From: a virus
Virus record (IMG/VR): IMGVR_UViG_3300030380_005539
Span: 1,056 to 55,485 of that record
DNA length: 54,430 bases
Direction: 5' to 3' (one strand)
Shown piece by piece: positions 1 through 54,430 of the stretch; position 1 is the stretch's first letter; each line of letters begins with the position of its first letter. The position numbers were made by a program, and so were the translations under genes. The notes below the pieces were generated by a model, which worked only from the letters and a program-made list of their open reading frames with translations, made no database searches and was not told the DNA's origin.

Positions 1-511
1 CTATTTCGTATAGGTTTTCTAATATGGTTTGGTCGTGTTGTTCATATCGTTTATATAGTTCTTTGGATATTGGTCCAAAATATTCTGCGTGTTTTACCAA
101 AGGAACAACATCATTGATGTTTTGTTTATCATAATGTAATCTGTATTGATGATGATGTGCATTTGTTAAGTGTTGTTCGGTATCGTATGGTTGATTGGTT
201 TGTTGATAGTATGCCCAATTTAAATCTCTTATGTCTTTACCGAATACTAATGTGTTGTGATGATATTGTTTTAAATCTTGAACATAAATTGTTTGTTCAG
301 TTTCTATCATTGGTAGATTATCACGAAACTTTTCTGTATGATGAACCGGAACAATGTATTGCTCAAATTGAAAATCAACCCAATAACAACTAATACGATT
401 TTCTTGTGGATGCTTTTGAACATCTGAATACATTTGTAATAATACAAATGGTTTTGATTGTATGTGTTGTTTGAGTTGGTTTAATAGAATATCTGTATTT
501 ACTATAACCAT
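1..511 (-). CDS. Unrecognised phage protein, cut by window start
   Basis: An open frame runs leftward from an ATG at 509-511 to the window edge, giving 170 codons without a stop. The protein starts MVIVNTDILLNQLKQHI and is rich in His, Gln and Tyr, with a stretch reading NAHHHQYRLHYDK. I do not recognise the family; the composition suggests a soluble protein and I see no membrane segment. The plus-strand frame at 157-393 is a shadow of this gene. The gene is divergent from the tagged gene at 612. The missing C-terminus may hold the diagnostic domain. Confidence 0.7.
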   Translation of the reverse strand, partial: MVIVNTDILLNQLKQHIQSKPFVLLQMYSDVQKHPQENRISCYWVDFQFEQYIVPVHHTEKFRDNLPMIETEQTIYVQDLKQYHHNTLVFGKDIRDLNWAYYQQTNQPYDTEQHLTNAHHHQYRLHYDKQNINDVVPLVKHAEYFGPISKELYKRYEQHDQTILENLYEI

Positions 512-564
512 TTATTATAAGTATTGATTTATATAATCAAAATGTAATTTTTTATTATTTCCTT

Positions 565-572
565 ATATTTAT
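565..572 (+). promoter_or_regulatory. Candidate late promoter, ATATTTAT
   Basis: ATATTTAT followed by ATAAAA lies 39 bases before the ATG of the tagged gene at 612. The same element precedes most late-type genes here. Its role as a promoter is inferred from recurrence and the presence of a gp55-like sigma gene. Confidence 0.5.
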
Positions 573-611
573 ATAAAAAACTTATAATAAACTTATTTTA
601 AAAATAATAAA

Positions 612-1007
612 ATGAAAATTAAAAAGAATGGTAAGGTAATTAGATTAACAGAATCAGACCTTAAAAGAATTGTAAAAAGAGTATTGACTGAAGAAAAACT
701 TAATGAACAGTGGTATAAAGATCTTTGGAATGATGTAAAAAGAGATGCTAACTATATTGCAAGAGATATTAAAAGAGCGGCGGCAGAGATTCCTGATATT
801 CCAGGAAGTTTTAAAAAATTAGGTGACTACTTAACAGATGGTAAAAACTGGGAACAAGTAGCAGCCGGTTTTAAACAAATGGGTAAAGAATTAGGTTTAG
901 TTGACGAACAAGATGAAAAAGGTGGTTCTATGAAAGATAAACTTAAATCAGCTTTAGGAAACAAAACGTTTGAGAAAATAATGAAGTTAGTTAAGGCGGC
1001 TGAATAA
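612..1007 (+). CDS. Tagged small protein, probable head cargo
   Basis: A 131-residue protein opening with the full form of the recurrent tag: basic start, RLTESDLKRIVKRVLTEE, then KLNEQ. Leu-Thr-Glu and Leu-Asn-Glu both fit the Leu/Ile-x-Glu rule of T4 gp21 cleavage. The rest is a soluble, Lys- and Asp-rich, mostly helical body ending in KLVKAAE. No enzyme motif is visible. It heads a three-gene plus-strand run (612-2171) that ends at the hairpin at 2197, behind an ATATTTAT element. Packaging into the head is inferred from the tag; the body has no known function to me. Confidence 0.85.
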   Translation: MKIKKNGKVIRLTESDLKRIVKRVLTEEKLNEQWYKDLWNDVKRDANYIARDIKRAAAEIPDIPGSFKKLGDYLTDGKNWEQVAAGFKQMGKELGLVDEQDEKGGSMKDKLKSALGNKTFEKIMKLVKAAE

Positions 1008-1032
1008 TAAAAGACTATCAATTAAATTTTAT

Positions 1033-1329
1033 ATGAAAATCAAAAAAAATGGTGAAGTAGTTAATTTAACAGAATCTGAATTAAAAGAAATTGTTAAACA
1101 ATATAAAATTAAAAGATTTTTATCTGAAGATAGAGAGTCTAGGATGACAGAAGATAAAAAAATTAAAATTAAGTCTATAATCAACAAGATTACTGAGTTA
1201 ACTAATATTTTAAAAACTGCTGACACTAATTCCGAATCATTAGAAACTTTACATAAGTTAGAGATGTCTATAGAAAAAGAAATTGAAAGATTAGAAGATA
1301 AAATTAATAAAGTAGAAGAAAAAAAATAA
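1033..1329 (+). CDS. Tagged small coiled-coil protein
   Basis: A 98-residue protein with nearly the same first 20 residues as the gene at 612 (MKIKKNGEVVNLTESELK), so the two tags are recent duplicates. The tag closes with RFLSED, a possible Leu-x-Glu cut site. Residues 35-98 are charged heptad-like helix (EKEIERLEDKINKVEEKK), suggesting a coiled coil. It sits 25 bases after the previous gene and 5 before the next, so it is probably co-transcribed. No known family; internal head protein is inference. Confidence 0.8.
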   Translation: MKIKKNGEVVNLTESELKEIVKQYKIKRFLSEDRESRMTEDKKIKIKSIINKITELTNILKTADTNSESLETLHKLEMSIEKEIERLEDKINKVEEKK

Positions 1330-1334
1330 ATGTT

Positions 1335-2171
1335 ATGAAAAAGCATATGTTAAAAGAAACAAATGATATGAGAAGGTTAATGAACCTTCCTTTGTTAAAA
1401 GAAGAAATGGAATCTGCCGGTAAAGAAGATAAAAAAGCTTCTGGTGATTTGGATGAAATGAAAAATTATGGTGATCATCAAGAAAGAGATGAATTCGATG
1501 ATAGAGAAAGCGAAGTAATTGGAGTGGATTCTGATATCGACAAACAAAGGTTACAAAAAGAAGGAGAAGAATCATTACCAACAATGAAAGAAATGAAGAA
1601 ATGTGTTTCTGAAGGTATGTCTAAGAAAGCGGTATGTGAAAAATACGGTGGTTGTGATCAAGAGAAACTTAAAGAAATGTATGATTCATGTAAATCAATG
1701 AATGAAGAAGATACACTTAAAGAAGCAACTATGGAAGAAAAGAATAAATACTGTCAAAAACATTTTAAATGTGATTATAAAGATTGTACTGACAAGCAAA
1801 AAGCACAATGTGACGAAAATTGTGGTAAAGCAATGAATGAAGATTCTGAAGGTGAAGAAACTTATAACTATGGTGAAGATGAAGGACATGATCATATGGA
1901 AGAAATGTCTATGGAAGATCATATAAAAGCAATTGAAGATCATTTGGGACACCTTAAGAAAGATATGTCTTTTGATGAAGATCACGAAGATAGAGATGAG
2001 AAAGGTACTCATTTCGCAGAAGGTAAAAGATACAGTAAAGTATTAAATACCCTTACTGAATCAGAATATAACAGATTAAGAAAATATGTATCTAACGGTA
2101 AAAAATATAATAAAATATTAAATACACTTACTGAATCGGAAATCAAAAAATTAAAGAAGTTTATTAAATAA
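1335..2171 (+). CDS. Tagged acidic protein with Cys-rich centre
   Basis: A 278-residue, strongly acidic protein. The N-terminus is the longer tag class (NDMRRLMNLPLLKEE), with Leu-Lys-Glu as possible cut site. Residues about 95-170 carry about ten cysteines in pairs such as CEKYGGCD and CDYKDC, which could bind metal or form disulphides. A His/Asp/Glu-rich part follows (EGHDHMEE). The last 49 residues are two copies of a unit reading KVLNTLTESEYNRL and KILNTLTESEIKKL, which echoes the LTESE core of the N-terminal tags. Last gene before the terminator at 2197. Function unknown. Confidence 0.8.
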   Translation: MKKHMLKETNDMRRLMNLPLLKEEMESAGKEDKKASGDLDEMKNYGDHQERDEFDDRESEVIGVDSDIDKQRLQKEGEESLPTMKEMKKCVSEGMSKKAVCEKYGGCDQEKLKEMYDSCKSMNEEDTLKEATMEEKNKYCQKHFKCDYKDCTDKQKAQCDENCGKAMNEDSEGEETYNYGEDEGHDHMEEMSMEDHIKAIEDHLGHLKKDMSFDEDHEDRDEKGTHFAEGKRYSKVLNTLTESEYNRLRKYVSNGKKYNKILNTLTESEIKKLKKFIK

Positions 2172-2196
2172 TTTTCATTTTAATTTTAAAAATTTA

Positions 2197-2228
2197 ACCC
2201 TATAATTAACTTTATAGGGTTTTTTTTT
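2197..2228 (+). terminator. Rho-independent terminator
   Basis: AACCCTATAA (2197-2206) pairs with TTATAGGGTT (2213-2222) over a six-base loop and runs into eight or more T. It closes the 612-2171 unit. Confidence 0.9.
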
Positions 2229-2236
2229 ATAAAATA

Positions 2237-2268
2237 TTTGGCAGTTTAATATATTTGCCTTATATTTG
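2237..2268 (+). promoter_or_regulatory. Host-type promoter TTTG-N20-TATATTTG
   Basis: TTTG (2237-2240) and TATATTTG (2261-2268) are 20 bases apart, matching the Bacteroidetes sigma-A form (-33 TTTG, -7 TAnnTTTG). The start codon at 2288 follows 19 bases later. Confidence 0.75.
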
Positions 2269-2287
2269 TATTATAAAATTAATAATT

Positions 2288-2611
2288 ATGAAAAATTCAA
2301 ATCAATATCCAATGTATAACGAAGACAAAATGTTTACTAGTGACGGAATTAAAATGTCATTTATCGATGTATTATTTGCAATATGGGCAGTACTATGGTT
2401 TATAGGAGTAGTCTCTAGAGAATATCAAGAAAATACACCGATATTTTTTGCAATAGGTGTCTTATTAACTTATATCAGTACTAAAGGGTTATCTAAGGTT
2501 ATTAGAAAAGCAATTACTAATAAAATAGGTTATAACAATTACGGCATAAAAAGATTTTTAGTGGCAGTTCATTTACCACTATTAATTATTATTAGTATAC
2601 TGTTAGCATAA
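2288..2611 (+). CDS. Small membrane protein with three predicted helices
   Basis: I start this at the ATG at 2288 because the upstream ATG at 2255 lies inside the promoter. The product has 107 residues: a soluble head of about 22, then hydrophobic segments near residues 24-43 (FIDVLFAIWAVLWFIGVV), 50-67 (IFFAIGVLLTYIS) and 88-106 (LPLLIIISILLA). A basic loop (KVIRKAITNK) lies between helices two and three. It is a single-gene unit with its own host-type promoter and terminator, so early expression is likely. An inner-membrane role in host takeover or exclusion is possible but not shown. Confidence 0.8.
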   Translation: MKNSNQYPMYNEDKMFTSDGIKMSFIDVLFAIWAVLWFIGVVSREYQENTPIFFAIGVLLTYISTKGLSKVIRKAITNKIGYNNYGIKRFLVAVHLPLLIIISILLA

Positions 2612-2631
2612 TAGTAAAATAGTGAAATTAT

Positions 2632-2657
2632 AAACCCTCCATAGTGAGGGTTTTTTT
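2632..2657 (+). terminator. Rho-independent terminator
   Basis: AAACCCTC (2632-2639) pairs with GAGGGTTT (2646-2653) over a six-base loop, followed by T. It ends the single-gene unit at 2288. Confidence 0.9.
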
Positions 2658-2665
2658 ATGCGTAG

Positions 2666-2673
2666 ATATTTAT
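2666..2673 (+). promoter_or_regulatory. Candidate late promoter, ATATTTAT
   Basis: GATATTTATAAATAAA lies 11 bases before the ATG at 2685 and directly after a terminator, so a new transcript must begin here. Confidence 0.6.
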
Positions 2674-2684
2674 AAATAAAAAAC

Positions 2685-3095
2685 ATGTCTAAAAGAAAAA
2701 CTAAAAATATTGTAAGTGAAACTACTAAACAAATTTATGTGACTCATAACAATGATTCTACAATAGAAAAAATTAAAACTAATCTAGATTCATTAACAGA
2801 AGGCGAGTTTTTAAATACATACCGGTTACTAAAGACTTATAAGGAAAGATCCGACGCACTTATAAAAAGAGGATATGAAATTAATGAGGATGAAATAATA
2901 AATCCTAATCATTTTTATTCTACTATTACGGTTAATTTAAAAAGTGAAATAGAGACGTGGTATAAACGTAAACCATTTAATTTAATTAAAAAAGAATTAC
3001 TAGCTAATCCTAATATAGTTTTGGAAAATCCATATAGTGAATTTATTGTTTTTGATGACAATGGAAATCCACATACTTTTTATAAAAAGAACTGA
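2685..3095 (+). CDS. Unrecognised soluble protein
   Basis: A 136-residue Lys/Asn/Glu-rich protein without membrane segments or tag. It starts MSKRKTKNIVSETTKQIYV. The middle (LTEGEFLNTYRLLKTYKERSDALIKRG) is probably helical and the end (EFIVFDDNGNPHTFYKKN) probably beta. No family recognised. It lies between a terminator and the large gene at 3109, whose own ATATTTAT element overlaps this gene's stop codon. Late expression is inferred from the upstream element. Confidence 0.75.
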   Translation: MSKRKTKNIVSETTKQIYVTHNNDSTIEKIKTNLDSLTEGEFLNTYRLLKTYKERSDALIKRGYEINEDEIINPNHFYSTITVNLKSEIETWYKRKPFNLIKKELLANPNIVLENPYSEFIVFDDNGNPHTFYKKN

Positions 3096-3102
3096 TATTT
3101 AT
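3095..3102 (+). promoter_or_regulatory. Candidate late promoter, ATATTTAT
   Basis: GATATTTATTTTTAG overlaps the TGA of the preceding gene and ends six bases before the ATG at 3109. If it is a -10-like element, the leader would be very short. Confidence 0.5.
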
Positions 3103-3108
3103 TTTTAG

Positions 3109-4923
3109 ATGGAAACACAATCTAATTCATATAAATTCTTAGAAAAAGTTGCAGATGAACTGATGAACAATATTCATGTAAGTCCTCCTTCAGAAGAAGA
3201 TGGGGATATTTTTTGGGATTTTTGGTTTGCGTTTAGTAATAGTATAGATGGAGATATACATTATCAGTTATCAAAATTTGATTTAGAAGAAATGCATGAG
3301 AGCAAGCAACCGTTAGTTGAGTTGACTAGGGATATAGTTAGGCAAACTCTTAATGACTTTTTTATTATTTTTGAGGAACATTATGGATACTTTAACCTTG
3401 AAGATATAATAAATGTTTTGGCTAGATTTTTCATACCTAAACTTTATAACAGATATCTTAAAGAAGATGATACTCCAGATGCACCTATTGTAATGAGGGA
3501 AAATAAAAATATGGAGTCATTAATTGATAAGGTGGTTAGAGATATTGAAAAGAATTTTAGATACGGTAAAGAGAGTATAAATTTTAATACTGTAGATTAT
3601 GGGTTTAGAGATAGAGATCTTAGTAGAAATGTTGATTTTTATTATGATCCTTATCACAGTAATGTAGGAATATTTGATTATAAATATATGTTGGGTACTT
3701 TATCTAACTTAGTTGCATATTATCTGTATAAAATAATGGGTATAGGTGACCCAAAAAGTCTACAAATATCTAATAGACATTTCGATGATCCTATGGTTGC
3801 ACCAATTGCAAAAAAATTAACACAAAATGCATATAAAATTGTAAAAGAAAAAAGATATGTAAAAGAATTGAGGAATGTTCGTTCTTCATTAACTGAACAA
3901 ACTGCACCTCAGATTAGACAGAATGTGGGTAAAATATATCATGAGAATGGATTTATTAATAGAATAGTTACTGACATTTTAAAAATGACTGTTTTAAGAT
4001 CCTTTAAAGTTTTATTTGATTTTAATGGGTTAGGTTTTACAGGTGGACATCATTTACCACAATTATTATATAGATGGAACGATAAAACAGGATTAACAAA
4101 AGATAGTATAAATGTAGTCAGAAGAAATATACCTGAATTAGTAAAACAATATTTAAAGAAACAAAGTTTATTATCAGGAGATGATGATCCTACCGTACCT
4201 ATAATATCCGAAATATTAAGTGATGAAATTATAGAACAAATAAATAATTACCAAAGAGATGAAGATTGGGAGGATTGGAATGAAGAATGGATATTGGCGG
4301 AATCTACTAAACAGACAGACTATTTAGATAAAGTTAAAAAAAAAGTGATTGACTCTATAAGTGAAGACGATAGGTTTTGGAATTTCAATGATATGGTAGA
4401 ACCTACTTACGATGATAATGTTGCGCCGGTTAGGGTAGAAAAACAAGGGATATTAAATAGGTTAAGGGGAGATTGGTTATTTAATAGATTTAAAGAGTTT
4501 TATGGTGAGTTGTATGCCTTATCGTATGAAGAGATTGAAGAGATTTATAATGCATCACTTTACCACATATTTAAAAATAATCGGTTAAATTCTATGAATA
4601 GCATTTTAATTGGTGATTGGGATTTAGAGTATACCCCCTCATTAATAATTAGAGAAGAAGATTGGGGTAGTTATCTAACAAGAGATTATGATCTAAGAAA
4701 GATAGAAGACTATATAGATATGATTAAATGGTCCAGATATGGTAAAATAGATTATTTAGGTGCTGGTAGTGAATCAAAATTTTTTAAAGGTAAAAGAGCA
4801 TACGAAGCCACATTAAAGGATGAAGGTTTTTTTGATGGGTGGACTAAGGAAGACTTTAAACCTTATCACGAAGATTTAATATCTTATTTAGAAGATTATC
4901 ACGGACAAAAACTTACTTATTAG
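3109..4923 (+). CDS. Large unrecognised protein, probable virion component
   Basis: A 604-residue soluble, acidic protein rich in Asp, Tyr and Trp. The N-terminal third carries repeated aromatic-acidic stretches (DGDIFWDFWFAFSNS). The only tag-like string is internal, SSLTEQTAP near residue 262, a possible Leu-x-Glu site that would split the protein in two. The C-terminal part (DWEDWNEEWILAES, then LGAGSESKFFKGKRAYEATL) shows no catalytic motif I know. It has an ATATTTAT element, so it is probably late. It converges on the small minus-strand gene at 4913 with an 11-base overlap. Function unknown. Confidence 0.8.
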   Translation: METQSNSYKFLEKVADELMNNIHVSPPSEEDGDIFWDFWFAFSNSIDGDIHYQLSKFDLEEMHESKQPLVELTRDIVRQTLNDFFIIFEEHYGYFNLEDIINVLARFFIPKLYNRYLKEDDTPDAPIVMRENKNMESLIDKVVRDIEKNFRYGKESINFNTVDYGFRDRDLSRNVDFYYDPYHSNVGIFDYKYMLGTLSNLVAYYLYKIMGIGDPKSLQISNRHFDDPMVAPIAKKLTQNAYKIVKEKRYVKELRNVRSSLTEQTAPQIRQNVGKIYHENGFINRIVTDILKMTVLRSFKVLFDFNGLGFTGGHHLPQLLYRWNDKTGLTKDSINVVRRNIPELVKQYLKKQSLLSGDDDPTVPIISEILSDEIIEQINNYQRDEDWEDWNEEWILAESTKQTDYLDKVKKKVIDSISEDDRFWNFNDMVEPTYDDNVAPVRVEKQGILNRLRGDWLFNRFKEFYGELYALSYEEIEEIYNASLYHIFKNNRLNSMNSILIGDWDLEYTPSLIIREEDWGSYLTRDYDLRKIEDYIDMIKWSRYGKIDYLGAGSESKFFKGKRAYEATLKDEGFFDGWTKEDFKPYHEDLISYLEDYHGQKLTY

Positions 4924-5074
4924 TCTCTAAATATTTCTCAACCCAAAGTCTTATTTCTCTTCTAGTTGTTGTATTATATAGGTGTGGATAGTTATCTAAT
5001 AAATAACCTTCTATAATGTCAGTACACTCCATTTTTTTTACTGAATCATCATAATCGGTGGTTGTGTTGTTCAT
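4913..5074 (-). CDS. Small acidic protein, last gene of an early operon
   Basis: A 53-residue reading frame from the ATG at 5072-5074 to TAA at 4913-4915. The product starts MNNTTTDYDDSVKKMEC and ends RLWVEKYLETNK. Its ATG overlaps the TGA of the upstream gene by four bases (ATGA), the same coupling seen one gene earlier, which is the main support for it being real. It belongs to a three-gene minus-strand operon (5891 to 4913) with a host-type promoter. No domain recognised. Confidence 0.7.
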   Translation of the reverse strand: MNNTTTDYDDSVKKMECTDIIEGYLLDNYPHLYNTTTRREIRLWVEKYLETNK

Positions 5075-5298
5075 TTTTTTATTTTTTCTATTTGTTTTGT
5101 TATTCTCATTGCTTCTTCATAGTCTTCTACTTCTAAAGCTTCTTCTAATTCTAAATCTAATTCCGTAAGGGTTTTTTCTTCTTTTTCTTCTTTAGGAAAT
5201 AATTTGTCCTTATTAATACCTATAAGGTATCCACCCCAAAAAATAAAGGTTATTGATAAAAAAATTATTAAATATTCTATTAAACTTAAATCATTCAT
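5071..5298 (-). CDS. Membrane-anchored protein with UVR-like tail
   Basis: A 75-residue protein with one hydrophobic segment at residues 8-26 (YLIIFLSITFIFWGGYLIG) and a charged cytoplasmic tail. The tail (ELEEALEVEDYEEAMRITKQ) resembles the UVR motif found in UvrB/C and in ClpC, including the central EDYEEA. The ATG overlaps the stop of the cysteine-peptidase-like gene by four bases, so translation is probably coupled. A link between the UVR-like tail and a Clp protein is speculation; the membrane segment is plain. Confidence 0.75.
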   Translation of the reverse strand: MNDLSLIEYLIIFLSITFIFWGGYLIGINKDKLFPKEEKEEKTLTELDLELEEALEVEDYEEAMRITKQIEKIKK

Positions 5299-5891
5299 TT
5301 TTTATAAAATTTATATGCACCTACTATTCTACATTTTAGTTGTTTAGAATCACAAGAATTACCTACAACTACACCGTCTATTATTGTAAATGCGTGACCT
5401 CTTACATGTATTAAATATCTCCCAATATTATATTCTTTAATAAATGTACCTACAGTCATTTGGCTGGCTCTGGTTTTACCATAGGTAGTTATAAGTGGGT
5501 AAAACTTACTATCTAATGTACGTTCTACATAACGATACTTATATTTACGATCTTCCCAAGAATAATACTTAACAGGTTTTTTAAAGGTGGTTTTATCGTG
5601 ATTTTTTAATTCTTTATACTTATAACCATTTAACGTCTTTAAACCTTCTCTTTGACTCATTGTTAATGGAAAACGTGGCGTACCTTTTCCTTTTTTTCTT
5701 TTGAATATTTTCTTAACGTAATCGTGTGCATCGTCATAAGGTGATTCTGTGACTGATGCAAACGCTCTTACACAACAATCATTATCCTCACTTTTTGCTA
5801 TTGCACTTTTAGAATAACCTACTATTGCATCATCAGTATCTATATAGGATATGTTCGTTTTGGGGTGTTTGAAAACTCTGTGTTTATTCAT
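5295..5891 (-). CDS. Cysteine-peptidase-like protein
   Basis: A 198-residue basic protein. Residues 37-60 read NDCCVRAFASVTESPYDDAH, and residues 157-173 hold GRYLIHVRGHAFTIIDG. This order, Cys near the start of a helix and a later GHA followed by Asp, is typical of papain-fold proteins common in phages and plasmids (the DCxxRA...GH pattern). Cys39 or Cys40, His166 and Asp172 would be the catalytic set. It is first in a three-gene operon with ATGA overlaps and a host-type promoter, suggesting early action on a host target. Activity is inferred from motifs only. Confidence 0.75.
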   Translation of the reverse strand: MNKHRVFKHPKTNISYIDTDDAIVGYSKSAIAKSEDNDCCVRAFASVTESPYDDAHDYVKKIFKRKKGKGTPRFPLTMSQREGLKTLNGYKYKELKNHDKTTFKKPVKYYSWEDRKYKYRYVERTLDSKFYPLITTYGKTRASQMTVGTFIKEYNIGRYLIHVRGHAFTIIDGVVVGNSCDSKQLKCRIVGAYKFYKK

Positions 5892-5907
5892 AATGTTTGA
5901 TTTGATA

Positions 5908-5939
5908 CAAATATACGAAAATTTATTTATTTTTCCAAA
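5908..5939 (-). promoter_or_regulatory. Host-type promoter TTTG-N20-TATATTTG
   Basis: On the minus strand, TTTG (5939-5936) and TATATTTG (5915-5908) are 20 bases apart, 17 bases before the ATG at 5891. The -33 element shares a base with the divergent ATATTTAT element at 5939-5946. Confidence 0.75.
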
Positions 5940-5946
5940 TATTTAT
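5939..5946 (+). promoter_or_regulatory. Candidate late promoter, ATATTTAT
   Basis: CAAATATTTATTAAAAG precedes the ATG at 5956 by nine bases. The first part doubles as the reverse -33 element of the minus-strand operon. Confidence 0.55.
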
Positions 5947-5955
5947 TAAAAGAAT

Positions 5956-6483
5956 ATGAAACAAATTATACGTAAAATATTAAAAGAAGAGGTAACTACC
6001 CAACAAGACAACTATCAAAGGAAAATGATAGAGATATTAAAGCGTGAAGGATTCGATGCTAGAACACCCTACCAAAAAATATTAAATTATCTTAATAGTG
6101 TAATGAATATTGTTGGAATGGAGGCGTTTGAGATGTATCAATTATTTAAAGATAATGTTAGTACTATATCTAATAATCCTTTAGTAAGAAAAGACATAAA
6201 GGATAGGAAGATGAGAACTGCAAATATTAGATCTAGAGATTTAGTTATTAACAGAATACCATTTAAAGGTAATAATACACATGCAGAATATAGAAATGGT
6301 GCGTATGTGGTATTTTCTTATGGTTGGTATCCTGTATTTGTTTATAAGGATGGACAATGGTTTGAAAATGAAGAGGGTTATTCTATGTCCACTAAAAAAC
6401 AAATGAGTCAAATGAGACCATGGAATCAGGGAGAAATAATTAAAACCAATAAAGATAAATTGTGGGATATTATTAGAGGATGA
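5956..6483 (+). CDS. Short-tag cargo protein, first of three
   Basis: A 175-residue protein starting with the short tag MKQIIRKILKEE, ending in Leu-Lys-Glu-Glu. The body has a helical half followed by a beta-rich half (NGAYVVFSYGWYPVFVYKDG) that looks like a small folded domain. No family recognised. It heads a tight run of three genes (5956, 6480, 6959) with nearly identical tags and overlapping start and stop codons. An ATATTTAT element precedes it. Head packaging is inferred from the tag. Confidence 0.8.
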   Translation: MKQIIRKILKEEVTTQQDNYQRKMIEILKREGFDARTPYQKILNYLNSVMNIVGMEAFEMYQLFKDNVSTISNNPLVRKDIKDRKMRTANIRSRDLVINRIPFKGNNTHAEYRNGAYVVFSYGWYPVFVYKDGQWFENEEGYSMSTKKQMSQMRPWNQGEIIKTNKDKLWDIIRG

Positions 6484-6959
6484 AAAAATTAATTAAAAAA
6501 ATTTTAAGGGAAGAGTATAGTGAAAGGATTGAGGACTATAAAAAAATTATGTCTACACAATGGCAAGAATACTTCACTAACAAAAAAATATTACCATTAA
6601 TAATAAAATATTTAGATAGTATCATTAATATAGATATGATTGTTAAATCCGATAATTCCACAACGTATACCGTTTATTTTGATGATGTAGAACCTATCGC
6701 TAAAAATTATTGTTATGGGTGTAGTGGTACATTCCATTACCCTACAGGTACACACGACATATATAATGTAGTACATGCGGAAGATAACGATCAATTTGTT
6801 AGTGCAGTGGAGTTAGCGATAATAGATATGTTCGGTGGTGAATCAAGTGATATGGAATTTTATAGTATTATTTATCAATATTTATTTGATAGAATAAAAA
6901 AACATATGGATAATGATCCCATAAATGATTATCCTGAAGAACACGATATGGATTGGTAA
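6480..6959 (+). CDS. Short-tag cargo protein, second of three
   Basis: A 159-residue acidic protein opening MKKLIKKILREEYSE, the short tag with Leu-Arg-Glu as the possible cut site. Its ATG overlaps the stop of the previous gene (ATGA). The middle has a Cys-x-x-Cys (NYCYGCSGTFHYPTG) that may bind metal, and the end is very acidic (DNDPINDYPEEHDMDW). No known family; the three coupled genes look like a cassette of different bodies behind the same signal. Confidence 0.8.
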   Translation: MKKLIKKILREEYSERIEDYKKIMSTQWQEYFTNKKILPLIIKYLDSIINIDMIVKSDNSTTYTVYFDDVEPIAKNYCYGCSGTFHYPTGTHDIYNVVHAEDNDQFVSAVELAIIDMFGGESSDMEFYSIIYQYLFDRIKKHMDNDPINDYPEEHDMDW

Positions 6960-7837
6960 TGAAAAAATTAATTAGAAAAATATTAAAAGAGGAAACATTA
7001 AACTTTAATAAGTTTGAATTGGGCGTATTTAAAATTATCGATAAGGTTGGTATTGAAAAATTTATTGGTGAGTATCTTAGAGATATGGGTCTAGATGTTG
7101 ACGAAGAGGAAAATGTTCTTTTTGAATACTTTAATGCGTATGGTGGTGGATGTGATGACTATATTAATTTTGTATTAGAGGCAGACGAAATTTCAAATAT
7201 GTTTTACGATGGCGATTATGGTATACAAAATATGGTAAAAAGGTTTTTAGAAGATGATTATGATTATACGTATGATGGTTACGAATGTTATTATGACGAA
7301 TATCAATTAGATGATATTAATGAAGAGAACATGAAAACCATAATAAAAATATATGAATCACAAAAAGAGGAAGATGAAACCTTAAGAGAATTTATTAAAA
7401 ACGGTGATTTAGAAAGTGTGATTGGTTGTGCATATAGTGACGCACAACAAAATGCCGATATAAATGCATTACATGAAGACTTTTTAGATGGGGTACATGA
7501 AGTAACCGATAAAATAGAGGGTAAATGGGATTGGGATACCCACACATTAAAAGGTAGAATATCGGTTTGTGAGATAATGAATCATGAAGGCGCATTAGAG
7601 ATACTGTCAGAAAGTTTACAACACGGCTATGATTGGAATGAGGTCGTTGACACCATAGTTGAAAGAGAGTGGGAAGAAGTTTGGAATGGTGATGAAGGAG
7701 ATGTTTTATTTGGTGAACCAGTAGCTATAGATGAGTATAGACATTTCAGATATGGTGGTGCCGGAACAATAGATAAACAAGAATTTAATGAGTACTTAAA
7801 TAATAGATTATACGATGAGTATAGTTCTTTTATGTAA
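6959..7837 (+). CDS. Short-tag cargo protein, third of three
   Basis: I start at the ATG at 6959, which overlaps the previous stop as TAATG; a TTG six bases upstream would only add Met-Val. The 292-residue product begins MKKLIRKILKEETLNF, the short tag. The body is extremely acidic and tyrosine-rich (DDYDYTYDGYECYYDEYQ), giving a low isoelectric point, possibly a mimic of nucleic acid. Helical stretches follow (NEVVDTIVEREWEEVW). No enzyme motif. Mimicry is only a guess from composition. Confidence 0.8.
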   Translation: MKKLIRKILKEETLNFNKFELGVFKIIDKVGIEKFIGEYLRDMGLDVDEEENVLFEYFNAYGGGCDDYINFVLEADEISNMFYDGDYGIQNMVKRFLEDDYDYTYDGYECYYDEYQLDDINEENMKTIIKIYESQKEEDETLREFIKNGDLESVIGCAYSDAQQNADINALHEDFLDGVHEVTDKIEGKWDWDTHTLKGRISVCEIMNHEGALEILSESLQHGYDWNEVVDTIVEREWEEVWNGDEGDVLFGEPVAIDEYRHFRYGGAGTIDKQEFNEYLNNRLYDEYSSFM

Positions 7838-7843
7838 TTACTC

Positions 7844-7851
7844 ATATTTAT
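7844..7851 (+). promoter_or_regulatory. Candidate late promoter, ATATTTAT
   Basis: CATATTTATTTATATA lies 38 bases before the small ORF at 7890, just after the stop of the previous gene. Confidence 0.5.
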
Positions 7852-7889
7852 TTATATATAAGACACTTATAATCTAAATTTTTTATAAT

Positions 7890-8009
7890 ATGAAAACAAG
7901 AAGAGGTTCTATTAGACTGACTGAACAAGACTTAGTAAAGTTGGTTAAGGATTTAAATGTTAAAACAAAGACTTCAAAATCTAAAGTTTTAGCAACAAGT
8001 TCAAAATAA
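7890..8009 (+). CDS. Tag-bearing microprotein of 39 residues
   Basis: The frame reads MKTRRGSIRLTEQDLVKLVK and then a basic tail rich in Lys, Thr and Ser, ending at TAA 8007-8009. Residues 8-20 are the core of the long tag (RLTEQDLVKLVK), so the product is almost nothing but the tag plus about 19 residues. It has its own ATATTTAT element 38 bases upstream. Reality is supported by the tag match and promoter spacing. It could be a packaged basic peptide, or a remnant of a larger tagged gene. Confidence 0.7.
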   Translation: MKTRRGSIRLTEQDLVKLVKDLNVKTKTSKSKVLATSSK

Positions 8010-8080
8010 AAGATTATATCATATAATCAACAATATTCACTTTATTACTAAAAGTACGCAAAATTTTATCCACTTAACTC

Positions 8081-8088
8081 ATATTTAT
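8081..8088 (+). promoter_or_regulatory. Candidate late promoter, ATATTTAT
   Basis: CATATTTATATTATATG places the element only five bases before the ATG at 8094, so a transcript started from it would be nearly leaderless. Confidence 0.5.
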
Positions 8089-8093
8089 ATTAT

Positions 8094-8963
8094 ATGAAAT
8101 CACTCATCAGAAAAATACTTAAAGAAGAAACACAACAAAGATCACTAAAGGATGTAATTTTTGATGATTTAGTTAATACATTTAACGAAGAAGTATTAAT
8201 TTATGATTGGGGACCAGAATATTATAACTGTATAAAGGCAATTAAGAATATTATTAATAATGCAGCCATACCACATATTGAGGATGTTTATAGTTTAGAC
8301 TATTTTGAAAACGAAGATTTAATTAAACCTATTTTAGATAAATTTGTTAGATATTTGTATAACGATGATTATCCAATGGTTGGGGACACCATTGAAATGA
8401 TTGAAATGGAGGGAGAAGATCCAAACCCGATACTACCGGGAACAAAGGGTGTAGTAACTAGAATAGACTCACAAGTTATTTCAGGTATACCTGAAGAACA
8501 TTTATGGATTAATTGGGAAAATGGTAGAACTTTAAAAGTTTTATTACCACATGATAAAATTAAAATAATCAAAAGAGGTGAAAGCAGTAGAGGTGTTATT
8601 GGACGATTAGAGTTAACGGAAGATAAAATAGATGATTTTGTTGATTTTGTAAGTGGTGATTTAGAATTAGATGATAACTTTACCGTAGATATTACAAATG
8701 ATTCTGACGATGTAGAAACATTGGCAAGTTACGATATTAACAATAATGAAGTAACAGTATTAGGTAAAGATAGAGCTTTACCAGATATCATTCGTTCTGT
8801 TGCACATGAATTAGTTCACCATAAACAAAATGAGAGAGGTGAATTAACAGGTAGAAAAGAAGAAGGTGAAGATGGTTCACCGTGGGAAGATGAAGCAAAT
8901 GCAAAAGCCGGAGAACTTGTTCGTAAATATGGTAGAGAGAATCCTGAAATTTATGAAACGTAA
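8094..8963 (+). CDS. Tagged zinc metallopeptidase-like protein with DUF4314-like domain
   Basis: A 289-residue protein in three parts. Residues 1-12 are the short tag MKSLIRKILKEE. Residues about 95-160 (MVGDTIEMIEMEGEDP, PGTKGVVTRID, INWENGRTLKVL) look like the SH3-like DUF4314 domain. The C-terminal domain carries HELVHH at 238-243 (HExxH) and, 25 residues on, WEDEANAKAGELV, where Glu267 is a likely third zinc ligand. This is the gluzincin-like arrangement seen in small phage and bacterial metallopeptidases. Substrate unknown. The tag suggests it is carried in the head and delivered at infection. It converges on the DUF192 gene with a 13-base overlap. Confidence 0.85.
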   Translation: MKSLIRKILKEETQQRSLKDVIFDDLVNTFNEEVLIYDWGPEYYNCIKAIKNIINNAAIPHIEDVYSLDYFENEDLIKPILDKFVRYLYNDDYPMVGDTIEMIEMEGEDPNPILPGTKGVVTRIDSQVISGIPEEHLWINWENGRTLKVLLPHDKIKIIKRGESSRGVIGRLELTEDKIDDFVDFVSGDLELDDNFTVDITNDSDDVETLASYDINNNEVTVLGKDRALPDIIRSVAHELVHHKQNERGELTGRKEEGEDGSPWEDEANAKAGELVRKYGRENPEIYET

Positions 8964-9355
8964 ATAACGTCTCCTTTATTTATATTATTTTTATCACAAA
9001 AACCACCATTAACTTCTATGTTATATTTTGACCCATCTGGTGGATATACGTTGTCACCATCAGGTTCTGCAGTAACAATGTCTAAAATAGTACCATTACT
9101 ATCACAAAAAATCATATCTAATGGAAATTTTACATTTTGCATATGGTAATATGTAGGTGACATTTCATCGAATAATATACCACAGTTTTCACACATAGAA
9201 TCCATACCTAAAACACCTGTCATTTTTTCATTCGTAGTTTTAGCATATTCGCAATCTACCCCAATTTCATTGTCATCACCATTTTTAATAATTATACTTT
9301 TTCTATTGGGAAAAGGATGTTTAACGATTTCATTTAAAATATTAATAAATTTCAT
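8951..9355 (-). CDS. DUF192 family protein
   Basis: A 134-residue protein matching the DUF192 pattern throughout: KTTNEKMTGVLGMDSM, then GILFDEMSPTYYHMQNVKFPLDMIF, then DSNGTILDI and IEVNGGFCDKNNINKGDVIYV. DUF192 proteins are small, usually exported or soluble beta proteins of unclear function that occur in many phages. No signal peptide here. The first 20 residues (MKFINILNEIVKHPF) contain Leu-Asn-Glu and could be a weak tag. An ATATTTAT element sits four bases upstream, so late expression is likely. Confidence 0.85.
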   Translation of the reverse strand: MKFINILNEIVKHPFPNRKSIIIKNGDDNEIGVDCEYAKTTNEKMTGVLGMDSMCENCGILFDEMSPTYYHMQNVKFPLDMIFCDSNGTILDIVTAEPDGDNVYPPDGSKYNIEVNGGFCDKNNINKGDVIYVS

Positions 9356-9359
9356 ATTA

Positions 9360-9367
9360 ATAAATAT
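9360..9367 (-). promoter_or_regulatory. Candidate late promoter, ATATTTAT
   Basis: On the minus strand CAAATATTTATTAATATG; the element ends four bases before the ATG at 9355. It shares the CAAATATTTAT composite with the divergent host-type promoter. Confidence 0.55.
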
Positions 9368-9398
9368 TTGACATTTTAATAAAAGTAACTTATATTTA
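9367..9398 (+). promoter_or_regulatory. Host-type promoter TTTG-N20-TATATTTA
   Basis: TTTG (9367-9370) and TATATTTA (9391-9398) are 20 bases apart; only the last base departs from TAnnTTTG. It precedes the three small genes from 9419 to 10015. Confidence 0.65.
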
Positions 9399-9418
9399 GT
9401 TAATAAAATTTAATAATT

Positions 9419-9598
9419 ATGCCTAAAAGTAAACATAGAAAAAATCAAAAACAAAAATCTAGAGCTAGAACTGAACGATTAAATGCTCAGAAAAGAACAT
9501 TTAATAAAAAAATGCAAGAAGAGTTTAAAAAGTATATGGAGGAAATGGAAAATAAAAAGTCTGATACGGAAGAAAGTGACTTAACACAAAATTCTTAG
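9419..9598 (+). CDS. Small highly basic protein, early operon
   Basis: A 59-residue frame from the ATG at 9419 to TAG at 9596-9598. The first half is very basic (MPKSKHRKNQKQKSRARTER), the second acidic (EEMENKKSDTEESDL). The start sits 20 bases after a host-type -7 element, which supports it as the first gene of an operon with 9602 and 9815. The composition suggests nucleic-acid or ribosome binding, but no family is recognised. Confidence 0.7.
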   Translation: MPKSKHRKNQKQKSRARTERLNAQKRTFNKKMQEEFKKYMEEMENKKSDTEESDLTQNS

Positions 9599-9601
9599 AA
9601 A

Positions 9602-9805
9602 ATGAAGCATAGTTATATGATAAAAAAAACACTATTAGATAAAAACGTAAATAAAATACAACATGTTTTTATGACTGATGGTAGTAGTCAAGTATTAGAA
9701 ATGTCTGATGAAAAAATGGCAACACATTTTGTAGAAGTTATGAATAACAATACTGATAGTGGATGTGTATATGAAGTAATAACAGTAAAAAATAAAAAAA
9801 AATAA
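9602..9805 (+). CDS. Small unrecognised protein, early operon
   Basis: A 67-residue protein three bases after the previous stop. It starts MKHSYMIKKTLLDKNVNK, has a likely beta-alpha-beta core (HVFMTDGSSQVLEMSDEKMATHFVEVMN) and a basic end. No tag, no membrane segment. Second of three co-directional small genes behind one host-type promoter. Function unknown. Confidence 0.75.
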   Translation: MKHSYMIKKTLLDKNVNKIQHVFMTDGSSQVLEMSDEKMATHFVEVMNNNTDSGCVYEVITVKNKKK

Positions 9806-9814
9806 AAAAATATT

Positions 9815-10015
9815 ATGAATAACGAAGAAAAAGCACAAATTTATCACAGTTTATTATTACAACATGATAAATTAGACGGACAAGTAGCCGATATTAAGGC
9901 AGAAGCTGCAGGAATGACATTAAATGATGAACAAAAAAAGAGGTTAAACGAGTTAGAAATTAAAAAATCTCAGATTGTAGAGAAAGCACAAAGTTTATTC
10001 CACACTTATAAATAA
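9815..10015 (+). CDS. Small helical protein, early operon
   Basis: A 66-residue helical protein (MNNEEKAQIYHSLLLQHDKL, then DEQKKRLNELEIKKSQIVEK), probably a two-helix hairpin or coiled coil. Third gene of the 9419-10015 unit. It meets the HNH gene tail to tail, eight bases apart, with no strong hairpin in between. Function unknown. Confidence 0.75.
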   Translation: MNNEEKAQIYHSLLLQHDKLDGQVADIKAEAAGMTLNDEQKKRLNELEIKKSQIVEKAQSLFHTYK

Positions 10016-10023
10016 TAATATTT

Positions 10024-10446
10024 TTATTTTAACCTTTTTAACCTTCGTAAAGCGTTTCGTGACTCATTTGTTAGTGAAGAACCCTTACGAAGGTTCTCTT
10101 TGTATGGTATAAAACGTAAATTCTTTATGTTTCCTATCTTTTTAGGTGGTATTTTGTTGTGAAAACCCATTGCAATTGGGTAAATATGATCTAAATGATG
10201 GTTTTTCCACCCTCTTTTATCAGAATTCTCCAAAATTTGTAATGGTTGTTCTTCAGTAACCTCCCAAACCATTGCATAATACAATTTTTTATCTAAATTC
10301 TTAATACTTTTAATTTTCTGTTTAATTTTTGGGTATTTTTTGGTGATTTTTCGTATTTTGTACCTAATTTTATCTATTTTAGGTTTTTTATTCAATTTAT
10401 CACTTAAAATACTTTTATTTTTTTGTTTTTTTAACGATCTTTTCAT
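10024..10446 (-). CDS. HNH endonuclease
   Basis: A 140-residue protein with a very basic N-terminal half (about residues 1-55) and a C-terminal HNH fold. The motif reads HHLDHIYPI at 83-91, GNIKNLRFIPYKENLRKG at 105-122: His83/His84 and Asp86-His87 for metal and base, and Asn118 as the last ligand, which is the usual HxxDH...N...N order. HNH nucleases in phages act in packaging, homing or host DNA breakdown; position does not decide which. It shares a symmetric promoter with the gene at 10459. Confidence 0.85.
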   Translation of the reverse strand: MKRSLKKQKNKSILSDKLNKKPKIDKIRYKIRKITKKYPKIKQKIKSIKNLDKKLYYAMVWEVTEEQPLQILENSDKRGWKNHHLDHIYPIAMGFHNKIPPKKIGNIKNLRFIPYKENLRKGSSLTNESRNALRRLKRLK

Positions 10447-10461
10447 ATATTTATAAATATG
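10444..10461. promoter_or_regulatory. Bidirectional late promoter spanning both start codons
   Basis: CATATATTTATAAATATG contains ATATTTAT in both directions (10447-10454 on plus, 10460-10453 on minus). The minus-strand ATG (10446-10444) and the plus-strand ATG (10459-10461) are its two ends, only 12 bases apart. Confidence 0.55.
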
Positions 10462-11043
10462 AAAATTATTATTACAGAAAATCAGTTAAAAAAAGTAATT
10501 TTATCTGAAGGCGAGCAAGATTGGGAAAAGAAAGTAAAAGAATTTAAAAAAAGTGTCTCTGAAATAGCCAAAAAGGTGGACAATATAGGTTTAGGTAGTC
10601 CTATTGCCACTTTTTTAACCAGAATTGCAGCAACTGAGTCATGTTATGGATTAAATAAGACTAATGGTAAAAATAACGTATTTCAAGTAGATGATATTGC
10701 GTTTGATGATACTCAAGACATTAAATCACATCCCGGACTGAAGGAAAAGTTCAAAATAATAAAAGACAAAACAGGTATTAATTGGTCTGGAGAAACTTAC
10801 ACTAATATTAGGGGTGATAAGTTTAAGAATGGGATTGCCGCTAGATTATTATTGGGTAATAAACCTGGTAAGATACCCACAGATTTGAATGGACAAGCTA
10901 AATATTGGAAAAAATATTATAATACTGGATCTGGTGAAGGTGGTGAACAAGATTTTATCGATAAGAATGAAGGAGACGGTTTAGAGCACTGTATTTATTA
11001 TGGTAAAAAAGAAATAGATAAAAATAAAAAGAAAGATGGGTAG
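10459..11043 (+). CDS. Tagged lysozyme/transglycosylase-like protein
   Basis: A 194-residue protein. The tag MKIIITENQLKKVILSEGE ends in Leu-Ser-Glu. The body carries LTRIAATESCYGLNK (Glu60) followed by NVFQVDDIAF at 73-82, the Glu-Ser...Phe-Gln-Val order of lysozyme-fold transglycosylases, where the Glu is the general acid. Later parts (NGIAARLLLGNKPG and KYWKKYYNTGSGEG) fit the helical second lobe. It would cut peptidoglycan. With the tag it may enter with the DNA rather than act in lysis. The fold call is by motif only. Confidence 0.7.
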   Translation: MKIIITENQLKKVILSEGEQDWEKKVKEFKKSVSEIAKKVDNIGLGSPIATFLTRIAATESCYGLNKTNGKNNVFQVDDIAFDDTQDIKSHPGLKEKFKIIKDKTGINWSGETYTNIRGDKFKNGIAARLLLGNKPGKIPTDLNGQAKYWKKYYNTGSGEGGEQDFIDKNEGDGLEHCIYYGKKEIDKNKKKDG

Positions 11044-11293
11044 GGAACTTAATTTTTCATATAAGTCACACATATTAAAAAAAACAAATAAATCAAATAT
11101 GGACGTTAGACGTAGGTGGGTGACATATGAAAAAATTTTAGATGAGATGGCTCTACTTGGTGAGTTTAAAAAAATAGACGAAATTAAATATAGGATTACT
11201 GATGGTGAAAATGATAAAAAAGTTTTTACAGAAGTATTAGATAAAATAAAAGATAAGGGTGTTAGACTAAATTTATTAACAAATTCAATTTAA
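11036..11293 (+). CDS. Small unrecognised basic protein
   Basis: An 85-residue protein whose start overlaps the end of the lysozyme-like gene by eight bases, so they are co-expressed. It reads MGRELNFSYKSHILKKTNKS and then a helical Lys/Glu-rich body (YEKILDEMALLGEFKKIDEI). No tag. It could be a partner of the upstream enzyme, but nothing in its sequence shows this. Confidence 0.7.
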   Translation: MGRELNFSYKSHILKKTNKSNMDVRRRWVTYEKILDEMALLGEFKKIDEIKYRITDGENDKKVFTEVLDKIKDKGVRLNLLTNSI

Positions 11294-11296
11294 GAC

Positions 11297-11304
11297 ATAT
11301 TTAT
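11297..11304 (+). promoter_or_regulatory. Candidate late promoter, ATATTTAT
   Basis: CATATTTATAAAGAAAA lies 19 bases before the ATG at 11324, right after the stop of the preceding gene. Confidence 0.55.
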
Positions 11305-11323
11305 AAAGAAAAAGAAAGATAAA

Positions 11324-12946
11324 ATGAAATACGTAATCAGTGAAAATCAGTACACTATTCTACTTAGAGAAGATAGAGTAGACTTTTTAAGAAATCAGTT
11401 TGTAATTGATCCAAAATTATTGGATAAAGCTACTGATGGAGAGAATGAAGAAGAAGAATTTGAAGATGGTGATAGACCAGCCGGAGGTATGAGGAAATCT
11501 AAAGAAAAGATAGAACCAATACAAGGTCATGATGGTGTAGATATTGCATATATAGTAACCAATAAAAAAGGTAAAAGTAAAGTAGTTTTAACTGATGAGA
11601 TCTTTACTGATATTGTAGATGCTGATCCAACTAGAAAAAAAGAATTCGTACAATGGATGGTTACCGTATTTATGAGACATTTAAAAGATGGAGATGTTGA
11701 TCAAGCAATTAGATTTTTAACTGAAGATTTACCTGAAGCAAATGAATACTTAGAGGTATTCGATAAAGTAAGGAAGAAAAAAGTATTTAAAACAGGTGCA
11801 CCTAACAGACCAAATGCACCAGAAAACGTAAGTGATATTACACAATATAACGATTTAGCTCACCTATACTCAATAGTAAGTCCATTTATTGGTTCTGATG
11901 AGGAAGATGGTGGTTTATGGGGTAAATTAAAGAAATTTATAGATTTAGGACATGCTAAGTTAGCATATAGAGATAATGAAGTATTAGTTTACACACCTCA
12001 AACGATTGAATCAAGTTGTGAACCATTAGGTAATTTAGCATCTTGGTGTACTAGAAGAGAAGGAAATAGTTATTTTGATTCATATAGAAGAAATAACCCA
12101 AAACCTGATGGTAGTTTATCTGATTACTATGTAGTAATGCCTAAGAAGTTATTTGATGGTGATGATGAAGAATTGTATCCGTTACAATTCCATTTTGAAT
12201 CTGGACAATTACACGATAAAAATAATAGAAGTATTGAAAGGGGTGAATTACCTAATGTATTATCTAAATTTGGTGGACTAACTGATTTCTTTAAAAAGGA
12301 ATTAGGGGCATTAGCAACTGGTGACATTAGAAATGGTTCTGGTTTAATGGATAGTAAGTATTTAAATTATTTAACTAAGTTTGGTGGTAACGTTAAAGAT
12401 GTTATCGATGATGATGTATGGGAGGCAGGTGTTCAGTCAATACGTAGATTGGCTAGTGAACAACAAGGGGCACTACAAAACAACAAATATTTAAAGTGGT
12501 TGATGGAAAACACTGAAGGAGTTGTTATAACTGATTATTTAGATAGAAGTATGCAAGTATTAGATTTTAGTGATATGCAATTAACACAATTACCTGATTT
12601 ATCTGAATTTACAGAATGTAATAGGATAACTGCAAATAATTGTGGTTTAACAAGTTTACCACCTATAGATCAACTACCAAAAGGATTAGAAATTTTTACT
12701 ATAGTCGGTAACCAACTACCGGAATTTCCATTACAAGGTTATGAGATACTTACTACGTTATTTGTTGTAAATGCAGGTAAGAATCCATGGAGAAGAATTA
12801 ATGTTGATATCTTAGAACAACTATTTCAAGAAAAATTAGCTAGAGTAGTATTGGATGTTGATGTAAACAACTTAGAGCCTGACAATAGAGAAGCTTACGA
12901 AAATATGTTGACAAATAGTAGGGCTAACGGATACATGTTACAATAA
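11324..12946 (+). CDS. Tagged LRR protein with WCT-type phage domain
   Basis: A 540-residue protein. The tag is MKYVISENQYTILLRED. Residues about 190-330 hold a conserved-looking block, ESSCEPLGNLASWCTRREG with YFDSYRRNN and YYVVMPKKLF. I have seen the WCT...YF.Y...LY pattern in other phage proteins but cannot name a Pfam entry. The last part is a short leucine-rich repeat array (LDFSDMQLTQLPDLSEF, NCGLTSLPPIDQLPKGL, VGNQLPEFPL), four or so units, likely a binding surface. No catalytic residues are obvious. A tagged protein with an LRR suggests a host-interacting cargo. Own ATATTTAT element. Confidence 0.8.
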   Translation: MKYVISENQYTILLREDRVDFLRNQFVIDPKLLDKATDGENEEEEFEDGDRPAGGMRKSKEKIEPIQGHDGVDIAYIVTNKKGKSKVVLTDEIFTDIVDADPTRKKEFVQWMVTVFMRHLKDGDVDQAIRFLTEDLPEANEYLEVFDKVRKKKVFKTGAPNRPNAPENVSDITQYNDLAHLYSIVSPFIGSDEEDGGLWGKLKKFIDLGHAKLAYRDNEVLVYTPQTIESSCEPLGNLASWCTRREGNSYFDSYRRNNPKPDGSLSDYYVVMPKKLFDGDDEELYPLQFHFESGQLHDKNNRSIERGELPNVLSKFGGLTDFFKKELGALATGDIRNGSGLMDSKYLNYLTKFGGNVKDVIDDDVWEAGVQSIRRLASEQQGALQNNKYLKWLMENTEGVVITDYLDRSMQVLDFSDMQLTQLPDLSEFTECNRITANNCGLTSLPPIDQLPKGLEIFTIVGNQLPEFPLQGYEILTTLFVVNAGKNPWRRINVDILEQLFQEKLARVVLDVDVNNLEPDNREAYENMLTNSRANGYMLQ

Positions 12947-12971
12947 TTTGTTTATTATATTATTTTTCATT

Positions 12972-12979
12972 ATATTTAT
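12972..12979 (+). promoter_or_regulatory. Candidate late promoter, ATATTTAT
   Basis: TATATTTATATAAAAATG lies 11 bases before the ATG of the small gene at 12991. Confidence 0.5.
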
Positions 12980-12990
12980 ATAAAAATGAT

Positions 12991-13146
12991 ATGGGAAATT
13001 ATATATTAACGCACAAAACCACAAAAGAGGTCTTATCAAAACATAGGTCACATAGTCTATCGTTAGCGATTTCTTATTTCGCAAAAATTAAAAACATCAG
13101 TGAATCAGATTTACTTAAAATCTATGATGTTTTAAAATCTAAGTAA
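12991..13146 (+). CDS. Small unrecognised protein of 51 residues
   Basis: A complete frame from the ATG at 12991 to TAA at 13144-13146, starting MGNYILTHKTTKEVLSKHRS and ending LLKIYDVLKSK. The product is basic, probably helical (SLSLAISYFAKIKN), and carries ISESDLLKIYDVL near the end, loosely like the tag core. It has an ATATTTAT element and fills the space between two larger genes, which supports it. No family recognised. Confidence 0.6.
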   Translation: MGNYILTHKTTKEVLSKHRSHSLSLAISYFAKIKNISESDLLKIYDVLKSK

Positions 13147-13172
13147 ATTTTATTTTTTTTTAAGATTTCAAT

Positions 13173-13180
13173 ATATTTAT
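13173..13180 (+). promoter_or_regulatory. Candidate late promoter, ATATTTAT
   Basis: TATATTTATAGTATA lies 36 bases before the ATG at 13217. Confidence 0.5.
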
Positions 13181-13216
13181 AGTATATAATAACATATATT
13201 GTAAAAATATTAAGAC

Positions 13217-13588
13217 ATGGCAAATAAAAAAACAGTAAGATTAACAGAATCTGAAATGGTTACTTTAATCGAAAATATTGTAAATCAAGTTAAATCTGAA
13301 AAGAAAAGAAAAATTAACGAATCTCGCAAACCTAATTTACTTAGGGAGAGACAATACAGACTTTTAATGGAGTCTGCAAATGCTGAATTAGAAGCAGATT
13401 TAGAATCTGTAGAAGGAGATCCAGAAAAAGAAGAAAAATTACTCGATAAAATAGAAAATTTTATAGAACAAAAAAAATGTGATATAAAAAGTTTCTCTAG
13501 AAAAATGAAAATGAAAATTAAAAGATTATTTAGAAAATCTAAAAGAAAAGGAAGAAAAAATTTATCTATACTATGTCCAAAATGGTAA
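13217..13588 (+). CDS. Tagged small basic protein
   Basis: A 123-residue protein opening MANKKTVRLTESEMVTLIEN, the long tag core. Two further possible cut sites follow (LLRER at about 55, LLMES at about 63). The middle is acidic (AELEADLESVEGDPEKEEK). The end is extremely basic (KMKMKIKRLFRKSKRKGRK), which suggests binding to DNA in the head. The stop is 14 bases before the decayed frame at 13602. Internal virion protein is inferred from tag and charge. Confidence 0.75.
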   Translation: MANKKTVRLTESEMVTLIENIVNQVKSEKKRKINESRKPNLLRERQYRLLMESANAELEADLESVEGDPEKEEKLLDKIENFIEQKKCDIKSFSRKMKMKIKRLFRKSKRKGRKNLSILCPKW

Positions 13589-13601
13589 AAAAATAGTAAC
13601 T

Positions 13602-13692
13602 ATGGAAAATTTAAACGAACAAAAAAAAAAGAACTACCAAACACGGTATGAAAAATAGGTGGTTTGATGGTAATTCAAGAAATAGAGGTTAG
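13602..13692 (+). pseudogene. Frameshifted remnant related to the 3' end of the gene at 13724
   Basis: An ATG at 13602 opens MENLNEQKKK and stops at 13656-13658. After the run of ten A at 13621-13630, the next frame reads RTTKHGMKNRWFDG and on to a stop at 13690-13692. This matches the C-terminus of the gene at 13724 (RTTKHGMKKRWFDG). One base too many or too few in the A run would join the two into a short protein. It is either a decayed duplicate, a slippage site or an assembly error. Confidence 0.6.
13631..13672 (+). repeat. 42-bp direct repeat, copy 1
   Basis: Matches 15339-15380 at 41 of 42 positions (T for A at one base). The second copy encodes the last part of the protein from 13724; this copy is in the frameshifted remnant. 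The pair could recombine and delete the gene between. Confidence 0.85.
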
Positions 13693-13702
13693 TAAATAAA
13701 TT

Positions 13703-13710
13703 ATACTTAT
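13703..13710 (+). promoter_or_regulatory. Possible late promoter, variant ATACTTAT
   Basis: TTATACTTATAAAA differs from ATATTTAT by one base and lies 13 bases before the ATG at 13724. Confidence 0.35.
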
Positions 13711-13723
13711 AAAAAAAATATAT

Positions 13724-15397
13724 ATGAAATCACTTAATGAAGAACAAAAAAGAATGAGAGAACTTATGGGTTTTACCTATGAGGATAATTCCCATAATAT
13801 ATTATCTGAAGAGTTTATAAATAAATCTTTAAACGAACAGAAAAAAACTAAAGGTGGTGGATTTAGTTTAGGTAAATCAGATATAAATATATTTGGTAGA
13901 ACTGGTGGACACGTAGACTTTAATTGGGAAATAGATCCATTAAAAGTTAATATTGACTGGGATAAAGAGGCAGGAGTAGCTTTAGAAAGTGAAGATGATT
14001 TATTAAATAAAATGAATCAAGAGTTAGGTAAGAAAGAAGGTTATGGTAATTTAACTGCAGATCAAAAAAGAAAAGTGGCGATAGGGTTCTTCAACGGAAT
14101 TAAAAAAATAGTTAAGGATAATTTAAAAGGTGTTGTTGATAAGAAACAACGAAGAAACTTTAAAAAATTCTTTAAGAAATCTAATAGGTGGGAATTTGAT
14201 ATTGTTGATGTTAAATTAGAGGGGTGTAAAAGTGCAGCCGCTTGTAGGAAAGAAAAACTTTCACTATTAGATGAGATTAAACTTCAATATACTCAATACG
14301 AGGCACCGGATATACCTAAGAATGATGGTGCACAAATAGCATCAAATACAAAACAACAATTAGATTCCATAATAGATAACAATACTTCTTTAGATGCAGT
14401 AATCAAATCAAAACCATCTCAGATAATCGATCAAAATCCACTTATTACAAGTAATAATTTAATGCCATTTAAAATAGACGATATACCAACAGAGGACGCT
14501 GGTGATTTAGAAGTTGTATTTGCATATCAAAAACAAAAAATTAAATATAAGAAAATAAGTGATGATAAACAAAGTGTTATCACAATAGATTTAGACGATC
14601 TAACTACTGGAAAGTTACCAATTGATTTTGCTGCTATGAAACACGAAATTAAAAGTGGAGATGCACAAAAGGTAAGACAAGCAATAATTGATGTCATTCG
14701 TAAAGTACCAGTAACATTACCTGAAAGTAGTAAAAGTGAAAACAAAAATACAACTATTGGTGAGATAGTTGACTTAGGTAATGGTTTTGTTAACATATCA
14801 ACAATTAACTTAATTGGTGCAGCTAGTAATGCATGGGGTGGTAAATTAGAAGCAACTCATGATATTAGTGGTAATAAATTACCTGGTGGTAGATCAGTTA
14901 ATGATATTTTTAAGGATCCTAAAAGTAAGGAAGGTGATAAATTAAACATTGAATTAGGTAGAAAAAGATTAAATTCTATGAGAAATTTAATTGTCCCTTT
15001 TATACAAAAAACCTCATGGTTAAAACCAAGTAAACAAACTAGAATAGTTCCAGAACTAAAAATAATTGATACGGGTGGTGTACCTAATAGAAAAGGACAA
15101 TACACTGAAGTTATATTAGATGGTACTCTACAAATACAAGAAACCAAATTCCAAAGAGGGACAGGTTCATTAACCGGTAAATTTGGAGGACAAAAAATAA
15201 TCTTAGATTTTAAAGGTAAACCTAAAAGAGATTTCGATATTAATATTGGTGGTGGAATGAGATTTAATAAAACATCAAGTCCTTCTAAAAATTCAAGATA
15301 CTTTAAGAAAAAACTATTTGGTAAAGGTTTAAAACAAAGAACTACCAAACACGGTATGAAAAAAAGGTGGTTTGATGGTAGTAGATTCGGAACTTAA
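13724..15397 (+). CDS. Tagged large protein with possible OmpA-like end
   Basis: A 557-residue protein. The tag is the longer class: EEQKRMRELMGF, then HNILSEE and SLNEQKK with two Leu-x-Glu sites. The region near residues 345-430 (NISTINLIGAASNAWGGKL, then HDISGNKLPGG and LGRKRLNSMRNLIVPF) recalls the OmpA-C order of a beta strand, a Gly/Ala/Ser turn and a later Arg-containing helix, but the match is weak. The C-terminus (RTTKHGMKKRWFDG) is repeated upstream at 13631. Together with the gene at 16213 it may be a pair of related envelope-directed cargo proteins. Function unproven. Confidence 0.75.
   Translation: MKSLNEEQKRMRELMGFTYEDNSHNILSEEFINKSLNEQKKTKGGGFSLGKSDINIFGRTGGHVDFNWEIDPLKVNIDWDKEAGVALESEDDLLNKMNQELGKKEGYGNLTADQKRKVAIGFFNGIKKIVKDNLKGVVDKKQRRNFKKFFKKSNRWEFDIVDVKLEGCKSAAACRKEKLSLLDEIKLQYTQYEAPDIPKNDGAQIASNTKQQLDSIIDNNTSLDAVIKSKPSQIIDQNPLITSNNLMPFKIDDIPTEDAGDLEVVFAYQKQKIKYKKISDDKQSVITIDLDDLTTGKLPIDFAAMKHEIKSGDAQKVRQAIIDVIRKVPVTLPESSKSENKNTTIGEIVDLGNGFVNISTINLIGAASNAWGGKLEATHDISGNKLPGGRSVNDIFKDPKSKEGDKLNIELGRKRLNSMRNLIVPFIQKTSWLKPSKQTRIVPELKIIDTGGVPNRKGQYTEVILDGTLQIQETKFQRGTGSLTGKFGGQKIILDFKGKPKRDFDINIGGGMRFNKTSSPSKNSRYFKKKLFGKGLKQRTTKHGMKKRWFDGSRFGT
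15339..15380 (+). repeat. 42-bp direct repeat, copy 2
   Basis: The intact coding copy at the 3' end of the gene at 13724; see 13631-13672. Confidence 0.85.
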
Positions 15398-16122
15398 TTT
15401 CTCCAATTAGGTTCTACATACCTATTCATAGTGTATACAACACAAACCATAGATGTTCCCCTATAAAGAATAGATATACCCACAAACACATTATTATGTA
15501 TATGTAATGCGGTTTTATGTGGTGGAGAATTTAAAAACCCAATTAATATTTTTTCTGATATATCTGAGTGTGAAACCCCATAATGATAATCAGTAATTAA
15601 TCCTACGTTATTAACGTGTAAAATTTCTCCATTAAAATGTAGGGAACTACCATCCGACTGAACCTCCTCAAAACCCATTTTGTCTCTATAATATCTATAT
15701 CTATCATAATCATCTTCTATAATGGTATCATTACCAACATATTTAAACCCTATTGCTTCATAAGACTCACTGTGTGTAACTAAAAAAGTTTTATCGGGAT
15801 TATCACTATTAACCATTTGAGTTAGATATGTGGTATGGTGTTTAGCACAACTATCTAATACTGGAAGTCTTTGTAAAGTGATATTTTTATGTTTAGGAAA
15901 AACACTATCTAAATAGTTTTCTAAATGTACTATAAAATAATACTCTAAACTATCTTTATCATATTGAATCTTAGATACGTCATATTCAAACTCATCCAAA
16001 TCGAATAATAGGGAAGAATTAAAACTATCTTCCCACTCATCCAAATCTTGTTCAATGGTATCATTCTGAGAATAACTACTTAAACTTACTAATACTAATA
16101 ATAATGTGATTAACTTTTTCAT
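15394..16122 (-). CDS. Secreted CAP (SCP/PR-1) domain protein
   Basis: I start at the ATG at 16122, because the upstream ATG lies inside the promoter. The 242-residue product has a signal peptide (MKKLITLLLVLVSLSSYSQ) with no lipobox Cys. The mature part carries CAP-fold signatures: LDSCAKHHTTYLTQMVN, FLVTHSESYEAIGF, and near the end EKILIGFLNSPPHKTAL and VFVGISILYRG. CAP proteins are secreted and bind lipids or act on envelope or other proteins. A host-type promoter suggests early export to the periplasm or surface, where it might block superinfection. The tail overlaps the preceding plus-strand gene by four bases. Confidence 0.8.
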   Translation of the reverse strand: MKKLITLLLVLVSLSSYSQNDTIEQDLDEWEDSFNSSLLFDLDEFEYDVSKIQYDKDSLEYYFIVHLENYLDSVFPKHKNITLQRLPVLDSCAKHHTTYLTQMVNSDNPDKTFLVTHSESYEAIGFKYVGNDTIIEDDYDRYRYYRDKMGFEEVQSDGSSLHFNGEILHVNNVGLITDYHYGVSHSDISEKILIGFLNSPPHKTALHIHNNVFVGISILYRGTSMVCVVYTMNRYVEPNWRN

Positions 16123-16136
16123 AATTGTTTGATTTA
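16095..16136 (-). repeat. 42-bp leader and signal-peptide repeat, copy 1
   Basis: Identical to 18200-18241. It spans the 5' leader and the first nine or so codons of the CAP gene; the second copy does the same for the DUF2927-like gene. Confidence 0.85.
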
Positions 16137-16138
16137 TA

Positions 16139-16170
16139 CAAATATAAGGCAAATATTTTAAATAACCAAA
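16139..16170 (-). promoter_or_regulatory. Host-type promoter TTTG-N20-TATATTTG
   Basis: On the minus strand TTTG (16170-16167) and TATATTTG (16146-16139) are 20 bases apart, 16 bases before the ATG at 16122. Confidence 0.75.
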
Positions 16171-16197
16171 TATATGTCAATCTTTATTTATTTATGG

Positions 16198-16205
16198 ATA
16201 TTTAT
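16198..16205 (+). promoter_or_regulatory. Candidate late promoter, ATATTTAT
   Basis: GATATTTATAATATATATG puts the element seven bases before the chosen ATG at 16213. Confidence 0.55.
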
Positions 16206-16212
16206 AATATAT

Positions 16213-17541
16213 ATGAAAAGAAAAACACTTCACGAAGAAATAGAAAGAATAAAAGATTTATTTGTTTTTGAGCAAGGTCAACTTCCCAAAGACTTATTAA
16301 CTGAAGCGGAGAGTGCACCTTTCGATAAACCAATCGTAACAGATGTAACATTAAAAGAAAATAATTCAGGAACAATTCGTATGTTTGGTGCTTTTCCTGT
16401 TAATATGACTAAAAATAGTGTTGCAAGTGAATTTGTTAAAATCATTATGCAAAAATTAAAAGAGGCAAAACCAAAACAATATGAAAACCCTAATTTCACT
16501 ATACGTATAAATAAAATGTGGGTTCAAGGGGGTGCAAGTAATTATTATCAGACATCTAACGGTAAGTGTGAAATAGTTAAACCCCAAATAGCTTTCCAAA
16601 CTAGTGACTGGAAAAAACAATCCAAACCAGTTATAGATAAAAATATAGATTATTGTGGAAATGAAGAAGCAGATAAAAAATTAGCCAATGATAGAGCAGT
16701 TAATTTTGTTAAATATGTTCAGAAACAATTTCCTAAGTTAAGTGATGGGAATATTACAGTTAAACTAGATCCAGACTACCCTAAAATAAGAAGTTATATT
16801 GTAGATACTGGTGGGAAATTAGACTCAAAGAGAGACAAAAAGAAATATCCTGTCCCTGGACAATTTGTTAGAGCAGTAATTAATTTTATTACTACCAGAA
16901 AAAATATTGACATAGATGAGGGTGGTGGTGGAACACCAGAAGACGTTATGAAATGTTTACAAAATGCGGAATTTCTCATAGGATACAATGGTAAGGGTGG
17001 ACATAGTTGTGATTTTGCATTATTTAATGTATATGCTAACAATGTAAAATTAGGTGTTGCAAATCTTAATAATGGATCATTTGACACTGGAGAAAAAAAG
17101 GCTCACACTAATACTGAAGGTAAAAAAATTACTGATTTTACTGAAAGTAGATATAGGACAGATAATAAATATGGTGGTATAAGATATTGTAAATTTAAAT
17201 TAGATAAAAAACAGATTCAGTCTATTGCATCTAAAAGTAAAGAAGGTAAAGTCACTATTTCAATAGAAGGATTCAAAAGTAATTGGTACGCAGAAAAAGG
17301 AATATATGGGCATGAGGCACTTAAATGTGGTGCTGGACCAGGACAAAACTGTAGTAAAAAACCTATAGAAACACATGCTGATACACCGACAGTTGTAGTA
17401 AGATTGTTAGGTAGGGTACAATATAGTGGTAAACCACAAGTAAAAATGGAAAGAGGTTCAATAAAAACCGATGTCTACACTTTTAAACCATGTGACATTT
17501 TTATAGAAGAAAAGAAGAAAAGAGAACAGGCAAAAAAATAA
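16213..17541 (+). CDS. Tagged large protein, possible OmpA-like domain
   Basis: I start at 16213 since the in-frame ATG at 16174 precedes the promoter element. The 442-residue product has the longer tag class (EEIERIKDLFVFEQ, then PKDLLTEAES) with Leu-Thr-Glu-Ala, the same four residues as in the capsid protein. A domain at about residues 40-220 has IRINKMWVQGGASNYYQ and later ANDRAVNFVKYVQKQF, loosely OmpA-C-like. The C-terminal half has five or more cysteines and repeated beta strands (YCKFKLDKKQIQSIAS, VTISIEGFKSNWYAEK). Function unknown; internal virion protein by tag. Confidence 0.75.
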   Translation: MKRKTLHEEIERIKDLFVFEQGQLPKDLLTEAESAPFDKPIVTDVTLKENNSGTIRMFGAFPVNMTKNSVASEFVKIIMQKLKEAKPKQYENPNFTIRINKMWVQGGASNYYQTSNGKCEIVKPQIAFQTSDWKKQSKPVIDKNIDYCGNEEADKKLANDRAVNFVKYVQKQFPKLSDGNITVKLDPDYPKIRSYIVDTGGKLDSKRDKKKYPVPGQFVRAVINFITTRKNIDIDEGGGGTPEDVMKCLQNAEFLIGYNGKGGHSCDFALFNVYANNVKLGVANLNNGSFDTGEKKAHTNTEGKKITDFTESRYRTDNKYGGIRYCKFKLDKKQIQSIASKSKEGKVTISIEGFKSNWYAEKGIYGHEALKCGAGPGQNCSKKPIETHADTPTVVVRLLGRVQYSGKPQVKMERGSIKTDVYTFKPCDIFIEEKKKREQAKK

Positions 17542-17594
17542 AAATTTAAAAAATTAATATAGATAATAAAATAATAATTTTTTTCATTTTTTTC

Positions 17595-18227
17595 TTAGTT
17601 TTGATTAAAAACATTATAATGGAATTTAATAATTTCCCTATCAATTTCAGAGTATTCTGTAACCTCAGTCCAACTCTGCTGGAAAATACTGTCATCGTAT
17701 TTATATGAGTCATTAGGGAATCCCAAAGACTGTGTTAGTTCTTCTCTAAGTATATGTTTTGATGTTATGACATCATTTTTTAACCTAGTAGTATTAAGGA
17801 ATACTTGTGATTCCATTACATAGTTATCCCACCCTCTAACACAAAAATATCCTACATTATATTGTAAACGGTTCTTTAGTTTTTTTCTTTTCTCTGAAGT
17901 TACACCTCTATAATCTATATAATCTAAAGGTGAACCTAAGAAAATCACTAAGTTAGCCTCACCCTCATCGTCTATTATAACAACTCTAACAGTATTTATT
18001 AAATCATTTAATTCCTTAACGATACGGTTTAATTCATCATTTAATTCCTTACTAATTTCTCCTTTTACATAAATTTTTATATCATTATGAAATTTTTTGG
18101 GTGTAGTCTTACCTCCCCATTCAGTATTAGATACTATTTCTTCATAATATTCTTCTATCTCTTTTTTAGTTTGGGTATAGCTTGTGAAATTTACGATGAC
18201 TAATAATAATGTGATTAACTTTTTCAT
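17595..18227 (-). CDS. Secreted DUF2927-like protein
   Basis: A 210-residue protein with a signal peptide (MKKLITLLLVIVNFTSYTQ) almost the same as in the CAP protein. The end reads HILREELTQSLGFPNDSYKY followed by DSIFQQSWTEVTEYSEIDRE, which fits the DUF2927 pattern (RHELTQALGLxNDS), a predicted secreted metallopeptidase-like family; here the first His is replaced by Glu-Glu, so activity is doubtful. A host-type promoter suggests early export. It may act on the envelope together with the CAP protein. Family call is by eye. Confidence 0.7.
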   Translation of the reverse strand: MKKLITLLLVIVNFTSYTQTKKEIEEYYEEIVSNTEWGGKTTPKKFHNDIKIYVKGEISKELNDELNRIVKELNDLINTVRVVIIDDEGEANLVIFLGSPLDYIDYRGVTSEKRKKLKNRLQYNVGYFCVRGWDNYVMESQVFLNTTRLKNDVITSKHILREELTQSLGFPNDSYKYDDSIFQQSWTEVTEYSEIDREIIKFHYNVFNQN

Positions 18228-18241
18228 AATTGTTTGATTTA
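18200..18241 (-). repeat. 42-bp leader and signal-peptide repeat, copy 2
   Basis: Identical to 16095-16136; one extra A follows before the shared TACAAATATA of the promoter. Confidence 0.85.
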
Positions 18242-18244
18242 ATA

Positions 18245-18276
18245 CAAATATATAAAAAATAAATTAATCTGCCAAA
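18245..18276 (-). promoter_or_regulatory. Host-type promoter TTTG-N20-TATATTTG
   Basis: On the minus strand TTTG (18276-18273) and TATATTTG (18252-18245) are 20 bases apart, 17 bases before the ATG at 18227. Confidence 0.75.
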
Positions 18277-18286
18277 TAAAATAGTA

Positions 18287-20752
18287 TTAAACTACCTTAA
18301 CTTCTATTTTTTCTTTAACTTTACTATAAGAAATACTAATAGTTTGTCCTTCTTTAATATTATCTTTTAAAATTTCTTCAGATATTGGATCTTCTACATA
18401 TTTTTGTATTGCCCTATTAAGTGGTCTAGCACCGTATTCCTCATCGTATCCAGTTTCACATAAGAATTTTTTTGCAGATTTAAGAATTTTTAAATTAAAA
18501 CCTAATTCCTCGATCCTACCAACGATCTTTACAATTTCTAATTCCACTATTTGCGCAATCTCATCTTCTTTTAATGGGTTAAATATAACAACGTCATCTA
18601 ATCTATTTAAAAATTCTGGTGGAAAGTGTTTCTTTAACTCTTTATTTAAAATCTGTGCTCTATACGCTTCTTTATTATCAGATAAAGATTTAGTACTAAA
18701 TCCTACACCTGTTCCAAAATCTTGTAGTTTTTTAATACCTACATTGGATGTCATAATAACCATACAGTTTTTAAAGTTTACTTTTCTACCTAAACTATCA
18801 GTTAACTGTCCATCATCTAATAATTGTAATAACATATTATATACGTCTTTATGTGCTTTCTCAATTTCATCAAATAAAATAATAGAGTATGGTTTTCTTC
18901 TTACTTTTTCAGTTAGTTGTCCACCTTCTTCATGTCCTACATATCCCGGAGGTGCACCCACCATTCGTGAAACTGCGTGTTTTTCCTGATATTCTGACAT
19001 ATCCACTCTTATCAATGAATCCTCATCTCCGAACATATATTTAGCCAATCTTTTTGCTAAATGAGTTTTTCCTGTTCCTGTTGGGCCTAAGAACATAAAT
19101 GAACCAATAGGTTTTTTAGGGTTTCGTATCCCTACCCTATTTCTTCTTAAGGATTTAGCAATTTTAACCACTGCATCATCCTGACCTATTACAGAACCTT
19201 TCATTACTTTTTCCATACCTAATAATCTCTTCCCTTCATCATTAGATAATCTCTTCAATGGAATTCCAGTCATAGATGCAACTACCTCACTTACATCTTC
19301 AGGGTTAATAATTGTTCTTTTCTTATCTAAATTATTTCTCCAAACATCTTTTTCTACTTCTAATTTTTCAGTAACTTGTCTTTCTTTATCTCTAAGTTTT
19401 GCGGCTTCTTCGTATTTTTGGCTTCTTACAACTCTATTTTTTTCTTCTTTAATTTCTACAATTTCTTGTTCTAAATCATTAATTACTTTGGGTGGTTTTG
19501 CGTTAACTTGTGATCTAGCACCTACTTCATCTAATATATCTATTGCTTTGTCTGGAAATTCTCTATCAGTTACGTATCTATCTGCTAATTTTACACATTG
19601 TATAACAGTATCTTCTAAATAAGTAACCTTATGATATTTCTCATATGAACCTTTAATTTTTTCTAATATCTCAATAGTTTCCTCTATTGATGGTGGTTCA
19701 ATTACTACTTGTTGGAATCTTCTGGTTAGTGCCCCATCTTTTTCAATATGTTCCCTAAACTCATCTAATGTGGTTGCCCCAATAATTTGTAAATCTCCTC
19801 TAGATAATGCTGGTTTCATTACGTTAGCTGCGTCCATTGATCCCGTAGCGTTACCCGCACCTACTAATGTATGTAATTCATCTATAAACAAAATGATGTC
19901 ATCTGTGTCCATCAACTCATCTACTACACCTTTAATTCTTTCCTCAAACTGACCCCTATATTTTGTACCAGCAACTAATGAGGTTAAATCTAAAGAAACT
20001 ATTCTTTTATCTAATAATGTACGTGGAGCATCTCCTTCATTAATTTTTAATGCTAACCCTTCAATAACAGTAGTTTTTCCCACACCAGGATCACCAATTA
20101 AGACTGGGTTATTTTTTTTCTTTCTAGAAAGTATTTGTGCAACTCTTTGTATTACCTCATCTCTCCCAATTACAGGATCTATTTTTCCTTCCGATGCCCT
20201 TTTAGTTACATCTATAGAAAAATTATCTAGAATAGGTGTACCACTATTTTTATTCTTTTTTCTTGTTGGTTTATTAAATATGTCTTCTTGTTCACCATCT
20301 GCCGGTTCAAAACTATCTTGAATTATATATTTTTTAACTGTTTTATCATATTTTTTATAATCTACACCCATTTTTTTTAAAATTTTACTTATATTATTTT
20401 TTTCTTTTAATATTGATAACATAATATGTGATGTACCTAAATAAGGTTCTTTAAGTTTATCACATTCTATCTCTGCCTCTTTTATTAGTTTTTTAGTATA
20501 TTGAGACATTGGTATTAATGACGTTGTTATTTTATCACTTTCTTTTTCTTTTAATACTTCTTTCTCTAATTTTTTATGTAGATCATCAACATCTATACCT
20601 AATTCCACTAAATATTTTATTGCGTCATTATCATAATCATTAATCATCGCAATGGTAATATGTTCAATAGATATCTCATGTTGGTTATATAACCTAGCCT
20701 CTTCAATAGATTTATTTATGATTTTTTTAACTTTAGGTTGTACTTTTCTCAT
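18287..20752 (-). CDS. clpC: ClpC-type AAA+ unfoldase
   Basis: I start at the ATG at 20752 (MRKVQPKVKKIINKS), giving 821 residues, close to full-length ClpC; frames opening further upstream run through the promoter region. Domains in order: Clp N-domain (1-145), D1 ATPase with GDPGVGKT near 220 and IILFIDELHTLVGAGNA, a UVR-like middle (SQKYEEAAKLRDKE), and D2 with GPTGTGKT near 555 and ILFDEIEKAHKDVYNMLL. The D2 loop GTGVGFSTKS carries GVGF, the ClpP-docking position as in Bacteroidetes ClpC. It would unfold proteins for host ClpP or alone. An ATATTTAT element 19 bases upstream suggests late expression. No ClpP is in the window. Confidence 0.95.
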   Translation of the reverse strand: MRKVQPKVKKIINKSIEEARLYNQHEISIEHITIAMINDYDNDAIKYLVELGIDVDDLHKKLEKEVLKEKESDKITTSLIPMSQYTKKLIKEAEIECDKLKEPYLGTSHIMLSILKEKNNISKILKKMGVDYKKYDKTVKKYIIQDSFEPADGEQEDIFNKPTRKKNKNSGTPILDNFSIDVTKRASEGKIDPVIGRDEVIQRVAQILSRKKKNNPVLIGDPGVGKTTVIEGLALKINEGDAPRTLLDKRIVSLDLTSLVAGTKYRGQFEERIKGVVDELMDTDDIILFIDELHTLVGAGNATGSMDAANVMKPALSRGDLQIIGATTLDEFREHIEKDGALTRRFQQVVIEPPSIEETIEILEKIKGSYEKYHKVTYLEDTVIQCVKLADRYVTDREFPDKAIDILDEVGARSQVNAKPPKVINDLEQEIVEIKEEKNRVVRSQKYEEAAKLRDKERQVTEKLEVEKDVWRNNLDKKRTIINPEDVSEVVASMTGIPLKRLSNDEGKRLLGMEKVMKGSVIGQDDAVVKIAKSLRRNRVGIRNPKKPIGSFMFLGPTGTGKTHLAKRLAKYMFGDEDSLIRVDMSEYQEKHAVSRMVGAPPGYVGHEEGGQLTEKVRRKPYSIILFDEIEKAHKDVYNMLLQLLDDGQLTDSLGRKVNFKNCMVIMTSNVGIKKLQDFGTGVGFSTKSLSDNKEAYRAQILNKELKKHFPPEFLNRLDDVVIFNPLKEDEIAQIVELEIVKIVGRIEELGFNLKILKSAKKFLCETGYDEEYGARPLNRAIQKYVEDPISEEILKDNIKEGQTISISYSKVKEKIEVKVV

Positions 20753-20758
20753 AATTGG

Positions 20759-20790
20759 TTTGTCTTTATTAATAAATATCATTATATTTG
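20759..20790 (+). promoter_or_regulatory. Host-type promoter TTTG-N20-TATATTTG
   Basis: TTTG (20759-20762) and TATATTTG (20783-20790) are 20 bases apart, 22 bases before the methyltransferase ATG at 20813. The minus-strand ATATTTAT of clpC lies between the two boxes. Confidence 0.75.
20772..20779 (-). promoter_or_regulatory. Candidate late promoter of clpC, ATATTTAT
   Basis: On the minus strand GATATTTATTAATAAAG, 19 bases before the ATG at 20752, inside the spacer of the divergent host-type promoter. Firing of one should interfere with the other. Confidence 0.55.
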
Positions 20791-20812
20791 TGTTAAATAT
20801 AAAAATTAAAAT

Positions 20813-21736
20813 ATGAAAAGTCAATATAAACTCCACTTAGGTGACACAAAAAAAATTGTAAAAGAGATGATTAAAAATGGTGATATGGTAGATACTATTT
20901 TTACATCACCACCATATTTCTCAATGAGGAAAAATTATAGTGGTAATGACGATGGAAAAATTGGTGCAATACATGTTGACGATTACGCAGATTGGTTTTT
21001 AGAATTTACCGATTTGTTTTTAAAAGTGTTGAAACCTAATGGTAGTTTTTTCTTAAATATTAATGATAAAATAGATAAGGGAGTAGTACATCCAGTAATT
21101 GACGAATTAAAGTATAAAATGAGAAAACAAGGTTGGTATATGGTTGCAAAACCATACATATGGTTTAAAAAAAATGCGATACCAACAAATTGTAAATATA
21201 GAGCAATAGATAGATATGAGTATGTTTTTCATTTTTCTAACTCTAATAAACCTAAATTTATTGCAGATAATTGTAGGACGGAACATTCAGAAGTAACTAA
21301 AAAAAGATTTAAAAAACCAGTCACCACAATTAATTCTAGAGATGGTGTTTATAATTCAGAAATGAGAGAACTAAATGAAAAAGGTTCTTTACCTCATAAT
21401 GTAGTAATTGCAGCATCGGAAACTAATCCAGGTATTCTACATCCCGCACCTTTCAGTGTTGATTTGGCAGAATGGTTTATTAAAATTGGTAGTGACGTTG
21501 GTGATACAATATTAGATCCTTTTGCCGGATCTTCAACTACTGGTGTAGCATCACTAAAACACAAAAGAAATTTTGTAGGTATTGATTTGGTAGAATTTAA
21601 TATCAATTTTGGTAGAAAAAGAATGAACTATTTTTTAGAAACAGGTGAATGTTATATACCTAAAAGTAAATTAGAGGAATTGGGTATTGATGTTAACTAC
21701 TATAAAGTTAAGGGAAAACATATAAATAATCCTTAG
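20813..21736 (+). CDS. Orphan DNA methyltransferase (N4-cytosine or N6-adenine)
   Basis: A 307-residue protein with FTSPPYFSMRKNYSG at 30-44 (catalytic motif IV, TSPPY) and DTILDPFAGSSTTGVA near 232-247 (AdoMet-binding motif I), followed by NFVGIDL. The order IV before I marks the beta class; TSPPY is most often seen in N4-cytosine enzymes but also in N6-adenine ones. No endonuclease gene sits next to it, so it is likely a protective or regulatory enzyme. The host-type promoter suggests early expression, before phage DNA accumulates. Confidence 0.92.
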   Translation: MKSQYKLHLGDTKKIVKEMIKNGDMVDTIFTSPPYFSMRKNYSGNDDGKIGAIHVDDYADWFLEFTDLFLKVLKPNGSFFLNINDKIDKGVVHPVIDELKYKMRKQGWYMVAKPYIWFKKNAIPTNCKYRAIDRYEYVFHFSNSNKPKFIADNCRTEHSEVTKKRFKKPVTTINSRDGVYNSEMRELNEKGSLPHNVVIAASETNPGILHPAPFSVDLAEWFIKIGSDVGDTILDPFAGSSTTGVASLKHKRNFVGIDLVEFNINFGRKRMNYFLETGECYIPKSKLEELGIDVNYYKVKGKHINNP

Positions 21737-21777
21737 TGACAAATTGTCATAAAAATTCTATTGGCATTAGTTTTGTT
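21737..21777 (+). promoter_or_regulatory. Possible sigma-54-type promoter with upstream palindrome
   Basis: TGACAA-A-TTGTCA (21737-21749) is a perfect inverted repeat. Twelve bases later comes TTGGCAT-N5-TTGTT (21761-21777). GG and G are spaced as in -24/-12 elements (TGGCAC-N5-TTGC), with two mismatches. It precedes only hsp20 and is unlike the other two promoter classes here. The assignment is tentative. Confidence 0.45.
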
Positions 21778-21818
21778 TATGGTGTGATATAAAATAATAA
21801 TAAAAAAAATAAAAAATT

Positions 21819-22283
21819 ATGTACAATAGAAATTTAAATGATTTATTAAGAGAGTTTATGAATGAAGATTTATTTAGTAGTTCATTTACAGAATTCAGAT
21901 TACCTAAATTAAGGTATAACAACGATGTAAATAAAAGAGAGTATTCTGAAAATACACCATCAACAAACGTTTATGAAGATGAATGGTCATATAGATATGA
22001 ATTAGCTACACCAGGATTCACTAAAAAAGATTTAACTATTACCTTAAAAGAATCTAATTTAGAAATTAAAGGGGAAAGAAAAATAGAGAATAAAAAAGAA
22101 AAAGGTGAATATATCTCTAAAGAATATCACACCACAAAGTTTTTTAGATCTTTTAATCTACCAGAAAATGTTGTACTAGATGAGGTACACGCAAAAGTAG
22201 AGAATGGTATTACTATATTATTTTTACCAAAAGTAACTAAGACAAAAGTAAATAAAGGTACTAGAACAATAGAGATATCTTAA
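21819..22283 (+). CDS. hsp20: Small heat-shock protein (Hsp20)
   Basis: A 154-residue alpha-crystallin protein: NVYEDEWSYRYELATPGFTK opens the domain, LTITLKESNLEIKGER gives the central strands, and VENGITILFLPK closes it with the usual GxTxxLP-like motif. Full length for the family. sHsps hold unfolding proteins; T4-like cyanophages also carry them, where a role in scaffold or tail folding has been proposed. Neighbours are clpC and KTSC genes, so this is a protein-quality-control cluster. The upstream region suggests stress-type regulation. It ends at the terminator at 22307. Confidence 0.95.
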   Translation: MYNRNLNDLLREFMNEDLFSSSFTEFRLPKLRYNNDVNKREYSENTPSTNVYEDEWSYRYELATPGFTKKDLTITLKESNLEIKGERKIENKKEKGEYISKEYHTTKFFRSFNLPENVVLDEVHAKVENGITILFLPKVTKTKVNKGTRTIEIS

Positions 22284-22306
22284 TTTAACAACATACTTAC
22301 TCAATT

Positions 22307-22342
22307 AAAAAAACCATAATAATTAAATTATGGTTTTTTTTT
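22307..22342. terminator. Terminator, likely both directions
   Basis: AAAAAAACCATAAT (22307-22320) pairs with ATTATGGTTTTTTT (22327-22340) over six bases, with T on one side and A on the other. Confidence 0.9.
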
Positions 22343-22345
22343 ATG

Positions 22346-22377
22346 GTTGATTTTTAAAAAAAAAATTATTATATTTG
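22346..22377 (+). promoter_or_regulatory. Host-type promoter GTTG-N20-TATATTTG
   Basis: GTTG (22346-22349, TTG core) and TATATTTG (22370-22377) are 20 bases apart, right after the terminator. The ATG at 22383 follows within five bases, so the leader would be very short. Confidence 0.65.
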
Positions 22378-22382
22378 TTTTT

Positions 22383-22625
22383 ATGATTAATACGGCACCT
22401 AAATTTAAAAAAATTACTTTAGTTATAAAAAAAGAAAATAACTATGACAAATATTTTAAATCCACTCAAACAATAGAACACGAAGATTGTGGAATGGTAA
22501 TTACGGGTGATTATGTAATTATTACAGAAGATTTTAACGGTGATGTTATTGATGATGAACATTCAGTTAAAGGTAAAATTTACGAATTAAAAGACATAGA
22601 TAGTTATAAATTATATAAAAATTAA
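22383..22625 (+). CDS. Small unrecognised protein
   Basis: I start at the ATG at 22383, as the in-frame ATG at 22347 falls in the promoter. The 80-residue product (MINTAPKFKKITLVIKKEN) is probably beta-rich, with DCGMVITGDYVIITEDFNG in the middle. It is four bases ahead of the KTSC gene, so the two are likely co-transcribed. No family recognised. The early-type promoter is the only hint to timing. Confidence 0.7.
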   Translation: MINTAPKFKKITLVIKKENNYDKYFKSTQTIEHEDCGMVITGDYVIITEDFNGDVIDDEHSVKGKIYELKDIDSYKLYKN

Positions 22626-22629
22626 AATT

Positions 22630-22923
22630 ATGTTATTACACAAATATAAAACTAATGAGGCAATAGAAAACCTATATAATTCCAGTAATATTTTAGCATC
22701 TAAATATAATATCCATAATAATAAATTAGCAATAATATTTAAAGGGGGTAGACAATATCTTTATCATGATGTAAAAAAAAGTGATTATGATATTTTTGAA
22801 AATGCAGAAAGTCAGGGAAAAGTTTTAAATACACACATTAAAAATTATAAAGTAGAGAAAATAGAAGGTACTGTAGATATTACCCCTATTTTAGAACAAA
22901 TAGAACAATTAAAAAAACAATAG
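22630..22923 (+). CDS. KTSC domain protein
   Basis: A 97-residue protein. LAIIFKGGRQYLYHDVKKSD (residues 36-55) followed by FENAESQGKVLNTHIKNYKV matches the KTSC domain (strand, YxYxDVP-like, A-S-x-G-x-F-N-x-x-I). Function of the domain is unknown; it is common in phages and often occurs beside DNA or RNA enzymes. The C-terminal 20 residues are a helical tail (PILEQIEQLKKQ). Co-transcribed with 22383. Confidence 0.8.
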   Translation: MLLHKYKTNEAIENLYNSSNILASKYNIHNNKLAIIFKGGRQYLYHDVKKSDYDIFENAESQGKVLNTHIKNYKVEKIEGTVDITPILEQIEQLKKQ

Positions 22924-22941
22924 ACTTTATTCGATTATTAA

Positions 22942-22949
22942 GTATTTAT
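22942..22949 (+). promoter_or_regulatory. Candidate late promoter, GTATTTAT
   Basis: AGTATTTATAATAAAA precedes the ATG at 22963. AAGTATTT (22940-22947) and AAATACTT (22955-22962) form an inverted repeat around it, touching the start codon. Confidence 0.45.
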
Positions 22950-22962
22950 AATAAAAATACTT

Positions 22963-23754
22963 ATGAAAATTAATAATTTAGAAGAACAAGAAATTAATGA
23001 TATTATTGAAAAAGAAAATATCGATTTATCTTCTTTCAAAATAAAAGATACTCTAAACCCTAAAATATTTGATAGGGAACAAGAAATGCATAAAGAGGTA
23101 AGAAAAAGATTACTTATGATTGCTGATGATTTTTTTGAGACTTTGGATATTGGTTGGGTAGAAATAAGCGATATAATATTAACAGGTAGTTTAGCTAATT
23201 ATAATTGGTCTCGTTTTTCAGATGTTGATTTACACATATTAGTAGATTTTGGGGAAGTAGATGAAAATGAAGAGTTAGTAAGATCTTATTTTAATTCTAA
23301 GAAAAATTTATGGAATGAAAAACACAATATAACAGTAAAAGGATATGATGTAGAACTATATGTACAAGATGAAGATGAACCACATATTGCAAGCGGAGTC
23401 TACTCTGTAATGTGGGATAAGTGGAACGTAAAACCAATCAAAGAAGATTTTAAGATAGATACTATAAAAGTAAAAGAAAAAGCAAATAGTATAATTGATA
23501 CTATAAAACATTTTTTTGAGTTGTATAAAGGTGGTGATTATGATAAATTAATAAGGACAATAAAAAACCTTAAAGAGAAAATTAAAAAAATGCGGCAAAC
23601 TGGTTTAGATAGAGAAGGTGAATACTCCTATGAAAATATTGCATTTAAAGTGTTAAGAAGAATGGAATTTTTAGATAAATTAAGTGAGTTAGAAACTTTA
23701 GCATATGATAAATCATTAACCCTTGACGAATCAATACAATTTATAAGAAACTAA
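22963..23754 (+). CDS. Nucleotidyltransferase-like protein
   Basis: A 263-residue protein with the Pol-beta-type signature: ILTGSLANYNWSRFSDVDLH at 72-91, that is Gly75-Ser76 and Asp87-x-Asp89, and a later acidic strand GYDVELYVQD near 127-136 that would supply the third carboxylate. The fold transfers a nucleotide to a protein, RNA or small molecule; the target here is unknown. A helical C-terminal half follows. It opens the late block 22963-29247. No tag. Confidence 0.85.
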   Translation: MKINNLEEQEINDIIEKENIDLSSFKIKDTLNPKIFDREQEMHKEVRKRLLMIADDFFETLDIGWVEISDIILTGSLANYNWSRFSDVDLHILVDFGEVDENEELVRSYFNSKKNLWNEKHNITVKGYDVELYVQDEDEPHIASGVYSVMWDKWNVKPIKEDFKIDTIKVKEKANSIIDTIKHFFELYKGGDYDKLIRTIKNLKEKIKKMRQTGLDREGEYSYENIAFKVLRRMEFLDKLSELETLAYDKSLTLDESIQFIRN

Positions 23755-23789
23755 ATATACGTTATTTTAAGTTTTTTATTGAATTTGTA

Positions 23790-23797
23790 ATATTTAT
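23790..23797 (+). promoter_or_regulatory. Candidate late promoter, ATATTTAT
   Basis: TAATATTTATTAAATAAAAC lies 16 bases before the ATG at 23814. Confidence 0.6.
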
Positions 23798-23813
23798 TAA
23801 ATAAAACATAATT

Positions 23814-24167
23814 ATGGGAACATATTTAACAGGAGAGGTATCAGTAATTCATGGAGGAGATGATGTAGACTTCGAAAATTATGCATACAGTGCAGTATTT
23901 GCTAATTCTGCAGGGACATACAAAATAAACGGAACTAATATGATATTAGTTGCGGGAAGGGTAGTAAATGTTGTCGTACAAAAGAAAGGTACTACAATAA
24001 CACCTGGTAAAACAGACTTATTGTTATTAGGTAACCCAATTGCTCCCCAAACAAAAGTGAAGACTGGTTTAATATCAGGTACTACTGAAACATTTGACAA
24101 TAATATAGGTATCGTTGAGACATATCAATACGTTGATATTAAAACTGGTAACCCAACACAAAGCTAA
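23814..24167 (+). CDS. Small beta-rich protein, probable virion component
   Basis: A 117-residue protein, Gly/Thr/Val-rich and without long helices (MGTYLTGEVSVIHGGDDVDF, then NMILVAGRVVNVVVQKKG and TDLLLLGNPI). The composition and the late promoter suggest a structural or decoration protein. It leads the run of genes at 24189, 25984, 26384, 27129 and 27823 up to the terminator at 29267. No family recognised. Confidence 0.75.
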   Translation: MGTYLTGEVSVIHGGDDVDFENYAYSAVFANSAGTYKINGTNMILVAGRVVNVVVQKKGTTITPGKTDLLLLGNPIAPQTKVKTGLISGTTETFDNNIGIVETYQYVDIKTGNPTQS

Positions 24168-24188
24168 AAAAAATTAAAAAAAAATAAA

Positions 24189-25982
24189 ATGAAAAATTTT
24201 GTAAATCCAAAAAAAATTAAAGGACAAGATAAATTAGATAGAATTAAAGATCTAATGGGAAAAATGAGTACTTTAAATGAAAGCACATCTACATCTGAAG
24301 TAGATAATGTAAAAAGAGGTGCTAACGGAGTAATTTATGGTATAGTAAGAGAAAACCATAGTTATTTCATAAAAACCACTGAAAAAACTTCTGGTAATAT
24401 AGTAGCAGAAGATTTTAACTATATTGGTGGTTTACAAAATAAAAATATGGAAAGATATGGTTCTTATGCTGAAGCGTTAAAACAATTAAATTTAAAATTT
24501 GATATGTTGAATGAATCTTTTGGTGTTAAAAGTAATAGTAACTTATTTGAGTCAGATGCGGTAGAAGTAAAAGAAGCCAATGCTAGTGGTGTTGTGGTTA
24601 AAAAAGAGGAGAAAGAGGTTATTGAAGACCAAAAGAAAGTGATTAAAGTTGATGCACCAGCACCAGCACCGGTAGAAGATGAGGTTGAGGATGAAGAAGA
24701 GGTGTCTATGGAAGAAGATCCATTTGGCGAAGAAGGTGGTGAAGAAGAAGTATCTATGGATATGGATGTAGAAGAAGAAGGTGGTGAAGATGATGGTGAT
24801 GGATACACAAAAAAGATTCAAAAATTAACTGGTAAAATTGGACAGTTATTAAGAGATAAAGATGAACCAGATGCAGAATTAGACAAATACGTTATTAATT
24901 CTATTATATCAGCAATTGATTGGGAAGAGATTCCTGACGAAGATGTTGAAGATATTATCGCTAAGATTGAAGGTGAGGATGAAGAAGACGGTGAATTAGA
25001 AGGTGGTGATGAAGAATCAGTAGATTTAGATATGGATGTAGAAGAAGAAGGTGGTGAAGATCCATTTGCTGAAGAAGGTGGTGAAGAAGAATTGGCAGAG
25101 CAAGAGGAAATAGAAAATGAGGAACAAAAAAAACCAAGAGGTCTGAAGAAGGGAAAACCTTCTAAAAAACAAATGGAAAAAATTATGCAACAGATTCAGA
25201 AAAAGATTATGGATGGAGCGGAATTTAAAATGGATGGAAAAACTATTGACATATTTAAGATATCAGAAAATGAACGATTGAATGAGGAAGAACCTGTAGA
25301 TGAAGGAAATAAATTTAGTGGTGAAAGACAAAAAGCAATCGATGCAGGTGAAGAAGAGTTTGAAGTTGATGGTAAAAAATATGATGTTACTGGAGATAAG
25401 GAAGAAAAAAATGAGTCTAGAAAATTTTCTAAAAAACAATTAATGGAAAACTTTTTAAAAAAAAACATTAATGAGTCTTTAAACAAAATTCTTAAAGAGA
25501 ATGAACTAATTTGTGAAAAATGTGGTGAAATGCATGAAGGTGACTGTGGTTCACATGTCGATGAAGATTTTGATATTACAAATCAAACTGCAGAATTGGC
25601 AGGTGACGATGTAGGTGTAGTACACGAAGAAAATATGTCTGTAGTAGATGCAATTGCAACAGGACAAAATTACTTACAAGCATCTGGAGATTTAGATAGA
25701 GATGGGGATCAGATTCCTAATAGATTAGATATGGATAGTAATATGGATGGTGAGTTAGATCACCCAACTTTTGATGATGAAGAATTTATCGAAATAGATT
25801 TTGATTCATTAATGGGTAATTCACCAGCACCAACTAAAGAACCGGGAATTGCACCACCGTCAACTACACCAGGTAGAAAGAAACCAAGATGGAAAAAAAT
25901 ACCTAGACCGGAAGTTAATCCAAAACCAAAAGCAACGGATAGAAGGAAATTTCATTTAGGTAGAAAAGGTATGTATAGATAA
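24189..25982 (+). CDS. Large acidic tagged protein, likely prohead core or cargo
   Basis: A 597-residue protein. The N-terminus is the longer tag class (KLDRIKDLMGKMSTLNEST). Residues about 40-100 (NGVIYGIVRENHSYFIK, DFNYIGGLQNK) look like a small folded domain. The middle is Glu/Asp-rich with repeated blocks DMDVEEEGGED and EDPFxEEGGEEE, the DNA of which is repeated too (24759-24791 and 25029-25061). A CxxC...C motif and a DLDRDGDQIPNRLD segment, like calcium-binding type 3 repeats, follow. The last 50 residues are basic and Pro-rich. Several Leu-Asn-Glu sites are present, which fits repeated cutting. Confidence 0.8.
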   Translation: MKNFVNPKKIKGQDKLDRIKDLMGKMSTLNESTSTSEVDNVKRGANGVIYGIVRENHSYFIKTTEKTSGNIVAEDFNYIGGLQNKNMERYGSYAEALKQLNLKFDMLNESFGVKSNSNLFESDAVEVKEANASGVVVKKEEKEVIEDQKKVIKVDAPAPAPVEDEVEDEEEVSMEEDPFGEEGGEEEVSMDMDVEEEGGEDDGDGYTKKIQKLTGKIGQLLRDKDEPDAELDKYVINSIISAIDWEEIPDEDVEDIIAKIEGEDEEDGELEGGDEESVDLDMDVEEEGGEDPFAEEGGEEELAEQEEIENEEQKKPRGLKKGKPSKKQMEKIMQQIQKKIMDGAEFKMDGKTIDIFKISENERLNEEEPVDEGNKFSGERQKAIDAGEEEFEVDGKKYDVTGDKEEKNESRKFSKKQLMENFLKKNINESLNKILKENELICEKCGEMHEGDCGSHVDEDFDITNQTAELAGDDVGVVHEENMSVVDAIATGQNYLQASGDLDRDGDQIPNRLDMDSNMDGELDHPTFDDEEFIEIDFDSLMGNSPAPTKEPGIAPPSTTPGRKKPRWKKIPRPEVNPKPKATDRRKFHLGRKGMYR

Positions 25983-25983
25983 A

Positions 25984-26382
25984 ATGAATTTAGTTTATAT
26001 AAATAAGGTTGGACAAAATTGGAAAGGGAACTTCATATACGAATTTCTCTTTTCTGACATTATAACCGATATAGACGGAGAAGGATGGGATGCATATCCT
26101 GCGTCAGGAAATCCTGAATCACCAGAAGAAAAATTTATAAAAAAAACTGGTTCATTAACAGGTGAACTAAAATTAGACGTTATACAAGAATCTGATTCAT
26201 TTGCTATGTGGGATGCCGTAGACGGTATTATAGCAATGGCTTGGGAAAACTTAGAGGGGTATGATGAATATCCAGAAAAAAGATTATTCTTTGAGTTTGG
26301 GGAAAAAATAGACTCAGTAGAATCTAAATTATATGAAAAAGATATGGTATTATCTTATAACAATGAATTAATAAATGGGTAA
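25984..26382 (+). CDS. Unrecognised soluble protein
   Basis: A 132-residue acidic protein one base after the previous stop. It starts MNLVYINKVGQNWKGNFIYE and has an aromatic-acidic core (DGEGWDAYPASGNPESPE, then FAMWDAVDGIIAMAWENLE). It has the look of a conserved T4-like phage protein, but I cannot name it. No tag. Position in a late operon suggests a virion or assembly role. Confidence 0.8.
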   Translation: MNLVYINKVGQNWKGNFIYEFLFSDIITDIDGEGWDAYPASGNPESPEEKFIKKTGSLTGELKLDVIQESDSFAMWDAVDGIIAMAWENLEGYDEYPEKRLFFEFGEKIDSVESKLYEKDMVLSYNNELING

Positions 26383-26383
26383 A

Positions 26384-27112
26384 ATGAAAAAAGTAAAAAT
26401 ATACGAATCAGAAATTAAAAGAGCAGTTAGAAGGAAACTAATGGAAAATATATTGTCAGAAGAAATACCTTCTAAACAGGATATTGAAGATCGAACTGAA
26501 GCAATAGGAGATTTGACTAATCAATATAAAGAATTACAAACAGTAATGAATACTATGAAAGAAGATTCAGAAGGTGATAAAGAGGTGAATGAAGAATTCG
26601 AAATGAAAGATACATATAGTAGAAAAAATTATAGACAATCTCCAAGAGAAAAGGATATTGAAAGTGTCTTTGGACAGTATAGTGAAGAAATACCACCATC
26701 AGTATTAAGATATATGAGAAAAAATCCTGAGAAGATAGTTAAAAGATTATATGACATATATGGTCAACAAATGTTTGATTACATATCACCTAACTTACCT
26801 GATAACCCACAATACGAAGTTAGTATTGAGGATATTGTTAGAGAAAATATGAAAAGATTCAATACTAAGAATCTTTCAGAACAAGATAAAAAAGATAGAA
26901 CAAAGCGAGGTTCAACCGCAAATAATCCAATGTTGATGCAATTCTTTTTAGAAGAAGTTGTGGACAATGAAACTACAGGAAAAGTAGTAGGTGGTACTTT
27001 AGACGCAAAAAATAGAACTATAGTAATAGAAATTGAGTATACATCTTCATATGGGAATACTTTCAGAAAATTTCTTAAAGTATCCGCTGATGATTTAATG
27101 AATTGGAATTAA
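26384..27112 (+). CDS. Tagged protein, internal head protein candidate
   Basis: I choose the ATG at 26384 over 26375, since the former follows the previous stop and starts the tag exactly. The 242-residue product opens MKKVKIYESEIKRAVRRKLM and continues ENILSEE, with Leu-Ser-Glu as cut site. The body has a helical middle (SVLRYMRKNPEKIVKRLYDI) and a beta-rich end (TIVIEIEYTSSYGNTFRKFL). No family recognised. The strong tag makes head cargo the best guess. Confidence 0.8.
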   Translation: MKKVKIYESEIKRAVRRKLMENILSEEIPSKQDIEDRTEAIGDLTNQYKELQTVMNTMKEDSEGDKEVNEEFEMKDTYSRKNYRQSPREKDIESVFGQYSEEIPPSVLRYMRKNPEKIVKRLYDIYGQQMFDYISPNLPDNPQYEVSIEDIVRENMKRFNTKNLSEQDKKDRTKRGSTANNPMLMQFFLEEVVDNETTGKVVGGTLDAKNRTIVIEIEYTSSYGNTFRKFLKVSADDLMNWN

Positions 27113-27128
27113 GAAAATAATTTTTACT

Positions 27129-27812
27129 ATGCCATTTAAATCAGAAAAACAAAGGCGTTGGATGCATATAAACGAACCCGAAATTGCACAAAGGTGGGAA
27201 GAAATGTATGAAGAAGAAATGAAAACCGAAGAAAAAAATATCAAACCAAAAATGAAAAAAAAAGATTTAGTAGAATATATTAAATTCAAAAAAGATGGTG
27301 GGCATAAAAAATTCAAAAAATCTGATTTATTAGGTGAAGCACGAAGAGATCAATATGATTTCCCTAGATTTACTAACGAACTACAAGGTGCAGAAGTTAA
27401 AATGTTAATCAAGTATTTAGAGAAAATTAGAGAGAGTGGATTAACTAATATGTTTGGTGCACATCCTATCTTAAATTGGACTAAAGATGATTTACATAGA
27501 TGGTTATATGGTATGAGAAAAGATTTAGATTCTTTAGAACAACAAAAAGAAGATTTAGAGTACGATATAGAAAATGAAGGTGAAGATAGGGGTATATACG
27601 AATCAGAATTAGATTCATTAGAAGAACAAATAGAGATTATAAAATATTTATTAGATAATAAAAGAGAAGTAAGAGACATATTAATAAGAGGAGCATTAAA
27701 AAGGATTGATAATACTGGTGGTGATCACGAAACCAGAAACGTACAAAGGGTGTTTGAGAAAATGGCAAAAGATGCTTGGGTTATGTGGACTTCATTATAT
27801 GGTATAGGTTAA
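27129..27812 (+). CDS. Conserved phage protein of the PFKSxxQRRxMH type
   Basis: A 227-residue protein starting MPFKSEKQRRWMHINEPEIA, a motif seen at the start of small basic proteins in many phages. A second basic patch (KFKKDGGHKKFKKSDLLGEA) follows, then a long charged coiled coil (residues about 115-170, SLEQQKEDLEYDIENEGEDR). The last part reads MAKDAWVMWTSLYGIG. The N-terminal motif family is recognised from memory; its function is unknown. Confidence 0.75.
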   Translation: MPFKSEKQRRWMHINEPEIAQRWEEMYEEEMKTEEKNIKPKMKKKDLVEYIKFKKDGGHKKFKKSDLLGEARRDQYDFPRFTNELQGAEVKMLIKYLEKIRESGLTNMFGAHPILNWTKDDLHRWLYGMRKDLDSLEQQKEDLEYDIENEGEDRGIYESELDSLEEQIEIIKYLLDNKREVRDILIRGALKRIDNTGGDHETRNVQRVFEKMAKDAWVMWTSLYGIG

Positions 27813-27822
27813 AACAAAAGAA

Positions 27823-29247
27823 ATGAAAAAGAAAATTAAAATAGACTTAGATAAAATTACTAAGAAAGTAATTAAAGAACACCAAATGTTAAAAGGTGAG
27901 TTAAAAAGAATTGAAAAACTTAATGAAGGTATTGAATATGATCCTAATCATCCAGAAAGAATGAATCCTGATTTAGAAGGTAAATTAAGAAGTGGTGAAC
28001 ATCCCTTTGGTAGAAATAAAGGTTTACCTGCGACAGGTACTAATCAAAACTTTTCAGAAAAAATAGCAAGTTCTCGTTTTAAAGATATTATTAATAAAGT
28101 CAAAAGGTATCATGGTATTCAACAAATCAATCCTCAAATGATGATGCAGATGATGATGATTATGCAACAAGTTGCCCAAATAGAAACACAACACAAAGAT
28201 GCGTTAGAAAGATTAGCAGTAGAAATTGTAAGTGAGGAATTTGATATTCCAGATGATATGTTAGATGCGGAATTATTACCTCCGGGTTCACCATTAGATT
28301 TAGATCAAGATGAAGATGGGGAAGAAGAAGAACAGGAAGAGTTTCAGTCTAAGAGTGCTGAACGAATGGAAGAATTAGAAATTGAGGTAGATAAAAGAAA
28401 TGTAATTAATGCATTAATGCAGGGAGCAGCCAAAAAAGGACATTATATTTTCCATATGGTTGCAGATGAGTTAGACAGTATCGATCCTAGATTAATGAGT
28501 TTATATGGTAAACTAATGTCTTTAGCAGATTTCCAATATTGGGTGATACCTGATCAAGTAATGGGCGGACAAATAGGTGGAACAGAAAAAATTAAATGGG
28601 AAAAACCTAAAGATGAAGAAGGTAATGAACAGGAGGATGAAGAAGAAGAACCAGTGGTAGAAGCTAAAGCATGGATATTCCCACTATTAGTACATGAACT
28701 TATTAAAGGTGCTATGGAATTAGCTGCATCCAATTGGGGAGAAGGTCATTTAGACTTTGAAGAACAAAAACACGTTATAGATAGAGCAGACACACCAGAA
28801 AATGAAATATGGGGAATGAGATTAGGTCCTGGTATGTGGGAAAAATTTGTAGCTTGTATAGATGATGATGATTACAAATTAAAACAATGGTTCTTTCATG
28901 AACTTACTAAGTTACCGGCACAACAATTTCATACCTTTATGAAAGAGATATTGTCTAATAGTGCAAAATGTAAAGAAGTAATTGCACACTTAAAAGAATT
29001 ACACTTAGCAGACGAGGATGAGGAGTTAGAAGATTTAATTATTGGTGATGAGGGTAACTTTGAAGATGGTTTAGATGACTTAATGGTTGATGCTGGTGTT
29101 GCACCACCACAAGATGAACCAAGTGAAGAAGTAGATGTTGAAGTTGATTATTCAGAAATGTCACCTAGAGAAATACAAGATCTTATAGATGATGCATTAG
29201 ATGCGGGTGATTTTGATACCGTAGGTATGTTATCTAAGTATTTATAA
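27823..29247 (+). CDS. Large acidic conserved phage protein
   Basis: A 474-residue protein. The N-terminus (DKITKKVIKEHQMLKGELKR, then IEKLNEG) is tag-like. The middle has a Met-rich helix (QMMMQMMMIMQQVAQ) and acidic stretches, then a folded part (IFPLLVHELIKGAMELAASN, WGMRLGPGMWEKFVACID). The last 60 residues are acidic with DALDAGDFDTVGMLSKYL. I believe related proteins occur in other T4-like phages but cannot name the family. It ends the operon before the terminator at 29267. Confidence 0.75.
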   Translation: MKKKIKIDLDKITKKVIKEHQMLKGELKRIEKLNEGIEYDPNHPERMNPDLEGKLRSGEHPFGRNKGLPATGTNQNFSEKIASSRFKDIINKVKRYHGIQQINPQMMMQMMMIMQQVAQIETQHKDALERLAVEIVSEEFDIPDDMLDAELLPPGSPLDLDQDEDGEEEEQEEFQSKSAERMEELEIEVDKRNVINALMQGAAKKGHYIFHMVADELDSIDPRLMSLYGKLMSLADFQYWVIPDQVMGGQIGGTEKIKWEKPKDEEGNEQEDEEEEPVVEAKAWIFPLLVHELIKGAMELAASNWGEGHLDFEEQKHVIDRADTPENEIWGMRLGPGMWEKFVACIDDDDYKLKQWFFHELTKLPAQQFHTFMKEILSNSAKCKEVIAHLKELHLADEDEELEDLIIGDEGNFEDGLDDLMVDAGVAPPQDEPSEEVDVEVDYSEMSPREIQDLIDDALDAGDFDTVGMLSKYL

Positions 29248-29266
29248 AATTATAAAAAAATAATAT

Positions 29267-29291
29267 ATCCCACTTAGGTGGGATTTTTTTT
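29267..29291 (+). terminator. Rho-independent terminator
   Basis: ATCCCAC (29267-29273) pairs with GTGGGAT (29278-29284) over TTAG and runs into T. It ends the 23814-29247 unit. Confidence 0.92.
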
Positions 29292-29302
29292 GCTCTTTCG
29301 TA

Positions 29303-29310
29303 ATATTTAT
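29303..29310 (+). promoter_or_regulatory. Candidate late promoter, ATATTTAT
   Basis: TAATATTTATTAATAAAAC lies 15 bases before the ATG at 29326 and 12 after the terminator, so a transcript must start here. Confidence 0.65.
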
Positions 29311-29325
29311 TAATAAAACATTGCG

Positions 29326-30627
29326 ATGAAAATTAAATTAACAGAATCACAACTGAAAAGAGTTTTAAATGAAATGCGTTTTGATGGTAAATCTACCGGT
29401 TTATTTTCAGAAGAAGAACATATAGACGAGGGTAGAAAGAAAAGGAGAAAAAAACGTAAATCAAGTAAACGTAAATCTAAGAAAAAGAAAAATACATTAT
29501 GTGCTAGAGGTAAGAGCGCTGCTAAGGCAAAGTTTGATGTTTATCCATCGGCTTATGCTAATGGATATGCAGTTCAAGTATGTAAAGGTAAAATAAAAGG
29601 TTTAGATGGTACTAAAAAATGTAGTGGAAGTTACTGTAGAGGAAAAAAAAATGAATCTTACGAAATAGGTGAGTTAGAAGTTGTAGAAAGGTTAGACGAA
29701 GATTTAGCCGTATGGTTCGGTACAAAAAAAAAGAAAAAAGGGGGTAAACAACCACAAGGACCATGGGTAAACATATGTAGAAAAAAGAAAGGTGGTGGAC
29801 ACCCTACATGTGGAAGAAGTGATTCAGATAAAGGAGGTTATCCTGTATGTAGAGCAAAAAGTGTTGCAGCTAATATGTCACAATCTGCAAAAGATTCAGC
29901 ATGTAGACGTAAAAGAGAAAAAGAAAAGAATGATGGTAAATCGGGTAAAGGACAATCCCCTAGCCCAATTAAAGTAAAAAATTACAAACCAAGAAAAAGA
30001 AAAAAGTCTAAAAAGAATGAATCAGTAAACATCAACAGAATGATGATTACTGAAAACAGAACAATTGTTAGTGAAGGATTAAGATATCATTTAGATAATC
30101 AAATACCTTTATCAGAAAACATTTATAGATACGGTAGTGAATCTTTTTTTAATTTAATTAATGAAGTAAGAAAATTACATAGTAGTAATAAAGTTAATTT
30201 ATCTTATTTAGATGAAGAATTACTTAAAACAGATATTGGTAGGAAAGCAGTATTTGAGGGTAAAGAAGTTTGGCTAGATATCCCAATGGAAGACAATGAA
30301 ATTTTAACTGAAGCAAAATTTAGAGGTAAGACAGTAAAGACTAGTTCTCCACAAAGAAGTTCTTCTGGTGGTAAAGCATATAGAGTATATGTAAGTGGAT
30401 GTGTTAATAAAACCAAATCCAACCCATCTGGAGTAAAACAAATTAGATTTGGTTCAGGTGGATTAAAGGCTAAGTTAAGTAATAAAGATGCTAAGAAATC
30501 CTACAACGCTAGACACGGTTGTTCTAAAGGTAGACATAACGATAAATGTAAGGCAGGATATTGGTCTTGTAGGTTACCAAGATACGCTAAGAAATTAGGA
30601 TTATCTGGTGGTGGAACATGGTGGTAA
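29326..30627 (+). CDS. Tagged, very basic protein with DUF5872-like domains
   Basis: A 433-residue protein. The tag MKIKLTESQLKRVLNEM ends in Leu-Asn-Glu. A Lys/Arg-rich stretch (KKRRKKRKSSKRKSKKKK) leads into CARGKSAAKAKFDVYPSAYA and VQVCKGKIKG, and then WVNICRKKKGGGHP with GYPVCRAK; both blocks match the DUF5872 phage family as I remember it. A third block near the C-terminus (SYNARHGCSKGRHN, YWSCRLPRYAKKL) is another Cys-containing basic domain seen in T4-like phages. Possible internal cuts occur (IVSEG, LSEN, ILTEA). The charge suggests DNA condensation in the head. Confidence 0.85.
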   Translation: MKIKLTESQLKRVLNEMRFDGKSTGLFSEEEHIDEGRKKRRKKRKSSKRKSKKKKNTLCARGKSAAKAKFDVYPSAYANGYAVQVCKGKIKGLDGTKKCSGSYCRGKKNESYEIGELEVVERLDEDLAVWFGTKKKKKGGKQPQGPWVNICRKKKGGGHPTCGRSDSDKGGYPVCRAKSVAANMSQSAKDSACRRKREKEKNDGKSGKGQSPSPIKVKNYKPRKRKKSKKNESVNINRMMITENRTIVSEGLRYHLDNQIPLSENIYRYGSESFFNLINEVRKLHSSNKVNLSYLDEELLKTDIGRKAVFEGKEVWLDIPMEDNEILTEAKFRGKTVKTSSPQRSSSGGKAYRVYVSGCVNKTKSNPSGVKQIRFGSGGLKAKLSNKDAKKSYNARHGCSKGRHNDKCKAGYWSCRLPRYAKKLGLSGGGTWW

Positions 30628-30637
30628 AAAAAAAGAT

Positions 30638-30904
30638 ATGAAAAAGATAAAATTAACAGAAAAGGATTTATTGAGAATAGTTAAGAAAACTATTAAGGAA
30701 GATAGAAAAACTGAAAATTACATGTTTTTTAGTAACCTTAAACAAATGAGAAGACAGATTGATATGATGTTGGAAAATTTAAATCCTCATTGGGTAGATT
30801 CAACATTGGCAGATGGGCACGATTGGGCAGATGATAAGATAAGTGAATCTAAAACAAATATTGATAGTGTATTCGATTTCTTTATGAATAAAAAAGAAGA
30901 GTAA
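30638..30904 (+). CDS. Tagged small protein
   Basis: I start at the ATG at 30638; the earlier ATG at 30608 lies inside the previous gene. The 88-residue product begins MKKIKLTEKDLLRIVKKTIK and continues EDRK, so Ile-Lys-Glu is the likely cut site. The remaining 65 residues are helical and acidic (RQIDMMLENLNPHWVD, SKTNIDSVFDFFMNKKEE). Stop and next start overlap (TAATG at 30904). Head cargo by tag; no other hint. Confidence 0.8.
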   Translation: MKKIKLTEKDLLRIVKKTIKEDRKTENYMFFSNLKQMRRQIDMMLENLNPHWVDSTLADGHDWADDKISESKTNIDSVFDFFMNKKEE

Positions 30905-31164
30905 TGAGTTTACCATTTAAAGAAAAGTTAGATAATGGATATCATATTAGAACATTCTCTAATGAAACTGATAGTGGTGAATTAGTGTGGCATAGAGACA
31001 AAGAAGATAGAATTGTAGAATCTATAGGTGACACTAACTGGATGATTCAATTAGACAATGAAATACCTAAACCTTTAACTGAAAGAACCTTTATACCTAA
31101 AGAGGTATATCATAGAGTAATAAAAGGAGATGGAGATTTAAAAGTAAGAATTAAAAAACTATGA
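30904..31164 (+). CDS. Small cupin-like conserved phage protein
   Basis: An 86-residue protein: LVWHRDKEDRIVESIGDTNW, MIQLDNEIPKPL, and FIPKEVYHRVIKGDGDLKVR. This beta-strand order with HRD near the start and YHR near the end recurs in phage proteins and looks like a minimal cupin with two possible metal His. Function unknown. It overlaps both neighbours by one to four bases, so expression is coupled. No tag. Confidence 0.8.
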   Translation: MSLPFKEKLDNGYHIRTFSNETDSGELVWHRDKEDRIVESIGDTNWMIQLDNEIPKPLTERTFIPKEVYHRVIKGDGDLKVRIKKL

Positions 31165-32405
31165 ATTTAAACTTCCAACATATAATTAACGAAAGTATTG
31201 AGGACAACCCTAAAATAGAAAACATGATGTTTCGTCTGTTTAATAGGGAGTTTTTTAATATATGGAGGGATAAAGATGATAGTCCTCATAGAACAGGTTT
31301 TAGGTACGATAATGTTGCACAGGTATTAGATTACTTTGGAGAAATGGTTGCATTAGAACAGGAAGTTGTTTTATATTTTTTCATAAAATGGACACTAGAT
31401 CCTAATTCTAAATGGAATGAAGAAGATATTGGTAATATATTTAGTGAGTTTCAGATAGATGAGTTAAGGGGTTGGAGAGATATAACTAATATATATGGTA
31501 TATTGAAAAAGTTAGATTTTTTCAATAAAACTTTTAACACAGGAAAAACTGATAAAGATGGGAATCCCGAAAAACTTAATTATTATGATACTATGTCATT
31601 TAGTGATACCGAAGGATTATATCCTAATATGGTATTGTCTGTTGATGGGTGGGATGATTTAACAGAGTTATTTAAAAATGAGGAGTTGGCAGAAGAGGTA
31701 TTTAGTGAAGATCATAGTGATTTCTTTTCTTATTACGATACCCCAATGGATGAGATAGTCTCAGATATGACAGGAAAGGCAATGGATAGTGTAATAGAAT
31801 CCATTCCTGCATATACAGACAAAATTATGGTTGGTGTGAATGGAGGAGAAGAGTTATATGAAATGGGTATGTCTGAAGAGGTTGTAGGTGATGATGATTT
31901 CTTAGACATTAACCCAACTTTTATAAATACATTAAGAACACAGATAAAAAATAATGAAGTAGATGGGGAAGATGTTTTAGAATTTTTATTAAATCATGGT
32001 GAACTGATTGACTTAGAAAGAGATATTAGAAGTGCATACGAAAGAACAATGAATGATGTGATAGAAACAGACATGAGGAATAGGGGTATAGAAGAAATTA
32101 CTGAGTTATTTGGTAGTAAACCAGATTGGGTAGAAAATACTAAAAGTGGGGATAGTAGAAGATATGATTTAAAAGTACCAATACCTACAGAATTAATAGA
32201 TAGGGTAATTGAACATTATATTGATGTTGAAAGCGCTTTTGTTGAGGAACAAGAATCAAACTTTGTAGATGCGGTTGTAGAAATGTTAGATCAGGAAAGT
32301 GATTTATTAGACTTACCTAATTTAGACTACTACTATCCTGACACTACAAAGGCGAAAGAGTGGTTTGAAGAGAGTTTATATAATTATTTAGAAATGAGTG
32401 CGTAA
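31161..32405 (+). CDS. Large unrecognised acidic protein
   Basis: A 414-residue acidic, helical protein starting MNLNFQHIINESIEDNPKIE; Ile-Asn-Glu at the start could be a weak form of the tag. The rest contains regular helices (ALEQEVVLYFFIKWTLD, RTMNDVIETDMRNRGIEEI) and no catalytic motif I know. It overlaps the gene before by four bases. Position in a late operon before the terminase suggests a virion or assembly role. Confidence 0.75.
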   Translation: MNLNFQHIINESIEDNPKIENMMFRLFNREFFNIWRDKDDSPHRTGFRYDNVAQVLDYFGEMVALEQEVVLYFFIKWTLDPNSKWNEEDIGNIFSEFQIDELRGWRDITNIYGILKKLDFFNKTFNTGKTDKDGNPEKLNYYDTMSFSDTEGLYPNMVLSVDGWDDLTELFKNEELAEEVFSEDHSDFFSYYDTPMDEIVSDMTGKAMDSVIESIPAYTDKIMVGVNGGEELYEMGMSEEVVGDDDFLDINPTFINTLRTQIKNNEVDGEDVLEFLLNHGELIDLERDIRSAYERTMNDVIETDMRNRGIEEITELFGSKPDWVENTKSGDSRRYDLKVPIPTELIDRVIEHYIDVESAFVEEQESNFVDAVVEMLDQESDLLDLPNLDYYYPDTTKAKEWFEESLYNYLEMSA

Positions 32406-32409
32406 TATT

Positions 32410-33246
32410 ATGAAGATTAAATTAACAGAGGAACAATATCGTAAGTTTGTATCGGAAGATACTAACCGCACTAACTTTATGGATAAAGTTTATAAAGAAA
32501 TTGAAAATGATGATTTTGAATATGTTTGGGATTTAATAGTAAATACATATGGGTTTACTGTAGATGAAGTTATAGAAGATGAGATGTTATATCACTTATT
32601 AGGTTATAAAATGTTAGATAGAGTACGAAATTCGGGTTACTTAGGTTTTAATCCTAGACCTTATAGAAGGTATATGAATGCAATTGCAGAAAAACTTAGT
32701 GATGACGTATATGTATCCAATATCCCACCCCCACAGAAGGCAATAGAACTAAAACAAATACTTTATTTATTTGATGATTCGGTGGCAGGAAATGAAACCG
32801 TAGAAAGAATTCTATTGTCAATAGAACCCGCACTAGAATACCTTTTTAAAAATAACCCACCTAAAAAAGCAATACAATTAGCATCAATTTTATATAAAAA
32901 AATAAGGGGTATAGGTTTTGATGGGGAAATTATAAATAAAATTCATAATTTTGCAGAAAGACACGGACTAGTGCTATTCCCTAAAACTGCGGGACTAACT
33001 TTTGAGAAAAAGGATGGTATGATACAGTCACTAATAAATTACATTCAAGAAAAACCTAAGAAAACTAAAGAAGGATTTTTAAGATATATAAATTCTAGAG
33101 GTAGATCATCAGGACAACACTCAACATTTTTTAGAGCGGCAGTACATGCGGGTATTATTAAAAAAGTTAGGGATGGTAGAACAATCACTTACGAATTAGG
33201 ACCCAATTACGAAGCGTGGAAAAACGGTAATTTAGTTGCATTTTAA
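32410..33246 (+). CDS. Tagged protein with winged-helix-like end
   Basis: I start at the ATG at 32410, which opens MKIKLTEEQYRKFVSED, a tag that ends in Val-Ser-Glu, so its fit to the cut rule is imperfect. The 278-residue protein has helical middle parts and a C-terminal domain (EGFLRYINSRGRSSGQHS, FFRAAVHAGIIKKVRDG, TYELGPNYEAWKNG) like the winged-helix ends of some T4-like phage proteins. DNA binding is plausible. Last gene before the terminase unit. Confidence 0.75.
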   Translation: MKIKLTEEQYRKFVSEDTNRTNFMDKVYKEIENDDFEYVWDLIVNTYGFTVDEVIEDEMLYHLLGYKMLDRVRNSGYLGFNPRPYRRYMNAIAEKLSDDVYVSNIPPPQKAIELKQILYLFDDSVAGNETVERILLSIEPALEYLFKNNPPKKAIQLASILYKKIRGIGFDGEIINKIHNFAERHGLVLFPKTAGLTFEKKDGMIQSLINYIQEKPKKTKEGFLRYINSRGRSSGQHSTFFRAAVHAGIIKKVRDGRTITYELGPNYEAWKNGNLVAF

Positions 33247-33264
33247 CTATTTATTTACATTTTG

Positions 33265-33272
33265 ATATTTAT
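33265..33272 (+). promoter_or_regulatory. Candidate late promoter, ATATTTAT
   Basis: TGATATTTATTAGTAAAC lies 15 bases before the terminase ATG at 33288. Confidence 0.65.
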
Positions 33273-33287
33273 TAGTAAACTTATCTT

Positions 33288-35081
33288 ATGGATAGAGGAC
33301 AACAATTAAAGGTATATGCGAAGTGTTTGGGTGATCCTATATACGCAATAGAGACGTTTCTTAAAACATATGATTTAACACAAAAAGGATTTGTTCCTTT
33401 TAAATTATTTCATAAACAGAAAGAAATAATTAAATCATATGAAAAACATAATCGTAATATTGTAACTAAACCAAGACAGGCAGGTGTATCTACAACTACT
33501 GCAGCATATATTGCAGCAAAAATTGCGTTTGGTGATCCTAATAATCCTTGGAAAGTACTAGTATTAGCCAATAAACAAACATTAGCACAAGAGTTTTTAA
33601 AAAAAATAAAAGATTTCTTAGATCAGATACCATCATGGGTATGGGGTATTGATGAAGGGGATTCTTATTTATCTATTGAAGCCAAAGGACATATCAAAAC
33701 TAAAGACACTCAATGTGAAGTAAAAGCATTAGCAACATCAAAAGATGCACTTAGGGGTTATACACCGACATTTTTAATTATGGATGAGGCAGCGTTTATC
33801 GATAATGGTGCAGAAGTATTCGGTGCCGCTTTAACATCGTTAGGTACGGGTGGTAAGGTAACACTTATTTCAACACCTAATGGTCAAGATGCATTATATT
33901 ATAAAACTTATGATGGTGCAAAACAAGGGGATAATAACTTCAATATAATTGAAATGAGGTGGCATGAAGATATTAGATACAATAGAGGTTTAAGGTGGTT
34001 AAGAGGTGAAAATGAGGAAATTGTTTGTGAGACAGTAGGTAGAGAAACATTAAGGTGGGAATATAGTGGTAAAACTTACGAAACTAATAGTATAGATATT
34101 AAAGACTATAATATAATGGTTAGTGATGGTTGGAAAGGTTCTTCTCCATGGTATGAAGAAATGTGTAGAGACATGAATGGGGATAAAAAACAAATTGCAC
34201 AAGAATTAGATGTATCATTTGTATCCTCTGGTGGTAATGTTATTGATGATGAATACATAGAATTTCAAGAACAAAATAATGTACAAGAACCTAAATATAA
34301 GGCAGAGATGGAAAAATCTATGTGGATATGGAAAGAACCAGAAGAAGGTCATAAATATATTATGGGTGTGGATGTTTCTAGAGGTGATGGTAAAGATAGT
34401 TCTACTATTGTTATTTTAGATTTTGAAAACTTAGAACAAGTTGCAGAATTTAAATATAAATTACCTCCAGATTTGTTGGCAGAAATAGTTTATAAATATG
34501 GTAATTTATATAATGCATATACTGTAGTAGATATTACAGGTGGTATGGGAGTTTCTACAGTTATGAAATTATTAGAAATGGGATACACACATTTACACTA
34601 CGATGATCCTAAAAGTAGAAAATTAAGTGAAAAATATGCTAAAACCTTATATAAACAAGGGGATAAAGTACCTGGTTTTAATGTGGGTAGTAGTAGATTA
34701 CAAATGGTTAGTGATTTAGAAGAACATATTAGGGAGAATAAAACTATTATACGATCAGTAAGATTAATTTCAGAATTAAAAACTTTTGTCTATAGAAATG
34801 GTAGACCAGATCATATGGATGGATATCATGATGATATAATTATGGCATTAGCAATGCCAATATTTGTGGTACAAACTACGTTTAAAAAATTAAAACAGAT
34901 AGAAAATCAAACTAGAGCAATGTTAGATAGTTGGACTACAGTTAGTAATAATACTAATAAGATTACACCTAAACAAACACATGTAAATCCATTTTATAGT
35001 AATACCCCTACATATGAACCTAAACAAAATAATGGAAATAACGATAATGGAGAATATAATTGGTTATTTGGTATAAAGTAA
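33288..35081 (+). CDS. terL: Terminase large subunit (gp17-like)
   Basis: A 597-residue packaging motor and nuclease. The ATPase part has NIVTKPRQAGVST with the Walker A-like loop at 61-69, Walker B LIMDEAAF at 163-170 (Asp166-Glu167), and the coupling motif LISTPNG at 193-199. The RNase H-like nuclease has MGVDVSRGDGKDSS with Asp362, VVDITGG with Asp415, and GYHDDIIMAL with Asp515/516. The length fits gp17 of T4 (610). It cuts and pumps DNA through the portal encoded next. No small subunit gene was recognised nearby. Confidence 0.97.
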   Translation: MDRGQQLKVYAKCLGDPIYAIETFLKTYDLTQKGFVPFKLFHKQKEIIKSYEKHNRNIVTKPRQAGVSTTTAAYIAAKIAFGDPNNPWKVLVLANKQTLAQEFLKKIKDFLDQIPSWVWGIDEGDSYLSIEAKGHIKTKDTQCEVKALATSKDALRGYTPTFLIMDEAAFIDNGAEVFGAALTSLGTGGKVTLISTPNGQDALYYKTYDGAKQGDNNFNIIEMRWHEDIRYNRGLRWLRGENEEIVCETVGRETLRWEYSGKTYETNSIDIKDYNIMVSDGWKGSSPWYEEMCRDMNGDKKQIAQELDVSFVSSGGNVIDDEYIEFQEQNNVQEPKYKAEMEKSMWIWKEPEEGHKYIMGVDVSRGDGKDSSTIVILDFENLEQVAEFKYKLPPDLLAEIVYKYGNLYNAYTVVDITGGMGVSTVMKLLEMGYTHLHYDDPKSRKLSEKYAKTLYKQGDKVPGFNVGSSRLQMVSDLEEHIRENKTIIRSVRLISELKTFVYRNGRPDHMDGYHDDIIMALAMPIFVVQTTFKKLKQIENQTRAMLDSWTTVSNNTNKITPKQTHVNPFYSNTPTYEPKQNNGNNDNGEYNWLFGIK

Positions 35082-35098
35082 TATTTAGTTTTTACTAG

Positions 35099-35106
35099 AT
35101 ATTTAT
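35099..35106 (+). promoter_or_regulatory. Candidate late promoter, ATATTTAT
   Basis: GATATTTATTATAATAG lies 27 bases before the portal ATG at 35134; a second partial copy GATATTTAAT lies at 35121-35130. Confidence 0.6.
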
Positions 35107-35133
35107 TATAATAGTAAAAAGATATTTAATAAA

Positions 35134-37086
35134 ATGGCAAGAAAAACAATATTTCAACAGTTAAGTGACTTATTTGGTCCTGAAAGAAAACAAGCGGAAA
35201 GTAAATCAAGATATTCAATAAACGATAAAGAGTTGTTAAAAACTCAATCAAAAGAAGAATATGATTATGAATTACTTCAAAAACAACAAGACGCATATCT
35301 AGCGAATCAATGGAAAAAGGTAGACAATGAGATTTACCAACACTCAATATATTATGAAACAACAAGATTGGCATCTTATGCAGATTTTGAGGGGATGGAA
35401 TTCTTTCCAGAAATTGCTGCGGCGTTGGATATTTTTATGGAGGAATCTACAACACCTAATAGTGATGGTAAAATACTTAATATATTTTCAGAAAGTAAAA
35501 GAGTAAGAAGAATATTACAAGACTTATTTTTTAATAGACTAGATATTCACACTAACTTACCAATGTGGGTGAGAAACACATGTAAATATGGTGATAATTT
35601 TTTATATTTGTCTATCGATAGTGAAGATGGAGTCCAAAGTGTAAAACAATTACCTAATATTGAAATTGCGAGAAAAGAAAATGATGGATTTGGTGAAAAT
35701 TCTAACTTATCTACACAAGATAAATTTAATCCAGTTAAATTTGTGTGGGGACAAAAAGATATGGAGTTTAATGCGTGGCAAGTGGCACACTTTAGATTAT
35801 TAGGTGATGATAGAAGATTACCATATGGGACTTCTATTTTAGAAAAAGCTAGAAGAATTTGGAAACAATTACTTTTGTCCGAAGATGCTATGTTAATATA
35901 TAGAGTAACTAGAGCACCTGAAAGAAGAATATTTAAAATATTTGTTGGTAACATCGATGAGAAAGATGTACCAGCATATGTGAACAAAATCGCAGATAAC
36001 TTTAAAAGAAGTCCTGTAATTGACCAACAAACAGGACAAATAGATACACGTTACAATCAAATGGCACAAGATCAAGATTATTTTGTACCTGTAAGGGATC
36101 AAAATGCACCTAGCCCTATTGATACTCTTCCTGGTGCTACTAACCTATCTGAAATTGCTGATATACAATTCCTTCAAAAGAAATTATTTACTGCATTAAG
36201 AGTACCTAAACCATTTTTAGGTTTTGAAGAAGTAACAGGTGAGGGTAAAAATTTAGCATTACAAGATATTAGATTCTCTAGGACAATTAATAGAGTACAA
36301 CAGGCAATTATACAAGAATTAAATAAAATTGCAATCATACACCTTTATATTTTAGGTTTAGAAGATGAATTAGAAAATTTTACATTAACACTTAATAACC
36401 CATCTACACAAGCAGAGATGTTGAAGATAGAACAAACCCAATTAAAAGTTACCTTATATAAAGACGCAGTGTCAGACGCAGGTAATGGGTTTGGTGCTTA
36501 TTCTATGACTAGAGCTAAAAGAGATATATTAGGTATGTCTGAAGAAGAAATACGCAATGACTTAGAACAACAAAGAATGGAAAAAGCGGCTAGTGCAGAA
36601 ATGGAACAAACGTCTACAGTAATTAAGAAAACAGGTATCTTTGATAGAGTTGATACATTATATGGTGATCCAATGGGTGCTGAAGGAGAATCTGGAGGTG
36701 ACGCAGCAGGAGGTGATATGGGTGGAGACACTGGTGGTGATGACTTCGGAGGTGGATCTGACTTTGGTGCAGACTTAGCTGGTGGTATGGATGATGCTGC
36801 GGCTACTGATGCAGGTGGAGAAGCAGCGGCAGCTGAAGCGGGTGCAGCAGTCGAATCTATAGACAAAAAAGAAAATCTTTTAATGGAAGAAAAACAAAGA
36901 GAAGTGTTAAATAGTAAAGTTAAAAAATATCAAAATATGTACTTCAAAAGATTAATGGAAAGTATAGATGAAAATGAAAAAGTTTTTAATGTAGAAAATT
37001 TAGACGATGAAGTTAATACAATTAACTCTAAGATAGAAGAAATGTCAAAAGAAATAGATAGTATTATTGAAAACGAAGAAAAGTAA
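35134..37086 (+). CDS. gp20: Portal protein (gp20-like) with added C-terminal arm
   Basis: The first 500 or so residues are a gp20-type portal: SIYYETTRLASYADFEGMEF, NTCKYGDNFLYLSID, AWQVAHFRLLGDDRRLPYG, YRVTRAPERRIFKIFVG and LRVPKPFLGFEEVTGEGKN. The dodecamer forms the DNA channel at the head vertex. After about residue 510 comes a Gly/Asp/Ala-rich linker (to about 571) and a charged helical arm (KVKKYQNMYFKRLMESID). T4 gp20 is 524 residues and lacks this; the total is 650 here. LLMEEK at the linker's end is a possible protease site. Confidence 0.95.
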   Translation: MARKTIFQQLSDLFGPERKQAESKSRYSINDKELLKTQSKEEYDYELLQKQQDAYLANQWKKVDNEIYQHSIYYETTRLASYADFEGMEFFPEIAAALDIFMEESTTPNSDGKILNIFSESKRVRRILQDLFFNRLDIHTNLPMWVRNTCKYGDNFLYLSIDSEDGVQSVKQLPNIEIARKENDGFGENSNLSTQDKFNPVKFVWGQKDMEFNAWQVAHFRLLGDDRRLPYGTSILEKARRIWKQLLLSEDAMLIYRVTRAPERRIFKIFVGNIDEKDVPAYVNKIADNFKRSPVIDQQTGQIDTRYNQMAQDQDYFVPVRDQNAPSPIDTLPGATNLSEIADIQFLQKKLFTALRVPKPFLGFEEVTGEGKNLALQDIRFSRTINRVQQAIIQELNKIAIIHLYILGLEDELENFTLTLNNPSTQAEMLKIEQTQLKVTLYKDAVSDAGNGFGAYSMTRAKRDILGMSEEEIRNDLEQQRMEKAASAEMEQTSTVIKKTGIFDRVDTLYGDPMGAEGESGGDAAGGDMGGDTGGDDFGGGSDFGADLAGGMDDAAATDAGGEAAAAEAGAAVESIDKKENLLMEEKQREVLNSKVKKYQNMYFKRLMESIDENEKVFNVENLDDEVNTINSKIEEMSKEIDSIIENEEK

Positions 37087-37104
37087 ACTTTTTATTAAAA
37101 CTTA

Positions 37105-37112
37105 ATATTTAT
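37105..37112 (+). promoter_or_regulatory. Candidate late promoter, ATATTTAT
   Basis: TTAATATTTATAAATAAAC lies 16 bases before the ATG at 37129. Confidence 0.6.
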
Positions 37113-37128
37113 AAATAAACAAAAGAAT

Positions 37129-37890
37129 ATGACTAATTTTGGACACATAAAGGACACTTTTAATAATATATTATCTGAATCTATTTTAACTAAAAATAAT
37201 GAAGGTAAAAAATTATTTAAAAAATATATACAAGTACTTAAAGAAGATAGTAGCTTAAAAAGAGAATATCTTATTTATAAAAACTTAACTACTAAAAAAT
37301 TTAATAATGAATCTGACGCTAAAGATTATATCAAAGAAAACATAGATTTATTAAAAAATAACAATCCATCTAAAGGATTAAATAAACTTAAAAGTATTCT
37401 AGGTGATAAGGAATTAGTAAATGAAAATGATGAAATATATAAACATCTTAATATTTTACGTAACACTAAAAAGACACCTAATAGTTTAGAAAAAATACAA
37501 AAGTCTTTAAATTTCTTTAAAGAAAGAATGTTAAAAGAAGAAATAATAGTAGAAAGTGAATATGATGCTACAGGTGTACCACCTTCAATTTTAACTAAAT
37601 TAGCAGTAAATAAATTTAATAACAAATATGAAAATATTAGTGAAGAAGAAAAAAGTATTATTAAAAACATTTTAAACGGTAATGAGGAAGATAAGAAAGA
37701 AACTTATACTAATTTAAAAAATGAGTGTATAGATATTATTGATAAACGTTTAAATGAAAATTCAGATTTAGATTTAAAAGATAAACTTTTAAAAGTTAAA
37801 GATAAATTATTAAGAACATCTTTTAATGAAGAAACATTCCCTACTGATATCGATAGTATATATAATTTAAAAAATTCAGTAACAGAATAA
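37129..37890 (+). CDS. Probable prohead core protein, tagged
   Basis: A 253-residue charged, helical protein between portal and protease, the position of the T4 core genes 67/68. The N-terminus (MTNFGHIKDTFNNILSES) is tag-like, with Leu-Ser-Glu as cut site; more such sites follow (VLKED, LNENS). High Lys, Asn and Glu content and no folded-enzyme motif fit a scaffold-like core component that is chopped by gp21. Sequence similarity to gp67/68 is not evident; the assignment rests on position and make-up. Confidence 0.7.
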   Translation: MTNFGHIKDTFNNILSESILTKNNEGKKLFKKYIQVLKEDSSLKREYLIYKNLTTKKFNNESDAKDYIKENIDLLKNNNPSKGLNKLKSILGDKELVNENDEIYKHLNILRNTKKTPNSLEKIQKSLNFFKERMLKEEIIVESEYDATGVPPSILTKLAVNKFNNKYENISEEEKSIIKNILNGNEEDKKETYTNLKNECIDIIDKRLNENSDLDLKDKLLKVKDKLLRTSFNEETFPTDIDSIYNLKNSVTE

Positions 37891-37897
37891 ACCTATT

Positions 37898-37925
37898 AAA
37901 ACCCACTAAACAGTGGGTTTTTTTA
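37898..37925 (+). terminator. Rho-independent terminator
   Basis: AAAACCCACT (37898-37907) pairs with AGTGGGTTTT (37912-37921) over AAAC, followed by T. It splits the head module between core gene and protease. Confidence 0.92.
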
Positions 37926-37932
37926 TGCATAG

Positions 37933-37964
37933 TTTGACATCATAAATAAAAATGATTATCTTTA
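37933..37964 (+). promoter_or_regulatory. Host-type promoter TTTG-N20-TATCTTTA
   Basis: TTTG (37933-37936) and TATCTTTA (37957-37964) are 20 bases apart, just after the terminator. The last base departs from TAnnTTTG. Confidence 0.55.
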
Positions 37965-37996
37965 TATTAAAATAACATAAAAGAAATTAACTATGA

Positions 37997-38431
37997 ATGA
38001 AACGAGGAAAAGAATTAAAATTAGATTTAAACCCAAATTATAAAATAAAAGTTGGGACGGTGGATAATAAAAACCCAAAAACAATATACATAAATCTCTC
38101 CGCTTGGGGACAATTAAAAAAATATGATATAGATTTAAACTATGAAGGTGTAATTAATAAATTAAGAAAAAATATTAAACACAAAATTAATAGTTATAAT
38201 TTAAATGAATTCCATAGAGGAAAATATATAGTAGATCTTGATATGAGATCTTCAGGTATAAAACCAACCAAAAGAAGTTTTATGTCTTGTGAAATAACTT
38301 TATTTCAAAAAGAATCAATACCTGTTAATAATCCATTAATTGTAGATTCATCTAAACAAATTATAAAAGATGTTATAAAAGATTGTTTAGACACTAACAA
38401 CCATTTCTCTTTTTATAAAACTAAAAACTAA
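37997..38431 (+). CDS. Unrecognised protein inserted in the head module
   Basis: A 144-residue basic protein starting MKRGKELKLDLNPNYKIKVG, with likely beta strands (TIYINLSAWGQLKKYDID, YIVDLDMRSSGIKPTK) and a helical end. The ATG at 37993 overlaps but gives only a short frame. It has its own terminator upstream and a host-type rather than late promoter, so it may be an early gene inserted between late genes. No tag and no family recognised. Confidence 0.7.
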   Translation: MKRGKELKLDLNPNYKIKVGTVDNKNPKTIYINLSAWGQLKKYDIDLNYEGVINKLRKNIKHKINSYNLNEFHRGKYIVDLDMRSSGIKPTKRSFMSCEITLFQKESIPVNNPLIVDSSKQIIKDVIKDCLDTNNHFSFYKTKN

Positions 38432-38450
38432 AGTTTTTTATAATAAAGGT

Positions 38451-38458
38451 ATATTTAT
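38451..38458 (+). promoter_or_regulatory. Candidate late promoter, ATATTTAT
   Basis: GGTATATTTATATGTAAAG lies 20 bases before the protease ATG at 38479. Confidence 0.6.
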
Positions 38459-38478
38459 ATGTAAAGTATATCTATATT

Positions 38479-39168
38479 ATGGAAATTTTAAAAAACAATG
38501 AGTTAAATAAAAAAGGTATCTTAGTAGAATATGATGCGGGATACATCTCTCCTAAAGATAATAGACACTTCATTAATGAAATAAATAAACTAACTAAAGG
38601 TGGACAAATAGTCGAAGATCCTTTAGTTGTTTATGCAGTAATGCAAAAATATGGTGTGGAGAATAGAAATGGTAGAGTATATCCTGAAAAGATACTTAAA
38701 AAAGAATCTGAAAACTATATGAAACTTATTGAAGAAAAAAGGGCTATGGGTGAGGCAGACCATCCAGATTCTTCAATTGTTGCTATTAGTAGAATTTCTC
38801 ATAACGTAACTGAACTATGGTGGGAAGGTAATGTGCTAATGGGTAAATTAGAAATCATTATGTCACCAGGATTTGTTACACAAGGTATTATATCATGTGA
38901 AGGAGATCAAGTTGCTAACCTTTTAAGAAAAGGTTTAAAGATAGGTGTATCATCTAGAGGTGTAGGTTCATTAAAAAAAGAAGATGGTAAAAACATTGTA
39001 CAAGATGACTTCGAATTAATATGTTGGGATGTAGTTACTTCACCATCAACACCAGGATCTTGGATATATAATGAATCACCTTCCAAAGAACAACAAATGT
39101 CCGAATCTAAAGAAAATAAAGATAAAGATTTATTAATTGATTCTTTAGATAATTTTTTGTCAGATTAA
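38479..39168 (+). CDS. gp21: Prohead protease (gp21-like, S77 type)
   Basis: A 229-residue serine protease. VVYAVMQKYGVENRNGRVYP opens the fold, GEADHPDSS places the catalytic His at 95, and LKIGVSSRGVGS places the nucleophile at Ser158 or Ser159, with Asp184 in ICWDVVTSPS. This is the His-Ser order of T4 gp21 and herpesvirus-like assemblins. It cuts after Glu in Leu/Ile-x-Glu sites in scaffold, capsid and internal proteins. That rule explains the ends of the tags in this window. It lies just upstream of the gp22- and gp23-like genes, as in T4. Confidence 0.95.
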   Translation: MEILKNNELNKKGILVEYDAGYISPKDNRHFINEINKLTKGGQIVEDPLVVYAVMQKYGVENRNGRVYPEKILKKESENYMKLIEEKRAMGEADHPDSSIVAISRISHNVTELWWEGNVLMGKLEIIMSPGFVTQGIISCEGDQVANLLRKGLKIGVSSRGVGSLKKEDGKNIVQDDFELICWDVVTSPSTPGSWIYNESPSKEQQMSESKENKDKDLLIDSLDNFLSD

Positions 39169-39203
39169 TTTCACAATAAATCCACACTTTTATCATTTTT
39201 TGC

Positions 39204-39211
39204 ATATTTAT
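39204..39211 (+). promoter_or_regulatory. Candidate late promoter of scaffold and capsid, ATATTTAT
   Basis: TGCATATTTATAAAAAAA lies 71 bases before the scaffold ATG at 39283, leaving an unusually long leader with a weak hairpin (ATGGCATTT against GTGCTGCAT). The capsid gene at 40822 has no element of its own. Confidence 0.55.
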
Positions 39212-39282
39212 AAAAAAATGGCATTTTATAGTGCTGCATTTTTTATTATAATAACAAAATGTAAAAAAAATAAAAATTTACA

Positions 39283-40785
39283 ATGGCTACAAAAAGAAAA
39301 TCAATCATCGAAGAGGCTTTGTTAGAAGCGAAGTCTTTAGAGGATGCCTTAAAAGCCAATACGAAAGAAATGCTTGCTTCACATATGAAACAAGAAATTG
39401 AGAACATCGTTGAGTCGTCTCTAAATGAACAAGAAGACGAAGAAGAATTAGAAATCGATGTGGAAGGGTCCGATGAAGAAATGGAAGAAATGCCAGCAGA
39501 AGCTGGAGATGACTCAGAAGAGTCAGAATTAATGGATTTAGATGTCGATCTTGACGCTTTGGCGGGAGACGGTGGTGAAGAAGTTGAATTAGATGTTGCT
39601 GAATTACCTGCAGAATTAGATATGGGTGATGAGGAAGAATTAGATTTAACTGGTGCATCAGACGAAGAAGTAATCGCAGTATTTAAGAAAATGAGCGATG
39701 AAGACGAAGTTGAAGTTGTTAAAGACGCTGACGGAATCCACTTAACAGATAACGAAACCGGTGCAGAATACTACATCAAAGAAGGTGACGAACATTATGA
39801 AGAATCATACGATAGTCTTGACGAAGAGGAAGGATGTATGAATGAGGAAGCAGGATGTGGTAAAAAATATGAAGGTCACGATCCTATTGACGAAGAAGTA
39901 ATGTACGAAATCGAACTTTCTGAAGAACAACCTTATGGAGGCAATAAAGGAGACGAATCTAAAAGTCGTAGAGATTACATGGAAGAAGGTAAATATGGCG
40001 GCAATAAAGGAGACGAATCTAGAAGTCACAGAGACTATATGGAAGAAGGTGAATATGGCGGAAATAAAGGCGATGAGTCTAGAAGTCACAGAGACTATAT
40101 GGAAGAAGGTGAAGACTATATGGAAGAAGGTGAAGACTATATGAAAGAAGGTGAATATGGCGGAAATAAAGGCGATGAGTCTAGAAGTCATAGAGACTAT
40201 ATGGATGAAACCGAAGAAATCGTTGATTTAGACGAAGAAGAAGCAATCGAAGAAGACAAACTTAAAAGACACCAATCAACTGGTTACCAAAGATATAGTG
40301 GTGCCAAAGCTGGGTCAGATCAAGCAAGTCCTTACGGTGGTGTATCAGAATCTAGAAAAAGAAGAACACCTAAAAATGTACAAAAAGTATCGGAATCAAA
40401 AATTATGAAGGAATACAAAGAGTTAAAATCCAAAAACGAAGAGTATAAAGGAGCACTTAAAGTATTCAAGAATAAGTTAAACGAAGTTGCTTTATTCAAC
40501 ACAAATTTAGCATACGTAAATAGATTATTCACTGAACATTCTACAACCAAATCAGAAAAGATGGAAATCTTAAAAAGATTTGATAATGCAGAAAGTATCA
40601 AAGAATCAAAATCTATCTACAAGTCAGTAAAAAGTGAATTAGATTCTAAGTCACCAATTACAGAATCTGTAGAGAATAAAGTTAATAAAACTGTTAAGTC
40701 TTCTAAATCGGATTTGAATGAATCTACTGCTTATGTAGATCCACAAATAACTGCGATTAAAGATTTGATGAGAAAATTATCATAA
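39283..40785 (+). CDS. gp22: Prohead scaffold protein (gp22-like) with tandem repeats
   Basis: A 500-residue, strongly acidic protein between gp21 and gp23, the gp22 place. The N-terminal 200 residues are Glu/Asp-rich with few folded motifs. Residues 218-311 contain four copies of a 20-residue unit, YGGNKGDESRSHRDYMEEGE, with two extra DYMxEGE inserts between copies three and four. The C-terminal 150 residues are helical and basic-acidic (EYKELKSKNEEYKGALKVFK), as in gp22. Many Leu/Ile-x-Glu sites fit removal by gp21. T4 gp22 is 269 residues, so this one is much enlarged. Confidence 0.88.
   Translation: MATKRKSIIEEALLEAKSLEDALKANTKEMLASHMKQEIENIVESSLNEQEDEEELEIDVEGSDEEMEEMPAEAGDDSEESELMDLDVDLDALAGDGGEEVELDVAELPAELDMGDEEELDLTGASDEEVIAVFKKMSDEDEVEVVKDADGIHLTDNETGAEYYIKEGDEHYEESYDSLDEEEGCMNEEAGCGKKYEGHDPIDEEVMYEIELSEEQPYGGNKGDESKSRRDYMEEGKYGGNKGDESRSHRDYMEEGEYGGNKGDESRSHRDYMEEGEDYMEEGEDYMKEGEYGGNKGDESRSHRDYMDETEEIVDLDEEEAIEEDKLKRHQSTGYQRYSGAKAGSDQASPYGGVSESRKRRTPKNVQKVSESKIMKEYKELKSKNEEYKGALKVFKNKLNEVALFNTNLAYVNRLFTEHSTTKSEKMEILKRFDNAESIKESKSIYKSVKSELDSKSPITESVENKVNKTVKSSKSDLNESTAYVDPQITAIKDLMRKLS
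39934..40215 (+). repeat. Tandem 60-bp repeats inside the scaffold gene
   Basis: Units at 39934-39993, 39994-40053, 40054-40113 and 40156-40215, each coding for 20 residues (YGGNKGDESRSHRDYMEEGE or close). Two 21-bp copies of the unit's end (40114-40134, 40135-40155) separate units three and four. Units two to four are nearly identical in DNA, a sign of recent expansion. Confidence 0.9.
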
Positions 40786-40821
40786 AATAATAAAATAACA
40801 AAAAAATAAAAAACTCAAAAA

Positions 40822-42564
40822 ATGGGACATTTATTAAATTCAGGTGAAGTTGGAAATATCGGACTTGAACACTTGAAGCAAATTAGATCTAAAACCATCG
40901 GAAAATGGGATTCTTTAGGATTCTTAGAAGGTTTAAAAGGTCACGTAAAAGAGAACATCGCTCAGTTATACGAAAACCAAGCTTCAGCTTTATTGACAGA
41001 AGCAACAGATGCTCAATCGTCTGGTTCTTTCGAAACTGTAGTTTTCCCTATCGTAAGAAGGGTATTCTCAAAATTATTGGCTAACGATATCGTATCGGTA
41101 CAGGCGATGAACATGCCAATTGGAAAATTATTCTACTTTGTACCAAAAACAACTGGAAGAAATCACAATCCTTTAAATGGTAATGCTGAAAACGGTTCTT
41201 TACCAGAATGTGTATTTAGTTCTTGTAGTGGAAATGCCGTTTCAGAATTCTTACAAAAATCATTATATGATGTATTCTATAATGATGGTATGTTTGATGC
41301 ATCTAAAGGTACTGCTACAATTTTTGAATCTACCGCTTATGGTGTTATTGTAAGTGCAAACGGTGAAACTGTTGTTACTGCATTTGACGATCAACCAGCT
41401 GCTGCTGATGGATCAGTTAGAAATCTTACAATGTGTGTATCAGGATTTACATCTGCTGGAGCTGGAAGATTAACTGGACCTGACGGAAACGAAATGGATA
41501 CAGAATCTTTCTTATCTTCATTAAGAATTGTTGCTGATGTTGATATCGTAGACGGTGATGGTGAAGTTATTATCACTGCTGGTGATTCAATTCCATTTAA
41601 CTTAACTGCACAAGTATACGGTAAAGGTATCGTTAATTATGATGATATCTGTGATCCACAAGGATGTTTAATGTTAACTGCAGACTTATCTCACCCAGCG
41701 TGTGTTAGTTGTAATGCAGGTACATTCGATGGTTATATCGGAGCAGTAACAGGAACTAATCCTACAATTACTGCATCTTGGATGCAATATGCAACTTTAG
41801 AATTTGCAACTGAAATGGGAGAAGTTTCTTTCGAACTTGATGAAGTAGTTGTTTCGGTAACTGAAAGAAAATTAAGAGCAACTTGGTCTCCAGAATTAGC
41901 ACAAGACGTTAGTGCATTCCATAACATTGATGCTGAAGCTGAATTAACGGCTTTATTATCTGAGCAAGTAGCAGCTGAAATCGACAGGGAAATCCTTAGA
42001 GATTTAAGATCTGGTGCAGCTTGGACATTAAGATGGGATTACAACGGATGGAAAAGAGCTAATAATGGTGGTGGATTTAACGCATACACTCAGAAAGAGT
42101 GGAATCAGACGTTAATCACTAGAATTAACCAATTATCTGCACAAATTCATAAATCAACTCTAAGAGGTGGTGCTAACTTTATCGTAGTTTCTTCTGAAGC
42201 TTCTGCGATATTTGATGATTTAGAATACTTCCACGTATCTAACGCAGCACCAGAGCAAGATCAGTACAATATGGGTATTGAGAAGATTGGTTCATTAGGA
42301 GGAAGATACACTGTATATAGAGATCCTTACGCACCAGCTAACTCAATCATTGTTGGACACAAAGGAAAGTCATTATTGGACACTGGGTACATTTATGCAC
42401 CTTACGTACCATTACAATTGACTCCTACGTTACAAAACCCATTCAACTTTGCACCAACTAAGGGTATCATGACTAGATACGCTAAGAAAATGGTTAATAA
42501 CCGTTTCTACGCAACGTTGACAATTGATGGAGTTGTAACATTTGATGTTAACTTATTAAGATAA
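40822..42564 (+). CDS. gp23: Major capsid protein (gp23-like)
   Basis: A 580-residue HK97-fold capsid protein. The start (MGHLLNSGEVGNIGLEHLKQ) and ENIAQLYENQASALLTEATD to SFETVVFPIVRRVFSKLLAN match gp23 proteins. LLTE-A at 57-61 sits where T4 gp23 is cut (after residue 65), so the first 60 residues are the propeptide. Later landmarks are MPIGKLFYFVPKTTGR, EIDREILRDLRSGAAW, YNMGIEKIGSLGGRYTVYRD and RYAKKMVNNRFYATL. C-ending codons (AAC, ATC, TTC, TAC) are clearly more frequent than in neighbours, as expected for the most abundant protein. It is co-transcribed with the scaffold. Confidence 0.97.
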   Translation: MGHLLNSGEVGNIGLEHLKQIRSKTIGKWDSLGFLEGLKGHVKENIAQLYENQASALLTEATDAQSSGSFETVVFPIVRRVFSKLLANDIVSVQAMNMPIGKLFYFVPKTTGRNHNPLNGNAENGSLPECVFSSCSGNAVSEFLQKSLYDVFYNDGMFDASKGTATIFESTAYGVIVSANGETVVTAFDDQPAAADGSVRNLTMCVSGFTSAGAGRLTGPDGNEMDTESFLSSLRIVADVDIVDGDGEVIITAGDSIPFNLTAQVYGKGIVNYDDICDPQGCLMLTADLSHPACVSCNAGTFDGYIGAVTGTNPTITASWMQYATLEFATEMGEVSFELDEVVVSVTERKLRATWSPELAQDVSAFHNIDAEAELTALLSEQVAAEIDREILRDLRSGAAWTLRWDYNGWKRANNGGGFNAYTQKEWNQTLITRINQLSAQIHKSTLRGGANFIVVSSEASAIFDDLEYFHVSNAAPEQDQYNMGIEKIGSLGGRYTVYRDPYAPANSIIVGHKGKSLLDTGYIYAPYVPLQLTPTLQNPFNFAPTKGIMTRYAKKMVNNRFYATLTIDGVVTFDVNLLR

Positions 42565-42587
42565 TCTTAATAATACAACTTAATACT

Positions 42588-42623
42588 AAAAAGGGTGGAA
42601 TTTATTTTCTACCCTTTTTTTTT
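42588..42623 (+). terminator. Rho-independent terminator of the capsid operon
   Basis: AAAAGGGTGGA pairs with TCTACCCTTTT over a short loop, with one G-U pair, followed by eight or nine T. Confidence 0.92.
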
Positions 42624-42633
42624 GTTTTATAAG

Positions 42634-42641
42634 ATATTTAT
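42634..42641 (+). promoter_or_regulatory. Candidate late promoter, ATATTTAT
   Basis: AAGATATTTATTATTATA lies 17 bases before the ATG at 42659, directly after a terminator. Confidence 0.65.
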
Positions 42642-42658
42642 TATTATATTAGCATACT

Positions 42659-43549
42659 ATGATTATTAAGAAAAAGCACGTATTATTAGAATCACTTTTA
42701 ATTGACACTATTGATGAGTTTACACCACAAGAAAAAAAGTTATTATCTGTTCTTCATCAGAAATTTGGTATGGCATCAGGTAAGATTGAAAAATCGTGGA
42801 ATTTTGATAAGTGGGCTGCAGCAGCATTCTTAATAGAATTTTTTGAAATACCTTATGATATTGCACACGATTTGGCATCTACGTATTTTTGGAATGGTGA
42901 AAAATTGTTTAAGGAGTTCGAAAGTCTTAGGAAAAAAAATAATAGAAGTGATTTATTTATGAATCACGCATTTAGAGATATATTAGATGACTACATTGAA
43001 TCAAAGAAAAATGAAGATAATAATTTTTATCTAACAAAACCTGTAGAATATAACGTTAAAACTCAAAATGAAAATGAGGTACTTCCTGGTATAATATATC
43101 AAAGTTTCCCACCAAGAAGTTATAAGGAATTGGAGGAATCTAGAAAAGAAGCAAATGAAGTAAAATTATCTGTAAGACCTCTGGTTTGGTCTACTTATAA
43201 TGGTGTGATGTTATATATTCAACCTACTGAAGAAAATATTATAGAACCAAAGGATATAGAGGCTACTAGTTGGGATACTATGCGTAATATGGGTATAACT
43301 GCATCAATACGATTAGATTATTATAAAGATGAAGATGAAAAATCTCAAAATTATCTTCAAGGTAAATGTGAATATAAATTCGGACATGAGTATAAAGATG
43401 AGGGTATAATATGGACTGAGGACATAAAATTACCTGAAGTTTTATCTAAGGAAAGTGTTATTGAATTTATAGATATGTTAATAGAAAAATTACGTTCTAC
43501 ACTTAATGGAATGACGTTTATTTATGGTAAAGGTGTAAAAGACGACTAA
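42659..43549 (+). CDS. Unrecognised protein downstream of the capsid gene
   Basis: A 296-residue protein. The start (MIIKKKHVLLESLLIDTIDE) has a basic end followed by Leu-Leu-Glu, a poor form of the tag. Helical N-terminal half (FDKWAAAAFLIEFFEIPYDI) and a beta-rich second half (VMLYIQPTEENIIEPKDIEA, ITASIRLDYYKDEDE). No family recognised. It is a single-gene unit with its own late promoter, last on the plus strand before the convergent tail cluster. Confidence 0.75.
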   Translation: MIIKKKHVLLESLLIDTIDEFTPQEKKLLSVLHQKFGMASGKIEKSWNFDKWAAAAFLIEFFEIPYDIAHDLASTYFWNGEKLFKEFESLRKKNNRSDLFMNHAFRDILDDYIESKKNEDNNFYLTKPVEYNVKTQNENEVLPGIIYQSFPPRSYKELEESRKEANEVKLSVRPLVWSTYNGVMLYIQPTEENIIEPKDIEATSWDTMRNMGITASIRLDYYKDEDEKSQNYLQGKCEYKFGHEYKDEGIIWTEDIKLPEVLSKESVIEFIDMLIEKLRSTLNGMTFIYGKGVKDD

Positions 43550-43563
43550 ATGACATAAATCCT

Positions 43564-43590
43564 GTCTTATATGTATATTACATATAAGAC
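43564..43590. terminator. Hairpin between convergent genes
   Basis: GTCTTATATGT (43564-43574) pairs perfectly with ACATATAAGAC (43580-43590) over ATATT. It separates the plus-strand gene ending at 43549 from the minus-strand gene ending at 43620. No T run follows on either strand, so termination is not certain. Confidence 0.55.
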
Positions 43591-43619
43591 TGTTAAAAAT
43601 CCCCTAAAATCGACTAAAA

Positions 43620-45095
43620 TCAGTGTAATTTGTCTACTTGATTGACAATATTAAAGTTCATTACATTAGTATACTGTTTAACTTCTTGATTTGACGTTAA
43701 TTTAATGTCTATATAATATTCATTAGGTATCATCCAAGAAGTATCCAATAAGAAATAATTAGATAGATATGCCATATTAACATCCCTCCAATCAATTACA
43801 TTTACTTGTGTGTTTCCTTCAGTAACCCAAACTCTATATTCTAAATTATCAATAGTTTTACTTTCGTCAACTGTAAAAGGTAACCTCGCAGATACTAAAA
43901 TTTTTCTTACATCACCTCTTTTGATTCTTTCATCTCTTTTAACACCACTTAATGACATTGCATAATCTACAGGAAGAGAATCATTATTACCTATTTGATA
44001 GTATTCACTTTCTGGTTTAATTTCAAATGATAATTCAACATTTTCAATATTTATACCATCTACTGTTAAATCACTCCATTCATCGAAGTATAATACACCA
44101 CTTTCAACAGTATTTGGTACGAATACTTCTGCGTAATAAATTCCAGTTGAGACTTGTACTGTTTCTGTAATAGAAGAAAATATAGTGCCCTCATTATCAT
44201 ATATGGTAACACTAGGATTACTATCTAAATTTTTAGGTTCTCCACCTACGTTACTATAAAGGTATATTTTATTATTTTTATTTTTATAGAAATTTTTTCT
44301 ATCATCCTTAATTGGGTTATTATAATCAGTATCTAAAAATGGTTGGTAGTATGTCTGTGTATGTCTACTAAAAAAACCTACATATTGTGCAGGAACTATA
44401 ATAGTTTCTTCTAATGGTGGGACAAAGGCAATTCCGTAACCATAATTAGTTGTTCCACCAGTAATTAAACTATTAACTTCTTCAGTCATATCCATTTCAA
44501 TATTTTCATTACCTTTATCAAAATGTTGTGTTGTAACTGTAATTCCTGTTACTGAAGGTGTTACTGTTGTATGACCTGTCAAACCTTCACAAGTTGATCC
44601 ACTATCTCCATTAAAATCACAATAAGTTTCTGCAGAATAGACTCCCTCACTAGACCAAGGATTCAATGTATCTGCCAAAAACCAATTACTAGCACTTTGT
44701 ACAAATGTAATGTCATTGTCGTCCTCTAATTTCATATATCTTTGGTAATCATAACCTGTACCTTCATCCCAATCTTGATTAACTCTAAATAACATTAATT
44801 CAAAAGAAGATGTTCGTTGTTTATCATCTAATACTTTTTGTGCTTGAAGATTACTATCAAAAAAAGAACTGTTACACATTCTTAGAGTATGAGTAACTTT
44901 AGATAAATCCCCTAATTCTCCATTATTATATCTATTTTGTAAATCTTCAACATCAAAGTATAATAAATGTCTAGTAAAATCAGTTTCTCCAGTTTTTCCA
45001 CCATAAAATAATTCTACTATAGGATTTCTACCCGTATTAACGTCACTATTTTTAATTATAGTGTTGTTTTTATCTATGTAAGTTCTTATTACCAT
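43620..45095 (-). CDS. Virion structural protein, DNRLRE-like N-terminus
   Basis: A 491-residue beta-rich protein. HLLYFDVEDLQNRYNNGELG and FELMLFRVNQDWDEGTGYDY near the start resemble the DNRLRE-type beta domain of surface proteins, where WxEG follows a paired strand. A Cys pair (YCDFNGDSGSTCEG) and Ig-like parts follow (PSVTIYDNEGTIFSSITETV, YYAEVFVPNTVESGVLYFDE). Likely an exposed tail or baseplate protein, since the gp5-like gene is next. It has its own ATATTTAT element. No clear host-binding or enzymatic motif. Confidence 0.75.
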   Translation of the reverse strand: MVIRTYIDKNNTIIKNSDVNTGRNPIVELFYGGKTGETDFTRHLLYFDVEDLQNRYNNGELGDLSKVTHTLRMCNSSFFDSNLQAQKVLDDKQRTSSFELMLFRVNQDWDEGTGYDYQRYMKLEDDNDITFVQSASNWFLADTLNPWSSEGVYSAETYCDFNGDSGSTCEGLTGHTTVTPSVTGITVTTQHFDKGNENIEMDMTEEVNSLITGGTTNYGYGIAFVPPLEETIIVPAQYVGFFSRHTQTYYQPFLDTDYNNPIKDDRKNFYKNKNNKIYLYSNVGGEPKNLDSNPSVTIYDNEGTIFSSITETVQVSTGIYYAEVFVPNTVESGVLYFDEWSDLTVDGINIENVELSFEIKPESEYYQIGNNDSLPVDYAMSLSGVKRDERIKRGDVRKILVSARLPFTVDESKTIDNLEYRVWVTEGNTQVNVIDWRDVNMAYLSNYFLLDTSWMIPNEYYIDIKLTSNQEVKQYTNVMNFNIVNQVDKLH

Positions 45096-45107
45096 TTCTT
45101 TTTATTA

Positions 45108-45115
45108 ATAAATAT
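45108..45115 (-). promoter_or_regulatory. Candidate late promoter, ATATTTAT
   Basis: On the minus strand GATATTTATTAATAAAAAG, 12 bases before the ATG at 45095 and just after the stop of the gp5-like gene. Confidence 0.6.
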
Positions 45116-45116
45116 C

Positions 45117-46439
45117 TTAATTACTGTTAATGTTTTTATTTAATATCCTATCTAAGTTAAAATTTAGAACATTTATTTTATTTGGTAATTCTGTTGCCGG
45201 CATTCCATGATAATTATGAATGTGTCCTGCAACATATGATTTAACTAATTCTAAAAATTCTACTAATATATCTCCATATACTAAAGGGTGTGCGTCATTA
45301 TTTATTTTATTTTGTTCTTCAGTAGAAATTAGTTCTTCAGGATTTGTTAAATTAAAAGTATGAGGCCCATCGTGACTAATTAAATTAATTTTATTACCTA
45401 CCACATTAATTACACTACCACCCTTACCTTTATTAACTTCTGATTTTACAACTTTTATTGTTTTTTTAACCTCTTTTTTATTACCTTTAAAAAACGCAAC
45501 ACCAGTTTTTACTGCTAAATCACCACCAAATTCTTTTAATATTTCATCTGAGTTAGATTTTAACTTCCATTTACCACTAATAAAAGGTTTAACTGCAGTG
45601 GTTGCCGCAATAATTGCTTCATCTCTAGTAGTAAATCCTGGATTTAAAAAATCTTGTTCAAAAACAGTAGACTTGTTTTTTATTTTACTAACATTTATTC
45701 TAACTACATTTTTAGTACTTTGACTATACTCATTAGGTGTTAAATTACCTGCTAAAACTTCATTATCAACATTTAATGTGTCTATTTGAACATCAATTAG
45801 TGTTTCTGCTTTATCATAAACATAACTACTAATAACTTTATCTTTTAATGTTCTTACTAATTCATTACCACCATACTTTACTTGAATGTAACCTAAATCT
45901 TTATCGTTGAATTGATTTTTTTCTTCAGTATCTTTATATTTACCTGCTCTTAACCATATCTGCCCTTCTTTTAATATTACATCAGTATTACCTCTACTTT
46001 GTAACGCAATATCTTCATCATTCGGATAAACACCAGTTGTATTACTTAAAGTTATATCAGGAATTTTAAATTTACCACCAGTCATTACTGACCTAGCATC
46101 TATAATAGGATCAAAATTCAATTTATTAGATTGGGATATTAAAGGACCCATCCAAAACCTTTGACTTGTAAATTCAGTATATTTAATACCTTTCTTATGT
46201 TCATACTGAAATACTAAAACTAATTCACCTAATTTAGGCATTACATTTAAAAAACGAGGAGTTAAAGGAACACAATACGGTAAAGAATTAACTGTAACAT
46301 CACCTTTATCAATACCCTCAATTCGAACTTTAATTCTACCAGTTTTTTTAGGATCATAAACATCTACAACTTCACCTACCCTAATAAATGGTATTGTTTC
46401 TCTGTTTAACTTTTCATATGTAGCATTTGCAGTAGACAT
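45117..46439 (-). CDS. Baseplate hub protein with gp5/VgrG OB domain
   Basis: A 440-residue protein. Residues 16-100 (RVGEVVDVYDPKKTGRIKVR, MPKLGELVLVFQYEHKKG, RFWMGPLISQ) form the OB-fold domain found at the start of T4 gp5 and in phage V/VgrG proteins. A long beta-rich middle follows, and the end holds HPLVYGDILVEFLELVKSYV and AGHIHNYHGMP, the usual His-rich region before the spike. No lysozyme domain is seen, unlike T4 gp5. It belongs to the central hub that pierces the outer membrane. Its start overlaps the previous stop (TAATG). Confidence 0.88.
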   Translation of the reverse strand: MSTANATYEKLNRETIPFIRVGEVVDVYDPKKTGRIKVRIEGIDKGDVTVNSLPYCVPLTPRFLNVMPKLGELVLVFQYEHKKGIKYTEFTSQRFWMGPLISQSNKLNFDPIIDARSVMTGGKFKIPDITLSNTTGVYPNDEDIALQSRGNTDVILKEGQIWLRAGKYKDTEEKNQFNDKDLGYIQVKYGGNELVRTLKDKVISSYVYDKAETLIDVQIDTLNVDNEVLAGNLTPNEYSQSTKNVVRINVSKIKNKSTVFEQDFLNPGFTTRDEAIIAATTAVKPFISGKWKLKSNSDEILKEFGGDLAVKTGVAFFKGNKKEVKKTIKVVKSEVNKGKGGSVINVVGNKINLISHDGPHTFNLTNPEELISTEEQNKINNDAHPLVYGDILVEFLELVKSYVAGHIHNYHGMPATELPNKINVLNFNLDRILNKNINSN

Positions 46440-46636
46440 TAATCAATTCCTTTTTTTCTTTTTTCTAATATGTTATTACCTAAGAAGTATTCTTTTTCTA
46501 ATTCATCTATTTTATCTAACAATTTAGATATTTGTGTTTTTAGTGATAAGTGATATTCTTTTATACTTTCTAATTCATGTTTAATAGAAGCATTAGACAT
46601 ATTATTCCACTTTATTATTTCTTTTTCTTTTTCCAT
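46439..46636 (-). CDS. Small coiled-coil protein, tail cluster
   Basis: A 65-residue helical, charged protein (MEKEKEIIKWNNMSNASIKH, SLKTQISKLLDKIDELEKEY) that fits a short coiled coil. Its stop overlaps the hub gene's start, and it begins directly after the 132-residue gene, so it is translated with them. Possibly a chaperone or a minor hub component; nothing more can be read from it. The plus-strand frame at 46577-46789 is a shadow. Confidence 0.7.
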   Translation of the reverse strand: MEKEKEIIKWNNMSNASIKHELESIKEYHLSLKTQISKLLDKIDELEKEYFLGNNILEKRKKGID

Positions 46637-47035
46637 TTATCTAATTATACCTGCACCTTTTGCTTGACCAATTACTGGTTGATCATTAATTCCAAACCCA
46701 ATGGGTGTTGGTCCTGCCGGAGAAATACTATATACGGTTACTTTAATTTGTCCTTCAGGTATTACTACTTCTATTTTAGCATCTGTTAATAGAGCATCAA
46801 CTATTGCCTCTATTCTTATCATTTCCATTGCTAAATCTTCTTCCGAAGGTACTTGAGGTAAACCAGCGTCTCCTTTTTGTGAAGCAATTCTAGACCATAT
46901 TTTTTGTGCACTTAAACCAGGTCTTAATGGCATACCCAATGAAATCTGTAATTTAGTTATTGGTGGTAATGGCGTTGGTGGTGACATTAAACCTTTTAAA
47001 AACTTAGCTATTGTATTTAATGATGTTATACTCAT
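46637..47035 (-). CDS. Small tail-cluster protein, Pro-rich start
   Basis: A 132-residue protein. The first 45 residues are Pro/Leu-rich and hydrophobic (MSITSLNTIAKFLKGLMSPP, TKLQISLGMPLRPGLS), the centre is helical (EEDLAMEMIRIEAIVDALL), and the end is a beta-rich part with many Gly/Pro (IKVTVYSISPAGPTPIGFG). It lies between two structural genes with one or two bases between them. A structural tail component is the best guess. Confidence 0.72.
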   Translation of the reverse strand: MSITSLNTIAKFLKGLMSPPTPLPPITKLQISLGMPLRPGLSAQKIWSRIASQKGDAGLPQVPSEEDLAMEMIRIEAIVDALLTDAKIEVVIPEGQIKVTVYSISPAGPTPIGFGINDQPVIGQAKGAGIIR

Positions 47036-47037
47036 AA

Positions 47038-48729
47038 TTAACAGAATTTTCCTAACCCCTCTCCCTTTAAACCTAATGCGTCCTTAACTGAACCTAGATT
47101 TAATTTATTTGTAAAGTTACCCGCAACATTATTGGCTTTACTTAAACCATTAGATATACCACTTATTGCTTTAAGTATTTTTAATTGAGCTTCTGGAGGT
47201 AATAAACCAAATCCTGGAACTAAAGATGTCATAGATAATTGAGTATTCTTTATTTTTTCTTTTAATAATTTAGTTATTACACAGATAATTATCGGTTTTA
47301 GATTTTTTATTAACCATGGCAATAATAATTCATATATTAGTTTTTTAAGTAATTCTTTTAATATGTCTTTCCATGTACAAGAACTAGATTTATAATAACT
47401 TTTTAAAACACCTTTTGTCTCACCGTTAGTAAAATATTCCATCATTTGGGTTAACATTTTATTTTTAGGTGAATTAGTCAACTTAAATATTTCTTTAGTC
47501 ATATTACTTAATAATCTAATTAAAAATTCTAAACTTGCTTTAGGTGAATCAATTGGGTCTACGTTATTAGTTGTTTGATTAATAATATCAGTCATTCCCT
47601 TTTCTAATATTTCTACTTTTTCTCCATCATTAACTGCTTGTGACATTTGGTTATTAATATCAACCAATGTTTGAGAATTTATCGATGCAGTTTTTTTATT
47701 ACAACAATCAGTAAAAACCATTTCACCTTTTTTCTTATCTTCTATAGTCTGTCTTATATTAGTAATTCTTCTCTCACTGAACTCAAATAAAGAATCGTCT
47801 AAAACAGTTTCTGTTTCATCTTCTAAACCAAACTCTAAAATTTGTTCAATATAGGCATCAGCCTCCATTTCTTTTTCAATACATCTATCACTAATTTGAC
47901 TTCTTTTCCTTAACTCACTAATAGATACACCAAAAACTCCATCTAATGCGGTAGTAAAAACAGTTTGTACATCAAAAAGTGGTAAAATACTATCTAAATA
48001 CTCCATAGTAAAATCTGTTAATGTTTTATTTTGATAGTAATCATCTATTTTAACATTAATAACATTAGGTTCTGGATTAGTAGTTTGTGGATTATTTGTT
48101 GAACCGACAGTAAATGCCGTAGATGAATTTTCTAAAAAAGTAAAATGTGCAATAGTTCTACCATTATTAGGATTAACCCACGGTATTGTTGCTGGAGTTT
48201 GTTGTATTACATCCCATAAAAATCTATTAAACCCATCATCATATTTTGTTGCACCTATTTCACTATTAGGATTTATTTTAAGTATACATCTTTCATCTAT
48301 ATCCTCAACTTTAATGTTAAAACCATTTCCTGATTGTCCAGTATCTGGATTATTTTTAAACATCCAAGGTCCAATATTAGGTTGGCATTTACATGTATAA
48401 CAACTTTTTAAACCTTGTTTAAAAATATTGTTTAATCTATTTGATAAAGGATCAATTACTGACACCAACCAATTAATTATTTTTGTTTTTATTTCATCTA
48501 CTTTTAAATCACCGGCAACTGCTAAAATATCTTTTATAAAATAAAATATTGCGAAATTTACATTTAAAGAAGGTAAAGAAGCATCTATAGAAAATTGTGG
48601 TGCACCATTACATTGAGACTTCAATCTTTTTATCTCATCTATAATTTTTTGTTTAATATTCAGTTGTTCTTTTAACGTTTCAATATTATCACAAATTTTA
48701 TTTAGTCTATCTCTTTTTCCTTCTCCCAT
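47038..48729 (-). CDS. Large tail/baseplate protein, unrecognised
   Basis: A 563-residue protein with helical N-terminus (RLNKICDNIETLKEQLNIKQ), a Cys pair (SCYTCKCQPNIGPW), a long mixed middle and a hydrophobic C-terminal region (LIYELLLPWLIKNLKPIIIC) that could be membrane-active or buried. No known fold is evident. Its place next to the gp5-like hub gene suggests a baseplate or tail protein; a hydrophobic segment near the end would suit a component that contacts the host membrane. This is inference from context. Confidence 0.75.
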   Translation of the reverse strand: MGEGKRDRLNKICDNIETLKEQLNIKQKIIDEIKRLKSQCNGAPQFSIDASLPSLNVNFAIFYFIKDILAVAGDLKVDEIKTKIINWLVSVIDPLSNRLNNIFKQGLKSCYTCKCQPNIGPWMFKNNPDTGQSGNGFNIKVEDIDERCILKINPNSEIGATKYDDGFNRFLWDVIQQTPATIPWVNPNNGRTIAHFTFLENSSTAFTVGSTNNPQTTNPEPNVINVKIDDYYQNKTLTDFTMEYLDSILPLFDVQTVFTTALDGVFGVSISELRKRSQISDRCIEKEMEADAYIEQILEFGLEDETETVLDDSLFEFSERRITNIRQTIEDKKKGEMVFTDCCNKKTASINSQTLVDINNQMSQAVNDGEKVEILEKGMTDIINQTTNNVDPIDSPKASLEFLIRLLSNMTKEIFKLTNSPKNKMLTQMMEYFTNGETKGVLKSYYKSSSCTWKDILKELLKKLIYELLLPWLIKNLKPIIICVITKLLKEKIKNTQLSMTSLVPGFGLLPPEAQLKILKAISGISNGLSKANNVAGNFTNKLNLGSVKDALGLKGEGLGKFC

Positions 48730-48732
48730 TGA

Positions 48733-49116
48733 TTAATCTAATTCGTAATCGGTATTATTTTTTTCTTTTTGTTCGTTAAATAAATCCCTTAATAAACTTT
48801 TATCATCTTCACTTAAAGAACTATCATTGTTAATTTTATTGTCTTCTTTATTATCAGTGTCAACAATTTGACTTTGTAATTTGGCTAATGCTAACTTTCT
48901 ATCTATAGTACCCTCTATTATTTTTAGTGTATCATTATTTACTTTACCAATCATAGATTCATCATTAATATCCTCAATCTCCGCTCTATTTTTACGCTCA
49001 TTAAGTTCTTTGCGAGCACTATTCATAACATTCACACAGTCGTTATAAATTTCTTGCATAAATTCTTGTAAACTACCCTTATCTAAATTTATTTTAGTTT
49101 TCTTTGGTCTTCCCAT
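48733..49116 (-). CDS. Small acidic protein beside the late sigma gene
   Basis: A 127-residue helical protein starting MGRPKKTKINLDKGSLQEFM and ending SLLRDLFNEQKEKNNTDYEL. The MGRPKK start occurs in small terminase subunits and other DNA-binding phage proteins. The acidic C-terminus with LLRDLF could dock on a partner such as a sliding clamp, as in T4 gp33, but I see no real gp33 match. It has its own late-type element (GTATTTAT) and lies just downstream of the gp55-like gene. Function open. Confidence 0.72.
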   Translation of the reverse strand: MGRPKKTKINLDKGSLQEFMQEIYNDCVNVMNSARKELNERKNRAEIEDINDESMIGKVNNDTLKIIEGTIDRKLALAKLQSQIVDTDNKEDNKINNDSSLSEDDKSLLRDLFNEQKEKNNTDYELD

Positions 49117-49131
49117 AAGATATGTTTTTAT

Positions 49132-49139
49132 ATAAATAC
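49132..49139 (-). promoter_or_regulatory. Candidate late promoter, GTATTTAT
   Basis: On the minus strand AGTATTTATATAAAAAC, 15 bases before the ATG at 49116. Confidence 0.5.
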
Positions 49140-49152
49140 TGGAAAATTAAAA

Positions 49153-49890
49153 TTATAATAATCCCTTTTCTATTTTGAATCCTTTTAATGCAGAGTAAAT
49201 CTTTTTAAATCTTCTCATAGCTACACGTATGTCTTTAGTAGTTAAACCTGATAATTCTCTAATATAAGCTAGTATTAAATTTTTATTATACTTATTACCA
49301 CTTTCTACTTGTTCAAAAATAGTTTCCCAGTTATCTAAAACTTGCATTAGAGAATTACCAACGGCTAATTCATTTTCATTTAATTTACCGTGTTCAATTT
49401 CAGCTTTAATATTTGCTGATATTTCTCTAATAAATTCATCTAATGGGGTTTTATCTCTTTCTTCTAATGTATATTGATAGTCATCCATTTCTTCTACAGT
49501 CTTATAAACATCATCATATGCTAAGTCTGTTTTCATTCTTTTATCAGACTTAAGTAATTGACCTAATAGGTAATTTTTACAAATAGTACCAAAATATGAA
49601 TAGGCTTTTTTACCTTGTTCAGGTTCAAACTTATTCATTTTCATTGCTAAAAATGATAAGGTATCGGCATGAAGATCTTCGAACTCCATATCTTTCCTAT
49701 AAAGTTTATATCTTCTTATTATAGACTCTATCATTTTATTTAAAGGTGCACGTAAACTATTATTATATATACGATTACGTTTATGATCATCTTCACAAGT
49801 TAAAAATTCTACAACCGCTTTTTCTTCTTCTGGTCCGAAATATAAATTAGTGGTTCTTTTCCTACCTCTCTTTTTAGATTCTTCAGACAT
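49153..49890 (-). CDS. gp55: Late transcription sigma factor (gp55-like)
   Basis: A 245-residue sigma-70-type protein. NLYFGPEEEKAVVEFL and MIESIIRRYKLYRKDMEFED open region 2, and LHADTLSFLAMKMNKFEPEQ with SYFGTICKNYLLGQLLKSDK matches the gp55 pattern of core binding and -10 recognition. A helical C-terminal part (YIRELSGLTTKDIRVAMRRF) is an addition; T4 gp55 has 185 residues. It should direct the host polymerase to phage late promoters, here likely ATATTTATWA. No separate late promoter was seen for it; it follows the glycosyltransferase genes directly. Confidence 0.9.
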   Translation of the reverse strand: MSEESKKRGRKRTTNLYFGPEEEKAVVEFLTCEDDHKRNRIYNNSLRAPLNKMIESIIRRYKLYRKDMEFEDLHADTLSFLAMKMNKFEPEQGKKAYSYFGTICKNYLLGQLLKSDKRMKTDLAYDDVYKTVEEMDDYQYTLEERDKTPLDEFIREISANIKAEIEHGKLNENELAVGNSLMQVLDNWETIFEQVESGNKYNKNLILAYIRELSGLTTKDIRVAMRRFKKIYSALKGFKIEKGLL

Positions 49891-50688
49891 TTAAGTTGTT
49901 TCTACATCATATGTTATTTCTCTGTCTTCGGTGAAAAAATATTCTTTTTTTGCTTTATTAACCCAAAATTTACTTTCTAATACATTAATATTGTTTTTAT
50001 ATTCGTCAAACAATGATCCAGCACGATTATTAATATGTTTATAACCTAATTTAGGTATCACCATTATTTGTACATCTAAGTAACTTAATCGTAATAAAAA
50101 TTCATAAGTAAAAGTTAATTTCATATGTTTTTTTAACCCACCATGTTCTTTAAATAATTCTTTATTAACTACCATACCATCAAAATTAAAATTTTGTATT
50201 TTTTGTAACGTCTCATGATCTAATAGTCCCATACTTTCTGATACATTTTGCACCCAAACATTTTCATTAGTAAAAGAAATAAATTCACCATTTTCGTTAC
50301 ATTCAAAAATTATAGGTAAAAATACATCTACTTCAGGATATGCATCTCTATACTTAACTACATTATCAAACCATATAGGGGATAATGAATCATCGTATTC
50401 TAAAAATGAGAAGTATTTAGATGTAGATTGTTCTACACCGTAATTTATTTGTGACTGAAAGTCGTAATCACCACTTTTATTTTCCACAACTTTTGTAATT
50501 GAGGATATATCACCGTATTCAAAGGAATTTAAAAAGTCTTTTAATTTTTTATTTTTTGCATGTACGATTAAAACCTCATCCGGAAGTGTTTTTTGTTCAT
50601 TAACACTTTTAATTGCTTTTTCAAAATATTCACTTACACTATCATCTAACTTGTGAATTGGAATAATTAAACTAATATCTGTTTTCAT
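49891..50688 (-). CDS. Family 2-type glycosyltransferase
   Basis: A 265-residue GT-A fold protein. The start (MKTDISLIIPIHKLDDSVSE, KAIKSVNEQKTLPDEVLIVH) is the nucleotide-sugar binding half. YFSFLEYDDSLSPIWFDNVV holds Asp-Asp in the DxD place for the metal, and NFDGMVVNKELFKEHGGLKK follows as in GT2 enzymes. It would transfer a sugar to a phage or host target. The neighbouring fucose-pathway genes suggest a GDP-sugar-derived residue. No membrane segment. Starts one base before the sigma gene's stop region, so co-expressed. Confidence 0.85.
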   Translation of the reverse strand: MKTDISLIIPIHKLDDSVSEYFEKAIKSVNEQKTLPDEVLIVHAKNKKLKDFLNSFEYGDISSITKVVENKSGDYDFQSQINYGVEQSTSKYFSFLEYDDSLSPIWFDNVVKYRDAYPEVDVFLPIIFECNENGEFISFTNENVWVQNVSESMGLLDHETLQKIQNFNFDGMVVNKELFKEHGGLKKHMKLTFTYEFLLRLSYLDVQIMVIPKLGYKHINNRAGSLFDEYKNNINVLESKFWVNKAKKEYFFTEDREITYDVETT

Positions 50689-50697
50689 AACTATTTT

Positions 50698-51828
50698 TTA
50701 TTTTGTTGTAATTTCTTCTTTTTTGTTATTTTCAGTCTCTTTAGCATCTACTACACCTAATTCTGTTAGTCTTCTACTAAAAATTCTATTATATACCTCT
50801 TTAATGTGTTGTCTAGTTTCTTCTTCACTATATTTATTTTCATACTCTTCCATCTTACTTAATACGTTCTGAGGTAACGCATCCTCTAAATATAAACCAA
50901 CCATAGTGGATATCATGTCTGGTATAGCATTTAAATTAGTAACCCAAACACCATTATCTATTAACTTAAGTGATCCATTTTCATCTGTTTCACCCATCCA
51001 TTCAGGTATCATTCTAGGAATTTTACCAATAACTGGTGTTTTTGACTTAATAGCTTCTAGTGGAAATGTACCAAAACTTGATAATTCATCTACCCAAACA
51101 CCTAAAAATGATTCAGATAAAGTTTTTGCAAATTCTTTTCTAGGTAAACCTGACATATCTCTAAAAGTTATAAAACGATAGTGAGGGTATTTTTGGAAAA
51201 ATACTTTTACAATTTTCAAAATTTCTCTTTTATCTCTAGCAGAAATAGCAATTGTAGGTATTTTAGGTTTATCACTATTTTTAAAATAATTAGGGATACC
51301 AATAGGAATTACTTCTGTAACTAAGTTTCTAAAAATTGACTCGGCATACTTTTTTAAATTTTCATTAGTGGTTATTACTTCATTAATACCAAAGGCACTC
51401 CAATTTTCACCAATCTCTAACATTTCGAAAATGTATTCGTAAGATTGTAAGAATACTATTCTTTTACAAGGAAAATTTACTGTTTGTTTCATAATACTAG
51501 CAAATGCTTCAGGAATTATTACAAAATCTTGTGGTCCCACTTTAAGTGTTTGAGATTCAATGGATATGTGTGGTAATTCTGCATATTCTTCACCCAACCA
51601 TTCAGCAATACCCATACCTTCTTCATCACCTCTTAATTTGTAATCATTTTTATCATGTAATATTTGAGCATTAAAACCTAATTCTCTTAATATTTTAACA
51701 TGTTCATAAATGGTTGCCACACCTGCAGTGGGATTACCTTTAGTATCTAAAGTAAAGAAGTAGATACCGAAATCTTTTTTAACTATCTTTTCGATAGTAT
51801 CTTTTACTGTACTTTTATTTTCACTCAT
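50698..51828 (-). CDS. GT-B type glycosyltransferase
   Basis: A 376-residue GT-B protein. The N-terminal half has FGIYFFTLDTKGNPTAGVAT with a Gly loop and HVKILRELGFNAQILHDKND, the C-terminal half has PTIAISARDKREILKIVKVF and the donor-binding stretch ELSSFGTFPLEAIKSKTPVI, in which Glu of FPLEAI is the usual sugar-contact residue. It likely works with the GT2 enzyme next to it. The target could be virion protein, phage DNA or host envelope. No signal peptide or membrane helix. Confidence 0.82.
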   Translation of the reverse strand: MSENKSTVKDTIEKIVKKDFGIYFFTLDTKGNPTAGVATIYEHVKILRELGFNAQILHDKNDYKLRGDEEGMGIAEWLGEEYAELPHISIESQTLKVGPQDFVIIPEAFASIMKQTVNFPCKRIVFLQSYEYIFEMLEIGENWSAFGINEVITTNENLKKYAESIFRNLVTEVIPIGIPNYFKNSDKPKIPTIAISARDKREILKIVKVFFQKYPHYRFITFRDMSGLPRKEFAKTLSESFLGVWVDELSSFGTFPLEAIKSKTPVIGKIPRMIPEWMGETDENGSLKLIDNGVWVTNLNAIPDMISTMVGLYLEDALPQNVLSKMEEYENKYSEEETRQHIKEVYNRIFSRRLTELGVVDAKETENNKKEEITTK

Positions 51829-51850
51829 TTTTTCGTTTTTAATTTATTTA

Positions 51851-52165
51851 TTATAATTCTTTTATTATACCTTTCATTAGTAAGGTGTTAAATGATAGTT
51901 TAAATGGTATTGGTAATTGATTTAATCCCATCATACCCATTTTATCGTCTACTATATCATTATAACTAAGTAATGCACCAATTAAATCTCTATACATTTC
52001 GTATTTAGTTACATCTATTTTTAACGATGCTAAAGATTCATCTTCATTAGTTTCTTTTGAATTGTCCTCACACTTAGTTTCAATGTCATATTGTACTTGA
52101 TTTGCTAATTGATCGATATCGAAATAAAATTCTTTACCCCCCACATTTAATAATATATCATCCAT
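51851..52165 (-). CDS. Small unrecognised acidic protein
   Basis: A 104-residue protein starting MDDILLNVGGKEFYFDIDQL, with an acidic middle (CEDNSKETNEDESLASLKID) and a hydrophobic, Met-rich end (MGMMGLNQLPIPFKLSFNTL). No tag. It stands alone between the glycosyltransferase and the HAD-like gene, with a 56-base AT-rich gap upstream. No family recognised and no role suggested by context. Confidence 0.7.
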   Translation of the reverse strand: MDDILLNVGGKEFYFDIDQLANQVQYDIETKCEDNSKETNEDESLASLKIDVTKYEMYRDLIGALLSYNDIVDDKMGMMGLNQLPIPFKLSFNTLLMKGIIKEL

Positions 52166-52221
52166 ATTAATCTTTTTTTTTTAATTTAAATTATTATTGT
52201 CATAAGTAAACATTAAACTGA

Positions 52222-52845
52222 TTATATATCTTCATATTCAATTGTTTCAGTACTTAAAATTTTTTCTAACATACTTTTATCTTCTAATAATTCTTTTAAA
52301 TCAACTATTGTATAATCTGAGTTACAATTTTTATTGTACGTATTGATAACTTTAATTGATACTTTTTCTGATGGTTTTGTTAATAATGTATCAGGAGACG
52401 CAGTTATTAATACATCAACATGTTCCCATTTATCTTTGTAGTCTCTTACAAATTTAATGGTATTTACTTTACAAGATAATTTAGATAAAAAGAATAATGT
52501 TGCCGGTTTACTATTATTTAACTCTTTACTAATAATAATTGGGGTATGGCCCATATCCTCTATCATATTATGTAATTGGTTTAAGTGTTCCACAGAATTT
52601 AATTTTACTTCACCCGCATGTCCAAATATTTCTAATGATGCATCAACATACATAAATTTGTTTAAGTCTTTTGTACCACCAGTAAATTCAAAATGACTCA
52701 ATAAATTTAAATCTTTTATATCCCTTTCTATTTCTTTATTCTCACCTGTTTCTTCATCAATAACAGGATAATATTTATCATACACTAATTCAAATTTTGT
52801 TATAAAATCTCTTACAACACCATCTATTGTTATACCTATTTTCAT
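52222..52845 (-). CDS. HAD-like protein lacking the nucleophile
   Basis: A 207-residue protein with the start MKIGITIDGVVRDFITKFEL. Phosphatase-type HAD proteins have DxDGV here; Thr6 takes the place of the nucleophile, while Asp8 is kept. The middle holds HTPIIISKELNNSKPATLFF (Ser as in motif II) and the end DVLITASPDTLLTKPSEKVS with an Asp near motif IV. It resembles 5'-nucleotidase-like HAD proteins. Loss of the nucleophile argues against phosphatase activity and for a binding or regulatory role. It sits in the fucose/glycosylation cluster. Confidence 0.75.
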   Translation of the reverse strand: MKIGITIDGVVRDFITKFELVYDKYYPVIDEETGENKEIERDIKDLNLLSHFEFTGGTKDLNKFMYVDASLEIFGHAGEVKLNSVEHLNQLHNMIEDMGHTPIIISKELNNSKPATLFFLSKLSCKVNTIKFVRDYKDKWEHVDVLITASPDTLLTKPSEKVSIKVINTYNKNCNSDYTIVDLKELLEDKSMLEKILSTETIEYEDI

Positions 52846-52869
52846 TTTTTTAATACTTATTATATTTTT

Positions 52870-53820
52870 TTATTGTTGAGATGTAACTATTGATTGATTT
52901 TTTGTTCCTCTAATTTTGTCATAATTAGTCTCAAACCAACTTATAGTTTCACTTAAACCTTTATAAATTGGGGTGAATTTAAAATTAGGTAAATAATGTT
53001 TTATTTTACTATTATCCGAAGGTTTTCTGTACTGTCCATCTGGTTTATTAATATCCCATTTAACTTCACCTTTAAAATTCATTATTTCTATAATCATATC
53101 AACCACTTCCTTTATTGATATTTCTTCAGAAGTGGATAAAATTATTGGTTCATCTTCGTTATAATTATGTAATACCCATTCAGTAAGTTTAGCAACATCT
53201 TTATTATATATAAATTCTCTTAAAGGTTTTCCACTACCCCAAATAGTTAAGGGAGTATTAGTTTCTCTTGCGATGTAACATTTATGGATTAAAGAAGGTA
53301 CTACATGTCCATTTTCTATATCGAAATTATCGTTTATTCCATATATGTTAGTAGGTATGACTGATTTATAATTTAAACCATATTGTTCTCTATACGCTCT
53401 TATTTGAATGTCTGCCATTCTTTTGGCATATGCATAAGCATCATTACTAAAATGTGGTGGACCCATATGTATATTTTTTTCCGTTAATGGGTATTCTACA
53501 TCATTTGGGAACACACAGGTTGATAAGAAACAAACTAAGTTTTCAACACGAGTTTTTCTCGCAGTTTCAATAACATTAGTATTAATCATTATATTTTCAT
53601 AGAAAAACTCACCTTTAAAATTCATATTACCACCTAAACCACCTACTTTAGCTGCAGCATGAATTACACCATCAAAAATCTCTTCACTCATACTTTTCTC
53701 AACTGAATATTTATTACGTAAATCACAATGATCTCTACCCCAAGTTACATAGTTTTTTTTACCTTTAAAGTTAGAACCAACTAACCCATTACCACCCGTT
53801 ACTAAAATTTTTTTACTCAT
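52870..53820 (-). CDS. fcl: GDP-L-fucose synthase
   Basis: A 316-residue short-chain dehydrogenase: KILVTGGNGLVGSNF (NADP-binding GxxGxxG), DGVIHAAAKVGGLGGN, CFLSTCVFPNDVEYP (Ser in the active site), and the catalytic pair in NDAYAYAKRMADIQ (YxxxK). PTNIYGINDNFDIENGHVVP is specific for the epimerase-reductase group. It turns GDP-4-keto-6-deoxymannose into GDP-L-fucose. The upstream gene makes that substrate, and their codons overlap (ATGA), so both steps are encoded together. T4 lacks these genes. Confidence 0.95.
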   Translation of the reverse strand: MSKKILVTGGNGLVGSNFKGKKNYVTWGRDHCDLRNKYSVEKSMSEEIFDGVIHAAAKVGGLGGNMNFKGEFFYENIMINTNVIETARKTRVENLVCFLSTCVFPNDVEYPLTEKNIHMGPPHFSNDAYAYAKRMADIQIRAYREQYGLNYKSVIPTNIYGINDNFDIENGHVVPSLIHKCYIARETNTPLTIWGSGKPLREFIYNKDVAKLTEWVLHNYNEDEPIILSTSEEISIKEVVDMIIEIMNFKGEVKWDINKPDGQYRKPSDNSKIKHYLPNFKFTPIYKGLSETISWFETNYDKIRGTKNQSIVTSQQ

Positions 53821-54430
53821 AAATCTAAATTTTCTACTTTTTCATTATTTACTATCCAGTTATTATTTAAATAAGGTTTTTTGTTATAATAATAATCTAA
53901 CCAATATTTAATCATTTCATCAATCATAGACTCAAACGTATATTTAGGATTCCACCCTAATTTGTTTTTAATCTTTGTTGAATCACCTTTTAAGTTTCTT
54001 AATTCTTCAGGTCTTTTATGTTTTTCATCTACTTTAACATAATCTTCATAATTTAAATTTAGTGATTTAAATGTGTACTCACATAAATCTCTTACCGAAT
54101 GAGATACGCCTGTAGCACAAACATAATCCTCTGGTTTATCGTCTTGTAACATTAACCACATAGCCTCAACATAATCTTTCGCGTGTCCCCAATCTCTAGT
54201 TGCATCTAAATTACCTAAACGTAATTCTTTTTGTAACCCTAATTTGATTTTAACTGCCGCTTTAACCACTTTGTTGGTTACAAAATTAGTCCCTCTTCTA
54301 GGCGACTCATGGTTAAATAAAATACCATTCCATATTTTCATATTATAAGAATTCCTATAGTTTCTACATATATTATAAGAAAATACTTTAGCACAACCAT
54401 AAGGTGATACTGGGCTCAATGGTGTAGTTT
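53817..54430 (-). CDS. gmd: GDP-mannose 4,6-dehydratase, N-terminus cut by window end
   Basis: The frame stays open to the window edge. PLSPVSPYGCAKVFSYNICR includes the YxxxK pair, and WNGILFNHESPRRGTNFVTN, LGNLDATRDWGHAKDYVEAM and RPEELRNLKGDSTKIKNKLG match the C-terminal part of Gmd. About 200 residues are present of roughly 340; the Rossmann start lies outside. It makes GDP-4-keto-6-deoxymannose for the adjacent Fcl enzyme. Its stop overlaps the start of fcl. Confidence 0.94.
   Translation of the reverse strand, partial: TTPLSPVSPYGCAKVFSYNICRNYRNSYNMKIWNGILFNHESPRRGTNFVTNKVVKAAVKIKLGLQKELRLGNLDATRDWGHAKDYVEAMWLMLQDDKPEDYVCATGVSHSVRDLCEYTFKSLNLNYEDYVKVDEKHKRPEELRNLKGDSTKIKNKLGWNPKYTFESMIDEMIKYWLDYYYNKKPYLNNNWIVNNEKVENLDL

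Follow-up and report, generated by a model that had tools for sequence, protein, structure and literature searches.

Gene locus and protein architecture

The stretch of DNA analyzed here (the window) is 54,430 bases long and corresponds to bases 1056 to 55485 of an IMG/VR virus record, IMGVR_UViG_3300030380_005539, that totals 127,027 bases. The open reading frame at 8094-8963 on the plus strand, which starts with ATG at 8094 and encodes 289 residues, is a genuine gene. Its product is composed of four parts, all encoded on the plus strand: an N-terminal tag, MKSLIRKILKEE (residues 1 to 12; 8094-8129), predicted from its sequence to be a capsid-targeting propeptide and carrying L-K-E at residues 9 to 11; a helical region (residues 14 to 88; 8133-8357), modeled by AF2 as helices with block pLDDT values of 57 to 70; a DUF4314 domain (residues 92 to 159; 8367-8570), an SH3/KOW-like beta barrel according to Pfam PF14192 and AF2; and a C-terminal metallopeptidase domain with a gluzincin layout (residues 171 to 289; 8604-8960), defined by AF2, fold matches, and the family alignment.

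These parts evolve at different rates. Comparing the window gene with its relative at locus L004, the helical region was the fastest-evolving part (dN/dS of about 0.40), followed by DUF4314 (about 0.27) and the peptidase domain (dN of 0.059, dS of 0.579, and dN/dS of about 0.10). The last ratio indicates that the peptidase domain is under strong purifying selection and is not a chance motif.

The preliminary description of this gene proposed a DUF4314-like, SH3-like middle domain, and both parts of that proposal hold. PF14192 scored 33.8 bits over residues 92 to 159, against a gathering cutoff of 27, and a separate, confident AF2 model of residues 86 to 165, built on 17 rows, is a five-stranded barrel with a mean pLDDT of 84. 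The best fold matches of this domain were the Spt5 KOW domain (Z of 8.0, 62 residues aligned), PetP, the NusG KOW domain, and the tudor domains of UvrD/PcrA. RNA polymerase and nucleic acid are common binding partners of KOW and tudor barrels; since small barrels match many things, this likeness is a lead only.

The peptidase gene and a DUF192 gene on the minus strand (8951-9355; E of 1.6e-19) converge and overlap at their 3' ends, and the close relatives that we examined likewise have a gene in a similar position after the peptidase gene. Elsewhere in the window, a DUF2927 protein is encoded at 17595-18227 on the minus strand (E of 6.2e-20); its start resembles a signal peptide, and its sequence includes HILREELTQSLG. 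The protein encoded at 5295-5891, also on the minus strand, had no Pfam match; the spacing of NDCCVRAF ... GHAF ... GN in its sequence suggests a papain-like cysteine protease fold.

Conservation and fold of the peptidase domain

The motif HELVHH at residues 238 to 243, on which the preliminary description was founded, is present, its codons beginning at 8805. HELVH (residues 238 to 242; 8805-8819) lies on a helix spanning residues 229 to 247, with H238 and H242 as predicted zinc ligands and E239 as the predicted general base. The glutamate that had been placed 25 residues farther on is E267, counted from H242, and E265 follows H242 by 23 residues. Both belong to the sequence E265-D-E267 (8886-8894), on a helix spanning residues 263 to 282, and one or the other is the predicted third zinc ligand. 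E265 may be the likelier of the two, since E265 together with N269, four residues on, resembles the ExxxD/N arrangement of gluzincins. An alignment of 49 diverse viral relatives, numbered as the window protein and including a Flavobacterium phage copy within a 907-residue protein, revealed ten invariant positions: R227, D231, R234, H238, E239, H242, Q245, E265, E267, and A268.

No peptidase model in Pfam and no NCBIfam model of any kind matched the window protein, a sequence search of the PDB returned nothing credible (a match to 1wir at an E of 0.018 falls outside the peptidase domain), and profile searches of the PDB with the domain gave no match in one case and only projannalysin, at an E of 0.12, in another. 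The metallopeptidase fold that had been proposed was recovered with confidence by AF2 from a 48-row alignment, with block pLDDT values of 76 at residues 171 to 180 and 88 to 98 over residues 181 to 289. The model has a helix at 167-190, strands at 197-201, 211-214, and 219-223, the HExxH helix, and the helix that bears E265 and E267. This is the layout of the zincin core of phage MPTase domains, which consists of three strands, an HExxH helix, and a Glu helix (PMC5512222).

The nearest solved folds were Spartan (6mdx, Z of 9.0), the YbeY-family protein AQ_1354 (1oz9, 8.7), Wss1 (8.6), IrrE (3dte, 7.5), selecase (7.4), abylysin (7.2), ArdC (5.9), and CapP (5.8); Foldseek alone ranked minigluzincins first (4qhi, 4jiu, and 4jix), at a best E of 0.025. 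These fold scores are modest; Z values of 6 to 9 pick no single family, and motifs discriminate better. Spartan, Wss1, and YbeY each use an additional zinc histidine. SprT/Spartan and Wss1 were ruled out on this ground, as no downstream histidine is conserved in the 49 members and only the adjacent H243 is nearly invariant. YbeY was ruled out because H-x3-H-x5-H is absent, there being no histidine six residues after H242 in HELVHHKQNERG. Since these third-histidine motifs are absent and the glutamate pair is conserved, the domain reads as a gluzincin, and both features of that group are present, HExxH on a helix and a downstream helix with an invariant glutamate. The best reading is that of an active gluzincin-type zinc peptidase, which would bind zinc and cleave proteins.

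Two known groups come close to the domain. Minigluzincins (abylysin, jannalysin, and selecase) provided the top Foldseek matches and, with projannalysin, the top profile match, and they share its size of about 110 residues; unlike the window domain they are archaeal and cellular, with 13 to 20% identity to it and E values that are not significant. Peptidase_M78/IrrE proteins have the same HExxH and Glu helix, whereas the window protein has no HTH or sensor domain. Membership in Peptidase_M78 (PF06114) was rejected, as the window domain gave no match at an E of 0.01 and the full protein none at an E of 10; eight of the 49 relatives touched that profile weakly (E of <0.01). The structural match to IrrE (rmsd of 3.1 over 87 aligned residues) is tied with those to other zincins, and the annotation "IrrE N-terminal-like" is attached to two of the predicted phage structures nearest to the domain. 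An IrrE-like protein of Synechococcus phage S-SCSM1 (224373-224705), untagged and not listed as a virion protein, matches only weakly in structure, and we did not count it as evidence.

Distribution of the family and exchange of modules

Scanning viral contigs with the whole protein gave ten loci, and a profile of the peptidase domain matched at least 550 viral loci. Among 84,980 bacterial and archaeal genomes, the same profile had one match, on a 63,985-base contig of a Prochlorococcus single-cell assembly. That contig (L095; QCKH01000009.1; recorded as Prochlorococcus sp. AG-409-L21) carries a gene closely related to the window gene and is as long as the IMG/VR phage contig of L004, so it is apparently phage DNA in the single-cell assembly. 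The family is, on these searches, restricted to phages, and the records that carry it mostly also encode an S77 prohead protease.

The N-terminal modules of these proteins are exchanged. Loci L005 to L011 retain the tag and the peptidase domain (57 to 64% identical) and have another middle module in place of the DUF4314 part. At locus L017 the corresponding parts are split between two genes, one encoding a 164-residue protein of tag, helical region, and DUF4314 that is 70% identical to window residues 1 to 161, and the other a tagged peptidase of 359 residues with an N-terminal module related to those in L005 and L009. This arrangement implies that the window protein combines two modules that are separate tagged proteins elsewhere. 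Distant relatives include standalone domains of 122 to 135 residues and the 907-residue protein of Flavobacterium phage immuto, in which the peptidase domain is joined to NMNAT-like domains. Large proteins of the polyvalent type were also observed: those at L074 (2987-6913; 1,309 residues) and L085 (3377-6853) carry peptidase, zeta-toxin, NMNAT-like, and DUF6321 domains, and that at L035 (63-1838) carries a peptidase and a zeta-toxin kinase.

The N-terminal tag and T4-type head machinery

The short tag reported in the preliminary description was confirmed as MKSLIRKILKEE at the N terminus, with a motif common to five open reading frames of the record. This motif, I[RK][KNH]I[LI][KR]EE, was found in 5 of 115 open reading frames, always starting at residues 5 to 7 and never internally. 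Three of the genes that share it, each with an unknown body, lie on the plus strand upstream of the peptidase gene: MKQIIRKILKEE (5956-6483), MKKLIKKILREE (6480-6959), and MKKLIRKILKEE (6959-7837). The prohead protease gp21 of T4 cleaves after L/I-x-E (PMC9026906), a site that L9-K10-E11 of the tag fits, and the first 10 residues of the T4 protein IPIII are enough for packaging (PMC9026906). More broadly, [LI]xE occurred within residues 7 to 20 of 32 of the 93 record open reading frames considered, compared with a frequency of 15.4% in internal windows (P = 5e-6).

The record encodes the machinery that such a tag would call for. A prohead protease of the Peptidase_S77 (T4 gp21) family, the expected remover of the tag, is encoded at 38479-39168 (plus strand; PF03420, E of 1.6e-25), and a major capsid protein of the gp23 family is encoded at 40822-42564 (plus strand; PF07068, E of 2.2e-72); a T4-type terminase is also present in the record. 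The phage is a T4-like marine phage with a T4-type head. An S77 protease is likewise encoded in the record of L004, and across the family it scored above the cutoff in 38 of the 46 records with the peptidase domain, several of the other eight being fragments. The contrast with control records carrying DUF4314, where S77 was found in 4 of 26, is only indicative because record lengths differ between the two sets. A regular expression for the tag matched 28 of 41 relatives and 129 of 373 neighboring open reading frames (P = 6e-5), a difference that we do not rely on, as it is inflated by matches lying inside the first helix of the domain itself. Relatives without a clear LxE tag include the S-SRM01 copy and most of the 122-residue class (MGFLNDDKK...).

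Mass spectrometry of cyanophage virions offers a parallel. NMNAT-like proteins were detected in virions of S-SCSM1 (PMC9602691) and S-CREM2 (PMC10665884), and these proteins begin MKSFLQFLKEA and MKNFSSFLTEA, respectively. The authors of the virion studies allowed that such proteins might be carried over through CsCl purification. None of the 30 nonvirion S-SCSM1 proteins that we inspected has a MKxFxxFLxE start, and the peptidase of Synechococcus phage B23, which begins MNYKQFLRES, follows the same pattern as the virion NMNAT tags. The mass spectrometric evidence covers the NMNAT proteins, not the peptidase: we found no virion proteome for the phage of this record or for any phage that encodes a related domain, and no virion proteomics paper for the immuto phages, B23, or S-SRM01. 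The virion NMNAT-like proteins share with the window protein the LxE tag, and their domain type is elsewhere fused to the peptidase domain; they differ in being another enzyme, and the peptidase domain was not found in those cyanophage proteins. Delivery from the head, as the preliminary description had it, thereby gains support of an indirect kind, from the tag, the S77 gene in the genome, the co-occurrence with S77, and the LxE-tagged virion proteins. The S-CREM2 virion list, from a T4-like cyanophage, also includes a reported CRISPR-Cas9 nuclease and SAM hydrolase (PMC10665884).

A second type of tag (MKIK...LTESQLKRVLxE / ITENQLKKVILSE) heads many proteins with unrelated bodies, encoded in the window at 612-1007, 10459-11043, 11324-12946, 29326-30627, 30638-30904, and 32410-33246, and past its end at 106808-107218 in window numbering (G000:C1:107863-108273). 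The two tag types, this one and the KILKEE type, may between them label a dozen or more injected proteins. The tagged protein at 10459-11043 contains a lysozyme-like stretch (AATESCYG...NVFQVD) and had no Pfam match. In the records of L006, L007, and L008 (G004 to G006), a 632-residue open frame matches Peptidase_S77 twice, once above the cutoff and once below it, and may be a duplicated prohead protease.

Alternative explanations

The peptidase might act during assembly or on phage proteins, such as itself, a tagged head protein, or a remnant of the scaffold, and be packaged as a passenger only. Autoprocessing has been proposed as a main role of phage zincin domains by Iyer et al. in 2017 (PMC5512222), such a role has been suggested for the zincin domain of P1 DdrB and for those of some polyvalent proteins, and self-cleavage is sensible where the domain sits in large chains, as at L074 and L085 and in immuto. 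However, many relatives are 122 to 135 residues long and have nothing to release, an S77 protease is already present to remove the tag of the window protein, and the DUF4314 part at L017 is an uncleaved protein with its own gene. We regard this explanation as unlikely, and the small size of so many relatives makes host targets likelier than self-processing, to which the precedent of polyvalent proteins and the large fusions still lend some probability. The tag, for its part, could be an N-terminal helix that these proteins share for some other role (membrane contact, chaperone binding, or a recombination seam), heading an ordinary intracellular peptidase; some relatives are untagged and tagged genes occur outside the head cassette. 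We think this rather improbable given the LxE end of the tag, S77 in the genome, the LxE-tagged virion proteins detected by mass spectrometry, and the enrichment of N-terminal [LI]xE in the record (P = 5e-6).

Other explanations concern the activity of the domain. One would make it a protease that protects DNA, of the kind of Spartan, Wss1, and IrrE, removing or cleaving proteins bound to phage DNA as it enters, or else a host regulator akin to a repressor, and not attacking host proteins at large. This is brought to mind by the nearest solved folds, among them Spartan, Wss1, IrrE/PprI, the plasmid antirestriction protein ArdC, and CapP, by the KOW/tudor-like barrel of DUF4314, and by the weak contact of 8 of 49 members with the M78 (IrrE) profile. 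Fold scores of 6 to 9 do not separate these families, the third histidine typical of Spartan and Wss1 is lacking, and so is a match of the window domain to M78; we doubt this explanation too, as much as we doubt a role in assembly. One of the best fold matches (1oz9, Z of 8.7) is to the endoribonuclease YbeY, and the domain could bind metal yet be no peptidase, as a hydrolase of the YbeY kind or a structural relic; with the three-histidine motif of YbeY absent and HExxH and both glutamates invariant, this is very improbable.

Proposed model for a head-delivered peptidase

It is an evenly balanced proposition, in our judgment, that the protein is packaged in the head by means of a T4-type targeting sequence, injected, and active as a gluzincin that cleaves, most likely, a host protein. 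Head targeting and action on the host are modeled here on T4. During assembly of the T4-type prohead, the tag helix would bind its scaffold core; the S77 protease would cut after LKE (residue 11) within the prohead, and the mature protein of 278 residues would stay with the DNA in the head and travel with it into the cell. Once inside, the C-terminal domain would hold zinc on H238, H242, and a downstream glutamate, with water activated by E239, and would cleave one or a few proteins, most likely of the host, that are picked or held by the swappable N-terminal module (here, the helical region and DUF4314; in relatives, another module). Immediate action on host proteins, as the preliminary description had it, would be one possibility, beside action on a phage protein, on the peptidase itself, or on another substrate.

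That phage zincin domains are predicted to enter the host is already known (PMC5512222). The zincins of polyvalent proteins described there have the same core, are phage-borne and modular, and are predicted to accompany the DNA into the host, and the large multidomain relatives with NMNAT and zeta-toxin domains are like them. In contrast, the window protein is small, has a T4-type tag, and matches no Pfam peptidase model. Of combined domains it has DUF4314 and the peptidase only. The text of that study, which has 12 clades, names neither NMNAT, zeta toxin, nor cyanophages. An HExxH motif is also found in the N4 vRNAP (PMC12633501). Internal head proteins of T4 and Alt resemble the window protein in having a short N-terminal helix that ends in L/I-x-E, and here too S77 and gp23 are encoded in the genome; they differ in cargo, which in the window protein is a predicted metallopeptidase and not an ADP-ribosyltransferase or IP protein. 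We found no report in the open-access literature of a capsid-targeted peptidase in T4-type heads or of this peptidase family.

Ejection of T4 DNA brings many protein molecules along with it, few of which, to our knowledge, have a known enzymology, and the best studied of them modify (Alt) or inhibit (IPI) host factors and do not cut them. We tentatively suggest, at somewhat short of even confidence, that T4-like phages employ capsid targeting to deliver a dedicated, phage-only gluzincin family as infection begins, the target being set by N-terminal modules that can be exchanged. If true, this would be a class of head-injected protease effectors, parallel to the Alt and IP proteins, and would add irreversible proteolysis to the injected toolkit of T4-type phages. 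The family would provide concrete, testable candidates in environmental phages, and the logic of tag plus S77 is a route to predicting injected proteins from sequence.
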